A stretch of DNA of 64,000 nucleotides from the NCBI GenBank assembly GCA_900660155.1, contig CABFPE010000017.1, positions 2,031,244 to 2,095,243 of the forward strand, given 5' to 3'. The DNA is from Hofstenia miamia (lineage: Eukaryota > Xenacoelomorpha > Acoela > Hofsteniidae). The notes beneath the pieces are model-generated. The model was given only the letters and a program-made list of their open reading frames with translations. It was not told the DNA's origin and ran no database searches. Each line of letters opens with the position of its first letter. Position 1 is the first letter of the stretch. Of this stretch, positions 1 through 64,000 are shown one piece after another. A program made the position numbers and the translations under genes.

Positions 1-239
1 TGATTGGATGAGAAATACCTAAAAAGATTTTCAATATCACTTTGTAATTCTTTTTGTGGCCCCAAATGCATCATTATATCTGTATTTATGAGGCAAGTAT
101 CATCAGCAAATTGATATATTTCACTATGTTTTACATGTTTAATTATGTCATTTACATATATTGCAAATAAAATTGGACCTAATACTGTGCCTTGAGGCAC
201 TACTCGATCGGTTTTAATATAATCAGATTTCATAGGATC
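1..239 (-). mobile_element. LINE reverse-transcriptase fragment, cut by window edge
   Basis: Read on the minus strand, an open frame of about 79 codons runs from about 239 to the window edge with no stop. It contains RVVPQGTVLGPILFAIYVND (RT motif around the PQG loop), then QFADDTCLI, the catalytic palm motif in its FADD form. These are hallmarks of non-LTR retrotransposon reverse transcriptases of the CR1/Jockey-type assemblage. The 5' part of the element is missing: at about 240 the sequence switches to a different LINE relic in the opposite orientation. The 3' part lies outside the window. The open frame suggests fairly recent decay. The exact clade cannot be set from this piece. Confidence 0.85.
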
Positions 240-270
240 AGTGTTACACTGGGAGAAATTCCAAGTTACA

Positions 271-1480
271 TAATATTAGCGAGTGTTTGAAAGACAACGG
301 TAGTAATCAACTTGTAAAGGCTAAGCGCAAAGTTATAAGGGAAAATAACAATGGCAAAAGAAATTGCATACAGCGTGAGATAAAGCTCTTGTTAGACAAT
401 TAAGGGAAACACAGCTACAGTCACTGACCAAAGATCATTGTTTAAAAAGCTAAGAAAGCACGCAAAACCAAAGGAAGAGCGAATTCATTTAACTACAGAT
501 CTAGCCAATGGAATGAACTACTTTTTTACCCGTTTTAACGACGATATAGTGAAGGGCGTTAGTTTTTAGTTGCCTCGCCGGGACGAGATTGTGCAACCAA
601 CAGTTTTCAATAAAGAGGTGAACAGAATATTTAGGTCGAATCAATTCGTATTATGCTTCTGGTCTAAACGGTTTACCTGCCTGGCTGTTCAAGAATTTTT
701 CGTTACAATTGAGCACACCTTATACACACATATTTCAACAAAGTTTTCATACTGAAACATACCCTGATGTCTTCAAAAGAGCTGTGGTTACTCCAGTTCC
801 TAAAACATTCAATGCAGTACCAACTAATTTTAAGCAATTTAAATCTATCGTTGTAACGCCACTATATGCGCGAGCCCTTGACAAAAATTGAGTTGAAAGA
901 GTATTTGAAGATGGCTGTAAAACTAGTGAAAACAACCAATACGCCTATAAGAAAAATGGGTCAAGCATTAATGCACTCATATACACTAGCGATTTTATTG
1001 GAAAAGCGCTCAATACTGTATTGCAGAACAGTAAATTGAATCGCATGAAAACAGCATCGCCATGGTTCGCAGCATGGTTGTACAGTTACATGAGCAATTG
1101 GAATCAGCGCATCAAGATTTCGTTTGATAATTATTCAAAACCTATAGATGGATTAGTGGGTGCCCCGCAAGGTGATCCCATGAGTGGTCCACTGTTCATA
1201 GATGAAACCAATACGATAAGCAATGATGTTTATGATTGGATGTAGTAACTATGGATATATCCAAGTATTCCGATGATACACGCATTTTATGTGCAATTTC
1301 AATTAACAACTTCCGTGATGATTACGATAAGTATGTGCAAATTGTAGAAGACGTTTCGCGGGTATCAGTACAGAAAAAGATAGGGCATATATATCACCAT
1401 CATTAATTCATCAGAATGTCTGCGTCAGATACAAGTGCCCATTTCCTTGCTGCAATTTCCCCAGGAAAAATCTAAATGTT
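271..1480 (+). mobile_element. Decayed LINE (non-LTR retrotransposon) ORF2 relic
   Basis: The three plus-strand frames together read as a broken non-LTR ORF2. Around 640-880 is YGLNGLPAWLF-like text followed by STPYTHIFQQSFHTETYPDV and FKRAVVTPVPK, the usual thumb/fingers region. Around 1070-1200 is WFAAWLYSYM followed by LVGAPQGDPMSGPLFI, the PQG loop. Around 1266-1290 is KYSDDTRIL, the catalytic YxDD in the form YSDD. Several stops and frame changes interrupt it, so it is dead. The residues differ from the fragment at 1-239, so this is a different LINE family, lying head to head with it. A following CPFPCC stretch near 1440 may be its C-terminal zinc-knuckle-like end; that is inference. Confidence 0.8.
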
Positions 1481-4400
1481 GAAAGTAATGTTGAGGGCAC
1501 AGTTGCATAGAAGAAACTAACGCGTTATTTTACTTTTTTGGTGATCTATTCTAAATCGTTATGTAATGCTCAAAACATGATAATATTGATTCTTTCTTTT
1601 AGGTTATACAATTTTAGATTTTCTTCCACACTAAATCGTTGGTTCGCTCGAATAACACAATAGTTTCAGTTTTCTCTTATAAATGAGCTAACTGCTTATA
1701 CATCGGTTGAACTTTTTGATATATCTGAAAGTGTGTCAATTTTCCATCTATAAATATTCATTCCGTGTTATTCTGCTCTTTTCAGATTTTTTCCGAGTTT
1801 GTGTAGTTCTCAGATGCGGATTTGTTCGTTGCATCCCATCGGGTTATCAATGTTGCTTTCATGCGCTTTCATTGGTGTCTTAGCTACTACTTTCTTCATT
1901 AGTCACTATCATGGCATTATTATTTTGGTGCATATATCATGTTGTGCGTTTCCATGTTTTTCACAATCTCTTAGTCTGTAGCAATTTACTATAAATGCTA
2001 TTCCACATCGAGTGCAGTTTGACGTAAAGGTTTTAACAATTCGTTTAATTCTTTAATTTTGAATGATTCCGTCGCAAACATCTTCATAAAGATTGGAATT
2101 TCGTTGCGTGTATATATATATAAAAGAGAAAGCGTTAGTCATTTTAATATGTATTATAGTATGATCTTTATCTATAATTTTATCATATCATACTTCCCTT
2201 TATAACCAGAAGACGCAATTCGTGTGCAAATGTCCAGAAATGTGATCCATGTACAATTTTGGTGCACTGCACGGATTACGCAAGCAAGTACCTGCCCACT
2301 AATGTAAGCCCATCCCACCTAGCCAAAATCTTAAGAAAATTTCCAATTTCCTCTCTAGTAGTAAAGGTGACCAATCTCTCTGTCAAGTAATATACATTTG
2401 CAAAATCTAGCTGTGGTTTTCACGTTTTAATAACATTTCTCTTTAAACTGACGTGGACTACACGCAATCAATATTTTGGTGCATATGTATTTTTAGTAAG
2501 ATGTTCTATATGACCTGCAAATAATTTGATGTTATGAATATTTTTCTTTAACAAGTTAATTTTCCAATACCAGCAATTCTATTCTTCCCCTCCCCTTTGA
2601 TGCTTGTCTAGTTTCCAGTTGGGTTTAGCATTCTATTCGTGGATCACAATGAGGTTGTTCAACATTGTGAGTCTTCACATACAATATATTGAATACAATT
2701 TTCTTCGAAACACACTCACGTAATCTGTCAATGTCCAAAATGATGATATCTTCAAGATACTGAGTATTTTGTGCTTTTAATGCATAGGTTTACACCTTTA
2801 AATACCTTAACCAAATATAATGTGTCTTAGTGCTAAGGCTCTTGAAGTTTTGTAAAATAGGAAAAATCATTTAATTGCTCATAGCGTTGCAGATTAATAA
2901 ATCAAATTAAAGAGAAAAACACCTATTAATTTTTTAGAAAAACGTCCAATAGATTTCATTTGTCAATCTTTGCAAAACGTATTTTTCCATTTCTAAATAT
3001 CCCTTTGATGGCGGCGCGTGGCAACATACTGTACCTTAGAGATTGAGCATTTTGTTGCAGATCACGTGTTAATTGGTAGCAAATAAGGTATATTGTAAAG
3101 TACAATTGTTAAGATTTGCTCCAGAAAGTTCAACATCATTCGATCTTATATAATCAAAATATTTTACTGCTTTATTTTTCTGATCAGTGAATAGAAGGAA
3201 GGGATAACTTTCTTATTCCAAAGTAAGGATGTATGTTCTGTCTATCTGAGAAAGAACATCATTGTTTTCCATCAACAGATAACCAACTTCTCACAATGGA
3301 AACCTCAACATCATCATCAAACTGTGGCAAGTAATCATCAATAATAGCACAGGCAGTAGCAAGTCCTTGATTAATTAAATTGAATTTGTTAAAAATTGAT
3401 TGCTAAATTCCTTTTAAAAATCTGAAAGTGTACAAATTCTTCAATCAATTTATTAGAAAAGAATTTGCATTTTACATAGTAACATTTTCTATATTACTTT
3501 CTATCACCATAAAATAACTTACTTTTCGTCGTTGCATGGCCTACGTAAGTTTAATGTTTGAGGTCTTAAGAAAATTTATTTCTGATTATTTTAGCACTAT
3601 ATTTATTAGAATATATGTGTTGAATTTTTCACATGTAAATATATTTGAAATTTGCTAGTAGCCTTTGCAATCAAAGTGGAATATTTTCAATTCACTCTCA
3701 ATCACATTTTAAATGCTTGAAAATGCATTAGTAAGAAACATATGTTTGTTTAAATTGCTGTTCTTCAATTTAATCTCCAATTATTTTCAAAAGTGAGTTT
3801 CAGAACATTTGCTAACTTTTTTTCTGCTTCAAAAGCACGCCTCCAAGTATTATAATTAAAGGTATGCATTTTACACAAAAGTAGCCATAAAATCATTACT
3901 AAATTATTGTAAAGAGAAAAAATTTAATTTATTATTTACTTACTGTATATTAAATTAGTTTTCCAATTATAACACTTATGAGCATACATACAGCTAAAAA
4001 TAGTGTGCAGAAGAAAAACTAAATTACAGTCTATTGAGAGAATCAAATTTTGAGGTTGTAGAAATCTATTCATATTAATTATTGCGTGCCAAGTGTGTGC
4101 AGCAGTTTCTTATGCTTTAAATCCAAAATCACGTTGTCAAGTTTAGCAATTATCGAATAAATATTGATTATTGCGACTAAATTGTAATTTAATGCTGTGC
4201 AAAATTTGCCGGGGGTTGCTGGTGGTGTCTATAGACGAAGTTGAGTATATATACACAGAATCTAATACAATTTTTTTAGGAAGCGATGATATCTATGAAT
4301 CTCGTACAAAAAATTTATTGGCATATATGCCACTTGCTATTAAAACTTTAAATAATGAAAATGCACAAAAATTTTATTTTTCTCTTCACCAGTGGCGAAG

Positions 4401-6566
4401 CTGCTAATAACAAGATGGCGTCTAACGCACGTTTTTACACAGGAACGCACTATTGCAGTTAAACCGGGAAAAAGGGTTGTACTAGCAGCTGGAAAAAGCA
4501 CCTAATTCACTAGAAATTCAAAAATTGAGGAATTAACAATCTTTATAAATTTTAGTAAATTAATAAATTGCACATTAAGGTCATGTAACGTTAAGGAATA
4601 GCAAATCTGTCCTGATTTGCTCTTGCAGCACTAGCTATAGGCAAACACAGGTAGTACATTACATAGAGGCAGATAGACTGAAATATAAAAAAGGTTTGGG
4701 CTATGCATAGAATTTCGCAAAATGATATGCTTTTTGTGAAAGTCTTACACAAGGAAAGTCAAAGAATATTTACAAAGACAAGGACTAGAACAGTGAGTCA
4801 CTTAAAATACTTATTTCCAGAACAATATGTTCACCAAACTCGCAGTGATCAACTTTAGTGGGGTAGGTAAGATTATTTTTGCAAAAAACGACTTAGTTTG
4901 GCTAATTAATTGTGTAAGTCACTCAAAATACTTGAAAATACTCAAATGTACAGGACTCAAATAAAAATTTTATATCTTATTGCCAAGAATGCGTTTTTTC
5001 TGTTTTTGCATTATTTTTCATTTTAATAGCAGTAAATGACCTTTCAGAGATATTCTATAAATAGCGCAAATGTGCGTATTTATATTAACATTGCTGGGAT
5101 TAACGCATTTCCGCTCGACATTTGAACTCAGCTAAAACTGTTGTCTATGCACAATAAATGCTTGGTCTTATATACAAATTATTATAAACATATTTACAAA
5201 TTTCACGCAAAACCAAAAGCATTTGGTCTGACCGATATTACAACCAGTACCCGATGCCACAATATATATATATCCCTAGAAAATAGCGCTAAATATTATC
5301 TAGCGATTTTTTTCAAATTATCCCTTATATTTAGCGCCAATCACAATTGGTTTGAACAAAGTAGTTTTTTACGCTTAAAATTTCGGGCTAAATGCATACT
5401 TTATATTTAACGCGCCAGATATACGCATCAAATTATTTAGTGTGATATTTTTATATATACCCCAATTTTGGGTTAAATTTTTGGTAAGTACCAAGGGCAT
5501 CGCTAGGGAGGGGATACCGGGCGTGGGCCTCTCCGATAAATGTCATCTACATGAAAATTTTGTAATATTTACATTTGAATTAGTGCCGTAGTCAGTCTAC
5601 TAGCAAAACTAGGTGTACAAAGCATTGTCACGGATTTTGTGAAAATAATTATAAAATTTCCATTTAAAGCAAATGATCTTTGCTATAATTGCGGTATAAA
5701 TAGTGTTACATCAAGATTTCTGTATAAATTAAATTTATCACTCAATCTTGGGACAATGGAATTTTGCTACAACATTTCTGGAATATAAAGTCACACATCG
5801 TATGCGATCACATAACAAAGTAGATCTGAAATTATTACACAGCAAAACATCTAATAAAATGAAGTTAAAATGCACACATATTTTCAAATCATCTTTGTTG
5901 TAATCGTATAACACAAGAGATGCTATTTGTATTTGTGATGTTAAGAGTTAAAGCAAATTTATTGTTAATATGTATATAAAATCTCCAAACTAACACATGG
6001 CAATATACTTACAAAACTGTTTACATATGCCTTATTAATTAAAGAGCAGTTTTAAAAATAATTTGTCCATGTATTGACTTTAATATCTATGCCTAATAAT
6101 TTTTGTTTATTTAATAAAATTTGTTTGATTTTTTTCTTGAAGAGTTTATAATTTTTCTTATATTTTATATCGATACTTAATTCATTCAATAAGATTGAGT
6201 ATCTGAAAGAAAATGCATCTTGACGATTATTGATACTAAAAAGTTTTTTATTCCCTTTTTTGATTTTGATGAAATTATTGAGAAAACTGAATGAACTTAA
6301 TTCATGAAAAAAATTTATGCATCATACATAGTAATTGATACTGAATAAAGTAACTTGGGGTCAAGATATTACATGATGATCTTAATTGATATTTCTATAA
6401 ACAATAAGGAGGTATGGTAACCATGTAATGCGTAAGCGCAATAAACGCATTCAAAGAAATATTGTGTTATTTTGATGTTCAATTCTTGACTGAGTATGTA
6501 AATATTTCATAAAATTGCTTGAAAATGCTAATGCGATTGAATGAGCTCTTATCAGGACATTTTTGT
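1481..6566. other. AT-rich intergenic sequence, no gene seen
   Basis: No open frame with protein-like composition and no recognised repeat ends were found. Short open frames here (for example 4171-4407 and 5141-5410) have composition expected from AT-rich non-coding DNA and no family motif. A GC-richer patch near 5490-5545 resembles the end of a hAT-like element but has no partner end. Confidence 0.6.
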
Positions 6567-7411
6567 TCGATTTCAATGGATAGGAAGCCTTTTCTCCTAC
6601 TAGGATAAATTTATATTATCATCTGTGATAATTTTATAGTCAATGTATTTATTTCGTAACATCTTTGCATCTACAGCTCATCTATGGTGGAATTCATTAA
6701 AAAAATTATAAATAATGTTTATTGATTTGATACACAATACATAAGATTAAAGCTTTTTAAATGTATGAATATATTGATTTTGAAACCCTCACTGTCTGGA
6801 GTAGCAAATTTGCTACTTTACTTTATATAATGAATTTAGCAGCAGACTAAGATCATTCAAAACGATTGTATTTTTGACTTTACTCCGAGTATGGAATTAT
6901 GTTTTTGTGTTCTTGTTTCTAATTTGAGATATAGTAAAATATTTCCAAAAATGCCGATTTTTGTATTTTTTGAAAAGAAATAAGTGCATTAATAGCAGCC
7001 AAAAATCATATTTAAATTTCGAAGTTGAGTAAATAATAAATGATATGTACTTAGTATGCCATACGCGTAAGTAAGACATTAAATTTTTGTTCAAAATATA
7101 TACAATATTGAAATTACGCATGGATTTAACTGAAATTCCAAATTTGTAACTATGGTAATTACAGAGTTAATGTAGATTCAAACTTAGTGTATTTATATTC
7201 TACAGTATAATGTATACCAATGGTTGAGGCAATAGGTGAAGGATTAGAGCGCTCCCAAATATTGTACTTCCAAAATTAATGAAGCATTTCTTTTTATACA
7301 TGATATTTAATTGGTACAGAGTTGCAAGCGATTATAATTTGTCAAAAACCTAACTGGCTGTTCCTGGATAACGCCAATGTCACTCTACGAAGTCCCATAC
7401 TTACAGATGAT
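6567..7411. repeat. Duplicated block, copy 1 (ends at single N)
   Basis: The sequence from 6567 is found again at 8338, and from 6688 again at 7413 and 8459. Copy 1 differs from the other two at a handful of positions (for example near 6800, 7066, 7106, 7138, 7164 and 7409). Copies 2 and 3 appear identical over their shared length. The block stops at an N at 7412. Near-identical blocks joined by single Ns are best explained as two haplotypes placed in series by the assembler, not a biological tandem repeat. The open frames inside all three copies (minus strand, about 75-94 codons) are low-complexity and not credible genes. Confidence 0.85.
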
Positions 7412-7412
7412 N

Positions 7413-8336
7413 TGGAATTCATTAAAAAAATTATAAATAATGTTTATTGATTTGATACACAATACATAAGATTAAAGCTTTTTAAATGTATGAATATATT
7501 GATTTTGAAACCCTCACTGTTTGGAGTAGCAAATTTGCTACTTTACTTTATATAATGAATTTAGCAGCAGACTAAGATCATTCAAAACGATTGTATTTTT
7601 GACTTTACTCCGAGTATGGAATTATGTTTTTGTGTTCTTGTTTCTAATTTGAGATATAGTAAAATATTTCCAAAAATGCCGATTTTTGTATTTTTTGAAA
7701 AGAAATAAGTGCATTAATAGCAGCCAAAAATCATATTTAAATTTCGAAGTTGAGTAAATAATAAATGATATGTACTTAGTATGCCATACGGGTAAGTAAG
7801 ACATTAAATTTTTGTTCAAAATATATACAACATTGAAATTACGCATGGATTTAACTGAAATTGCAAATTTGTAACTATGGTAATTACAGAGTTCATGTAG
7901 ATTCAAACTTAGTGTATTTATATTCTACAGTATAATGTATACCAATGGTTGAGGCAATAGGTGAAGGATTAGAGCGCTCCCAAATATTGTACTTCCAAAA
8001 TTAATGAAGCATTTCTTTTTATACATGATATTTAATTGGTACAGAGTTGCAAGCGATTATAATTTGTCAAAAACCTAACTGGCTGTTCCTGGATAACGCC
8101 AATGTCACTCTACGAAGTCCCATACTTACAGATCATGTTAAGCAATAGGGTAATTTAAGTTTTTGCCATGTGTACTTTGTGCACGTGGCGACGGTGACTT
8201 TCTCAAAGCGTGTCTTCTTAGTTTGTGGTAGACAGATGGCAGCGCACTAGAAACCCTGACAGCAAGATTACTACTGATTCTTGAGCTATGAGTGCGTCTC
8301 ATAAGATAGTCAGGTTAAAGAAAGCTCGTTGTTCTA
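7413..8336. repeat. Duplicated block, copy 2 (between two single Ns)
   Basis: This starts right after the N at 7412 and ends right before the N at 8337. It aligns with copy 1 at an offset of 725 bases and with copy 3 at an offset of 1046 bases, with no differences noticed against copy 3. Both borders are single-N joins, which supports an assembly origin. Confidence 0.85.
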
Positions 8337-8337
8337 N

Positions 8338-9382
8338 TCGATTTCAATGGATAGGAAGCCTTTTCTCCTACTAGGATAAATTTATATTATCATCTGTGAT
8401 AATTTTATAGTCAATGTATTTATTTCGTAACATCTTTGCATCTACAGCTCATCTATGGTGGAATTCATTAAAAAAATTATAAATAATGTTTATTGATTTG
8501 ATACACAATACATAAGATTAAAGCTTTTTAAATGTATGAATATATTGATTTTGAAACCCTCACTGTTTGGAGTAGCAAATTTGCTACTTTACTTTATATA
8601 ATGAATTTAGCAGCAGACTAAGATCATTCAAAACGATTGTATTTTTGACTTTACTCCGAGTATGGAATTATGTTTTTGTGTTCTTGTTTCTAATTTGAGA
8701 TATAGTAAAATATTTCCAAAAATGCCGATTTTTGTATTTTTTGAAAAGAAATAAGTGCATTAATAGCAGCCAAAAATCATATTTAAATTTCGAAGTTGAG
8801 TAAATAATAAATGATATGTACTTAGTATGCCATACGGGTAAGTAAGACATTAAATTTTTGTTCAAAATATATACAACATTGAAATTACGCATGGATTTAA
8901 CTGAAATTGCAAATTTGTAACTATGGTAATTACAGAGTTCATGTAGATTCAAACTTAGTGTATTTATATTCTACAGTATAATGTATACCAATGGTTGAGG
9001 CAATAGGTGAAGGATTAGAGCGCTCCCAAATATTGTACTTCCAAAATTAATGAAGCATTTCTTTTTATACATGATATTTAATTGGTACAGAGTTGCAAGC
9101 GATTATAATTTGTCAAAAACCTAACTGGCTGTTCCTGGATAACGCCAATGTCACTCTACGAAGTCCCATACTTACAGATCATGTTAAGCAATAGGGTAAT
9201 TTAAGTTTTTGCCATGTGTACTTTGTGCACGTGGCGACGGTGACTTTCTCAAAGCGTGTCTTCTTAGTTTGTGGTAGACAGATGGCAGCGCACTAGAAAC
9301 CCTGACAGCAAGATTACTACTGATTCTTGAGCTATGAGTGCGTCTCATAAGATAGTCAGGTTAAAGAAAGCTCGTTGTTCTA
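8338..9382. repeat. Duplicated block, copy 3 (full length)
   Basis: The longest copy, beginning after the N at 8337. It carries both the left part found only in copy 1 (6567-6687) and the right part found only in copy 2 (about 8137-8336), and then runs into unique sequence. It is probably the intact locus, with copies 1 and 2 as alternative-haplotype or unresolved contig ends. Confidence 0.8.
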
Positions 9383-11150
9383 GCCTATGGAATAGGTTAA
9401 GGGCCAGAGTTTGCTGTGCCCTGTGCTAATGAGGCAGGTTTGCGATATCACAATAGTTTTTGGTTGCAGCGTGTTAGTAGCCTTGCTTCACCAAAACGGG
9501 AGAGGCGCAATCGTATCAACTGAAGTATGTATATAAGACTTTGAGTTTTGCCAAGCATCTTCAATATTGGCCTAGATAACAAACATGCCAACACCAGGTG
9601 AAACTAATTGTTTTCCTACAAAATCAACTATCATTATCATATTAAATTTTTTTTATTTCTTCAGGATGATGAGAATAACACTTTTTGATTTTGGCCCAAT
9701 CGAGATGCTCTTGTTGTAATACTACTACAATAGTGTTCAATAAAATTGGTCCAAATGACCTTGCATGTCCAAAACAGGGATCCGCTTAGCCTAATTCGCT
9801 GATCCTCAGCCCACTTCAAATGACATTGCTCGGTGTGTGAAGAGTATCACAACTTTTCGCTAATGCTTTACTTAACATCCTCAATAATGCCTTTGTATCA
9901 GATCATAATTTTAACTAGCCTTGTAAAACCTAGATGAATAGCTTTAAACCCTCAAAACGACTCCTCAAGATGTAGAATTTCAACCAAACTCCTTTTTAAC
10001 ATATTCAATTACACAGGACAGTCTCAACTGCGGAAATTTGCAGTCAATCTGATTATTCTAGCAACCATAATCGAGAGAAAATTAGATAATTTTGAACCAC
10101 CCTTACGAACTATAATCATGTATTCGGTGTTGATGTCATGTAGGAACAAACTACTACAATGCCTCCATTATTATAATAGTTTCCTGCAATATATGGATGT
10201 CTTAAACTGCTATGTAAAAACATTGTATATTTGTGAGCTTGGCCCCCTGAAAAAATCCTGGTAAGTACATTCAATTTTTTCAACGTTTCTTTCAGGAATT
10301 TAGCTTCATATTGTGTCCTTGAAAAGGGCACCCTAGAAACTATCTCTATAAGTATACATTATAAATAAAATGAAATTTAGGGTGAAAAGTCTTAATATAA
10401 TAAATACATTGCCACTCAATTGTGATATTTCCAAATCTCTTGATTCACTTGCCGTTATAGACTATTTATTGATATTTATTGTTGCTGTATTATGCTTATA
10501 TTGTAATATATCCTGAAAATTTAGGTCATTGACCCTCATCTTAAATAATTATTGGATAAAGGCTTGAGTACATTGAGCAAATCTTGGAAAATAACGAAAA
10601 TGTCAAATTCAAGCGTAATATGTTAAGGATGCACAGTTAATGAATACTCTTATTTCAACTTTGTGCAATAAATGCCCAAATATAATAAGCGCCTAACTTT
10701 GGTAACTTAGTTTACTCTGTATTTCTTTGAATTTTTTATATAGACCTCATGTTCTGAATTTTACTTTATTGTAACAAAATGTTACACACGTACTAAATAG
10801 GAATATGTAAATCACCGTACCAATAAGGGTTAACACTGTAAATTGCAATATTTAAAGTTTCTATCAAATATAATATTCAGCAATAAGTATTAAGTTATAG
10901 TTAAAATCTACATAGTACTGCCTAATTTACTAGTAAGACAAACTAAAAATGAATCCTTACATTATTTTGGTTTAAATTTTTAATTTTGCTTGCCGGTATT
11001 TATTTGTGCAAATTTTTAAATTCCATCAATTAATAAAGACTTGAATCTCTCATCTATTTCCCTGCCAAAACTATGCATTTTCACGATACATTTTCCAATT
11101 TCAATTAATAATTCAATAATAGAAATAACACTAAGACTTCTGTTACATAT
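9383..11150. other. Intergenic sequence, nothing recognised
   Basis: AT-rich DNA between the duplicated block and the kinase gene. I found no protein-like frame and no terminal repeats. Confidence 0.6.
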
Positions 11151-11257
11151 AGGTCAGCACAATTTTACTTACACAGGTCAGCAAAATTGTACTAACACAT
11201 CCAGGTCAGCCTTATTGATGTTTTTGGCACATGAAAATGGACACAGAATTCGGGTCA
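11151..11257 (+). promoter_or_regulatory. Degenerate tandem array of AGGTCA half-sites upstream of kinase gene
   Basis: AGGTCA occurs at 11151-11156, 11175-11180 and 11203-11208, and GGGTCA at 11252-11257, all on the plus strand and 90-195 bases before the start codon at 11346. The first units are near-copies of a 24-28-bp motif (AGGTCAGCA, then AATT, TACT, ACAC). AGGTCA is the classical nuclear-receptor half-site, used for example by EcR/USP and related receptors. The array could be a promoter element, or simply a small tandem repeat whose unit happens to contain the motif. The 24-28-bp spacing is much longer than typical DR1-DR5 sites, so binding is inference. Confidence 0.4.
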
Positions 11258-11325
11258 TCACAATTGATCATTTGTACGACTGTGTGGGTGTGTGTGTTTG
11301 TGTGTAAACAGAGCTTTGTAAACAA

Positions 11326-11349
11326 ATGGTAGACACTCGCACAATATGA
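11326..11349 (+). other. Short upstream ORF overlapping the kinase start codon
   Basis: An ATG at 11326 opens MVDTRTI and stops with TGA at 11347-11349. This overlaps the main ATG at 11346 in an ATGA arrangement, in a different frame. If the transcript starts upstream of 11326, ribosomes would meet this ATG first. Such an overlapping upstream ORF commonly damps translation of the main frame. The transcription start is unknown, so its use is inference. Confidence 0.45.
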
Positions 11350-12557
11350 TCTTTTACGAGAATGTAATTAAAAATGCTCTCTGTAATGAAAATGATGAAA
11401 TATTAAACTTGAAAGTCGACGATTGCTGCGATCCTGGAGACCACTATGTCGGTATTTTAAAGCAGATGAGTTTCACATTAAGAGCAAGAAATGAATCCAA
11501 ATTTTTCGATGTGGTGATTAAGTATGGGAAGGATTCAGACAGGAAAGACATGTTTTTCATTAAAGAAATCGACGCATATAATGTAATTTCCACTGATATT
11601 ACCCAATGGCAAAAGGAAACATATGGAACGTTGTTAGTCCCAATGAAGTTTCCTAGAATACTACATGGAAGCATAGAAAAAAAACTATTAATTATGGAAA
11701 ACTTAAAATCGTTGGGATACAAAATGGGTGATAGGGCTAAGGGTCTCAATTTTGAGGAATCAACTTTAGTTATGAAAGCGATTGCCGAGTTTCATGCACT
11801 GTGTAATTTGTATTTAAGTAACATCGATAGAAAGGCATTCTTTGAACGGTATCCATATTTCATTGACAAAGAATTCGAATTTCCACTGACAGATGAAATT
11901 GTCAAGAGTGCAATTTTTGACACTTTAGTACCAATTCTGTCAAAGGCGTATCCAAAAGAAATCCATTTGCTTGAAGATTTTAATTTTGAAAGATTTCAAA
12001 TGGCCTTACCTACAAATGTAAAAAAGCTATGTAGTCCAAACGAACAATTTAATGTGCTTTGTCATGGTGATTTATACACAAATAACATCTTGTTTAAGTA
12101 CGATGAAAGATGTAAACCCACAGATCTAAGATTTATCGATCTCCAAGCTGTAAGACTCTGCACACCTGCTTATGACCTAATTCATTTTTTTTGGCTAAGT
12201 GCGGATTCAAATGTCTTAGCAAATAAGCAAGAAGAACTGTTGGAAATTTATTGGCAGAACTTCATTTCAGTAGCAAAACAGATAAAGTTAGAACATCATT
12301 ACACAATAAATGATTTACAAAATGATGTGAAATTGTTGAATGGACTAGGATTTCAAATAAAGATGAAGACAATTTTGTATTCAACAGCAAGAAAAGAAGA
12401 TGCCTTGTATTTCGACGAGAGTGAAAGTTTAATGACCGAGGCGGCGACTATTAAAATGCAAAGTAAAGGAGTAGAACTGGCTCGATTGGCCGATGATTTT
12501 GTAAAGGAAAAGATTATGGTTGCTTTACGTTATGGAAAGAAATTGCAAATATTTTAG
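11346..12557 (+). CDS. EcKinase-like (CHK kinase-like) protein, 403 aa, single exon
   Basis: A complete intronless gene of the ecdysteroid 22-kinase-like family (EcKinase, related to DUF227/CHK and to choline/aminoglycoside phosphotransferases). These soluble enzymes phosphorylate small alcohols: insect members act on ecdysteroids, and others are implicated in detoxification. Visible landmarks are the N-lobe lysine in VVIKYG (K59), a helix-C type glutamate in FIKEIDAY (E74), a hinge-like LIMENL (115-120), the catalytic loop HGDLYTNNILF (H240, D242, N247), and FIDLQAVR with the metal-binding aspartate D265 followed by Q267, then TPAYDLIHFF. All key residues are present and the length is normal (about 400 aa). 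The start is supported by an in-frame stop at 11319 and A at -3. It may be a live gene or a retrocopy that kept its frame. The substrate cannot be told from sequence. Confidence 0.93.
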   Translation: MIFYENVIKNALCNENDEILNLKVDDCCDPGDHYVGILKQMSFTLRARNESKFFDVVIKYGKDSDRKDMFFIKEIDAYNVISTDITQWQKETYGTLLVPMKFPRILHGSIEKKLLIMENLKSLGYKMGDRAKGLNFEESTLVMKAIAEFHALCNLYLSNIDRKAFFERYPYFIDKEFEFPLTDEIVKSAIFDTLVPILSKAYPKEIHLLEDFNFERFQMALPTNVKKLCSPNEQFNVLCHGDLYTNNILFKYDERCKPTDLRFIDLQAVRLCTPAYDLIHFFWLSADSNVLANKQEELLEIYWQNFISVAKQIKLEHHYTINDLQNDVKLLNGLGFQIKMKTILYSTARKEDALYFDESESLMTEAATIKMQSKGVELARLADDFVKEKIMVALRYGKKLQIF

Positions 12558-15477
12558 CAATTCAATTTTTTTATACACGATATGTTTTTCGACATGCATC
12601 TGCTGTGCTGGAATGCTTAGACTAGTTGCCATAACTGTTTTCTGCACCTTATAATCAACACAGCTGCATAAATATCTAATTTTTTTTGCTGTTGTCCAGT
12701 GTTTCATCTAATCTCCTATATCTAGAGGGGGAGTCTCCCTCAGAGAAGAATTTATTGCAAAAATCTAATGTTTATATTTATATTAATACGTTAGGCACAA
12801 GCCTTTGCTAATCGGAATCTAAGCATGGACATCCTAATTGTATATAAAATGAAAAACATATTATTGTGGTCGTTTAGAGATAGGCGCATGCATAGATCTA
12901 TTCCTCTTCTCATAATGTAGTTTATACCATTTAAAATTTGAAGTTTATAGTTATGGAGATACATTTTGCTTACATTCATGGAATCCGCATTAGCTGTTGT
13001 TTGAATGATTAATGGGCCAAAGAAGATTGAAATTTTTTTACGAAAAATAATATATTTTAAGTTATTCGTTAGATTCACTACTATAATCTTGCTTTTTTGA
13101 AGGAAATTTAATTTCTATTGGAGAATTCTAAATGAATAATTTTTTTTCACTAAACACACCAGTAAAAACCCCCAACTGTGCTATTATTCAGTCATACTTA
13201 AACTATCATAACAACCATCAATGAAGCTTACTATAAAACAGAATTATGTAGTTTTGTTTACATCACTGAGAAATTTAATTTTGCAATTATAAAGTCAAAA
13301 CTAAGTCCATTCCAGAAACACTATTACAATATCTTATGAGTGACATAATGAATTGCCAACAATATATCAATTTTTACAACACTTCTCGCCAAAAACTAAA
13401 TTTTGTGGATACTTAGTCTTTGTCAGCAGAACTCATACGTAGAAAAAGGGAAGATTGTGGAGAATAAAAGCCCTAAGAAAAAAATAAAACTTCACTAATG
13501 CATGTTAAAGGCTAAATTCGATTTCATTTCTTATTTTCAAAAAATTAAATTATGTAATAAATGTATAAATTGTCATGTAACTTAAGAATTAATCATATTC
13601 TTGAATTTATTTTGAGTGTGGGACAAATAACGCAAAAATACCGAAGTCTGAGTATTGCAAGCAATTCAAGGTCGCCTTGAAACAATTTGGCAATAACTGC
13701 TAAAATTTATAATTGAGTCGAATTTGGCCGCTGAATCCATCAATGATCACTTGCTCGATGCTAGGTCAATTATCAATGAAGAATCAATTAAATCAATACC
13801 CCAAACAAATATGTGCTTTTGATTTAATATATAACTTACAGTATCGGTTTGCAATCTAAAGCATCATAGTTTTCATTTTAAGAGTTGTACGAGAAAAAGT
13901 ATTTTCACTGAGTAAATGGACACAACACTACATTTATAGAAAGTAATTGGCAAGCATGGAAGTTTTTCACTTATTTTAAACTTAGTAGGCCTATTGCTTA
14001 CAAACTCGCTTTGGGTTTTCTTGACAAATGAAGCAGCGTTTTTGAAAATTTCAATAAATAGTTATATAAATAAAAAACCAATTTGCGAAATTTAGCGATG
14101 CTTAGTTTTTAATTATCCATGAGAAGTATTATTTTGTAGTAGAAGTTGGTTAAGATTGAGCGCTATCCTCCACGAAAATTCAATGGAAATAAAGTATTTA
14201 TTTGAATTCTTCCGTAATAGTTTGTTAATGCTCGGCGGTATACGGAAAAAATTAACCGATGCCGCGATTTCCACTCCTAACAGAAAGAAGCAATCTGTTT
14301 CTCAGCAGATCGGTGAAACAACTACACGCTATACCTTAATTGGCTTGTTACATTTCAAGCACTATTAGTTATGGTCATCTCTGTGCCAAAAACCATGTGC
14401 ATGCAGTTGTCAAATCCAATCAAATGAACATCTGGAAGATAATCAGAGCTTCTGGGCAGCACTCTTTAGAATAAAATACAAGTGCAATGGTAAGTTAGGC
14501 AGATATCATGCGTTATTGGCAGGCAGCACTCATAGACATATGGCAAGCGCCTCTCCCATCTTTAGCATTCAGACAATGTTATTCACACTGCTCTATGAAT
14601 ATAAAATTTGTACAGAAATATACATAGTAATTGTATAAAAGCAGCAGAATTGGGTTGAGCAGATTGAACTGGAATGTAGTAATCAATTGTCGTTTTTTTG
14701 GGAAGAATGGGTGAATCACATATTTTCCACTTTGACCAGATGAATGATTCATTCCACTTCATGTAAAGAGAGCGCTATCCTCAACGGAAATTTAATGAAA
14801 ATGAGGACACTTTGTACAAAAATCTATCGAGTAGGCCTTGATAGCATGCCTAAACTGCCACATGCCAGTACAAGACATATGAGGCCCAAAAGTGTATGCG
14901 TTCAGAACAAAAACCTTTGAACAGTAATTTCCGAATTTTCATATGCAGAACTCTAATATAATTGCCGGAAATATTGTAGAATCATCACCCAGGCTAGAGA
15001 TGTGTACTAACTCCGAACTATTTAGAGATGCTGAACTACAGTTTCTTACAAGCGGGGTAATGTCTATCTAGATTAACTTTTGCTGTCTCATGTACACATT
15101 TTCTGATTATCCATACTAAACTATATTAGAATAACATGTAACAGCCACAATTTATGTAACCGTATGAGAGAGACTCCAGTTAACAATGGGCTCGCTGCCC
15201 GAAGCGGTATCTGATCACCAAGAAGCCATCCGCCCATCCGCAACAGAGTAATGTTCCATCCATTGACAGACTCAGCTCATTCTCATTTGATCTAATTTTA
15301 TTATGTGTACCCTAACTATGTGATAATAAAAGGTAGTGCAGACACTATTCGACTTAATAACTCATTCTCAAGTGTAACTTTCACTAGTATATTAATGCAA
15401 CCGTTCATTGGCACTAACTGCTGATATAAAAATTTAGTAAATAAACAACGCATAAGTTTCCTACCCTACATATAATA
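12558..15477. other. Intergenic sequence downstream of the kinase gene
   Basis: No convincing gene. Apart from the short repeat pair at 14158 and 14770, I recognised nothing in this AT-rich stretch. Open frames such as 12791-13078 and 14156-14368 have no family motif. Confidence 0.55.
14158..14190 (+). repeat. Short dispersed repeat, copy 1 (partner at 14770-14802)
   Basis: GAGCGCTATCCTC, then a one-base difference, ACG, AAATT, AATG and AAAT recur in the same order 612 bases downstream at 14770-14802. The two copies differ at a few positions. They may be ends or fragments of one old repeat family, which I could not identify. Confidence 0.5.
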
Positions 15478-15580
15478 GTGATACTCAGAGGCGCACCCAG
15501 AGGGGGGAACTGGGGGAACGTCCCCCCCCTCAACAGAGCACAGAGATGCTTCCATTTCTCATGAAATGTTTGCCTATAAC

Positions 15581-15816
15581 CAGTGGCGTACGAAAGCTGT
15601 GGAATGTCCTTCAGTGAGTTTTTCAAAATTGCCTTTGACTGGTTAAATAAAGAAAATTTTCATTAAAAAATATTAAGAAAGACCAAATTTAGGTTGTGAA
15701 ATGCATTTCTTATTGTCGAATTCTCAATATTTCCAAAGAATTTTAGGGGCTTGCCCCGCTTTTTGTTACTTACGGCGGAGATATTCCACCGTTGGAAAAC
15801 CCTGCGTACGCCCCTA
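15581..15816. mobile_element. Small hAT-like MITE nested in the larger element
   Basis: Starts CAGTGGCGTACG and ends with the reverse complement of TAGGGGCGTACG, which are imperfect inverted ends sharing GGCGTACG. The flanking octamers cctataac (left) and cctaaaca (right) match at five of eight positions, a possible decayed target duplication. There is no coding capacity. It sits inside the element at 15486-18264, so it inserted later, or was carried along by that element. Confidence 0.55.
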
Positions 15817-16631
15817 CCTAAACAAATTATACAACATAATATGTAAATAACTATTGGTTCTACTCTATGTCTGCAAGGGTAGACAATATAGAATTGATAT
15901 TGCAATGTTTGCATTAATTTCAATTTAATTAACCTATTGAATATTTTAAAAAATCAATAGCCAAATATTTAAGATTCACTTAAATCTTGCTGAAATATAT
16001 AATCAATTCCCGATTCCAGAAGCATTATCATCCTGTCTAGTAAATTTATATAGAATTGGCTTTGGAATGTACTGGATAATTTGATGACCAAAAAATATGT
16101 AATGCTTCCACAACCCAATTCACCATTTTATGCATATTGAAGGCTTAAAATTAAACTTATTTCGCACCATTGTGATATTCTGTGGGACACCTCACCGTAT
16201 CATGCCAAACCTAAAGAAATTAAACTATGATCACTACATTTATATATAGTATGTATGGCAGAACCAAATTTGCCATTAGCAATTATGATTAGTGGCAATA
16301 TTTAACTTTTGATTTTGTAGAACAATTCCTTCATACTGCTAACAGATGTATGAACCACAAGTAACCCTTTTTGTTATCTCACAATTATGATTTTTCATTG
16401 AAAAATTTTTTATGAGTTATGTATTGATTTTTATTAATACCAAACTAGTTAACTTACTATGATTTTTGATATAATATTTTTATTCTAATTATTCCCAAAA
16501 GTTGGCAATAATCTATTGTTTGAAACGCAAAAATTGATTAATTTACTAAACAAGAAACATCTATTTGTAGGGTTCCAATTAAAAATTGCCTACTCCTGCG
16601 TGTCTGTAATTTATGGCGAGGGGCAATTTAA

Positions 16632-17038
16632 CCAGAGACAAAACGTATCATATATGATACATTTTATAAAGTGGCCCTGCGCTTATTAGTTTGCTTATTT
16701 TTCATTTGAAATGTGGTATTATATTTCCATGAGTACTAATTATTTATCATGCAGCAATAGTTTTAATACAAAATCAGCGTGCCAAAACCATGACACTGGT
16801 TAATCAGCAGAGTGCTGAATTTCTTCCTGAGTAAAAACTAATTACAACATTACATTCCAAAAGAATTTTTTGTTTTCGAGATTTCCACAAATAGACAAAA
16901 TTTTTAATTATTGTTATTTGAATGAATTGTATTTTTACATGTTTTGCAGCATATTGAATGTTTTTTCTGAATTTCATTATTTCGTTTATAGTGCAACTTC
17001 AGGCTGAAATGTATCATATATGATACAAAAAAGTCAGG
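16632..17038. mobile_element. MITE with TTAA-like flanks and paired 16-bp palindromes
   Basis: A perfect palindrome, GTATCATATATGATAC, occurs at 16645-16660 and again at 17011-17026. Each copy lies 12-13 bases inside an end: left CCAGAGACAAAA, and right in reverse CCTGACTTTTTT. The left flank is TTAA (16628-16631) and the right flank TTGA (17039-17042), consistent with a decayed TTAA duplication as made by piggyBac-type elements. No open frame. The assignment to piggyBac is inference; the symmetric architecture is seen directly. Confidence 0.6.
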
Positions 17039-17128
17039 TTGAAACTAAAAAGTTCCTAATTTTTGTAAACTATCATGTTTTATGTTCCCCATCAATGGCA
17101 ATTAAGGCTGACTGAATAAAAAAATAAA

Positions 17129-17795
17129 NNNNNNNNNNNNNNNNNNNNNNNNNNNNNNNNNNNNNNNNNNNNNNNNNNNNNNNNNNNNNNNNNNNNNNNN
17201 NNNNNNNNNNNNNNNNNNNNNNNNNNNNNNNNNNNNNNNNNNNNNNNNNNNNNNNNNNNNNNNNNNNNNNNNNNNNNNNNNNNNNNNNNNNNNNNNNNNN
17301 NNNNNNNNNNNNNNNNNNNNNNNNNNNNNNNNNNNNNNNNNNNNNNNNNNNNNNNNNNNNNNNNNNNNNNNNNNNNNNNNNNNNNNNNNNNNNNNNNNNN
17401 NNNNNNNNNNNNNNNNNNNNNNNNNNNNNNNNNNNNNNNNNNNNNNNNNNNNNNNNNNNNNNNNNNNNNNNNNNNNNNNNNNNNNNNNNNNNNNNNNNNN
17501 NNNNNNNNNNNNNNNNNNNNNNNNNNNNNNNNNNNNNNNNNNNNNNNNNNNNNNNNNNNNNNNNNNNNNNNNNNNNNNNNNNNNNNNNNNNNNNNNNNNN
17601 NNNNNNNNNNNNNNNNNNNNNNNNNNNNNNNNNNNNNNNNNNNNNNNNNNNNNNNNNNNNNNNNNNNNNNNNNNNNNNNNNNNNNNNNNNNNNNNNNNNN
17701 NNNNNNNNNNNNNNNNNNNNNNNNNNNNNNNNNNNNNNNNNNNNNNNNNNNNNNNNNNNNNNNNNNNNNNNNNNNNNNNNNNNNNNNNNNNNNNN
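17129..17795. other. Assembly gap (667 Ns)
   Basis: A run of Ns inside the hAT-like element at 15486-18264. A repeat-rich interior is a common reason for such a gap. The apparent open frame across it is an artefact of the Ns. Confidence 0.99.
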
Positions 17796-18127
17796 TCAGA
17801 ATTAAGTGGGTTGGAGCGGATTCAGGCTGAGCAGGGATTGGCCTAAATTTTCTGATAAGATTTATTAAAGTCTTAGAAGGTAAGACATTTCTAGAAATCA
17901 CTCTACTACAAAAGGAAAGAAGTGTTTCCTATTCAAATTGGAACAGTTAACAGTGCATCAGCCTGTATTCAAAACTCGCCTCACCCACTGATCTACGGGG
18001 CAATAAGTATGTTAGCCATCCTAATAAAGGTTGCATTAGTGAGGTGTAGGGAGATATAATTCATTATTAGTAATTGATAACACAAACATTTATAATGCGT
18101 GTTCCGTTTGTTAGGTTAAAAAATGAA

Positions 18128-18143
18128 ATATATACAATATATA

Positions 18144-18230
<87 letters not shown>
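18128..18230. repeat. TA dinucleotide microsatellite
   Basis: Long (TA)n tracts interrupted by short GAATA units, at the right end of the hAT-like element, only about 30 bases before its terminus. Confidence 0.95.
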
Positions 18231-18528
18231 GTTCCCCTCATAGAAAAAGCTGGGTGCGCCCCTGGTGATACTACTATTGACACTAGCTGCGGAGAATTAA
18301 ATAGGAGTTAAAAACCGTTAAGGCTACAAGCAAATAATAGCAGCTTCCTAACTTACAGTAACATCGATACGTAAAATAACTTTAATGAATACAAGGCCAT
18401 TTTCGGTCATTATAGGTCTAACGTAAACAACAATTTGGATCTAAAATAAGATAGATAACAATAAATAACGATAACACACCTAGGGTTGCGATCTCGCCTT
18501 GTCTCGTATTTGCTACTACATGCAACAA

Positions 18529-19197
18529 CATAGATGGAAGCAGGTTGGGTTGACCGGTATTAACCGGTACCAGTCAACCGGTACCGGTTGGGTTGGGTCG
18601 AAAATTTCGTGAAACTGGTTGACCGGTTTTTTTAAGTCCTCCACAAACCGTGGCTGTCTGTAGGACAGAATTTATATCTCCGTTTCAAGAAAGTAAAAAG
18701 GATTTTTACTAATATATTATAAAGAAAAAAATTGTCACGACGAAGTCGCCTAATACATTCATTTCGCATATGAAACGTTTAAAAAACATAAAAACAAAAG
18801 GAGAAAACGATAACATTTAGAAAATGAACACATTTCAAATCTCTGAGTTGGGGTGTGCTCGTGTAGAGTGTGGAAAAGGAAACCCATCCTCATCTACTAG
18901 GTAAGATAAATCAATCCCACTTTTTTGAATACAGATTCACTCTTGTTGATTGCGGTTGAATGTGGTTCCACATTTTCTAGCAAGGGGGCTATGCCGATCT
19001 GGGCCCCAGACCCCCTTCTTTGAAAAAAATTTCAGTAGAAAAAATTGCTAGTTTTTTGGCATTCCTGCTTTATTTTTGCTCAACCGGTATTGGTAAAATT
19101 TTTAGCTTCAATAACCGGTTCAACCGGTAACCCAACCGGTTTGGAAATCAAACCAGTTGGGTTGGGTTGTTAAAAATGTCGACCGGTTCCATCTATG
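18529..19197. mobile_element. hAT-like non-autonomous element rich in ACCGGT palindromes
   Basis: The ends are inverted repeats: CATAGATGGAA on the left, and the same 11 bases in reverse on the right (ending at 19197). The flanking octamers are tgcaacaa (18521-18528) and tgcaacag (19198-19205), an 8-bp duplication with one mismatch. Both terminal regions are packed with the palindrome ACCGGT, about five copies on each side, within GGTTGGGTTGACCGGT-like text. The middle (18650-19070) has no open frame of note. Such dense subterminal repeats are typical transposase-binding arrays in hAT elements, though binding here is inference. Confidence 0.8.
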
Positions 19198-19205
19198 TGC
19201 AACAG

Positions 19206-20164
19206 GTGAAATCGATCGATAGCCAGCTAGGCGGTGAGTAAAAAGCCCTTATACCTATTCCTAACTTATATGCATTGTCTCGATCTAGGCAACAAACCAT
19301 TTCATCCCTCACAACAGCCTAGTGATCGTTACAAGCATGAATCGCCTAGCTGCGCATTTGAATTAATAATCAAACCGAGCAAAAATGAGTAGATAATAAG
19401 GAGTTTATTCTCCATCAACATTTCGCCCTTTGTTCTACATATTTATAGAAATTTTGCATAAACATGTTTATCATTAAACAAGTACCTGTCACCGTTTTTC
19501 GTTGCCAATTGCAGAAAGTTCTGCGTTAATATGGCGATAGCAAAATCGACGTGGAGCTTTATCGTCCACATGTGATTTGTCAAAAGTTAAAGTGACAAGT
19601 AATTATTTTTACAAATTAATTCCGAATTCAAATTACATCGCTTGGTTTAATGCTAATTTATCAAAAACACAAATTTAATAAAATCAGTTAATTTATAATT
19701 CGATCTTGCTCCCCTCTTGTAGTTCTTTGCTGTTTTTTGATGGATTATGCTACAATATCCGTCTACACGTTGTTTTAATAATACAAATGTAGAGGCTGGT
19801 TTAATGCCTATTGAGAATTGTTACTACTGAAAAGTCGAGCACTAGCAGGTAACATCGGATTCCATCATGCAGTGATAAATTTCTTATTTTCTACTATGGA
19901 AAAGTTCGAGGGGATGAAGGATTAGACTCGATCAGTAAGTTCTGAAAAGAATGCATTGAACACTTAAATATATCCAAATATATGCAATTATGAAGTAGGC
20001 GCTACATGCACGTAAGAGGACTGATTTGGTCATAATGTTCAATACATGACGCATTAAGCTTTGCTTTGGGTATCCTTACCTTAGCCTCTTTTACACAAAT
20101 ACTTTCAAGCACCTTCTTCGTGGAATATCCACGGTGGGTCAGAAATAAATTTAGTCAAAAAAAT
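19206..20164. other. Intergenic sequence, nothing recognised
   Basis: AT-rich DNA between two transposon remnants. No protein-like frame and no terminal repeat was seen. Confidence 0.55.
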
Positions 20165-20682
20165 TGACCAAACTAAAACTACATTTTCTGTACTGGAAAA
20201 ACACGAGGAATTCGAATCTGAACTCAGAAAAAATCATCACAAGATATTCAAATTAGTACAAGAACTTTACGTCGAAGATTGGTGGAAAAGAACCTCGAAT
20301 CATACCAACCTGTTGATGCTGAGCAAAAAGGATATCAGAAGAAATACGCTTTGGAATGGTCAATCTTTCATAATGTGTTATGCGCCATAAAAACAACGTT
20401 GACACTTGGAAAAGATGGCGTATCAAAATCCAATTTTGTCTAAACATTTGGAGGAGATAATCAAGAGTGGTGCACACAGATCACGCAAAGAGTGCACTGA
20501 CAGACTTATGTGCTCGATGCCTTAAGCAATGCTTGAAAGTGCATGGACTTTACACCAAGTACTATATGTTCTTTTACATTGCTTGTGTAAACTAAAATAT
20601 ATGTATATTTGGAATATTCGTTGAGTTCAATAATGTTTTGTGAAATATTTGTTGTGTTCCGTAAATTTTGGTCAGCAGTGTA
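20165..20682 (+). mobile_element. Tc1-like (Tc1/mariner) transposon relic
   Basis: From 20243 the plus strand reads DIQISTRTLRRRLVEKNLES, then YQPVDAEQKGYQKKYALEW. This is the second helix-turn-helix and following linker of Tc1-type transposases (ISTRTVRRRL...KP...RL.WA in the family). After about 20390 the frame decays. The right end ttttggtcagcagtg followed by TA (20681-20682) matches the usual Tc1 terminus (CAGTG-TGACCAAAA in reverse) with its TA target. The left end is lost or too degraded, with only a weak ttgaccaaa near 20172. The catalytic DDE domain is not recognisable. An old, inactive copy. Confidence 0.75.
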
Positions 20683-21415
20683 TATCTATTATGACACTAA
20701 AACTTAGGACCCACGTACGAACACGTATGAACATAAATTTCGAGAAAACCAATATTCTGCTAATATTTCATTGTTCAAAGTACAAATTCTGAAGTAAAGC
20801 AATATCAGAAAATTCTTTCACATGTTTAGGACTTACACTGTTACTGAGCAGCATCATGAGGAGGTAATTCTCGATTATGAATATTTATCAAAATGGTAAG
20901 AATAAAATGACTTTTATGCCCACACTCGTACTTAGCAGCAATTATCATAAGTAGTAGTGTAACAGGTAATAAAACGGATACAGACGAAATCAGTTTGTAA
21001 AAAAAGTACTGTTAAATTTTGTGAAGCAATTATATTTCTTATGTGTTTCGAAAATAGCAGAAGATTCAACTGGCCAATGCAAAGAATTCAGCTGAAATTT
21101 GTTTTAAATATAGATTTAATGCCAAATTACTAAAAATGAAGGCAAAAGTTCTTAAACACAAATGATTTAATCATGAAAGGAGATGACAATGAGAAAAGAT
21201 TACATTCAGATACATCTGCTGTACAAAATTAATTTGATTATCAAAACAAGATAAGCAAATGAAATCGAAAAGGCTTAGACAGTTAGCGATTCTTAGAATC
21301 TGCCTGCAACACCTACCACGTCACAAAAGCTCATCGATTCAATTATTTTTTATGATATTGATCTGTATTGAAAAAAATATTTTACAGCAAAATATAAACT
21401 AGGAGAAATTATATT
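20683..21415. other. Intergenic sequence, nothing recognised
   Basis: No protein-like frame or terminal repeats between the Tc1-like relic and the next inverted terminus. Confidence 0.55.
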
Positions 21416-22012
21416 CAGTGTTGACCATTTAAATAAATCGTTTTAAGAGATTTTAAACGTCGTTTAAATCAGCCGTTTGTCTAAATGCAGCAGTCAATTA
21501 AACGATTTTGTTTAAACGTCGTTTATTTGACATGGTTTATTTAAACGGCAAGTTGAGGGCATCTACAATGTAGTAAACAAGCAATAGATAGCATATTGAA
21601 ACTTAACGGATTGTTATTAATCAATATTTATATGATTAACAATTGGAGAAAAAAGCTAAATCTTATCGTAAATTATGTAAATCTGAATAAATCATATATT
21701 ATTGTCTAGGCATGTTGCAAAACATAGACGGATACTCCTCCTGTAGTAATTCAAACCAATCTTTTAGATGTTCCCGTTTTGTAAGTATATCAAGCGAACA
21801 ACAATGCTGATTTGCAATGTCGTATAGAATACTAGCCTTAACTGGACAATTTTCTAGAAGAAACAGCTTTTAAACTATTTGCTGAAATTACTTAACTTCC
21901 ACTTAGAATAGGTGCAGGATACTTGCTCAGAATGTTGTTTTTCCTAGCTAAGTGCTATAGGTCATTGCCTAAAGACTTCAATAGAATAGAATAGAATAGA
22001 ATTTCTTATTAA

Positions 22013-22969
22013 CACTAGAAGGACCAAAAAATTTACCCCCCACTAAGGACCAACTGGGTCGAAACGACCCATACGCTAAAAAAAGCGAAAAATAGTACAA
22101 AAAGCAAATTGAATTTATACGTTTTTAATTTTACCATAAACAAAAAGCTCAAAATTGATAAAACTGATGAAGAAACACAAAGTTTATGATAGTTTTTAGT
22201 CCCTAATTGTTGGACGAACAGGGTCTGCACAGCTGAACTCGACAATTTTCACATACAACTAGCATATATTTCGACTGCTTTTGTTGTCGCATTTTGCAAC
22301 CGCACATCTTGCTTGTTTTTCCGAGCCCAAGTAACTGAATTGCTAACAATATCATGAAGCATTTTTTCTGTCACCAAACATTTCCAAGCTGACACTTCAT
22401 CTGTTATTTTTTGCCATATAAAATTTTTAGAACCTGGCGGAGTAATTACAACGTTACATGTTGGTGTCCTACTTGCGGACGATGACTTGTTGGAGGTTGT
22501 TAGCAATTCCCATAGTAATCCATTTTTGTCAAGAAAATCAGAATTTGGGTTACCATTTTCTGCTTCTGCTTCTTCTGTATCTTCATCAGACGAGCTGAGA
22601 AGTTGTTCGTCATTCAGAGGAAATACTTCACTTGCTTGTTCTCTATCCTCATTCATCTGGCTGTCGTCAGATTGATATGGATCCAATTCATCATCAGCAA
22701 CATTCCAAATTGTTCTAATAGCATGTAAAGCCGTTTGTCGCTGTGGGCACATGCTTAAACTGCAATATGGGTCAATATGACCCAGTTGGTACTTGAAGGA
22801 TAATGACAGTGTAGCACTTGCAAAAGACGCTTACATTAATATGATTGCTTACACACATATTTGCCTTGGGTAGACAAACAAAGTCAGCTCGTGCCTCCAT
22901 CTAACCACTTCACACCAAGCCATCAAAGTAATAAAGTGGGTCGAAATGACCCAGACGGTCCTTCTAGTG
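22013..22969. mobile_element. piggyBac-type element, internally deleted, TTAA duplication
   Basis: Perfect 13-bp inverted ends, CACTAGAAGGACC at 22013 and GGTCCTTCTAGTG ending at 22969, are each flanked by TTAA (22009-22012 and 22970-22973). Just inside both ends, TGGGTCGAAACGACCCA-like palindromes repeat, as is common in piggyBac subterminal regions. The interior encodes only an acidic N-terminal transposase part on the minus strand. The catalytic core is missing, so this is a non-autonomous derivative. It interrupts the 3' UTR of the LINE on its right. The undisturbed insertion site is present at 23109-23350. Confidence 0.93.
22249..22752 (-). pseudogene. piggyBac transposase N-terminal part (167 aa, truncated)
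   Basis: An ATG-initiated frame (MCPQRQTALHAIRTIW) runs 167 codons. It has an acidic, serine-rich stretch (SSSDEDTEEAEAENG, residues about 53-67), then DKNGLLWELL, PPGSKNFIW and TDEVSAWKCLVTEKMLHDIV with SVTWARKN. This order (acidic leader, NG.W, then the E...F/W.....IV..TN-type helix) matches the N-terminal domain of piggyBac family transposases. It ends before the DDD catalytic core, which is deleted; only about 240 bases remain to the element end. It cannot move itself but could be moved by a full-length relative. Confidence 0.75.
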
Positions 22970-23108
22970 TTAAGTGTAGTACATTGGCATAATTGTACAT
23001 CTCAACAAAAGCTGCTAATGCTACACTTATTGCGTCAATAACAACATAAAATACACAAAACTATAAAAACATAATAACAAAAAACATGGATTCAGAATTA
23101 TCATTTTN

Positions 23109-23350
23109 AGAATAGGTGCAGGATACTTGCTCAGAATGTTGTTTTTCCTAGCTAAGTGCTATAGGTCATTGCCTAAAGACTTCAATAGAATAGAATAGAA
23201 TAGAATTTCTTATTAAGTGTAGTACATTGGCATAATTGTACATCTCAACAAAAGCTGCTAATGCTACACTTATTGCGTCAATAACAACATAAAATACACA
23301 AAACTATAAAAACATAATAACAAAAAACATGGATTCAGAATTATCATTTT
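23109..23350. repeat. Empty-site copy of the piggyBac insertion locus
   Basis: These 242 bases equal 21905-22012 joined directly to 22974-23107, with one TTAA (23213-23216) in place of TTAA-element-TTAA. The copy starts right after the single N at 23108. It is therefore the pre-insertion allele, placed in series with the filled allele by the assembler. It also restores the continuous LINE 3' UTR. Confidence 0.93.
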
Positions 23351-23960
23351 AACCGGTTTATTGCGAATTAATGATATCTTTTTAAAAACTGGAATCCTTT
23401 CTATGATGTAGACCTATTTTAGAGATGCATTGTTTGTGGAGGTAGTTGTTAATTCGATTTTTAAATTTAATTCGCTTTTTGATTCGCTTTATTTCAATTG
23501 GTAATTTATTCCAAAGAACAAATATTGAAGTATCTTAGCAATTGAGATAGATTTTTTCTAATTTACTAATCGACGTTTCTATTTGATAATCATATGTGTA
23601 TATACATGTATCGTCAGCATACTGTACTATTCCGCAATCATTGCTTAAACTGCAATTTAAATCATTAACATACAACTAAAAAAAGCAGAGGTCCTAAAAT
23701 CGTACCTTGTGGAACACCTTTGTAAGTTTTACCCTAGTTAGAAAATATACTCATATAGAGGGAATTGCAGTTTACTTTAAGGTGAGCGCTGGTTTGGGAT
23801 ATCCCAAAATTTTATTAATTAAAAGTATCTTATGAAATATGAAGCATCATTAATACAAAATAAAAATTTTTAATTCGTAGTAGAATAATGTTCGTCATAA
23901 CCTTTAGCTGCCCATTTGATTTGTGAATCAATTTTATTTATTAATGAGTGGTTTATGTTA

Positions 23961-24623
23961 TTAAATATTGCAGTATCTGTAATGACTTAATACTTTTGCA
24001 TTGGACAAGTCGACAGAAGCAATTGTGACAAAAAGGTTATTATAAAGATAAGATCTCCATTTTTCAGTAGCGTAAAGTAAGGCATCAGAGATGGAGTGAC
24101 CTTTGCGAAAGCCGAATTGAGTATTCGAAAGAATCGAGTTGCTATAGAGATAAGTGTTAATTTGGTCAAATATTAGTTTTTCGAAAATTTTTGTAAAAGA
24201 CGAGATAATTGATATGGGCGGGTAATTGCAACATCTTAAAGGGATATCTTTTTTATATATGGGAGTAACATTAGCTAATTTTAAAATTGATGGAAAAGTA
24301 TTTAGTTTTATGGAGTGATTGATGATATGACATAACGGCCTAGCGATGAATTTTGCACAATCTTTAATACACCATGCCGGTATTTCGGATGGTCCACTTG
24401 ATTTATTGACCTTTAGCTTAGCTATAGATTTAAAAACTTCATATCGGGTCACAAATCTGAATGAAAAAGAATTTTGGGGAACTTTGTACCCAGATTTTTC
24501 AGGTATAAAGGGCAGCGAAGGTCCCAGATATTTGCCTAGGTTAATGAATTTATCATTGAATTCATTAGCAATATCTTTGGGTTTGGTTAATATTTCTCCA
24601 TTAGTATTTTCAATAAGATGCAA
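23961..24623 (-). pseudogene. LINE reverse transcriptase, N-terminal half (220 aa open)
   Basis: The longest open stretch of the LINE. It holds the fingers region: KLKVNKSSGPSEIPAWCIKD, FPSILKLANVTPIYKKD, CCNYPPISIISSFTKIFEKL and SILSNTQFGFRKGHSISDAL, then ATEKW and SVDLSNA, where intact elements have an FLDLSKAFD-like first catalytic aspartate. In the usual element NYRPIS is expected where NYPPIS appears here. The frame is lost soon after. The palm motif YADD lies further on near 23600 in another frame segment. Not a host gene. Confidence 0.85.
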
Positions 24624-25085
24624 TTGTTGAACACGACCTTTATTCCTATTCAGTGCGTTTTTGATAAAGTCCTATTTTCGTTTAGGGTCATTTATTCTAC
24701 TCAATAGTGATTTCGTGTAGTGGCTTAGTGCTGCTCTCAGTTCAATATTTGATTTATTCCTTGCAATCTTATATAGCCTGTAGTTGTCAACAGTTTTATT
24801 TTGTATGTAGGTTTAGTAAGCCCGAGTTTTGCATTTGACAAGTTTTTTTAGATTGGGAGTTAACCAGGAAGAGCGCGTGATTTGATGAATAGAAATTTCA
24901 TGTTTCGCAAAATTTTCTTAGTTGGGCAATATAAGTTTACATAAGTGGTGAGTGAATGCATAAATGAATTGAACATAAAGTTTATTTAGAAAGACACTAT
25001 TCCAAGATTCATTTTCTAAGCGAGTTCTTAGAATTTTTATTAATGCTGGGTCTCTTTCACGAATCTCTACCCAAGTTCTTTTGTT

Positions 25086-25313
25086 TGTATTCTCCATATT
25101 GATCAATGAAAAGCAAGTAATGATACAATGATCAGAATAGGGACATTCACTGCAGGCATACTTGTAATACTACATTTTCAACGAGAAAGTAATCAATTAA
25201 TGTTGAAGATTTGTTATTTAGTCTTGTCGGTATATTGGAATTAATTGTGTTAGGATCAACAGCATCTAGTAAATAATTTATCTTTTTCAGCATTCTTCAA
25301 ATAGTTGATATTC
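25086..25313. repeat. 228-bp direct duplication within the LINE, copy 1
   Basis: Identical as far as I can read to 25394-25621, at an offset of 308 bases. It covers the end of the endonuclease domain. The 80 bases between the copies (25314-25393) are not LINE-like. No N marks the join. Confidence 0.9.
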
Positions 25314-25393
25314 TATAAGTGACTCCGCCGTGGCTTCTTCCCACGTTATCATGGCGTATTCTGCTTGTTTAGACAACTTTAATACTGCCTCGC

Positions 25394-25621
25394 TGTATTC
25401 TCCATATTGATCAATGAAAAGCAAGTAATGATACAATGATCAGAATAGGGACATTCACTGCAGGCATACTTGTAATACTACATTTTCAACGAGAAAGTAA
25501 TCAATTAATGTTGAAGATTTGTTATTTAGTCTTGTCGGTATATTGGAATTAATTGTGTTAGGATCAACAGCATCTAGTAAATAATTTATCTTTTTCAGCA
25601 TTCTTCAAATAGTTGATATTC
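25394..25621. repeat. 228-bp direct duplication within the LINE, copy 2
   Basis: Second copy of 25086-25313. On the minus strand the LINE frame continues from sequence above 25621 into this copy, and from copy 1 into the sequence below 25086. One copy plus the 80-base spacer is therefore the inserted or mis-assembled part. Confidence 0.9.
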
Positions 25622-25756
25622 CAGTCGTCCATTACTATTAATGGCTTGTTCACTTTTAGAGAACATTTTAATTAGTTTTCAATTGCTGTAATAATTCGTT
25701 AATCTGATTTTTACTGGGACAGTAAGAAATATTATATAAGTTGATGAATGTTTTTT

Positions 25757-26488
25757 TCATGTTTTTTTGCGGAATGCATATTTCGATCCACAGACTCTCA
25801 AAATTCTCATCAATCTTAAATCGGGTCGATTTCTGGGCTTAAAGTGTTTTATAATTAACAACATCACTCCACCTCCTTTAGAATTATTGGTAAGATTTAG
25901 ATGTCTGTCACAAAGAAATAATTCATAGCCATTAGGTTTCCAAGTGATGTCCGAGTCTATGTCAGTTAGCCAGGTTTTAGAGATCCCTAAGATTGAGTTT
26001 TTCCCAATTTGGTATACTAGTTCATTGTATGAAGATAGTTTATTAGTTAGATTTTGGATGTTGAGATGAACATATTTAATTGGAGCAGTAGATAAACTCA
26101 TCATGCTACAATAATCGCTGTATTTGTAAATCTTGGGCATATTCGGCCCGGGATTTGGCGCAATACCTTCTTGGAGTAAAATAAGAAAAATTTGTGCACC
26201 TAATATACTAGAATATGTTGTGATCACGTAAACTACTGTAAATGAGAGAAGAATTAAATGGGCAGCTTTTCTATGAAATGTTAAATTGCTTGGACTTTTA
26301 CCTATAAGATATCCTTGAATAGTTGCATTTTGGCAAAGATTACTTAAGTATAGACAACTGAATAATAATAATATTTTGAATCCATTACGTATCGAAATAG
26401 TACTAATAGATAATGCTCGCAATAAACTTGGTATTGCTAGTACAAAGTTTGTCAATAATGTGAAAAGGTTAAAGAACATACGTACCAT
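25757..26488 (-). pseudogene. LINE ORF2 amino end: hydrophobic leader, NPGP motif, endonuclease start
   Basis: An open frame of 243 codons. Residues 1-20 and about 78-106 are strongly hydrophobic (LTNFVLAIPSLL; HLILLSFTVVYVITTYSSIL). They are followed by LLQEGIAPNPGP (residues 104-115), which ends in the NPGP of 2A-like ribosome-skipping peptides but lacks the usual D-V/I-E. From about 137 the endonuclease begins: KYVHLNIQNLTNKLSSYNEL, GISKTWLTDIDSD, NGYELFLCDRHL and SKGGGVMLLI. The endonuclease glutamate usually seen in ETWL is lysine here. The frame ends before the rest of the domain. Confidence 0.8.
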
Positions 26489-26743
26489 GATTAAAAAAGT
26501 TTATAAAAGTTCTTATCTAGTAGAAACAAGATTTCAATGGATACTATCAAAATAAATTTACGTTGGAATCAAACGTTAGATAAACAGACGATAGATTAAT
26601 TGATTTGAATTTGGCTGCTTTTTGCATAAGTCATAGTTTGAATGCAGTCTGTCTATTCAAATTAGTTTAAGGTATCGTTTAATTGAAACGTCATAGTTTA
26701 ATTTAATTTAAACAGTTTAATTTTATTTAAATGGTCAACACTG

Positions 26744-29700
26744 ATAATCACAAAATGGCTAGTTCAATATCTACGGAATTCTAATAGTAAGTCGGAGGCA
26801 TCAATTAGGATACCACATGGTCATACTTCAAGTAGCAATACGCTAATTTTGCACTTCTACAAGAAAAATTTCGTCACATGAGAAGCGTGCCAAATATCTT
26901 TAGTAATCTACCACATGGCAGTATGATAATAGTACGTACCCCCTCAATCTTAAGTAAAAAAAAATTACAAGAATTCGAAAGCTGTAGTAATTTGCAAAAC
27001 AAAAATTGTATTTAACAAATTTATGGAATTTCTGTTCCACAATATTTCATATATACAAATTACTTATCTCGAACTACAATTGTATTTTTAAACCGTTCTA
27101 TAAAAATGAATTAGAATTTGAATGAGACATAAGTATGAATATTTTAGAATTCATCCTCTAGAATACGTTACAACATTATGTTGGAATTGAATACAAAACT
27201 ATGGTTAATAAATAACAGGTGCCGATCCCAGAAAACCCTTCTATAATATATAATCCCATCTTAACAGGGCGGGCTGATTTACTAATTACAATAAGGAAAA
27301 TGCTTGCATTCCAAGCGAAGGAAATCATGTTCACCTCAATACAGACATTTATAATTTAATACATTTTAATATCCCCGGACAAATAATCAAGTGAAATTTA
27401 TTGCTACATGTATAAATAATGAATGTATACTTAATTTGCCCTCCGTTCTTGTAACAAATTTATTGGTATAAAGATCAACGTTACAAAAATCTAGTTAAAA
27501 ACTGTATATTAACATTTTATGTTTAATAAGCAATTAAAGTTTTAATATTGCATTGAGCCGTCAGTGATAAGCAAACAGTATAATGTAACACTTCATTGAT
27601 AAAATACCTATCACATTGATAAATACAGAAGTTAGTTAAAATATTTTCACACTAGTTTAAAAATAGTCTCATTTATCAAAATTTAAGCACTGGTTTAAGA
27701 ATTTGGAGTTATTAGTATTTGGCATAGATGTTCCCATTATATAATTATTTAAATTATTCAGAGGTCGTTGTATATTATTTTATGATTTAATGCGAATGAT
27801 TGCATTTCTTGAATGGGAATTATAATTTAATGACTTCCAGTAATTTTTTATTGGATAATCATCATTGCTAAGGGGCACATATTACGTACCCCAAGTTTAT
27901 GACCGGGGCCCACCCAGTTACATCAAATATTAATTCATTTGTTAAACGTTTCAAAAAAATTTCCCTCAAATATCTTTGAACAACTATATACAGAAATCAA
28001 CTATATTTCTTTGAGCACCGTATTTACGATCAATGCGAAGTGCATTGATAATACTAAATATTAATCAAATATTTAATTATTGTTTAATCAAGATTCGAAG
28101 ATATTTAAGAACACACGGAAAATTTCAATTCTCACAACACAAGCAATATAACCAATTTTCTTATACTGAGAAAATTTGGAACACTGAATTTGTAAAAACC
28201 AAACAATACAAAATTGAGTAAACGACAAAATTGATATCTAAGCACCGCTAAGAATAAAATTGCTTTGTGTCCAATTGCGAACCTAGTTTTTTTAAAACTG
28301 CAGAAACATGGAAGACCGGTATAAAAATAAACGTCTAAGAAGACAAAGGCATAATCAACGAGCACCATCTAAAAATAGGGTTAATAGAATGGTTATTAAA
28401 CAGCTTTAACATATTTCACTTTAAATTCCACAGAGATAAAAATTACAAATGAATATTTCAACTTGCAAAAGAGGAGATTCACTTTCATGTAAATAGTTTA
28501 TTGTTGCAGAATCTTACTTCAAATAGCAAGCACTGAGTAATTGGAAATGCATTAAAATAACAGTCTAAAAAGCAATTAATCACAAACATCTGTTCTACAA
28601 TTTTAATTAAATCTTGACTTGCTAAATAAACCATTTAAAAACATCTGTAATTTAAAGTACCTCTCGCAATGTATGAAATTCTACTAAAATTTCAAATACG
28701 TCACCGCCTCGTACAGTAAAGTACAATTTATTTTCAAAAAACTTAAGCCTTCAGTTTGAAATAAATAGTTCGCACAACACACTTGCAAACTTGAAGGTGA
28801 GGCGATACCCTCCTTTAACATTGTCAACGGAAAAAGTGAGAAGTAATGAGTGAATGAAAGCATTTTCCAAATAAACTTCAAATCTACTCTTAGTGTTATA
28901 AAGATGATTGGTCAAAAACGTTTAATTTACAAGATTTTCTCAACTTCTACCTGACAGTTGACAATGTTTTGATGAAAAACATACAGTATCAAAGAGAAAA
29001 AGGCTTAAAGGAGTTAAGAAAACATATTTTAAATATTCGATAAAACAAACCTAGTTAAAAATTTCTAAAACAGGTATGGCAAAATAAATCAATACATGAA
29101 TTTCAGGAAAATCTGATTAGTTTCATTCAGTAAAATTTTTGAAATACTTCTCAAAATCAGAAATTACAATACAAAAAGTGAAGTAAAATGCATAAGGTCT
29201 AGAGAATCCCCGATAAGGTTGCAATTACATAAAATTGGGATAAAAAATAATAACTGATTAAAAACCCTCGAAATCGACTTGCCCTAAAGCAAAATTAATA
29301 TTAGCACCTACTATAACATTAATAAATAAAAACGCACTTTCACTTGCACTTGAGAAGCAATGTCAATAAGGCGAAAGATTTGTCTACAGTAGGGACAATA
29401 ATGCACATAAAACGGCAGCAATAAATAATGACAATTTTTCTCAATGAGCAACATATTAAATGACAGTGAATAACACGCGTTGGGATAACACTAAAGCAAG
29501 GCTAGAAAATTTGACAGTTTGGGCAGAACTGTTATCGTTTAATAGAGAAACAAGTGAGGCTTGTAAATATTTGTATACATTGAGTGAATTGAATGAGTGA
29601 TATCACCTACGAATGCTTTGACAAACAACAGAAATAATCTCATTTCACAAGCAAACTACTAAAATTTTATTCATGATATAATACAATCATCGGGGATGAT

Positions 29701-30501
29701 TTTTTAAAATTTATGTACACACACATTCATTTCAAAACAACCAGAGAAACATGTTAGTTTGGAAAACATCTATCCATTGTGTAATGTTTTGTTTTCCAAA
29801 AGAATCTGATATCCAGAGTTTAAAGACACAACATATTAGCAAAATATTGAAATCAATCAATTGGGAATTGCAGTGAACAGAAGAATACATTGGATAAACC
29901 GCTAAAGGCGCTGTCTATCAAATATTTCCTTTACATGTCACAGATTTTTTGTGAAAATAAAGGAAACAATAAGTTTTGCGAAAGTAGTTTACTCGAAACT
30001 ATCACATCCTTGACATTAAAGTTTTAATAAAACGTGGGGTTTGAAATATTCAATTTATCACTCCTCTCTGACGGAAATTGAATGTTTTTGTCGCCGTTGA
30101 TGTAAACAATCAAAGCGAAGTTAAATGCGAGAAAGCTTTGTTGACTTTTGAGTCAAATTAGCAAATTCTCGACAGACGAAAATGGCATTTCCAAATTCAA
30201 ATTATGTATGTTTAAAAACGTGCACTTGAATCGTTAGACCTTTGAAATGAAACAGTGTAAAAAATATTTTTGCAAACAATTAAGTTTTAATAAACAAACT
30301 TTCTATGCATAAACAATCAACAACCACTCATAACAAAATTGAAATGATTAAAATAAAAAAATAGTATATTGAGAAATAAAAGTTAAAAGTGAAACATTTA
30401 ACAGCTAAGTGTAAGGAAAACAAGTTGGCTATATGCGCCGATTTGTTTTCGAGAATGTAGACTATCCAAAATTAAATCTTTATATTGATTTCAGTACTTA
30501 C
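26744..30501. other. 3' flank / possible downstream intron of the scribbler-like gene
   Basis: About 3.7 kb of AT-rich DNA between the mobile nest and the last resolved coding exon. I looked on the minus strand for the conserved ZNF609 C-terminal motif (MWTYVYPAKY-like) and did not find it. Depending on splice choice at 30502-30523, this is either 3' UTR/flank or intron. A CG-rich patch at 27880-27920 resembles a transposon end without a partner. Minus-strand open frames at 28132-28368 and 28684-28881 show no family motif. Confidence 0.5.
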
Positions 30502-30518
30502 TTGTGATTTTAATGCTG

Positions 30519-30734
30519 TCACCTTGATGAAACAGTTGTGGGAAGGGTGGCGCTCATACTGTAAGGCTGCACTGGAGCAACTGGAGGGCGCGCAGCAGCA
30601 GCTGCCGCCATTAAACCAGGATAAGCGTGGGATGAGAATTGAGGAAAATGCATATAATTAGTGGAGAGGAATGGTTTTTCACTGCCAGCGGGATATGGTG
30701 ATTTGTTCAAATCTTTTTGTTCGTTTGCATCGAC
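30519..30734 (-). CDS. sbb: sbb exon F: alanine/proline-rich end with stop codon
   Basis: Acceptor gttttacag at 30735. It encodes [20 protein letters not shown], an [17 protein letters not shown] stretch and ends TLPTTVSSR before TGA (30519-30521). Two donors are possible. An in-frame AG|GTGACA after 30523 would skip the stop and continue to unseen exons. A much stronger CAA|GTAAGT after 30502 would put the stop 17 nt before a splice junction, too close to trigger classical decay. So this may be the true C-terminus of a short isoform, or an alternative-end exon. Drosophila sbb is known to make short and long proteins. Confidence 0.8.
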   Translation of the reverse strand, partial: VDANEQKDLNKSPYPAGSEKPFLSTNYMHFPQFSSHAYPGLMAAAAAARPPVAPVQPYSMSATLPTTVSSR

Positions 30735-33700
30735 CTGTAAAACAATTATTTGAAAGCTTTAAAACAATTAAAACGTCAAGCACTAACAAAATATATTAAA
30801 TGAGCACGAATGCATACAGAAAACTCAATAAATTTCGAGACAATTGATTCAGTCATGAATCATGAATAAAATGTTCCTCGTCTGCTTGAATAAACATGCA
30901 AAAATGAGATATACTTGAATCAGATGTTGCATTGCATAGATTCAAAATAAACATTGACATTAATAAATAATAGAATTTAGTGAAACATTTAAATAGTCTG
31001 TTAGATGAGATATCCGACAGTACAACTGGCGCACTGGAAGAAGTTATTGCGGAGATCTTCCATTCAATTAACCCCATGGGCTCTGCATACCGTCAAATGA
31101 AAAAGACTTATACCATAAAACTCATCTGTGACCAATCAAAATCCAATTAAATTCATCTCATCTACTTTTAATCAATTGTTGGAATCAATTATTTTACAAT
31201 AAGAACCAACTAATCGACGAAAACGAATTGCATTAAAAAGAGAATTCAAATTATTGAAGATATTCTTATATTTTTAAAACCAACAGAATTTCGCGTAAGG
31301 AGCAAAAGTGTTTAACTAGAACTATTATAAGAAACCATTTTGTAAAAAGAATAAAAATTAAGTTAATGGAATTGATTAATTTAGCATTTGCAGCTCTAAA
31401 AGATTGATAATAGAATTAACTTTATTAGATTTGCTCCACGATAAATTCGTGCGCCTCTTAACGGAAATTTGAAGGAAAATTTTAAGAAATAATATATCAC
31501 TTTGTTTACAAAATTGTTGACGCTTTTATAAATATTTAATCACCAACAGAAATATATTATATTTAAATTAATAAAAATGATACATTCACGACTGATAAAA
31601 TATTGAATGCAATAATGTTAGAGTTAATTTTCTGCTAGATCTGGTTAAAAGCTGTCTATTCTCATTAGTGTAGTAGGCAAAGAATAGTGTATTGCAAAAG
31701 GAAAATCAATGTACGCATTGAAATAAATATTAAAAATTTAATTATTGCGAATTGTAAATGTAATATGGTGATATAGAGCTAAAGCTGAATCAGGCAAAGC
31801 ACAGTGAGACAAAATAAAACAAATGTGAGGTAGACATTTATGTTATATTCAGAACCAAAATTGTGCAATTGATAGATGACAGAAAATTAATTCCATAAAT
31901 TAAAATTAATCAATTATATCAGGTTTCCGACAAGGGACTTCAATTGCCTACAGAAGACATTAATCGGTTATGGTTTTCTAAAGCAATGTCTTTCAAAAGA
32001 ATAAAAATCATAGTTTAGTCGAGGGTAATTTAAAGCTAGGAGCACATAAATATACACGTAGTTTAACATACCATTTCACGAGACTCTGAAGAAACGTCTA
32101 ATGAGGGATTCGTGGAAAAAGCAGTTGGTGGCCAGTTGTATGACGAAGGACGCCACTGCTCGAAACCCTGCTGACCCTGAGGCATGTAACCAGGCATTCC
32201 ATACGGCTGTTGAATGAACAATCTTTGCTGTTGTGAAGGTGGCAGTTGCTTTCGCTGATTTTCGTCTATGGGGTAAGGATACATGGTATCAACTGGATAA
32301 GGATAAAAAACACTAGGTGCTGAAAACTGATTAGTGGGATTAGATTCTGCCTGTGAAGGTGATGGCGTTGACGAAGGTTTCAGAGGAGGAGATACTGCAC
32401 TAGATTTCAATTTGTTCGATGAAGGTTTAACTGCGTGACTTTGTGGAATGACTTTTGCAATCTTTTTCTCGATTGTGTTCGTAGGGTTTGAGGTTGGAGG
32501 TTCTTGTGATGGAGAATGAGAGCTGGTAGCAGGTGAAGTTGTTACTGCTGTTTCCTCGGTTACTTTCTCATTATCAGAACATTTTTCTTCCGAGGATTCC
32601 TTTTTTCTAACATCAACACACTCATCAGATTTCGTCGAACACTCACTCGTGTCGTCTCTTGGATCTGAGTCATCGCCTTCATTGAACGAACGACCATGAG
32701 CATGTGATTGGTGGTATTTTAAACCATTTTTATTTTTGTACCGTTTGCTACAAGCAGGTTCAGGACAATCGAAATAATTCAATTCAGTTGATCGTGGCCG
32801 CTTCTTACCTTCTTCAAACATGTTGTCATGAGAATTTGTGGATTTGCGTTTTGGACGTCCGTTTGATGTAACAACAGTTGTTTCTTCTGGTACTGCAAAA
32901 AGCGGGGGTGTTTTAATTTTGTTGGGCAGAGTTGTAGCAGGAGATGATGAATTTGATTTTGAACGATAGTCAACCTCGGCAGCAATTGAATTGTTAGTAG
33001 TCCGGCCATTACGTTTAGGTGCGCGGACTGCTGTCCGTCGAAGATCTTCGGCTGAAGGAGAATCGCATACTCTAAATGATTAATTTTAAAAAACATGGCG
33101 TTTGAATATTATCGATTAGAAAATTTTAAATATTTATATTATTTTAAACTTAAAAAAACTTCAGTATGTGAAAGCAATGTCATCTAAACACTAAATGGCT
33201 TCACACGATCCAAATCGACATACAATTAAATAAAGTCTCTGATAGAGAACCAAAAGATTTCCAACCAAACATGATAAATCTAGCAATGTTTATTTGCAAA
33301 GATTTAAGGCGATGTTTGACTATTTTTGTATTTATTGCATTTCTTATTTGTTTATTAGTTTTATAAAGAGTAATGAAACACCAATTCCGCATGCAATTAA
33401 TGATTGAAGACAATAAAGGAAAGATTAAAATTAGGAATGATAAACTTGTAGTGTTAGAGTAAGAGCGATTGATACGCACGACATATAACCGCGAAATGAA
33501 AATTAACCATCCGTGCGTCACGTTTCAAATTAAAGCAATCAACCATAACAATTTAATAGGATAACGCCAAAGTATCAAATTAGTCACAAGAAGAGCGAAT
33601 AAATACTAAATATTCAATTTAAAGTCATTTTCTGTATCACATCACAGTGCCATTACAAAGTTCAACTAACTGATTTTCTAGAGTTTCAATTTAAGGAACG

Positions 33701-36700
33701 CCCCTCAGAAAAATAATTTGGTGTATTTTTAAATATAGCTACTTTGTTAAAGTTCGTAGGCTGCCAGATTGAAAAACAATAAAAGCGGCCGCCGAAATGT
33801 AAGTAGATATCACATGGGAAGTAAATTTATCAAGGAAACATGCATAAAACATATATACGATTATTATTCCCTTGTAGGTAACCACAAGGCGCGTATTAAA
33901 TGGGAAGCAAATGTCAATAAAGAATAGTTTGCCTACGAGAGAATGTATGTTCTTTTGACAGCAAATATAAGCACATTTATTTATTAGTCAATCGTAGAGC
34001 ATTGTCTAAACAGTTAAGAGCTAGACAAACACCAACATTCATGAGGCATATAAATCCGCAAAAACCCCTCTAAGATTACACATTTTAAGTTTATATCGTT
34101 TATTCCTCTCGTAAATATACCTTTGTGATCCCCAATCATAACGAGTACAGTCAAGAAGAGTCCCAACATAGCTTTTCCCTTTCCAAGTAATGTTGACAAC
34201 CAGAACACCTAAATATAGCCAAATATAAAATTAGTAAATAGAAGATATCAATTTCACCCATGGGAAAATAGCATTGGAGGATTTAAGACTTGCGATTTAT
34301 ACATTATTTTAGAAAACTAAACATATAGTCATGTACGATCATTAATCTAATTATCATCCATGTATTAATAAATACTTTTGAAACATGAACAAAATTAAAG
34401 GAAGAAATAACTGCGTAATAAACCCGTATTTTTTAAAGTATAAATAACTTATTTGACTGTAAATGTTATCACAGATTTAGGTTGAACGCGATTAGGCCGA
34501 TAGCACATGTTTGTATAGAATTGATTACATTTAGTGTTGTTTACACAATCAACTTGTTAGGAAATTTAGCAACAAAGATTTATAACCACGCAGTACGCAC
34601 CAATTACTTCAACCCCTTCTAAATTCTACACCAGACGTTAAACAGCGGGACGATATTTACATTTAGACCTTTTAAGTAGAGCATTAAAGTTGATGTACAC
34701 TTGAGCAACTCCCATACACACATATAATCAAATTACTACGTTAAATAAAATTTGTTTAACGGAACTATTCTAACCAAATGCGCTTTCTCACCCGTAAATG
34801 GTAGTGAGGCATTGACTATACATCACAAATTTCGCTTTATAAAGGCGTCCCTTAAAACCACTTTACATATAAATTTGCCGCAAAGGCGTGAGAAGTAAAA
34901 AACTTTTGAAAATGATTGCGAGGTTAGGACTGATACATGAACCTACGTGCAATTATGGACAACTATATACATGATGTTATAGAATATTGTGCAATACACT
35001 TTTTTATAAGAATTATTTTTACAGTAATCAAGGCTCAACCTTAAGATATATTTAAGAATCACCTATTTTAACGATCAAATATAATTCTAACGTTCAAAAG
35101 TATGCATTCATTATTTGAAAGGTAAAGATAATGCATCATTAGGCCAGGAAATTGTTTAAGTTTTGTGAATGAAAATTTTGACCTTTCAAATAATGGCACC
35201 GCAAATTAGCTATTATGAATATTATTTACCCTGAAGAAATTTAAGACTCATTTAAGAATATTTTCGGCTCCTAGTCACTGAATCATTAAGGCTTGGCTCG
35301 ATTTATATAATCTCATAAAAAGAGTGTATTAGTTATTATTATTAGTTATATTATGTGGCTTAGTTAAAATTCAAAACACTACAAAAAATTATTGAGGTAC
35401 ACACTCACAAATTGGAATTTTTGAAAAGCTTAATGAAATTCTTACATACAATTTCTAAGAAAATTAAAGTTAAGAATCTAAGAAATGATTAGCTGCAAAT
35501 CCTAAACATCTTAACATTAAACAGCCTGGGAATTTTTGAAAATTTTTCATGATCCTATAAAAATTTTTTAAACGCTTATAGCTCAAAAACTATTAAGGGT
35601 GTGCTCAATCTGAAAGCATTACATGATAGAGGAGAGTCGCTTCTTTTTTTCGTTCAAAATCCGCGAGCTGGCTCAGTTTTACCGGGAGGTGCCCTTGCGC
35701 TAAGCCTCCGGTCGCAGGGCCCTTCGGAGTAACGTCCTCCGACTTTGCGCACGACACGCCTCTATGTTTGGAATATCTTTGCACATATCAGGAAACAGCC
35801 AAAGTTCGTCCATTGGCTCAAAACCTTTTAAATACACGAACACTAAGTATAGAGAGAATTTAAATCTTTTTCAAATATTTGAAATTTTCAAAGAAAACTT
35901 GTTAATCTTTTCAACAACCTCTGCCTGCCACAGCAATACGATTTAACAGAATTTTCAACAATGCATTAAATTATGATGCCCAATAGACCTACCCATGGCC
36001 CAAGATTTTCAAATTTGGAAATTCTTTGTAAATATGGAAAAACGGTTTGGAAATTCTTTATAAAGATGGAAAGACATTTTGTCCTTTAAAAAGGACGCCA
36101 GGCTGTTTAAGGTTAAACCAATAAGATCAATTTATTACTAGTTATAGATATAACATTCCTAAGCAATACATGATGAATGATTTGATATTTCTGCGAATGA
36201 ACTGCCTTTTTATATGTCAATTACTTTTAGTTTGCGATGTTTATAAAACGTGAGATTTCCGTGTGGAAATGAAATGGTAAATTTAAAAGCTTTAACTCTA
36301 AAAAGTAGTAAACTGGAAATATGAGAAAATGGAGGGAAAGTATAAAAGAAAGACGTGATGCATGACTGTTGTCATGAAAAATATGGAGGTTAGATTAATA
36401 GCCTCGTAAATGATCACATTACTCTTCAATTGTCACTGAAAGTTGAACAAGACAAAATGTAAATTGAAATTATTGCTAATTTCCATTTTAGCAATCCAGC
36501 ATGTTGTATAATTATTTTCCAATGTTTGGTTCCATTAACAAAATGAATGTGGCTTCCAATTTGACAAAGACACGTATTGATAGCGTGACATTATGGTGAC
36601 GCATTTACTTAAATTGAATAAATAATTAATTAGACATCGCTAAAAGTATCTATTATTTTATAATCAAATTTAAACAATGTATTTACAATTTCTAAAAAAG

Positions 36701-39576
36701 CAAACAGTTTATACATATTTAGTATCCATAACAATATTCCACTTAAGAACATAATTAAATCAATCCGAATTTCAGTAAATACTCATTATATATTATATAT
36801 AAACTCCCTTTATTCGGGTCAAATAAAATAAAGATACTTGGATCAGCTTGCATTTCAACCCAACAATATATCAGTGATATTTTATAGTATGCTTAGCATG
36901 CTAAAAACAATACTATTTACAAAAGAACTGTAAGCTGAAACGAGAGCAAATTATTGAAACATTTTACATATTTTAGCAAGAGCATTTCTCAGAATACGTT
37001 TTTCATAAAATTATTATCTTCTATGAAAGATTTTTGCATCGATTTATAAATTGAAGGTGAAAATCAACTGATTTTTAATGACGTTCACTCAAGTTTGAAA
37101 AAAAATGGTGGTTAAGCCCTTAAGATATAAGCAGCGTATACTATTCAGTCTACCTAACTGCTACACTGATGAAAAATCAATTTTATCTAAAATTCAACAA
37201 GTATTTTATAAGTAGTTTAATAAAGTGGTGGTAAGATGACAATAGAAAATGTTATATTTAAAAATATAGCACTGCCACAATATCTCGCCAAGTGGTATTT
37301 TTGCTACTGACAGTAATCACTTGGCATAAAACAAAACCAGGAAAGTGTAATTGCTTTACGAAAAACAGCGACTAAATCATTTCTCTTAAAATATTGGAAA
37401 GAGTGAGCGAGAGAAATTTACATAATTTAGAAATGTAATCCTTATTTGTGGAAACGTAATCTATTAGTGAATTGTCATCTAGTTTCCGTCGCCTTTATCC
37501 TCCAAGATTAAACTAACTCTCAAAGGACAGTTTCCTGTCAGCCATAAAAATGAATACTCCCGCCAATTTTATATGAGCTAATGATTATATATAATCATAA
37601 TTATTATTCCACTATTGCGAAACTCACTTGGCTAACAAAACATCTAAAGATCATCTGTAAAAAAGCAACTGGTATTTACTTGACGGTTATCCCCTGCTTC
37701 TCCATCATACATAGAAATTTAAAATAAGGTGATTGATAAATAATTAGAGCACGAATTCAATTCATCTCAATTTAAATGAATGTTTTTCCAGCAACCTCAC
37801 ATTGACGAAATCAACCATTCAAAAAATAAATTGAAATTAGCTTAAAGAACGAATGCTTTTAGCTTTAAAATTGTTCTCAAACGAAATCTTCAAAAGGTTT
37901 AGTTAATGTCAATTGTTCAAACTTCACTCAGCACATTTGTTTCAAAAAGTATTTTTAAAGGATTTTTAAACATGCTTGTCATTAGCTAAATAAAGGCCTT
38001 TAAAAAAGCGATACATAGCTACTAAAAGCAGTTTTTAAATAAGTTGAACAGGTTTTAAGTTGGTATTTCTCAAAATTTAAGCACAGATTTGAGCATCCGA
38101 TTTCCTTAACCCCTGTCAGGTAGAATTTTTGGGGCTCCTCGATACTGGAGGAGGACTTCCTTCTTTACCTAAATCTGAATTGGATCGTGATAGTTAAAAG
38201 GAACTCTCCACAAATGTTCCTCATATCCTAAATATCAAATCCGATAGTTCAGAAATTTCATGACGTCATCAAACACCCAAAAACTTGACTTTTTTTGAAA
38301 TCAATTAAATATTGGTTTTAAATCGAATACATAATTTCGGGTTACATTACTCATTTTTTCATTTTTCACACTAATAGTAATAACAACAATAACAAGAAAC
38401 ATAAAAAAACAATATCTTGCCTAAAATGAGCTGATGTTTAGACAAAAAATTTTAGGGGCATGCACCCTAATAAAAGTTCAAAAAGTCACCAAGTCTTATA
38501 CCTACAGCTCTACAACCTTTGGATCAATCAAAAACAAAAAACGGAAGACATCTACCAGGTCGAATAGTGTTAAAATATGCAGCGCCAACTTATGTTAAGG
38601 TCTTTTATAAAACCAAATAATGTTGTCCTAAATTTTTCTAGAAATCATGAGATATGTACGCATCTATTCGTGAACAGGCTCGAGCATTTGTGCTAAAGTG
38701 TAGCTGAAGTACTTGAAAAAGTTCACGATTTTTCATCGAAAATACTATTTTTTAAAACACTTTTAAAATTCTCACCATTCCTAAAGGCCATGGGAGGAAC
38801 AAGTAATGTTAACTTTTTTATGTAGATAGACCACTCAAACCCATTGAGGCGTGTCGTACCCAAAGTTAAAGATCGCATTGCTGAGGATTAAATATGAATC
38901 CAATTCTCTATCTTGGTGTTTTGAGATGTTCGAAATCTTTAAGTGTTACAAGTGTTAAAAAATTTTCGAATAAAATCAAAAAAATCTAGAGGGTAATATT
39001 GCCGCAGACAGACAGGAGATGGGACTCAATCCCTTCGACCAACTCTATACCTACAGCGAATGATGATAGATGTATATCAATATAAAAGAATAATGTAATC
39101 TATTTCTCTAAAACCGCAATAAAGCCCACTAACATCGACGTGCGGTTCTATGGAATTATAATTTTTTAAATTATACATGTTAAGTTAGATTCTAAAGCAA
39201 AACGACAGAGCATTTTCAAAATGCGCTACTCGTTAAAATGCACCCGTTTCGATTGAAAACAATTCAGTCAATTCTAACGTTAAATTCAAGTGGTTTTATT
39301 GTAATAACTTCAAAGCTTTCAATTGTCATGTTTTGACACAAAGCGTCTTAACGAACGAATTGTTTTAAGATATTTTCAGACTAATTTCACACTAAACTTC
39401 AAACATTTTGGCAGATAAGTTGCGATTCTCGCTAGAAGGCCTTGAATATTGGTATGTATAGTAATATGGACGAACTCCTCATTTCCTTCGATTAATAAAA
39501 AGATGCTACTCAAATCTTTCATTTTGACAACAGTTAAATTTTACTAAAGTAAAAATTACAAATTGGAATTTTCCTA

Positions 39577-39626
<50 letters not shown>

Positions 39627-42600
39627 GAGTCGATGAACGTGAAATTAATTTCATAGTACCACATATTCTTAGCTACGTTTGGGTAGTGTAATTTAAAATA
39701 GGCAACGATTAACTAATTTTTTCATTTTTATAAGAATGTTGATTGACAAATTGACTAGGATCAGGTTTTTTAAAATATTATAAACATGAACATCTCCACT
39801 TCAAAAATCTATTGCATTCCAGACATTTTTAAATACTTGAAATATACTAAAGCAAAGCAAACTTCAATCATGAGAAAAACTACCCAACTAAACTTGGAAC
39901 CATTTAAGTTTTTACGGATGACCAGTAAATTCATGCTCACCTTATCATAGAACCTGAGGAAGTCAGGATAACCTAAAAACTTCCCTTTCGCTGATCACTC
40001 ATGCAAATTCAAACTAAATGCGACTGCAATTTATGAACATTTTACAGTCAAACTATATAACTTCTATTTTTTAATATATTTTTTAAAATATTTTCACGGT
40101 TTGAATTGGAAATTGCAAAGCCTCTAACCATAAAAATTAAATAAAGTCAAGCACAAAATATGTCAAAGGCCCGAAGCGCTAATTCCCTCAAAGTGGAATT
40201 ACTGATTGATATTAGGTGTAGTACATTAAGTATTTTAACATAAAACCCAATCCATTGTTATCCCTGTATACAGGAATTGATTTTCAATGAAGTATTTATT
40301 TAAGTGAATTTAGTGCACAAAAATGCGCATTATAGCTACTCCTTTATTCTTAAGCAAAAACTAATAAAAACTATAAGCCGCAATGACATTTAAAAAGAGT
40401 TCAAAGTAAACGAGAATGAAGTATAAGTTCTTAAAGCAAATGCAAAAAGAGCGGCGTTTTTAGAAGTGTCTGTATTAGCTGATTATTATTATATATTGCT
40501 TTCACGTTAGATTTCAATGACATTGTGTTTGAAGAAAACAATTTATCTCCCGCCAATTGTATTAGATTAAACAACGAATTTAATATTAAAATCTCGTCGC
40601 AGATGAATATAGAAAGAGATTAATTAACAATATACGACATGCTTTACAGATAATAATTGAAGCCAATAGTAAGCAAAAAATTTAACAATAACAATGAATG
40701 GAGTTCGAAAACATTAATTTTAAATAAAATTATGTAGCTACTTAAAAACTAAGCAACACGAAGGCCGAATATGTTAGAAGCTAATTTGTTAAAAATGACT
40801 AAATAATGGTGAAAATAAGAGTTTTCTTTTTCAAATAATTGTCTAATTTAAAATTGGAATTACTCAAATAAAAATAAAATCACAATCTGCCAGTTTCACG
40901 AATGAAAGACGAACTAGCCCAGGGAAATGTCGCGCGCTAATAGGAAAGAATTAATGGCTTCATCAGAGCTCCTTGTGGATTTTCAACAAAGTGGTCACTA
41001 CTGGTAATTTGAATCAGCGCGAAAAAAAGATAATAGAGGCCGTCATTTAGAAAGGGAAAAAAGTGTTTTCATGCGCGCAAAGCGATTCACTACATATTTT
41101 TTTAATAAGTTTTAGGAAAAGTATAATTGCACCAACACCGAAACAATTCAGTAAGAATTAAATTGAAACCTATTAAAAATAAATTCAAATCGAGAAGAAG
41201 CCTATCAATGCTCAATGGTGAATAATTAATAAACATGAAACATATTGCAAATTATATAAAATGACGCAATGAAATTGTAAATAATTTATTTGAATGCAAA
41301 TGGTCAAGATATAGCTGTGAAATTCAGATAATGTTTCCCGCGCAAACAGACAGTTTTCTCTATTAACTCACTATACAAAGTATTTTGTTACAATATTAAT
41401 GGCACACTCATCTTTACTAGTCCTTTTATTTTAATAAAAAACTCTTAATCTGTTCACAAAAAACATTTCATAAAAAATTTAATCAAATATTTTAGAATTG
41501 TGAAATCTATTAAATTTCTCATCTACCATTAATTTACATAAATGTAGATTGTCAATAACACAATTTCAGGGGAAGCGGTTGAAGGTCGTGAAACTTATGA
41601 AGTATACTGCATTACATAATTAAAACATTTCAAAGTAATATCATTAGTAGGAATATAAAGAAAAATTTCTAAAAAACACTTGCATATTTAATTCCCATTT
41701 AAATTTGAACACTATAGATGTATTTATAGTGTGACATCTGTGATGGTGAAATACTAGTAACTAGGAGGAGTTACGTCCTAGCTCAAGGTTCTTATCAAAA
41801 TTCTATACTCTAAAAACAAATGCTCGTAAAAAGTGTTACTATATCGAAGTTAATTTTTCAATTATTTAAAACATAGGTCGTTGCAGAGGCGCGTTTAGGA
41901 TTTTAAAAATGGGGGGCCGACACCCATTTTTTACAGAAAAAATGTTAAAAAGTTTTTTGAACAAAAGTAGGCTTACACAAAATGCAATTGTCTGTTTTTA
42001 GCAGAAATCGATTGATAACATCTTGAATTAAAGTGAACTATTTTCAATTTTGAGTAAAACAGATCATTTTTCTTAAATACTGAACAGCTGGTCCCAAAGT
42101 GGTGGTGGCGGTCGACCCCCTGCCCCCTAAGCGCACCACTGGGTCGTTGGAAGACAGACTTCTAAAAAATCAATTGGAAAACAATTCTTCAAGAAAAGGT
42201 GTTTGAGTTTTAATAATTAATATGTGCTAGTTATAGTTAGCAAGTACACAAACCTTTCAGAAAATAGATTTAAAAATCTGTTGAAATGCAATTACATTGA
42301 TGAAATTCATATAAAATAGTGATGTGATAACAAATCAATATTTCTGATGCTTAAAGTGGATTCATTAAAACTATACTAAAGTTTTCACTTTGAATTAAAT
42401 TTTTTTGTTACATTTTACATAAAATCTGTATTTATGGAGATATATTTTAGAGGAAACCTAGGGCACGGGAAAATCATGGAAATTTAATTCTGCTGAAAAA
42501 TTTGAATTCATAATACAGAAAATGAAAAATGATTATTATAATGTTAATCACTGCAAAAATAATGTGTCTTTTGGCCAGAGCCATAAAAATATTTACTATA

Positions 42601-45600
42601 ATATTGATCTCTAACAAAAAATCTGTGCGATAATAGGTGTTAGAAACCAGAAACTAAATTGCGGTTGATGACCAGGTGGCGGAAGAACATGTATTTTAAT
42701 AACGTAAATTCTTTATTAATTTAATTCTCTTAGAGCAACTCTCACACTCAACTTGAACTCACTGGAATGATATTGAAAATGTATTTGTAAAATCTATAAA
42801 TAATAATGGTGACAAGGAGAGAAAGAGAAATATAAATTAGCCTCATACGCGGAGTTAGTTTAATATGTATATAATTTACGACATGGGATTGCAAAAATCC
42901 AATTTAAAAGTAGATTGAGAGAAACAACAGCTGTGAATTTCTAATAGGGAAATTGCCGTAGTTTCCGTTCTTTCAGTCGCAAGTACATTTACTTTAATCA
43001 ATATTTTGAATTAACAACTGCTCATCGCGGTTAGGAGGAAGTTTAGATCGCTTCAACACCATTCTCAACAGACAAGGGTGTTGATGTCATACATAACATT
43101 TTTTAAAGAATTCGTCTGTGCAACATATGCGAATGTAACATTGAATCGAATAGACAGGGAATAAAATAGAGATATAGTTTATGATTCTTTTACTAATGTA
43201 AAAAAGCCTGAAATTAATCTCTTCTTCATACAAATAAATTTTAGGTTTAATATGTTATATAGTTCAATGCCGATAATTCTATAGCCTTGATAACTCCGAA
43301 CCCCCAAGAACCCGAGCAAACAAAGCTAATGCATTAGCTGAAGGAAATGACAAATTATATATTAGGGTCAATGAGTGACAGAGCCGCACATTATCGCGGC
43401 AAAAATGATTTAAGTCATAAATGTTTGCTTTGAGAAAAATAATATGTATTTAAAATAGCAAAACCCAGTTTAAAATAAGATAGTTCTTTGAATACTTATC
43501 TAATTTGGTTGAATTCCTATAGTATTTTGATGATATATATTTGCTTAATCAGTGAAAATTTGGCCAGCTTTTCAAAATTTTCGACTTAAATGACATTTGC
43601 ACTGCCGTGAAGATATTACAATTTTGTGTGTTGAGGTGTAAAAGAGATTGGGTGGGGATCAAGTCAATGCCAAACAGAAATCTGATTTGGACCGCTAGGC
43701 ATTTTTCCTTAATATTTTCTTTGCAGTTCTCTCTTCCAATAGCGAATCTTCCTTTTAATTAACATATTTAAATGGTACCATATTACATTGCATTGTTAGA
43801 AAACCGAAAGGAAACGAATATGGATTTCCTCGGCATTCGGTTTTCTCGTTCTCAATTCGTAATGAGAATAACACCTTTTTCAAATTTTTATTTCTCATTA
43901 AAGTTTCTAAGCAAGTCCAATGTAATTTTTAAATAGCAAACCGTATAATATTTCGAAGCTGTTTCAACAGCATTAGTATTTACGAAATACACATTTAGTC
44001 GTATTCTGATCTCTGCGTTGATTGGACGAAATTGCTGAATTTCCATTAAATATGTTAATCAAGCATTTAACAGAAGAAAAAGAAGAGCGTTTTAGCAAAA
44101 TGTCAAAACATATTTCAAGAAAAACAGAAACATGCAGACGAATTAAGTTCTAGTTTCTGCTTAGATCAATTCAATTACAGCAATTAATTAAATGTCATGC
44201 TTTTTGTATGCTTTCAAAGGAAATTTTGATATTGAGCTGGAGAGGCCGTAAATACCTTTAAAATTTTCTTCCTCAAATTGACAAAAATTCTAAACTTCCT
44301 ACCTTGCACGTGTGCTTAGACATGGACGCCTCGATAATTAGCTTAGATCTCGATCTCGATTGTCCGCTGCGCTCAAAATGAAAACCATGTAATAATAGCA
44401 ATTAAGATAATTTGACAGGAGAACATCTAATAAACGTAATCATTACGCATATCACCTTTCACAGTATGTTGCCATCGTAGATCTATTAAGTACCGGCACG
44501 TGTAGAGCTAGTTAAATGAGTACTCAAGTGTCAACTCATCTAGAACGCAAACAAGATTGGGCCATTGAGTTAATAGAAATATAGAGATTAACTCGGTGGT
44601 AAATTCAGGCTAGGAAACTTAACCACAGAACAATTTGATTTAAATAAGAAATCATTGAAGGCTTTTATATACAATTCAAGGTTTTGTATTAATTTGTATC
44701 ATTTACATTGCCTCGCCTGATGCATTCAAAGTTGAACGTTAGTAAGGTAGAAAAGATTTAGCATCATTATTCTTGGAAAAAATACATAACAAATATGTCA
44801 TAATTTAAACACTCATTTTATCAAAATTCTTTGTATAAGAACTACAAGGATCAAAGTGCTCAAAATTTAAGAAATATTTAAGAATTAACCCGAGGCTTAA
44901 AATATTAATTCAGATATTTATGGAAATCAAATATACCGGGACATTGGTAATTTTGTGTTTTTTATACTAATAATAATATTTTTCTATTTTTTGACCCATT
45001 CTAACATTCAAATGTAATTCAAACGTTCAATAGCATGCATTCATTAAGGAAATTTTTTAAACAATACTGCCTCTTAAGTTTTGTGTGAATGGAAATTTTG
45101 ACCTTTTCAATAAAGGTGCCTCCAATTAGCTATTATAAATATTATTTGACCTGCAGAAATTTAAGAACCATGTAAGAATATCTTCGGCTCATGTTGACTG
45201 AATCGTTAAGAATCATTAAGGCTTGGCTTGATTTATGTAATTCTTATAAAAAAAGTACGTGTAATTGTGAATAATCTCATATTGCAACATCGAATGTGAA
45301 ATGAACGATAGCTTTACATTCAGTGCTTACTTCCAACATGTCAACAAATTAAAATATTAATTCTAAACGTTCCTTAAAGTTTCTTATGTATTCAATGGAT
45401 TCTATCAATGCAGTGGTGAAACGTCACGTCAGCGCAGTGATGATTGAGATCATTCTTATGGTATTGCAAGCGATCCCAACAATACTTTAGCGATGACTTA
45501 TAGATTTTGCTCAACACTTTCTGTAAGATTGAGACATAATTCCCTTAACGATAGATATTAGTTACGGGAACACTCAATGCTGAAGTTTATCTCAAGTTCA

Positions 45601-48600
45601 ATAAGGAAACACTTCTCAGAGACAATGAAACGCTTCTAATGTGATGCTTTGAATTCTAATCTGATAGTACAACATTGATGATTTCGTATCGCAGACAGGA
45701 TGCTGGGCGTCACGATGCAATATTGAAAAATGTATTAAATCTGATGGAGTTTAGATTCGTTTTAACTTTCTAAAAAATATATAAAAAGATGCGCCATTGG
45801 CGCATGGAGACACCCATATTTTTGAAACCGAATGACACTGAAGCTAAATAACGGTTAATAATAACTGCCTAATTACTTATTTTAAGAAACGGGCAATCAG
45901 ATTTAAAGAACTATAATTAAGATAACAAAAGATTCGCCCACAAAGTAAGCTGTGTTTTAAAAAACATATTAAAGGCGATTCGAACAATATATGTATTTTG
46001 CTGCTAATTCAAACTCGCCCCAAAACAGTGAAATCGTCGATATAGCTTAAAATATCAATTGCCTACTACATTTGAAACATCAAACCATAATTCAACGAAT
46101 AAAACGCCAAGTGCATTTAAGGCAAAAGGTTTTTAAGTGAAAGAGAAATTGAGAAACATAACAGCAATCGTTTTATTTCGACTAAAGAATTTGATTGACA
46201 AGTATGTCAGCGAAACTTAAAATATATTTAAATAATTCAATCGTACACTGCAAGGAATTACTATCTTGCGTTTTTATTTGGAAGAATGAAATTATAAGTA
46301 TTAAAGCGGCTTTAGATTTGAGTGAATTAACGCATTTGATCATTAAATTAGAGTAAAAAATTACTTAACATTTAAGTTAACTTGAAAACCTATCAGAAAT
46401 GACCAGTGAAAAGAAACTTAGTTGAGTATTAACAAAAACAACAAGTTATGTATACCACTATTCTGTAGATACTAGTTACTTAATGCATTTGTGTGAAATA
46501 AATTATAAAAATATAAATTTGGCAGAATAGTTGTTCGACTTAAAATTATGGCATTCTTCGAAATTTAATTAGACAACACAAAATTAAAACAATTCGCACC
46601 TTAAATACATTTTTTGAGTAACCTAGAGGGAAGACTTTAGAGGCAATTAAGACGATTATTTTATCCTTAGCCCATTTCACAAAAAGAAAAATCACTTGCC
46701 ACTGAAAATAATTACGGTTTTTAATAAAATTTGGAAATGTAAGAATTAAATATATACGCAGTTGAAAGGAAAGCTGTTAATAATTTAGTGCTAATACAAA
46801 GCTTTGAGAGGAGAAATAAAACAAAAAAGAACAATCATGAAATCAAATCAAGTTCTGCTTAAAAATAAAGCGAAATGAAGAAGACCATGTAAGTTCGTAT
46901 AAAACTAAATATATTTATCAAAATTGGCGGGAAAAGACTAATCAAAGAAAATAGTAAAAACTAAATCGTTGAAGCGGATGAAAATTAAATTATAATAATC
47001 AATTAATTCTCAGAGGACGATATGCGAACTAAGATGATTAAATGTTATTATAGCCTCGGGAACAGACTCGCCTATTAGCTGTAAAATACTTCTTTTGTTA
47101 AATTAAAATGAAAGATCTCCCTTGGAAATATTCATCTCATAAAATTCGAAGAAAGCTAAATAAAATCCAATTTGCAATGGAGTTTTATCAAAATATAGCA
47201 CATTGCCGACAGAAAAAGAATGATTCTACTGATTTCCTATTCAAAAGGTGGAAATTCCATTGCAATAATTTCATAAGAAATATCATATATCATAAACATG
47301 TCATGAATTCCTATATTCAAAAATGGCTATTCGCAGGTATGCAGCCGAACGCAAAAGGTGATACTTCTATGGCTTATTCTGCTTATGCTAAAATACTTGG
47401 AAAATCAATTTTAAAGCAGCAGCAAAAACCAATTAAATTCAGAAACATTAACAAATGCATCCACACTTGACTGGGGAATATATTTGCAGCGAAACCTAAA
47501 TTGTATTAAGAATGCATAGTAATTGTGATACTAGTTGACGCCATATCTCATTCATATTAATTTAAATTGATGACCAATTCAATCTCTTCTTTTAACATGG
47601 CCAGTTTCCGTGAGCTGAGTTAAAAATAGGTCAAATGTTCACCTCATTAATTGCAATCTCTTTCGTCTTTAATCGTAACAAATGTCCATTTGTTATACAT
47701 TAGAGTAGTGCATTTGCAAATTATGGTTTATAACCTTAAACAAATGCTAATAATAGAATTCGATTATATTAGAAAACGGCATGCGAACGAATTAGCTCAC
47801 TTTTGTTATTGAATTGTAAGCAGCATTTGTCATTGATATAATGTCACAATGTATTTTTGCATATAGTGTCCTGATTGCAAGAAACCGGACACGATTTTAT
47901 CAGAAGTGAGGGTAAACTTAATTTTTTAACGCGAATTCAAAATATGGGAAATTTCTTCCCATCGAATACCACTGTTTAGAGCTTAAAAAACTTCTCAATA
48001 CTCATTGTGAATTATGACAAAAGTGTTAAAGGTTTAACGTTTTCACACATTTCAGAAATATATTGGACCCGAACACACGTCTAGCGAAAAATTCATACAA
48101 ATTGCGAAGAGACTTTGTATAGCTGTTAATTGAAACAAAATTATAATTTGCTAAGTGAAGGTATTACATATATAAAATTTGTCATTTTTAAAAATATTGT
48201 TACAACAATGGCGGGTAATTCAAAAGATTTGCGTAATGTTTGAAATAAACTAAAGGCTAAAACACGTGCATGTTATGATATGATCTTCATAAAGAAATAT
48301 TAAAAAGTCAATAAAGCTTTCAGCAAAGTTGAATATTTATTCAAGATAATTGCATGTAAACATGCGTGACAAATAAGTTTATTAATATGGTGAATAATCA
48401 CGATTAATTTTATCTCGAAATGCCAAGTAATCTAAGATAGCGCTGCATGAATAAACTATAAACAAACCTTCTTCGCTTTCGTTCCAAACTACGCCCTCGA
48501 GGTTGACGTGGGTGCCCGGTTCACAAGGGCCCAAGTGTTCGGGTTCAGTTTGCATTCCAGCTGGTTCAACCTGAATCCCCAAATCCAATCGCTTGCGCTT

Positions 48601-51600
48601 ACTACTATTTGGCGTCTAAATTAAGCTTCGGTTAAACCAGTAAGGAGCAAGAAAATGAACTTAAAAGTGATATAGTAGACAAACATTTATTTGATTGCTT
48701 TGTTTCAATAACGAAATTAGTGATATTGGTGATGGAAACCTCATCCCTCGAATTCTAACGCCTTGTTTTAAATCTAATTACTATTATATCCAACACCTTT
48801 TAAACAAAAATTTAAAAAATAGCCAAGAATGATTTAACGTTCAAATCCTGACTTTCGGGTAATCAAACAAAGCTCATTTTTAAATTTTCCCCCAAAACAT
48901 GCAGTTAAGAAAAAAAATCTTCAATTTTTATAAGTAAAAGCAGAATAATGCATTAGTTCAATTGCTGCAAGCAGCTTAGCCATTATAATTTCAAAAAATC
49001 TCATCCAAAAATAGCCTCGATTACAACGTAATTCACCCACACCCAGATTCGATGAAAAACGTTGTTTAATGTTTACGTAATGTCAACAAGACATTGTGGT
49101 TTCCTTATGTTGCAGGAAATGTACTGCTTATAGACTGCAACACAATCCGTTGCTAGACAGTGTTTCCAAGAACATACTACAGTTCAGTTACTGTCAAAAC
49201 AATACTTAGCGAAAATTGCAATTAAATTATTTTGTGATTAGTTGCAAAGAAGATAACAAATTTATGATTGCAAAGTTTCAATAGTATAAAGTGCCCAAAG
49301 CAATTAGCAATAAATTCCTTCCTCTATAATAAGTAAGCTTTGCCAAAAATGGAAAAGTGAAATCGAAAAGTACATGTAAATGTTAAGTGCTTTGGAAGTT
49401 GTAATAAAAGATGAAAAGAGCCGATGGCATGAAATAATTTATCAGTGATTTTTATAAAATATTGGTGGATAATGAAGTATACTAATACAGTGGAGAAAGA
49501 AGATTAAAAAAATTAAACTTTACCTTTCGGTTTTTACAAGTTGACATAGACTACGAGATGAGCGCGAGTCGTAAACAAATGCGAAGCAAACTTGATAAAA
49601 CTGTGTACATTGCAAACAGTCTACTCTCACTAAAAGCAATATAGCGGATACGAAACACTCAAATGGAAAACTAGAAGGGAAGTTTTATTCAATTAAACCA
49701 TTAACGTGCATAATTAGTCTAAATCGAAACATTTATGCACTCCAGTCACAAAACCATTTGAAATAAGAGCTCGAAATTGTGTCACGCTAGTTAACGCATT
49801 GTTCTATTTATTTTGAGTGCGGTAAACTCAAATGTTTCACTTTACTGTATACAAATGGCGTCATTTACTGTAATAAAAGACCAATAAATATATTACTGTT
49901 TACAATAAGTGAGCTGGGGAAGATTTTAATATACAAGAAACAGCGCGTGATAATATTTAAATAATTAGTATTCTAACACTCTTATGGGTATATACGTGCT
50001 ATCGCGCGTTAACTTTTTTCGATTCGACACTCACCAAACAAACGAAAAAAAATAGATAAAAATCAGTGATTTTTGTAAAGAATGAATTCCTTTTTACAAG
50101 CAAAGATCATATAATAGCTACAGTAGGCGAGCGCAGAAGAAATTGTAATTCTTTGATAATCGTAAATCAGTCAACAATTTCTGCTGTTTTTTCTAGAATC
50201 AAGACGCGCTGGGAAAACAGAAATCAGCAAAATAAGCTGAACAAAAACGAAATTGCTGTGTAAATGTAAAATACGCAATAATTGACTGTCTGCAAGTGAT
50301 AGAAATCCACGGATCATCTATGCTCAAAGTTGTAAATTTGTTTATTTCTTTTGCTGTTGCATAACAATTAAATGAAATCTAATGTAAATTGAGATCAACG
50401 TGATCGAATTCAGAATTTTGCGACTTTGGAGGCAGTGATGCTTGCTCCTAATAATGATTATGTAGTCAAATGAACATGACCTTCGTAATTTGGGCGCAAA
50501 ACTAGAAACATTGCCCTCAAATTCGTGTTGCAGCAAAGTGATATTGGCAATTCCACTAAGAGCTCCCAGTGAAATGGTGTGGTGCTGGAATTCTAACTCA
50601 AGACGAGTCAAATTATACCCATGATTTATGAATTGTACTGCTCCTTCAGCTGGAGATTGCATTAGTTTTTCAATAAAATTATTTTCAATTGAATTGGCTC
50701 TAATTTTTGTCTTAACAAAAAATCGCTCCAATTTTATTTAAAATGATTGAGAGTATGTTTTAAAAAGCACAAAGTTGGCTCAATTTTTTTTAGCAATTTT
50801 CGAAATTTGTTATTGTGAGAAGCTCACGGCAGAAAACGATTTTTAAGCCCCTGAAACTCATTGAAATGACAACTACGTTTACACAGAAAGTGAGCGTGGC
50901 ATTAGATCAAATTTTACTGCTTTGACTGTCCGCTCCTAACCACAATTCAATATTTGAGTCAACGAGGCAAACGGAAAACAAATTGTTTGCTCACTGGATG
51001 ATGAGAATGTTTGCTCACAAGTGATAAGTGTAATAATTAAGATGCAGTAGCATTAGCGAGGTTTTAGAATAGTAAAATTTGCGGCATTTACAAGGTCAAA
51101 TGAAATCAGAACGACCTTATTTTTATATAAAAGTAAAGTTACAATTGCAGTTATTTTTTACAAGTTTTACCTTTACAAGGAATATATCCACTTCGAACTT
51201 GTTTGAAATTTTTAAAAAATCGACAATATATAATACTGTGAAAATTTCCAATAGTAAAATGTTAGATTTGTTGAAAATTTCGGCATTGATATATACACGA
51301 TACAATGTTTTATAGAAACCTACATGCTGCTGGACATGTAAAATAACTTAAGCTACTGATACGGGTGAAGTAAGAATTACAGAATTCAAAAAAACTTAAA
51401 CTGAGGTCAATCCTAGCTCCTAGCACGTAGTACGTTCCCAAGTCCAGAAATAGCGAAAGCGTGATTTTTTACTTGTAGATTTCAAAGAGGTAGTTTTTAC
51501 ATTGGTATAATTTCCTAATACAAATACATGTATAACCCTATGAAATCTGCATTTCAAAGTATTAAATTTCCACTTTTTCAAATACATTATTGCAAAAAGG

Positions 51601-54600
51601 TTGTTTATAAGGCTATAATAAGAAATAAAATGTCAATAGACTTTATGAAATGCTTAGTGTTTAAGTAATATTTTTGTTACAAAAGTTAACTTATTTTGAC
51701 GGCATGAATATTTATGCAAGAAATTGTCATTGATTTTCTAAGATTATAACGTGCAATATTTTAACTAACACTAATCCATGATAGCCAATCAGTTAATTTC
51801 TCCCAGGGGTAACACGTAATAGCCCACATGCGGAGTCACAAACGCTAATAAAGGACAGGTGAACTTTTAAAATGAAGCAAGAGCGTCGCTTTAATAATTT
51901 AAAGTGTTTAATAAGAATACATAAAAATAAGACCAATAAAAATCTGCAAAACATTCTAGAGATATCAACGGATTAAAATTTCATAAAATAATTTTAATAT
52001 CGACAGGAAATTATAAATTAACTTTTCATACCCTTTTGCATATAACATAAAGGCGTTAAATTCGCGATCAAAAGGCTATGAATACGTTTCGCGAAACATA
52101 AAATAAAGGTATATTGAAAGTGAAAATAAGAAATATTAAGGGCATCATCAAAGTGACATGAGCCACCAGCAGATGCAATCTCGAAAAGCGAATAAAATGC
52201 TAATAAAAGACAGGAAAACGAGCACATTATGCAGAGATAATAAAATGTGTGCTTGATAGATTTATATATTCAAATAGTCTCCCAAGTGGAAAAAACTTTC
52301 ACTGCGTTAATGAATAAGTTGCTTTCATGTAAAGCTAAATTTTCTTACTTTGACTAAAGCATTTCCCGCAAAATTATTTTAATTACAATTTCTCATTTCA
52401 AGCAAATACGATGAGAAGGAAATTTAATCAATAAAAATAGGAATTTGGTGGCTACTGGAAAATAACATTTTCTTTAAATAAATATGTCGCTTATAAATCA
52501 CGATGCAATACTATATTAAGTTAACATCTTAAGCCTGAATTTTAATTTCATGCCAATATAAAATTATTATCTAACGAAATGAGTAATTTGGATTTTTAAT
52601 GAAATTACTGCATTGTGGACATTACACTAAATATTGAAAAATTCTCAAAAAACTGTCGATAAAAGTAAGTTGATTCAATTGTAAAACATTACAAAATCGT
52701 TTCAAAACAGCTGAAAATCATTGACATATAACGACACTTCAGGGTCATCTTTAAGTTAAACACTACCATATGTTTATTTTAATATTTGAGCTCTAAAACT
52801 GTTTTTAAAAATAAATTGATTAAATGCTTAACATTCATTTTAAATTTTTTCAAAATAATTTTGAACATTTCCGTATTTAATCATACGATATCAATAATAA
52901 AACGAAAAACAAATTCTAAAGGGCCTTTAGTAAAGGAGCTAATGTATTTCTAATTATTTGCAGATTTGTAATATTGACGCTATCACTCAAATCCCTGAAT
53001 AAACACATGGATTTCTAAACAAATTACCCGCATATGAGTAATACAAAACAGTTTATTCAGTACAAAGGCTCATATAAACGGCAATCCTTACAAAAAAAGT
53101 ACATGGAAACTCATATTCAAAGGTATCACTGGAAGTAAAACTGTAAATAAATTCAAAGTTATTATAATATTTATAATACTATTATCAGATTTAAACAAAC
53201 AGTTCTCACCAACAGCGTTACCAAATAGAATTAAATTAGCACTCAACGGTTATTTCATGAATCATTAGCAAGCAATGACACGTTTCCGCACCATGGCTCA
53301 TGACAAGACACCAAAGTGCCTCAATAATTGCTCATTAGGCCTAATGCAATTTCAATAACAAAGTATTGTTTCGGTAAAATTAAAAAGACAGCTTTGATTA
53401 ATAATTAATAAAATATTTTGGCGGTAAATTAACTGTAAAGGAATATTTTATTTCTGAATACACGGTATATAAAAAGTCGATACGCCTTCTCACATAAAAT
53501 TATTATTAAAGACTATTATTCATTTTGTTCAATTGCTTTTCAAGCATCTATAAAAATTGATTGACAATTTATATGGAATTCTAATATCAAATCTAATTTG
53601 TTATTTATTTGTTATTCTAACAAAATTTTTAGTTATATTATTACAAGAATATTGCGCAAATACATATATATCAAATGCCAAATCTCTTCAAAGGCAAGTT
53701 ATTAAAAAAGTAATATAAATATGTTTGCATATGGAACATATTTGCTTAAATTGCTCAAATCCTTTGATTCTCATTATGCTTTTTACGATATTTGTCTTCT
53801 TAATTAAAATGCAGTTTTAATATTAAGACAGATGAATTAAGATAAATAACATGCACAATAATACGATGTAGAACTCAAAGACTGATATAATTAACATTTA
53901 AGAGAAAACTGAAACACACACCTTATGTTTTTTGGACTTCTTCTCAGATTTGTGTTTACTACTTTTGTGAGATTTTGAAGCGGATGTCTCGCTATTTTGA
54001 GGAATTGCCTGTGAATTACTATCAGTAGTTTGCGTAGCTGCTAAGGTGCCACAACTAGACGAAGAAGACAAAAGTGGTTCAACTTCATTTCCAGAAGAAC
54101 AATTATCATCATCAGAATTGTTAAATGCCATATTTGTGTTGCTAAAAAATGAAAATAATATTTAGTTTCAAAGTAGAAACTTTCCTAAAAATTGAAATGA
54201 CAATAAGGCAAAAATTATTGATCTTAAGTTGAGAATTTGAAAACCTCAGGGAATGTGACAAATGTGCCTGATCTGCTAACAACAAGTATTTATCATAAGC
54301 AAATAGTATTAATAAATTAATCCCGAAAACTAGTGATAAACACACTTGTACGAATTAATTATTTGCGTTAATACTTGCAGGTATTTACACATCTAACAGA
54401 CAATATTCTATACGAATTTACAAACAGAAAACTAGAAAATCTGAATAGCCAATAGTGTACTTTTTTCACTAAAGAAATTTGAAAATGACAAATAGTTTTC
54501 TATGGTAATTTACGGATGAAAACATTAATTCTAAACAGAATTCAAATAAATTATAACAATGCGAAGAATACCGATTGCAGAAACCGTTTTGCGAAAAATC

Positions 54601-54936
54601 ATCACTTGCAATGTCTGCTGAGTAGAAAAAGCGCTCAATTTACTCCTGGCTGCAAACAAAAGGTTTTTAGGCAATTATATGAGTCAATCGATTAACTTAA
54701 ATAATTTACTAATGCGTAGTTATACATTGCAATTCTATTAATGTTCGCATATAATAAAATGTACCTTTGTGAAGTCTGTGGAACAGAAATGGTTAATTTT
54801 AAACTGTTGGGACTGGCCGATTGAATAGAGTAACCCTGATCAATATCACTGTTTGAACAAATATTTGGCTTGGCGTCCAAATCAATAACTAGTTGTCCGA
54901 TATCTTCCTCCAAAAAGTCGGACTCAGTATTAAAAG
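30519..54936 (-). CDS. sbb: scribbler/brakeless (ZNF608/ZNF609) orthologue, gene-level entry (6 exons resolved, 5' partial)
   Basis: A nuclear C2H2 zinc-finger protein. In Drosophila, scribbler/brakeless is a transcriptional corepressor in eye, wing and embryo patterning and larval behaviour; vertebrate ZNF608/609 are its orthologues. Minus-strand coding exons are 54936-54765, 54141-53922, 48615-48468, 34208-34121, 33071-32072 and 30734-30519. All have AG/GT borders and compatible phases, and join into 613 codons without a stop. Shared with ZNF609: [11 protein letters not shown] near the start, [29 protein letters not shown]...[16 protein letters not shown] and a single finger. It is much shorter than vertebrate ZNF609 (about 1,400 aa). 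The initiator exon is not securely found, and the C-terminal half is either shortened or lies beyond a further intron. Exon details are in separate entries. Confidence 0.92.
32072..33071 (-). CDS. sbb: sbb exon E: large exon with the single C2H2 zinc finger
   Basis: Acceptor atttag, donor GAAATG|GTATGT; exactly 1000 nt, ending in phase 0. It begins [20 protein letters not shown] (ZNF609: FCDSPTSD) and carries basic [12 protein letters not shown]. The finger is [24 protein letters not shown] at 32767-32696 (C-x4-C-x12-H-x2/4-H). A low-complexity acidic then proline/serine/glutamine-rich region follows, ending SSESREM. The RYK-N-NGLKYHQ-HAH core is diagnostic of this family. The finger spacing is unusual for DNA-binding C2H2 arrays and is conserved in the family. 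Confidence 0.94.
34121..34208 (-). CDS. sbb: sbb exon D: short conserved exon ([10 protein letters not shown])
   Basis: Only 88 nt: acceptor tatatttag, donor CAAAG|GTATAT. It joins G|GT to the previous exon and AG|A to the next. It encodes [20 protein letters not shown] then [10 protein letters not shown]. The vertebrate counterpart reads [20 protein letters not shown] and TRHDWAPPR, so WGSQ replaces the otherwise conserved WAPP. A naive gene finder would easily miss this exon; phases on both sides confirm it. Confidence 0.93.
35041..35329 (+). repeat. Dispersed intronic repeat, copy 1 (partner at 44869-45254)
   Basis: A series of matched segments occurs in the same order in both copies: TGCATTCATT, AGTTTTGTG-GAATG, AAATTTTGACCTTT, AATTAGCTATTAT, AATATTATTT, AGAAATTTAAGA, TCTTCGGCTC or TTTTCGGCTC, and ATTAAGGCTTGGCT. 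Divergence looks like roughly 20-25 percent by eye, so this is an old family. No coding capacity or terminal structure was recognised. Confidence 0.75.
35540..36110 (+). repeat. GC-richer dispersed repeat with relatives at ~38840 and ~62940
   Basis: The core at 35680-35765 is markedly more GC- and CpG-rich than its surroundings. TTTGCGCACGACACGCCTC at 35744-35762 recurs in reverse near 38850-38868 as a form with ACGACACGCCTC. A more diverged version lies at about 62945-63130 in direct orientation (GGTCGCA, CTGACTTT, ACGGCAAGCCT, then TATCGAGAGAATTTGAAA against TATAGAGAGAATTTAAAT). A 30-base unit is tandemly doubled at 36014-36082. The family is not identified. A tRNA-type SINE was considered, but no clear B box was seen. 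Confidence 0.5.
39575..39622. repeat. CT/TA compound microsatellite
   Basis: (CT)n followed directly by (TA)n within the large sbb intron. Confidence 0.95.
41884..42141. mobile_element. hAT MITE with perfect 8-bp target duplication
   Basis: 258 bp, starting CAGAGGCGCGTTTAGG and ending with the reverse of CAGTGGTGCGCTTAGG. The ends are imperfect inverted repeats with hAT-type CA-G termini. The octamer ggtcgttg occurs immediately before (41876-41883) and after (42142-42149), a perfect duplication. No coding capacity. G-runs and C-runs lie just inside the ends. Its termini resemble those of the larger element at 15486-18264 (CAG-GGCGC), so they may belong to related families. Confidence 0.92.
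44869..45254 (+). repeat. Dispersed intronic repeat, copy 2
   Basis: Counterpart of 35041-35329, in the same orientation, slightly longer at its left side. Both copies lie in the same sbb intron, almost 10 kb apart. Confidence 0.75.
47108..47470 (+). CDS. Hypothetical intronic ORF, 120 aa, lysine/histidine-rich
   Basis: An ATG-initiated frame antisense to sbb, encoding [20 protein letters not shown] and ending NINKCIHT. It is basic (about one fifth K+R), with aromatic residues spaced through the middle ([20 protein letters not shown]) and a [20 protein letters not shown] segment. In DNA this AT-rich, 120 codons without a stop is longer than most chance frames nearby, and the composition is protein-like. 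I recognise no domain, signal peptide or membrane segment. It may be a small nested gene, an exon of one, a fragment of an unrecognised element, or chance. Confidence 0.3.
   Translation: MKDLPWKYSSHKIRRKLNKIQFAMEFYQNIAHCRQKKNDSTDFLFKRWKFHCNNFIRNIIYHKHVMNSYIQKWLFAGMQPNAKGDTSMAYSAYAKILGKSILKQQQKPIKFRNINKCIHT
48468..48615 (-). CDS. sbb: sbb exon C: conserved [13 protein letters not shown] block
   Basis: Acceptor tttag, donor GAAG|GTTTGT; 148 nt, entering in phase 0 and leaving with one base. It encodes [20 protein letters not shown], then [20 protein letters not shown] and [10 protein letters not shown]. This is a near match to the most conserved part of ZNF609 ([27 protein letters not shown]). 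KRKR may be a second nuclear signal. It is flanked by introns of 5.3 kb (upstream) and 14.3 kb (downstream). Confidence 0.93.
48616..53921. other. sbb: 5.3-kb sbb intron
   Basis: AT-rich, with no recognised repeats having definable ends. A minus-strand open frame at 50342-50662 (106 codons from its first ATG) has no family motif and no good exon borders. Confidence 0.7.
53922..54141 (-). CDS. sbb: sbb exon B: serine-rich and basic nuclear-localisation region
   Basis: Acceptor tttttag, donor AAG|GTGTGT; 220 nt, joined to the previous exon through AG|C (serine) and ending in phase 0. It encodes [18 protein letters not shown], a [10 protein letters not shown] run, and ends [18 protein letters not shown], a lysine-rich tract that looks like a nuclear localisation signal. 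ZNF609 has a similar K/S-rich region at this place, but a much longer one. Confidence 0.88.
54765..54936 (-). CDS. sbb: sbb exon A: acidic N-terminal IDLDA motif
   Basis: The acceptor (catttag) ends at 54937 and the donor is CAAAG|GTACAT after 54765; 172 nt, entering in phase 1 and leaving with AG. It encodes [20 protein letters not shown], then [36 protein letters not shown]. This aligns with the ZNF609 N-terminus ([21 protein letters not shown]). Upstream in frame there is a TAG and no ATG, so translation must begin in an earlier exon. Confidence 0.88.
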
Positions 54937-55130
54937 CTAAATGCAATTTGAGATAGTTAAAATGCTAATTTATTGTCCCGGCAGAACGGTGAGCGAATAG
55001 TCAGCGATAGAAATTACACGCTATCAGCAATTCGACGGTAAACATTCGACAACATCTGTTCGCCAGTGAGGGCGCTACAATGTGTGTAAGAGAGCCAAAA
55101 TCCGCCTGCCAATCGTTTTGCAATAACATT
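54937..55130 (-). promoter_or_regulatory. CpG-richer segment next to the first resolved sbb exon
   Basis: About 55000-55110 has a cluster of CpGs (tcgacggtaaac, cattcgac, gttcgcc, agggcgct) in otherwise CpG-poor DNA. It could hold an alternative sbb transcription start or be a transposon end. No TATA or initiator can be fixed. Confidence 0.2.
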
Positions 55131-55472
55131 TTTAATTAACTATCATTTTTAAATGCCGCAATAAAACAAAATGATTTATTAAATTTTAATATGCACTCGC
55201 CAACGTCCCTTCTATTTACAAAATATATTTATAGATTACTACTCGCTTATTTCTCAAATTATACTTCAGTATATAAAACATGTTAAATCTAATTTTGCCT
55301 CGTTTGTTCGGGTTTCAATTACAGACCTAGTCATTAATATTCCATTCGAAAGCATAGTTTTGTACACTTAGAAATATAAAATAAAATAATTACATGTAAG
55401 TTATTTATGTCCAAAATTTAAAAAAATGAAACTTCATTTTTACATAAAAATTTAAAAATCACTTAACCCCAG

Positions 55473-55828
55473 GTGCGATCCTAGAAAATTTTAAATGGGG
55501 GTTCAATTTTTTTCCTAAAATTATTAAAAAACGATTATTTATTGGCAATAGTTATGCAAAATCTAGTCATAATTTGCAAAAAGTGCATTGATTTAGGAGA
55601 TTCTTCACAAAAACCTCAAGATTTATACACATGAAAGCCAGTCTTTTTTTCATAGAAGAGACGAAAATTTTTGAAAAAAAGGTTTCTATCTTATTAAAAA
55701 AACCCTAAAAAGATATTTTTACCACAATATTTACTAAAGAAAATGGCAATTTCATATAGTGCTTAGACAAATTTTGAAAATGGGGGGGGGGGGGCATTCC
55801 CCCAAAACCGCACCAGCTCAATGCTTAA
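55473..55828. mobile_element. Decayed hAT-like MITE
   Basis: Starts CAGGTGCGATCCTAG. Near its right side is CCGCACCAGC, the reverse of a similar end, with G- and C-runs inside (a run of about 13 Gs near 55783). The flanks share only CTTAA. This is the same general architecture as the MITE at 41884 but older and less certain. Confidence 0.4.
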
Positions 55829-57455
55829 AGTAGATTTGATATTTTACCAAACCCGAGGCATTATAAATACAATTAAACATTTTTAACACACCCATTCACT
55901 TGGTGAAAATAAAAAAACAAGTAATTCGATACGTCTTCTGTATTTTAAAAAATTCCAAATTAGTCATTAATAATAAATTGATGGCGCTTTATTGATCATT
56001 CTCGTTCTTGCATCTGCTCTTTGTTATGTAATTAAATCGTACTCTGGCAAAAACTTTAAAATCAACATGCGCGATCTTTATTGCAATGGATCCACACTTA
56101 AGCTGTGAGTTCGCACAATCAAATTCAGAATCTCACACTCACACCCAAGCCGTCCCCAATTAAGCAGTGCACAAGTACCATACTGAGACTTCAACTGAGT
56201 ACCACCCACTTAAAGTGATCTCCTGTTGATACGTTATCAAGGTATCAACGTATCACTTTGTTGATTGAAAATTCTCAAATGAAATTTTTATTTGATGCCC
56301 ATGACATCAAAATACGATATGTTTAAAATTGGCAGGACATTCACAATCATTTATTAAGGATCACAAATTGATACAATATGACCCGAAAATAGAAGAAAAT
56401 GAAACCGTTTTACTAATTAAAAAAGAGTTAATATTGAAATTTCATTTACTATTCTAACTGAAGGCTGATAGCCGCTGTTGGCAAATTGCAATAACTGGCA
56501 AACTTCATGGAAATGACAACTATACCAGTCATATATTCACGGGCTTAGAAAGTTGAAGGGACTTGGCTTAAAAGCAAGGCAATGTCAGACACTCAAGAGG
56601 TGGAAGCTGCTTACGAATACTTAGTGCAGTTAATAAGTAATCGGTGACGGATTAAGTTCCCATATATAGTTTTAATCCATGTAATGAATCATTGGACTAC
56701 TTTTTTGTAAATAATGAATATTATTAACATTAAAATGCCTAGAAAATTTTCAAAATTTGTTTTTTAAAAACATTAAGCGCTAACAACTCACCAACTAATA
56801 ATTTTCCAAAATCTGTCAGCACCACTGAACAAGGGAATCGTCGCATCCTTAATTCGTGCCTTGTCGCTGATCGGTTCAGGCGCGCCTGACAGGACTTGGG
56901 TATTATATTTGTAGAAAACAAATTAGTTGGTTAGTTGTTATTGCCGTGGAACTTACACCGGATTTCGTGAACGTTTTTTTAAAAAAAATGGAATTTTCAT
57001 TGAAAAATATTGAATCTTTTCAAGTAATTCAACTACAATAAGTTTCCAACAGTATGTTCGAGCGCGTTCACCAATAGCTGTGACACAATCTCAGGATATC
57101 CAAATTTCATAATGGGAGAAAATTTGGAAAAACCGTACATAGGCAGTTTAAGGCTAGTTGTCGTGACCCAACAGTCCCAATGCCGCCTAGAGATAATGCT
57201 GCAATTATATTGGCAACGAACATTGGGAAAGGGAACCAACAAAAAAATACTAAAGAATGTGACGCATTTTAAAAACATCCAGGCAAAATAATTCATTAAA
57301 CATTAAAAAGTTACAACTAAGTTTTAAAATATTTATGAACAAACAAAACTTTCTAGTAAATCTTTGTCATTGATGGATTAACAGAGTGTAAGTGGTGTCA
57401 ATTAATAAGAGGTAAATGATTTGGATGACTCAATGCCGTGGTCGTACACAATTAA
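55829..57455. other. Upstream/intergenic DNA with two coding-like patches
   Basis: No gene is assigned. Minus-strand patches at 56792-56900 and 57040-57290 are less AT-rich and have protein-like frames. The first has an ATG followed by 18 codons and a good donor in the phase needed for the first resolved sbb exon. See the findings. Confidence 0.4.
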
Positions 57456-58064
57456 AGGTGAGTTCAGACGAGAACCTTTTGATGTATATCATTTGATATA
57501 CGTCAAAAAGATGCTCGTCTGAACGCACATCGTTCAAATTGAAGCACAATCAGCTTGCATCTTTTTGACGTAGTTCAAAAGATTCTAGTCTGAACGCACA
57601 ATATTCATTTGAACGATCAGTAATTAACGATTTTCTTTTGGAGACAGATTGTCTCAAGTAGCCGTGAGTCTTAAAATACGAGGATTTTGAAGCTCAACAA
57701 TTTTAACTTCAAAATGAACCCTGACGATATTGAATTGTAAATGTTACAAATTTTTAAAAAAAGGCAGTTATTCCTTTCAATGAAGTAATATTGATTTTTC
57801 ACAAATTTTGCTACTGAATTGTCAATATATTTTACATGCTTGTAGAACTAATTAAAATTACTTATAAAACAGAATTCAAGCATCTATTGAAATTTAATTA
57901 TATTGTTCAATTGTGCAATTACAAAGAAACTTTTAGAACCACGCGAAATCAACATTTTGGGGGTCGGTTCGGTTTGGTTCACATAAAATACTGCGATATC
58001 CATTGTATATTTTGCATATACATATATATATTNCGCATCAAAAGGTTCTCGTCTGAACGCACCT
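57456..58064. mobile_element. Foldback-type MITE with GTCTGAACGCAC repeats
   Basis: The left end AGGTGAGTTCAGACGAGAAC and the right end (reverse AGGTGCGTTCAGACGAGAAC) are near-perfect inverted repeats of about 29 bp. The flanks are aattaa on both sides (57450-57455 and 58065-58070). The left end is itself a hairpin: 57456-57490 pairs with about 57493-57527. The motif TCGTCTGAACGCAC or TAGTCTGAACGCAC recurs at about 57510, 57587 and 58049. One N at 58033 lies just inside the right end, so the interior may be incomplete. Non-coding; the superfamily is not assigned. Confidence 0.75.
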
Positions 58065-58070
58065 AATTAA

Positions 58071-59391
58071 GGGCTCGGATTTAGTATCAAATGTGGACAT
58101 ATCTTCGGGTTAGGCAAGCGAATATTCTCAAATACTAAATTAACCTTGACATACACGGAACGGAACCTCAATTTGATACGACTTTAACGAATGCAAATAC
58201 AGTTCAAACTTCAGGAAATAGACATTCGGAAATTTCTTCCAAAGTGGTACAAGATTGTTTTATGTAAAATCCATGAGCCACTTTGCAAACAGCTTTAGGA
58301 AAGTGAATACATAAATTCATCATGCAAACAGAATTGACCTAAAACACATTCCGTAATGTCGAGTGCAAATCATTGCAGATTTGCCAAATTATTAATGTTA
58401 GCTAAACTGTTTACAACTAAACTGAGCGCTTTCTTATTAGTTAATAATTTAGATGAAACGTTGAGATAATCAGGAGTAACAATAAAGCAGCATGAGAATC
58501 TTGATTGCAAACACCTACAAACATTTCCTGACAAAGTAGAATTTGACGTTCATTTTCTAATCACGGAATTGGATGTAGACTAGTTCCCTCGAAGAAATCG
58601 ACGAATTCAAGTCGTTCTCAATATAATTTGTTGAGAAATTTAACTTCCAACAAATTTTAAGAAGGCTATACTGAATAGGAGGCCGATTTTCAAATAAAGT
58701 CAATCTATATTCAAATTTACTATAAAATGAAAAGTTCTATTCGTAATTAAACATGCTAAAATCTTAAAATTATATATGACAATTATTGATACGATCAAAC
58801 TTAGCTGAACTACCTCTACAAGATATATTATGAATCTGTTTTTTTCTAGATTAAATTTGTAAACGCTTTGTCTATGATAGAAATAGAATCGGATCGAAGC
58901 GCGGGTCGGTTTGGATCGTAACTTAATTTTGTGAAAATCTCGCGAATGTTTCGGATCCAAAAACTTTCAAGAAAATATATAGTTTAATATCATTTTAAAT
59001 CTGTTAATAATCTCAATCGGAGCCCTTGAATTACTGTATTGGCAATTGAAAAAACAAATTTAAGTCCTTATTTATTTATTGTAATAATTTAAATTCCGAT
59101 CAAAAAATCAATAATTTTTAAGAAATTGGATTTGATTGGATCCGGAGCTTGAAATTGTATATCCGATTCCATCTCGGGAAATAAAGCTATACGGATTATA
59201 TAAATTTTTCGTTTCAAATTCAGATCTGTTGATTGTAAAATGTGTATATCTTAGAAAATCTATGATAAAAGGGTATTTCTAACTACGGGCACGTTAAAAC
59301 CATATGAAAAATTAATGAAATCAACCTCTCTAAATTTAAAGATTCTATAGTTAATTTGTTATTCTCATGACAATCTACCTCAAGTTTACAC

Positions 59392-59423
<32 letters not shown>

Positions 59424-60924
59424 ACATTATGGAAAGGTTCCAATGTATTATATACGTGAAATATTTGTTTTTAAAACCAAAATAGTAACGAAACCAGAGA
59501 AATTTTTTTAAATTGTATGCCAAAGCTAATTTAACACAGACTTTCGCACAGTCAATGAAAGTAAGTCGCGGTGAGACAGTCAAATTGCTACCAATCACTT
59601 CCACTGTAATAATCAATTCAATACTTTCGAAATTGCGTGTATTCTAGTAATTTACCAAATAAAAAGGCAATCACAAGATAAAATAATTCATAGCTGAATA
59701 TCTTTACTAAACTTCATTATATTTTAAAGTGGTTAATATACTGCCTATATAATTAGGAAAAAGGACTTATATATTAGGACTTAACAACAAGGACGTTGCC
59801 ACGAGACCAGTGGGCATTGGTCCGCAAAGCCCACACTGTACCCCCCCCCCAAATTATCAACCTTAAAATAAACCAAGAAAAATTAAAATTTTCTTGGTAA
59901 AAAATACACTTTATATGAAAATGTTGGTTGTATCAATTGATGATAGATTAAACCATTAGTTTCATAATTTCTTTCAATTTATTCAATATATTTGTAAAAA
60001 AGAAAATTTTATATAAGCCTGAATTTACAACAAAAACTGTTCTCCTTCTACTGCGTAATTGCTGGCTACATGTCTGCTTAACAACAGCATTCTCTAAATT
60101 GTTACTTCGAAAATTTTGTTGGATTCATATCAAGGATGAATTTGTTTTGAATGAGGAATATTTTAGTGGAAGAATAAGCCACAAACACACTAATGTAGCT
60201 CTGATAATGCGTACCTCATTGAGAAAGAAGTGCAATTAGTCTGAAGAATATATTTTCGCGAAGTTTCAGAAAACGCATTTTATAAACTTTGTAACGCAAT
60301 TGAAATTGTAGGAGGTATTGACATTAAAATTGAGAGCAAATGAAAAACTTCTGAATAGCAAATATTTTTACAAAGCGCTTAAATATTCTACTGAATAAAC
60401 AATTTCGCTTAAAATCATTTATAATCATTTTAAATAATTTTTCTGAGAATCATAATCTAGTAGTTATATTTTGTTGAAATTCTCAAAGTTGTATAAAAAC
60501 GTATTTAGTTTATAATTTAAATGAAAAATACGTCGTTGCATATTGGTAGTGGTCATGCGAGAGGGAGATACAAAACCAAATCTAACACATTTGGCAGTGC
60601 CGTAACCACTCTAGAAAATTCGGGGATGTGAAAAATTTTCATGGGATTATAAATAATAAAATAATTTACATTTATTACAAGAAAGACCAGAGTGTTACAT
60701 TTAGATTTCTGAGCAATTTTTTTAATTTCTTTCACAATATGATAAATAATAACAAAAAACCAGTTATAACCAAGAAACCATAACAATTTCAGCAAAAACA
60801 TGAAAAATCCGATTATTTGATTTGCTTAAATGTTTCAAATTTAGGTTCTTAACTCCATTTTAGGAATGTGGTGTATTTTGCTACACCTTTTCTAATATGT
60901 CAAACGATACTCAACAGATCACAT
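58071..60924. other. Intergenic AT-rich DNA with transposon-end relics
   Basis: A TA microsatellite lies at 59398-59423. CAGTG-containing GC-richer patches near 59800-59855 (with a C-run) and 60593-60615 look like isolated hAT-type ends, but neither has a matching partner or duplication. No gene recognised. Confidence 0.5.
59398..59423. repeat. TA microsatellite
   Basis: An uninterrupted (TA)n tract. Confidence 0.95.
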
Positions 60925-61146
60925 CCCAATAAACAATAACCCGTTTAGAAGACGTCTTATAGCACGTCTTAAAATGGTTTAGAAGACGTCTAGAAGACGT
61001 TCAGAAATGGCATCTATGTCAGGTGTAGAAGACGTGGACGTTTAGAAATTGTGTAGACGACGTTAATTAGAAGACGTACCTTTAAACGTCTTACCATGTG
61101 TTATACCACTATAAGACTGATATAAAACGTTTTATTGTTTATTGGG
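60925..61146. mobile_element. MITE with 15-bp perfect inverted ends and repeated AAGACGT
   Basis: 222 bp. It begins CCCAATAAACAATAA and ends with the exact reverse complement, TTATTGTTTATTGGG. The left two thirds carries about five copies of AGAAGACGT or a close variant, plus ACGTCTTA on the other strand, giving AGACGTCT palindromes. A target duplication longer than AT is not evident. Non-coding; family unassigned. Confidence 0.8.
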
Positions 61147-64000
61147 ATATCAATTTAGTTCTTTAAAGAATGTCACAATCAAATTAGATTAAACTTACAA
61201 GCACAAAAATATTCGAATAATCTTTTTGTTAATGTTATGTCACAAGAGATGATAATTGCATACTTTTCAACTACAATATCATTTATAGCACTGGTTTACG
61301 AAAAAGGCCGGTGATCAGTGTGCCCCCTTCCCCAATATTGTAAATTCAAAAGTTACTGACATATTTTTGTGTGATATTTAATTAATTGTAGGATTTCATA
61401 TTTGAAAGTAATTATAATTGCCTGATTAATATATTTCAGTAGACCTTTTTTACTCAATATAAAATTTAAGATACGGTCTGTCGATTAAGCTCTATTTGTT
61501 ATAGATATTAATATTGTGTGAACTAGAAGCACTCTAAGATCAAGTGGGAAAAGGTAGCATCATTTGCTAAAAAGCCGCTCAAGCATTAATACTGTTTTGG
61601 TTACCATATGAATATTATAATTAAATTGAAAAGCAGTTTAATTCCTAAAAATATCCTTCGTAATTTAGGTTAACCAATGCAAAAGTATTCTTCTGAGGAA
61701 ATTGTTCGTCATATGGGCTTATTATTTGTAGTTAATGGGTTATAATTCTATATTATCTAGACTTCTAGCTATAAATCACTTGTATTTCGGCAAATGAAAA
61801 AAGTATTTTTTTTCAAATAAGAAGAATTCCAAAAATTAGGACTGGAATGATTCCTCCTCCCCTAAAGACACAGATCAAATTCGGGTAGGTTATACATAGA
61901 TCACATGAGCATTCGAGAAAGTTAATGACAATTATAACAATTAAAGTTGATGATTTTTAAAGTCGTAAATTTCCTTATATATATCTTAATATCGATTTTC
62001 TTTTCTATATCTAGCTAAATTAAGTTACAATCAAGCCAATCAAACGCACAGCGCTTGTAAAGTTCACATCTTCAAATGAGTCAAAACAAGCTTCAGAGCA
62101 GAAAAGACATTATCACAAATGGCAGTGGAGCATGTCAGTAAAATAGCGGCAATATACAGTGTAAGAACAGACGACATTGCCTTAAGGGCAGCAGCAAAAA
62201 GATTAACCCTAGAACGAGTGAATAGCTCAATTGACCTAAATTGATTATATCCTTTCAAATTATATATATATATATACTCCTGTAATTTGACAAAAAACAG
62301 TAATTCAGTGAAAAATAAAGTAGAATTTCTGTGTTTTGACTGGTTATTTCAAGTGCAATTAGGAGATGCTGAGTTCTGCTGACCACAAATAAACACCATT
62401 GAAAGGCCAACTTGAAAAACAATATTTATGCCACATGATGTAAAATTAGTAAGACATCAGATTTTCATGAAAAAGTTAAATTTATATATATATATATATT
62501 ACTTTCATTTCCGACGTAATCAAAATTGCCCGGTCGGATTGTTTATCTACAAAGAATTTTTCTGAAAATATAGTTCAAAAATTCATTTCCAGGTAGCAAT
62601 ACTTCATTTTTTAGATTGTTATTTGAACAAATCAATTCCTTAATTTTATTATAATTAGCAAAAAAAATTCGTATCATTGAACTGCTCACAAATGAAGTCA
62701 ACATTATTTTATGCTTCTTTAAAAATCTTTTGCACTATGATGCTTGATTACAGATATTAAAACTGTGTAATCAGAGAATAATAAAAGGTATGAATACAAA
62801 AAACTCTAAATTAAGCAATTGGAAAATGAAGTATTGGAACAGAAATTTTTTAAAATTTGATGGATTCTTTAAAAACTCTTAACTCAGGATCTAAAAAATA
62901 TCTCCAATTTCAAAACACCACAAAATAGAGGACTTAAGCCTTTAAATAACACCTGGTCGCAAACCTTCAGCGCCACGACTTCTGACTTTTCCCACGGCAA
63001 GCCTGAATGGAGCTTGTGCGGTGATTAAAGAATGTGAAATATTTGAGGTTACTTCTTGCTCCCAGGAGCTTCATACCTCCTTACTATCTGCACACTAGGT
63101 ATCGAGAGAATTTGAAAGTTTCTTCAAGAAATCAGTTGTTTCATTGAAAAATAGGTAATTTTTTACATACTCCCGGCACAAGAACATTGTCGCACAAATG
63201 TTCACCATAACAGGGATTTCCAAATGACTTAATTGAAGTGGAGAAAATTGTTTGAAAATGTGGATAAAACTGATTGTATCCTTATGGATAACAACTTTGA
63301 TCTTACTTTAAGAACTCCCGAAAATTGCTATTCGAATTGGTATTGTGTATCAGCAAAACAACTCGTCAGAAGACACAAATGACAAGTTCTTCGCACAGGT
63401 ATCAAAACAAGAACATAATCTGCGTTTTAGTTCAAACCTGGCCAAACGTCCAGCTTCAACTACCAAGAATCGAATGATAAACAGATAAGATACATTAAAA
63501 CAGAAGGGTTCACAGACATCGCAGACACGGTACATATCATTAACAATCAATTTTACTGAACATAGGTAATGAAGTTAGTTCATTGGTTTGAGAAACATAC
63601 TTTTTGTTTCACTCAAGTGTTTGGCAATAATATCAGTATCGAACGTATCTAGCACAGTTGCTCTGTGATAATCCGCAAAAATTGCAAAGGAACATGAAAA
63701 AAACAGGTACAGTGTTGTTAGTTTACCAAGCCTCACAACGTTAGTGGTTGCTTACAAATGAGACAAACTTGAGTGCGTGTGAGAATTTATGGTTGCAATC
63801 TTTCTTTAAGGAGAGCTGAAGTCTACCACTGCATTCAGATATACATAAAAGAAAATAGGTTCCTGAATTTAGCACTTTTTGAAAGTGAAGCTCGAAAACT
63901 GCATCTTAAGGATAACAAGGATAGTTCCATAATCTAGATCGCCATTCCAACTGATATCCGGCCAAATAATTTTTGAAGTTGTTTGCTTTGAGTAAGTTAA
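61147..64000. other. Intergenic AT-rich DNA to the window edge
   Basis: No convincing gene. It holds short TA microsatellites at about 62260-62276 and 62484-62500, a hAT-like GC patch at 61288-61340 and a diverged relative (about 62945-63310) of the repeat at 35540. Minus-strand open frames at 62064-62258 and 63350-63550 lack family motifs. Confidence 0.5.

Follow-up and report, generated by a model that had tools for sequence, protein, structure and literature searches.

The piggyBac element of Trichoplusia ni carries 13-bp terminal and 19-bp sub-terminal repeats, separated by a spacer of 3 bp at the 5′ end and of 31 bp at the 3′ end, and its transposase comprises 594 amino acids (PMC2532691). 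A dimer of the zinc-finger domain (CRD) of this transposase binds a palindrome at bp 17-33, and bp 34-63 of RE are nearly identical to bp 7-35 of LE (PMC7351741). Excision of piggyBac is traceless and restores a single TTAA (PMC7351741, PMC2874221). Deletion derivatives of such elements are exemplified by mPok of Daphnia, which measures roughly 750 bp and is thought to be mobilised in trans by full-length relatives (PMC3849761). On the side of genome assembly, heterozygous regions that were assembled twice are known by the signatures of 'duplicated overlapping' and 'duplicated contained' contigs (PMC2864568), and overlapping contigs are reported as negative gaps by ALLPATHS-LG, for one (PMC5368935).

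Here we analysed a 64-kb stretch of DNA, referred to throughout as the window, and found in it a site that very probably represents two allelic states, with and without a 957-bp piggyBac internal-deletion derivative, in the sequenced individual or pool. The site is laid out as follows.

21905-22012, plus strand: left flank of the presumed filled allele, TTAA included, equal to 23109-23216
22009-22012, no strand: left TTAA target-site copy, recognised by its sequence
22013-22969, minus strand: putative non-autonomous piggyBac-type element of 957 bp with 13-bp terminal inverted repeats (TIRs), TTAA, palindromic subterminal repeats and ORF remnants
22970-22973, no strand: right TTAA target-site copy, recognised by its sequence
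22970-23107, plus strand: right flank of the presumed filled allele, TTAA included, equal to 23213-23350 and stopping at the contig end
23108, no strand: single N, probable join of two overlapping contigs, abutted exactly by the copy boundaries, with 7412 and 8337 alike
23109-23350, plus strand: presumed empty allele by flank identity, with both flanks, one TTAA and no element

Sequence comparison within the window showed that 21905-22012 and 23109-23216 are identical at 108/108 positions and that 22970-23107 and 23213-23350 are identical at 138/138. The element-free copy is thus composed of 108 and 138 nucleotides that have one TTAA in common, 242 nucleotides in total, and its single TTAA (23213-23216) stands against the two, 22009-22012 and 22970-22973, that border the element in the filled copy. 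Both copies abut the N to the base, the filled one ending at 23107 and the empty one starting at 23109. The original prediction, which had described a TTAA-flanked element of 957 bp followed, after the N, by an exact element-free repeat of its flanks, and had taken these for one site with and without the element, was borne out in both respects, the flanks being free of mismatches and the empty copy having one TTAA.

The ends of the element are organized in a piggyBac-like manner. Since the transposase remnant lies on the minus strand, the right end in the window corresponds to the transposase-5′ end.

22013-22025, plus strand: 13-bp TIR CACTAGAAGGACC at the transposase-3′ end, identical throughout to 22957-22969 read on the opposite strand
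22957-22969, minus strand: 13-bp TIR at the transposase-5′ end, an inverted-repeat match
22937-22963, minus strand: putative transposase-binding site, AAGGACC followed by GTC and the palindrome TGGGTCATTTCGACCCA, which occupies bp 17-33 as counted from the tip
22045-22071, plus strand: putative transposase-binding site, AAGGACC followed by AAC and the palindrome TGGGTCGAAACGACCCA, at bp 33-59 of the transposase-3′ end
22768-22794, minus strand: third, internal putative bipartite site, AAGTACC followed by AAC and TGGGTCATATTGACCCA, with the ORF's first ATG some 16 bp downstream

With the TTAA counted, the perfect inverted repeat amounts to 17 nucleotides, hence TIRs of 13 bp. Among the 871 TTAAs of the window, this element's pair is the only TTAA-anchored perfect 17-nt inverted pair at a distance of 200-3000 bp, which argues against a chance origin; with shorter arms, 26 TTAA-anchored pairs were found at 10 nt and one, again this element, at 14 nt. 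The transposase-5′ tip reads CACTAGAAGGACC-GTC-TGGGTCATTTCGACCCA, that is, TIR, 3-bp spacer and palindrome, while at the transposase-3′ end the TIR is followed by 29 bp and then by TGGGTCGAAACGACCCA at bp 43-59, with a second AAGGACC at bp 33-39 ahead of it, so the subterminal palindromes are placed asymmetrically. Palindromes of the form GGGTC-N(3-7)-GACCC occur three times in the 64 kb, all within the element, of which the window holds one copy, and shuffled windows contained no comparable bipartite site. Together, the TTAA, the TIRs and the piggyBac-like positions of the palindromes uphold the assignment of the element to the piggyBac type.

The coding content of the element is reduced to two remnants, and its longest open stretch, on the minus strand, has 193 codons.

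22249-22752, minus strand: ORF remnant of 167 amino acids from the first ATG (22752), acidic, N-terminal transposase-like, ending out of frame
22203-22330 (start approximate), minus strand: putative remnant of a C-terminal cysteine-rich zinc finger (CRD), by its cysteine pattern and its resemblance to zf-Tnp_2

The CRD remnant lies in another frame than the N-terminal ORF and also contains a frame change within itself. When joined across this frame change, it matched Pfam zf-Tnp_2 (PF13842) at E 4e-4 to 8e-4 and 20-21 bits, the cut-off being 24, and gave no match in PDB; the zinc-finger frame alone yielded nothing convincing in Pfam and PDB. The N-terminal ORF had no match in Pfam, nothing in PDB and no protein relatives in viral and prokaryote contigs, a collection with few or no animal genomes, which fits the extreme divergence of N-terminal piggyBac domains, which in beetles share no more than 12% identity from clade to clade (PMC12732532). 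A piggyBac catalytic domain was not matched by Pfam in the element, and an autonomous element is excluded by this result together with the length of 957 bp and the 193-codon maximum, which sustain the earlier statement that the catalytic core is lacking. Because 957 bp is too short for a transposase of about 594 amino acids, the element is, as judged from its sequence, an internal-deletion, non-autonomous piggyBac derivative without room for the catalytic domain, and a deletion derivative fits all three observations. The internal site at 22768-22794 lies directly upstream of the ORF and could be operator-like, serving self-regulation. A repressor made of the N-terminal and zinc-finger domains was ruled out, as the two do not share a reading frame, and we consider it barely credible that the 167-aa product and the site 16 bp upstream form a self-regulating or dominant-negative part of an active piggyBac family with the element still moving.

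Relatives of the element were sought in collections of viral and prokaryote sequence, where animal genomes are few or absent. The exact TIR had two 17-nt matches in viral contigs, with neither a second end nor a palindrome, and these were judged to be due to chance, as was the one match of the bipartite motif in prokaryote genomes, located in an actinobacterial contig of 73% GC without TIRs; viral contigs contained no bipartite motif. The TIR sequence was not found in published papers.

Besides 23108, the window contains three more single Ns, at positions 7412, 8337 and 58033. At two of these the sequence is repeated in a similar manner: 6567-7411 and 8338-9182 are identical at 839/845 positions with their boundaries at single Ns, 6688-7411 and 7413-8136 are identical at 718/724 with the boundary at N 7412, and the whole of 7413-8336 is contained in 8459-9382 at 924/924 with the boundary at an N. 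These arrangements correspond to the two signatures, overlapping and contained duplicates, known from haplotype mis-assembly (PMC2864568). Thus, an alignment between adjacent contig ends with its boundary at the gap was found at Ns 7412, 8337 and 23108, while there is no duplication across N 58033, so a lone N is not invariably a contig overlap. A lone N in this window would usually mark contigs laid end to end, and we infer that it may be this assembler's notation for a negative gap. The region 6567-9382 consists of three overlapping contig copies that are 99.2-100% identical, with the single Ns 7412 and 8337 between them; it is likely a haplotype duplication in the assembly, and gene models or copy counts would be inflated there.

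Elsewhere the window, which has a GC content of 31%, contains an intact ORF of 411 amino acids at 11322-12557 with a match to the ecdysteroid kinase-like family (Pfam EcKL, E 1e-50), and a non-LTR retrotransposon ORF at 23961-24671 with a probable second one at 25757-26500. The EcKL match, the non-LTR retrotransposon remnants and the GC content would suggest an arthropod, perhaps an insect, as the source. Within the retrotransposon region there is an exact 228-bp direct repeat, 25086-25313 and 25394-25621, whose copies lie 308 bp apart and which may be a genuine partial tandem duplication or may stem from an overlap that was closed during gap filling. A dispersed repeat of about 265 bp, an unclassified interspersed repeat, was seen at 35061-35325 and 44994-45256, 73% identical and on the same strand. 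Scanning the window for Rfam families and for tRNAs gave nothing.

How the two copies came to stand side by side is best read as a product of the assembly and not as a real tandem repeat, since their boundaries abut N 23108 just as the copies at Ns 7412 and 8337 do, a pattern that agrees with the original prediction in favouring juxtaposition over a true tandem. The assembler would have made one contig per allelic state, the filled contig stopping 138 bp beyond the element and the empty contig starting 108 bp ahead of the element site, and the scaffolder, having met their overlap as a negative gap, would have set them one after the other with a single N in between. The scaffold as written does carry both copies in tandem, and the exact 228-bp repeat nearby has no N between its copies; however, had the 242-bp target really been duplicated in tandem, with the element then inserted in or lost from one copy, the duplication would have to be very young to show no difference in 242 bp and yet end exactly at a gap, its boundaries matching the N, and with it the contig ends, to the base as at 7412 and 8337, and we regard this as very unlikely. 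Much the same small probability is assigned to the proposal that the contigs stem from different loci bearing paralogous copies of the flanks and were misjoined by the scaffolder: the overlap is short, 242 bp, and the neighbourhood is rich in transposable elements such as the non-LTR retrotransposon, but both flanks are without a single difference over these 242 bp, and linking data put the contigs adjacent, as alleles would be.

If the two copies are alleles of one site, as we favour, the site would be heterozygous, and the empty state may be ancestral or may have arisen by excision, both being possible because piggyBac excision leaves no trace. That the empty copy arose by excision, whether in the germline or somatically in part of the cells in the sequenced tissue, and is not the ancestral allele, is a variant of the preferred explanation which we hold to be unlikely, if less so than a tandem duplication or a misjoin. 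Seamless excision restores just such a single TTAA, and sequence alone has no power to separate the two directions; against this variant, excision needs a transposase active on this copy, it is simpler to assume an ordinary polymorphic insertion, and a rare somatic excision would hardly be deep enough for its own contig. Accordingly, the designation of the empty copy as the pre-insertion site stands as the likelier reading and not as a proven one, as seamless excision gives the same single TTAA. By analogy with the known family, the element, which is itself without a transposase, would have been mobilised in trans by a full-length relative, the core of which would bind the 13-bp tips and its C-terminal zinc-finger dimer the asymmetrically placed palindromes; this transposase would cut at the TTAA with hairpin formation and reinsert the element at another TTAA, and the donor site would be resealed to a single TTAA.

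The age of the polymorphism was estimated with an assumed, insect-like mutation rate of 2.9e-9 per site and generation. Taken as allelic, the 6/845 differences at the neighbouring overlap mean a heterozygosity of about 0.7%, and at this level zero differences in 242 bp have a probability of 0.18, so the identity of the flanks carries little information about age. At the assumed rate, the 6/845 differences, if allelic, would put about 1.2 million generations between the alleles; judged by the flanks, with 0/242 differences, the separation could reach about 2.1 million. Of the original claim that the element moved recently, the polymorphism of the insertion is likely to hold, but its age has no tighter limit than the time at which the two alleles coalesce, which may lie some 1.2 million generations back, and the insertion need not be very recent. 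Similarly, the claimed active relative is supported to the extent that movement would have required a source of transposase at that time, whereas an active relative today is not implied.

As a single locus, the site confirms known biology, an ordinary variable insertion combined with a common assembly artefact. Should the species harbour a full-length partner whose ends match, this would join the candidates for naturally active piggyBac systems, and the ends (CACTAGAAGGACC beside a TTAA, combined with TGGGTCNNNNNGACCCA) suffice as a query for such a partner. Moreover, lone Ns flanked by overlapping copies may offer a cheap route to polymorphic transposon insertions in draft assemblies.

Compared with described systems, the element resembles piggyBac (IFP2) of T. 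ni in its TTAA target and 13-bp TIRs (PMC2532691, PMC7351741), in the palindrome at bp 17-33 that follows a 3-bp spacer at the transposase-5′ end, with a second copy deeper at the other end, and in that the short-spacer end is the transposase-5′ end in both. It differs in length, 957 bp without a catalytic domain against 2.4 kb, in the longer spacer, 29 bp as counted to the 17-bp palindrome core against 31 bp, in the letters of the palindrome and TIR, and in a third bipartite site just upstream of the ORF; T. ni piggyBac has a single ORF with a C-terminal cysteine-rich zinc finger, to which the remnants here, with their sub-threshold zinc-finger match, would correspond. Like the Pokey derivatives mPok, it is apparently non-autonomous, keeps piggyBac ends and occupies a TTAA site (PMC3849761), but mPok forms a multi-copy family whose autonomous parents are known and whose centre is unrelated to Pokey, while of this element one copy and no parent is known and the centre still contains transposase remnants. 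With piggyBat of Myotis lucifugus it shares repeated bipartite sites, each made of a core motif, 3 bp and a palindrome, and one end of piggyBat has three of them (PMC11707139); the right end of piggyBat has no palindrome, whereas the element has one there and two on the transposase-5′ side, and the motif sequences are unrelated. Finally, as in haplotype mis-assembly contigs (PMC2864568), two versions of what appears to be a heterozygous region stand side by side with the copy ends being contig ends, the difference being that at 23108 the allelic difference would be a complete transposon.
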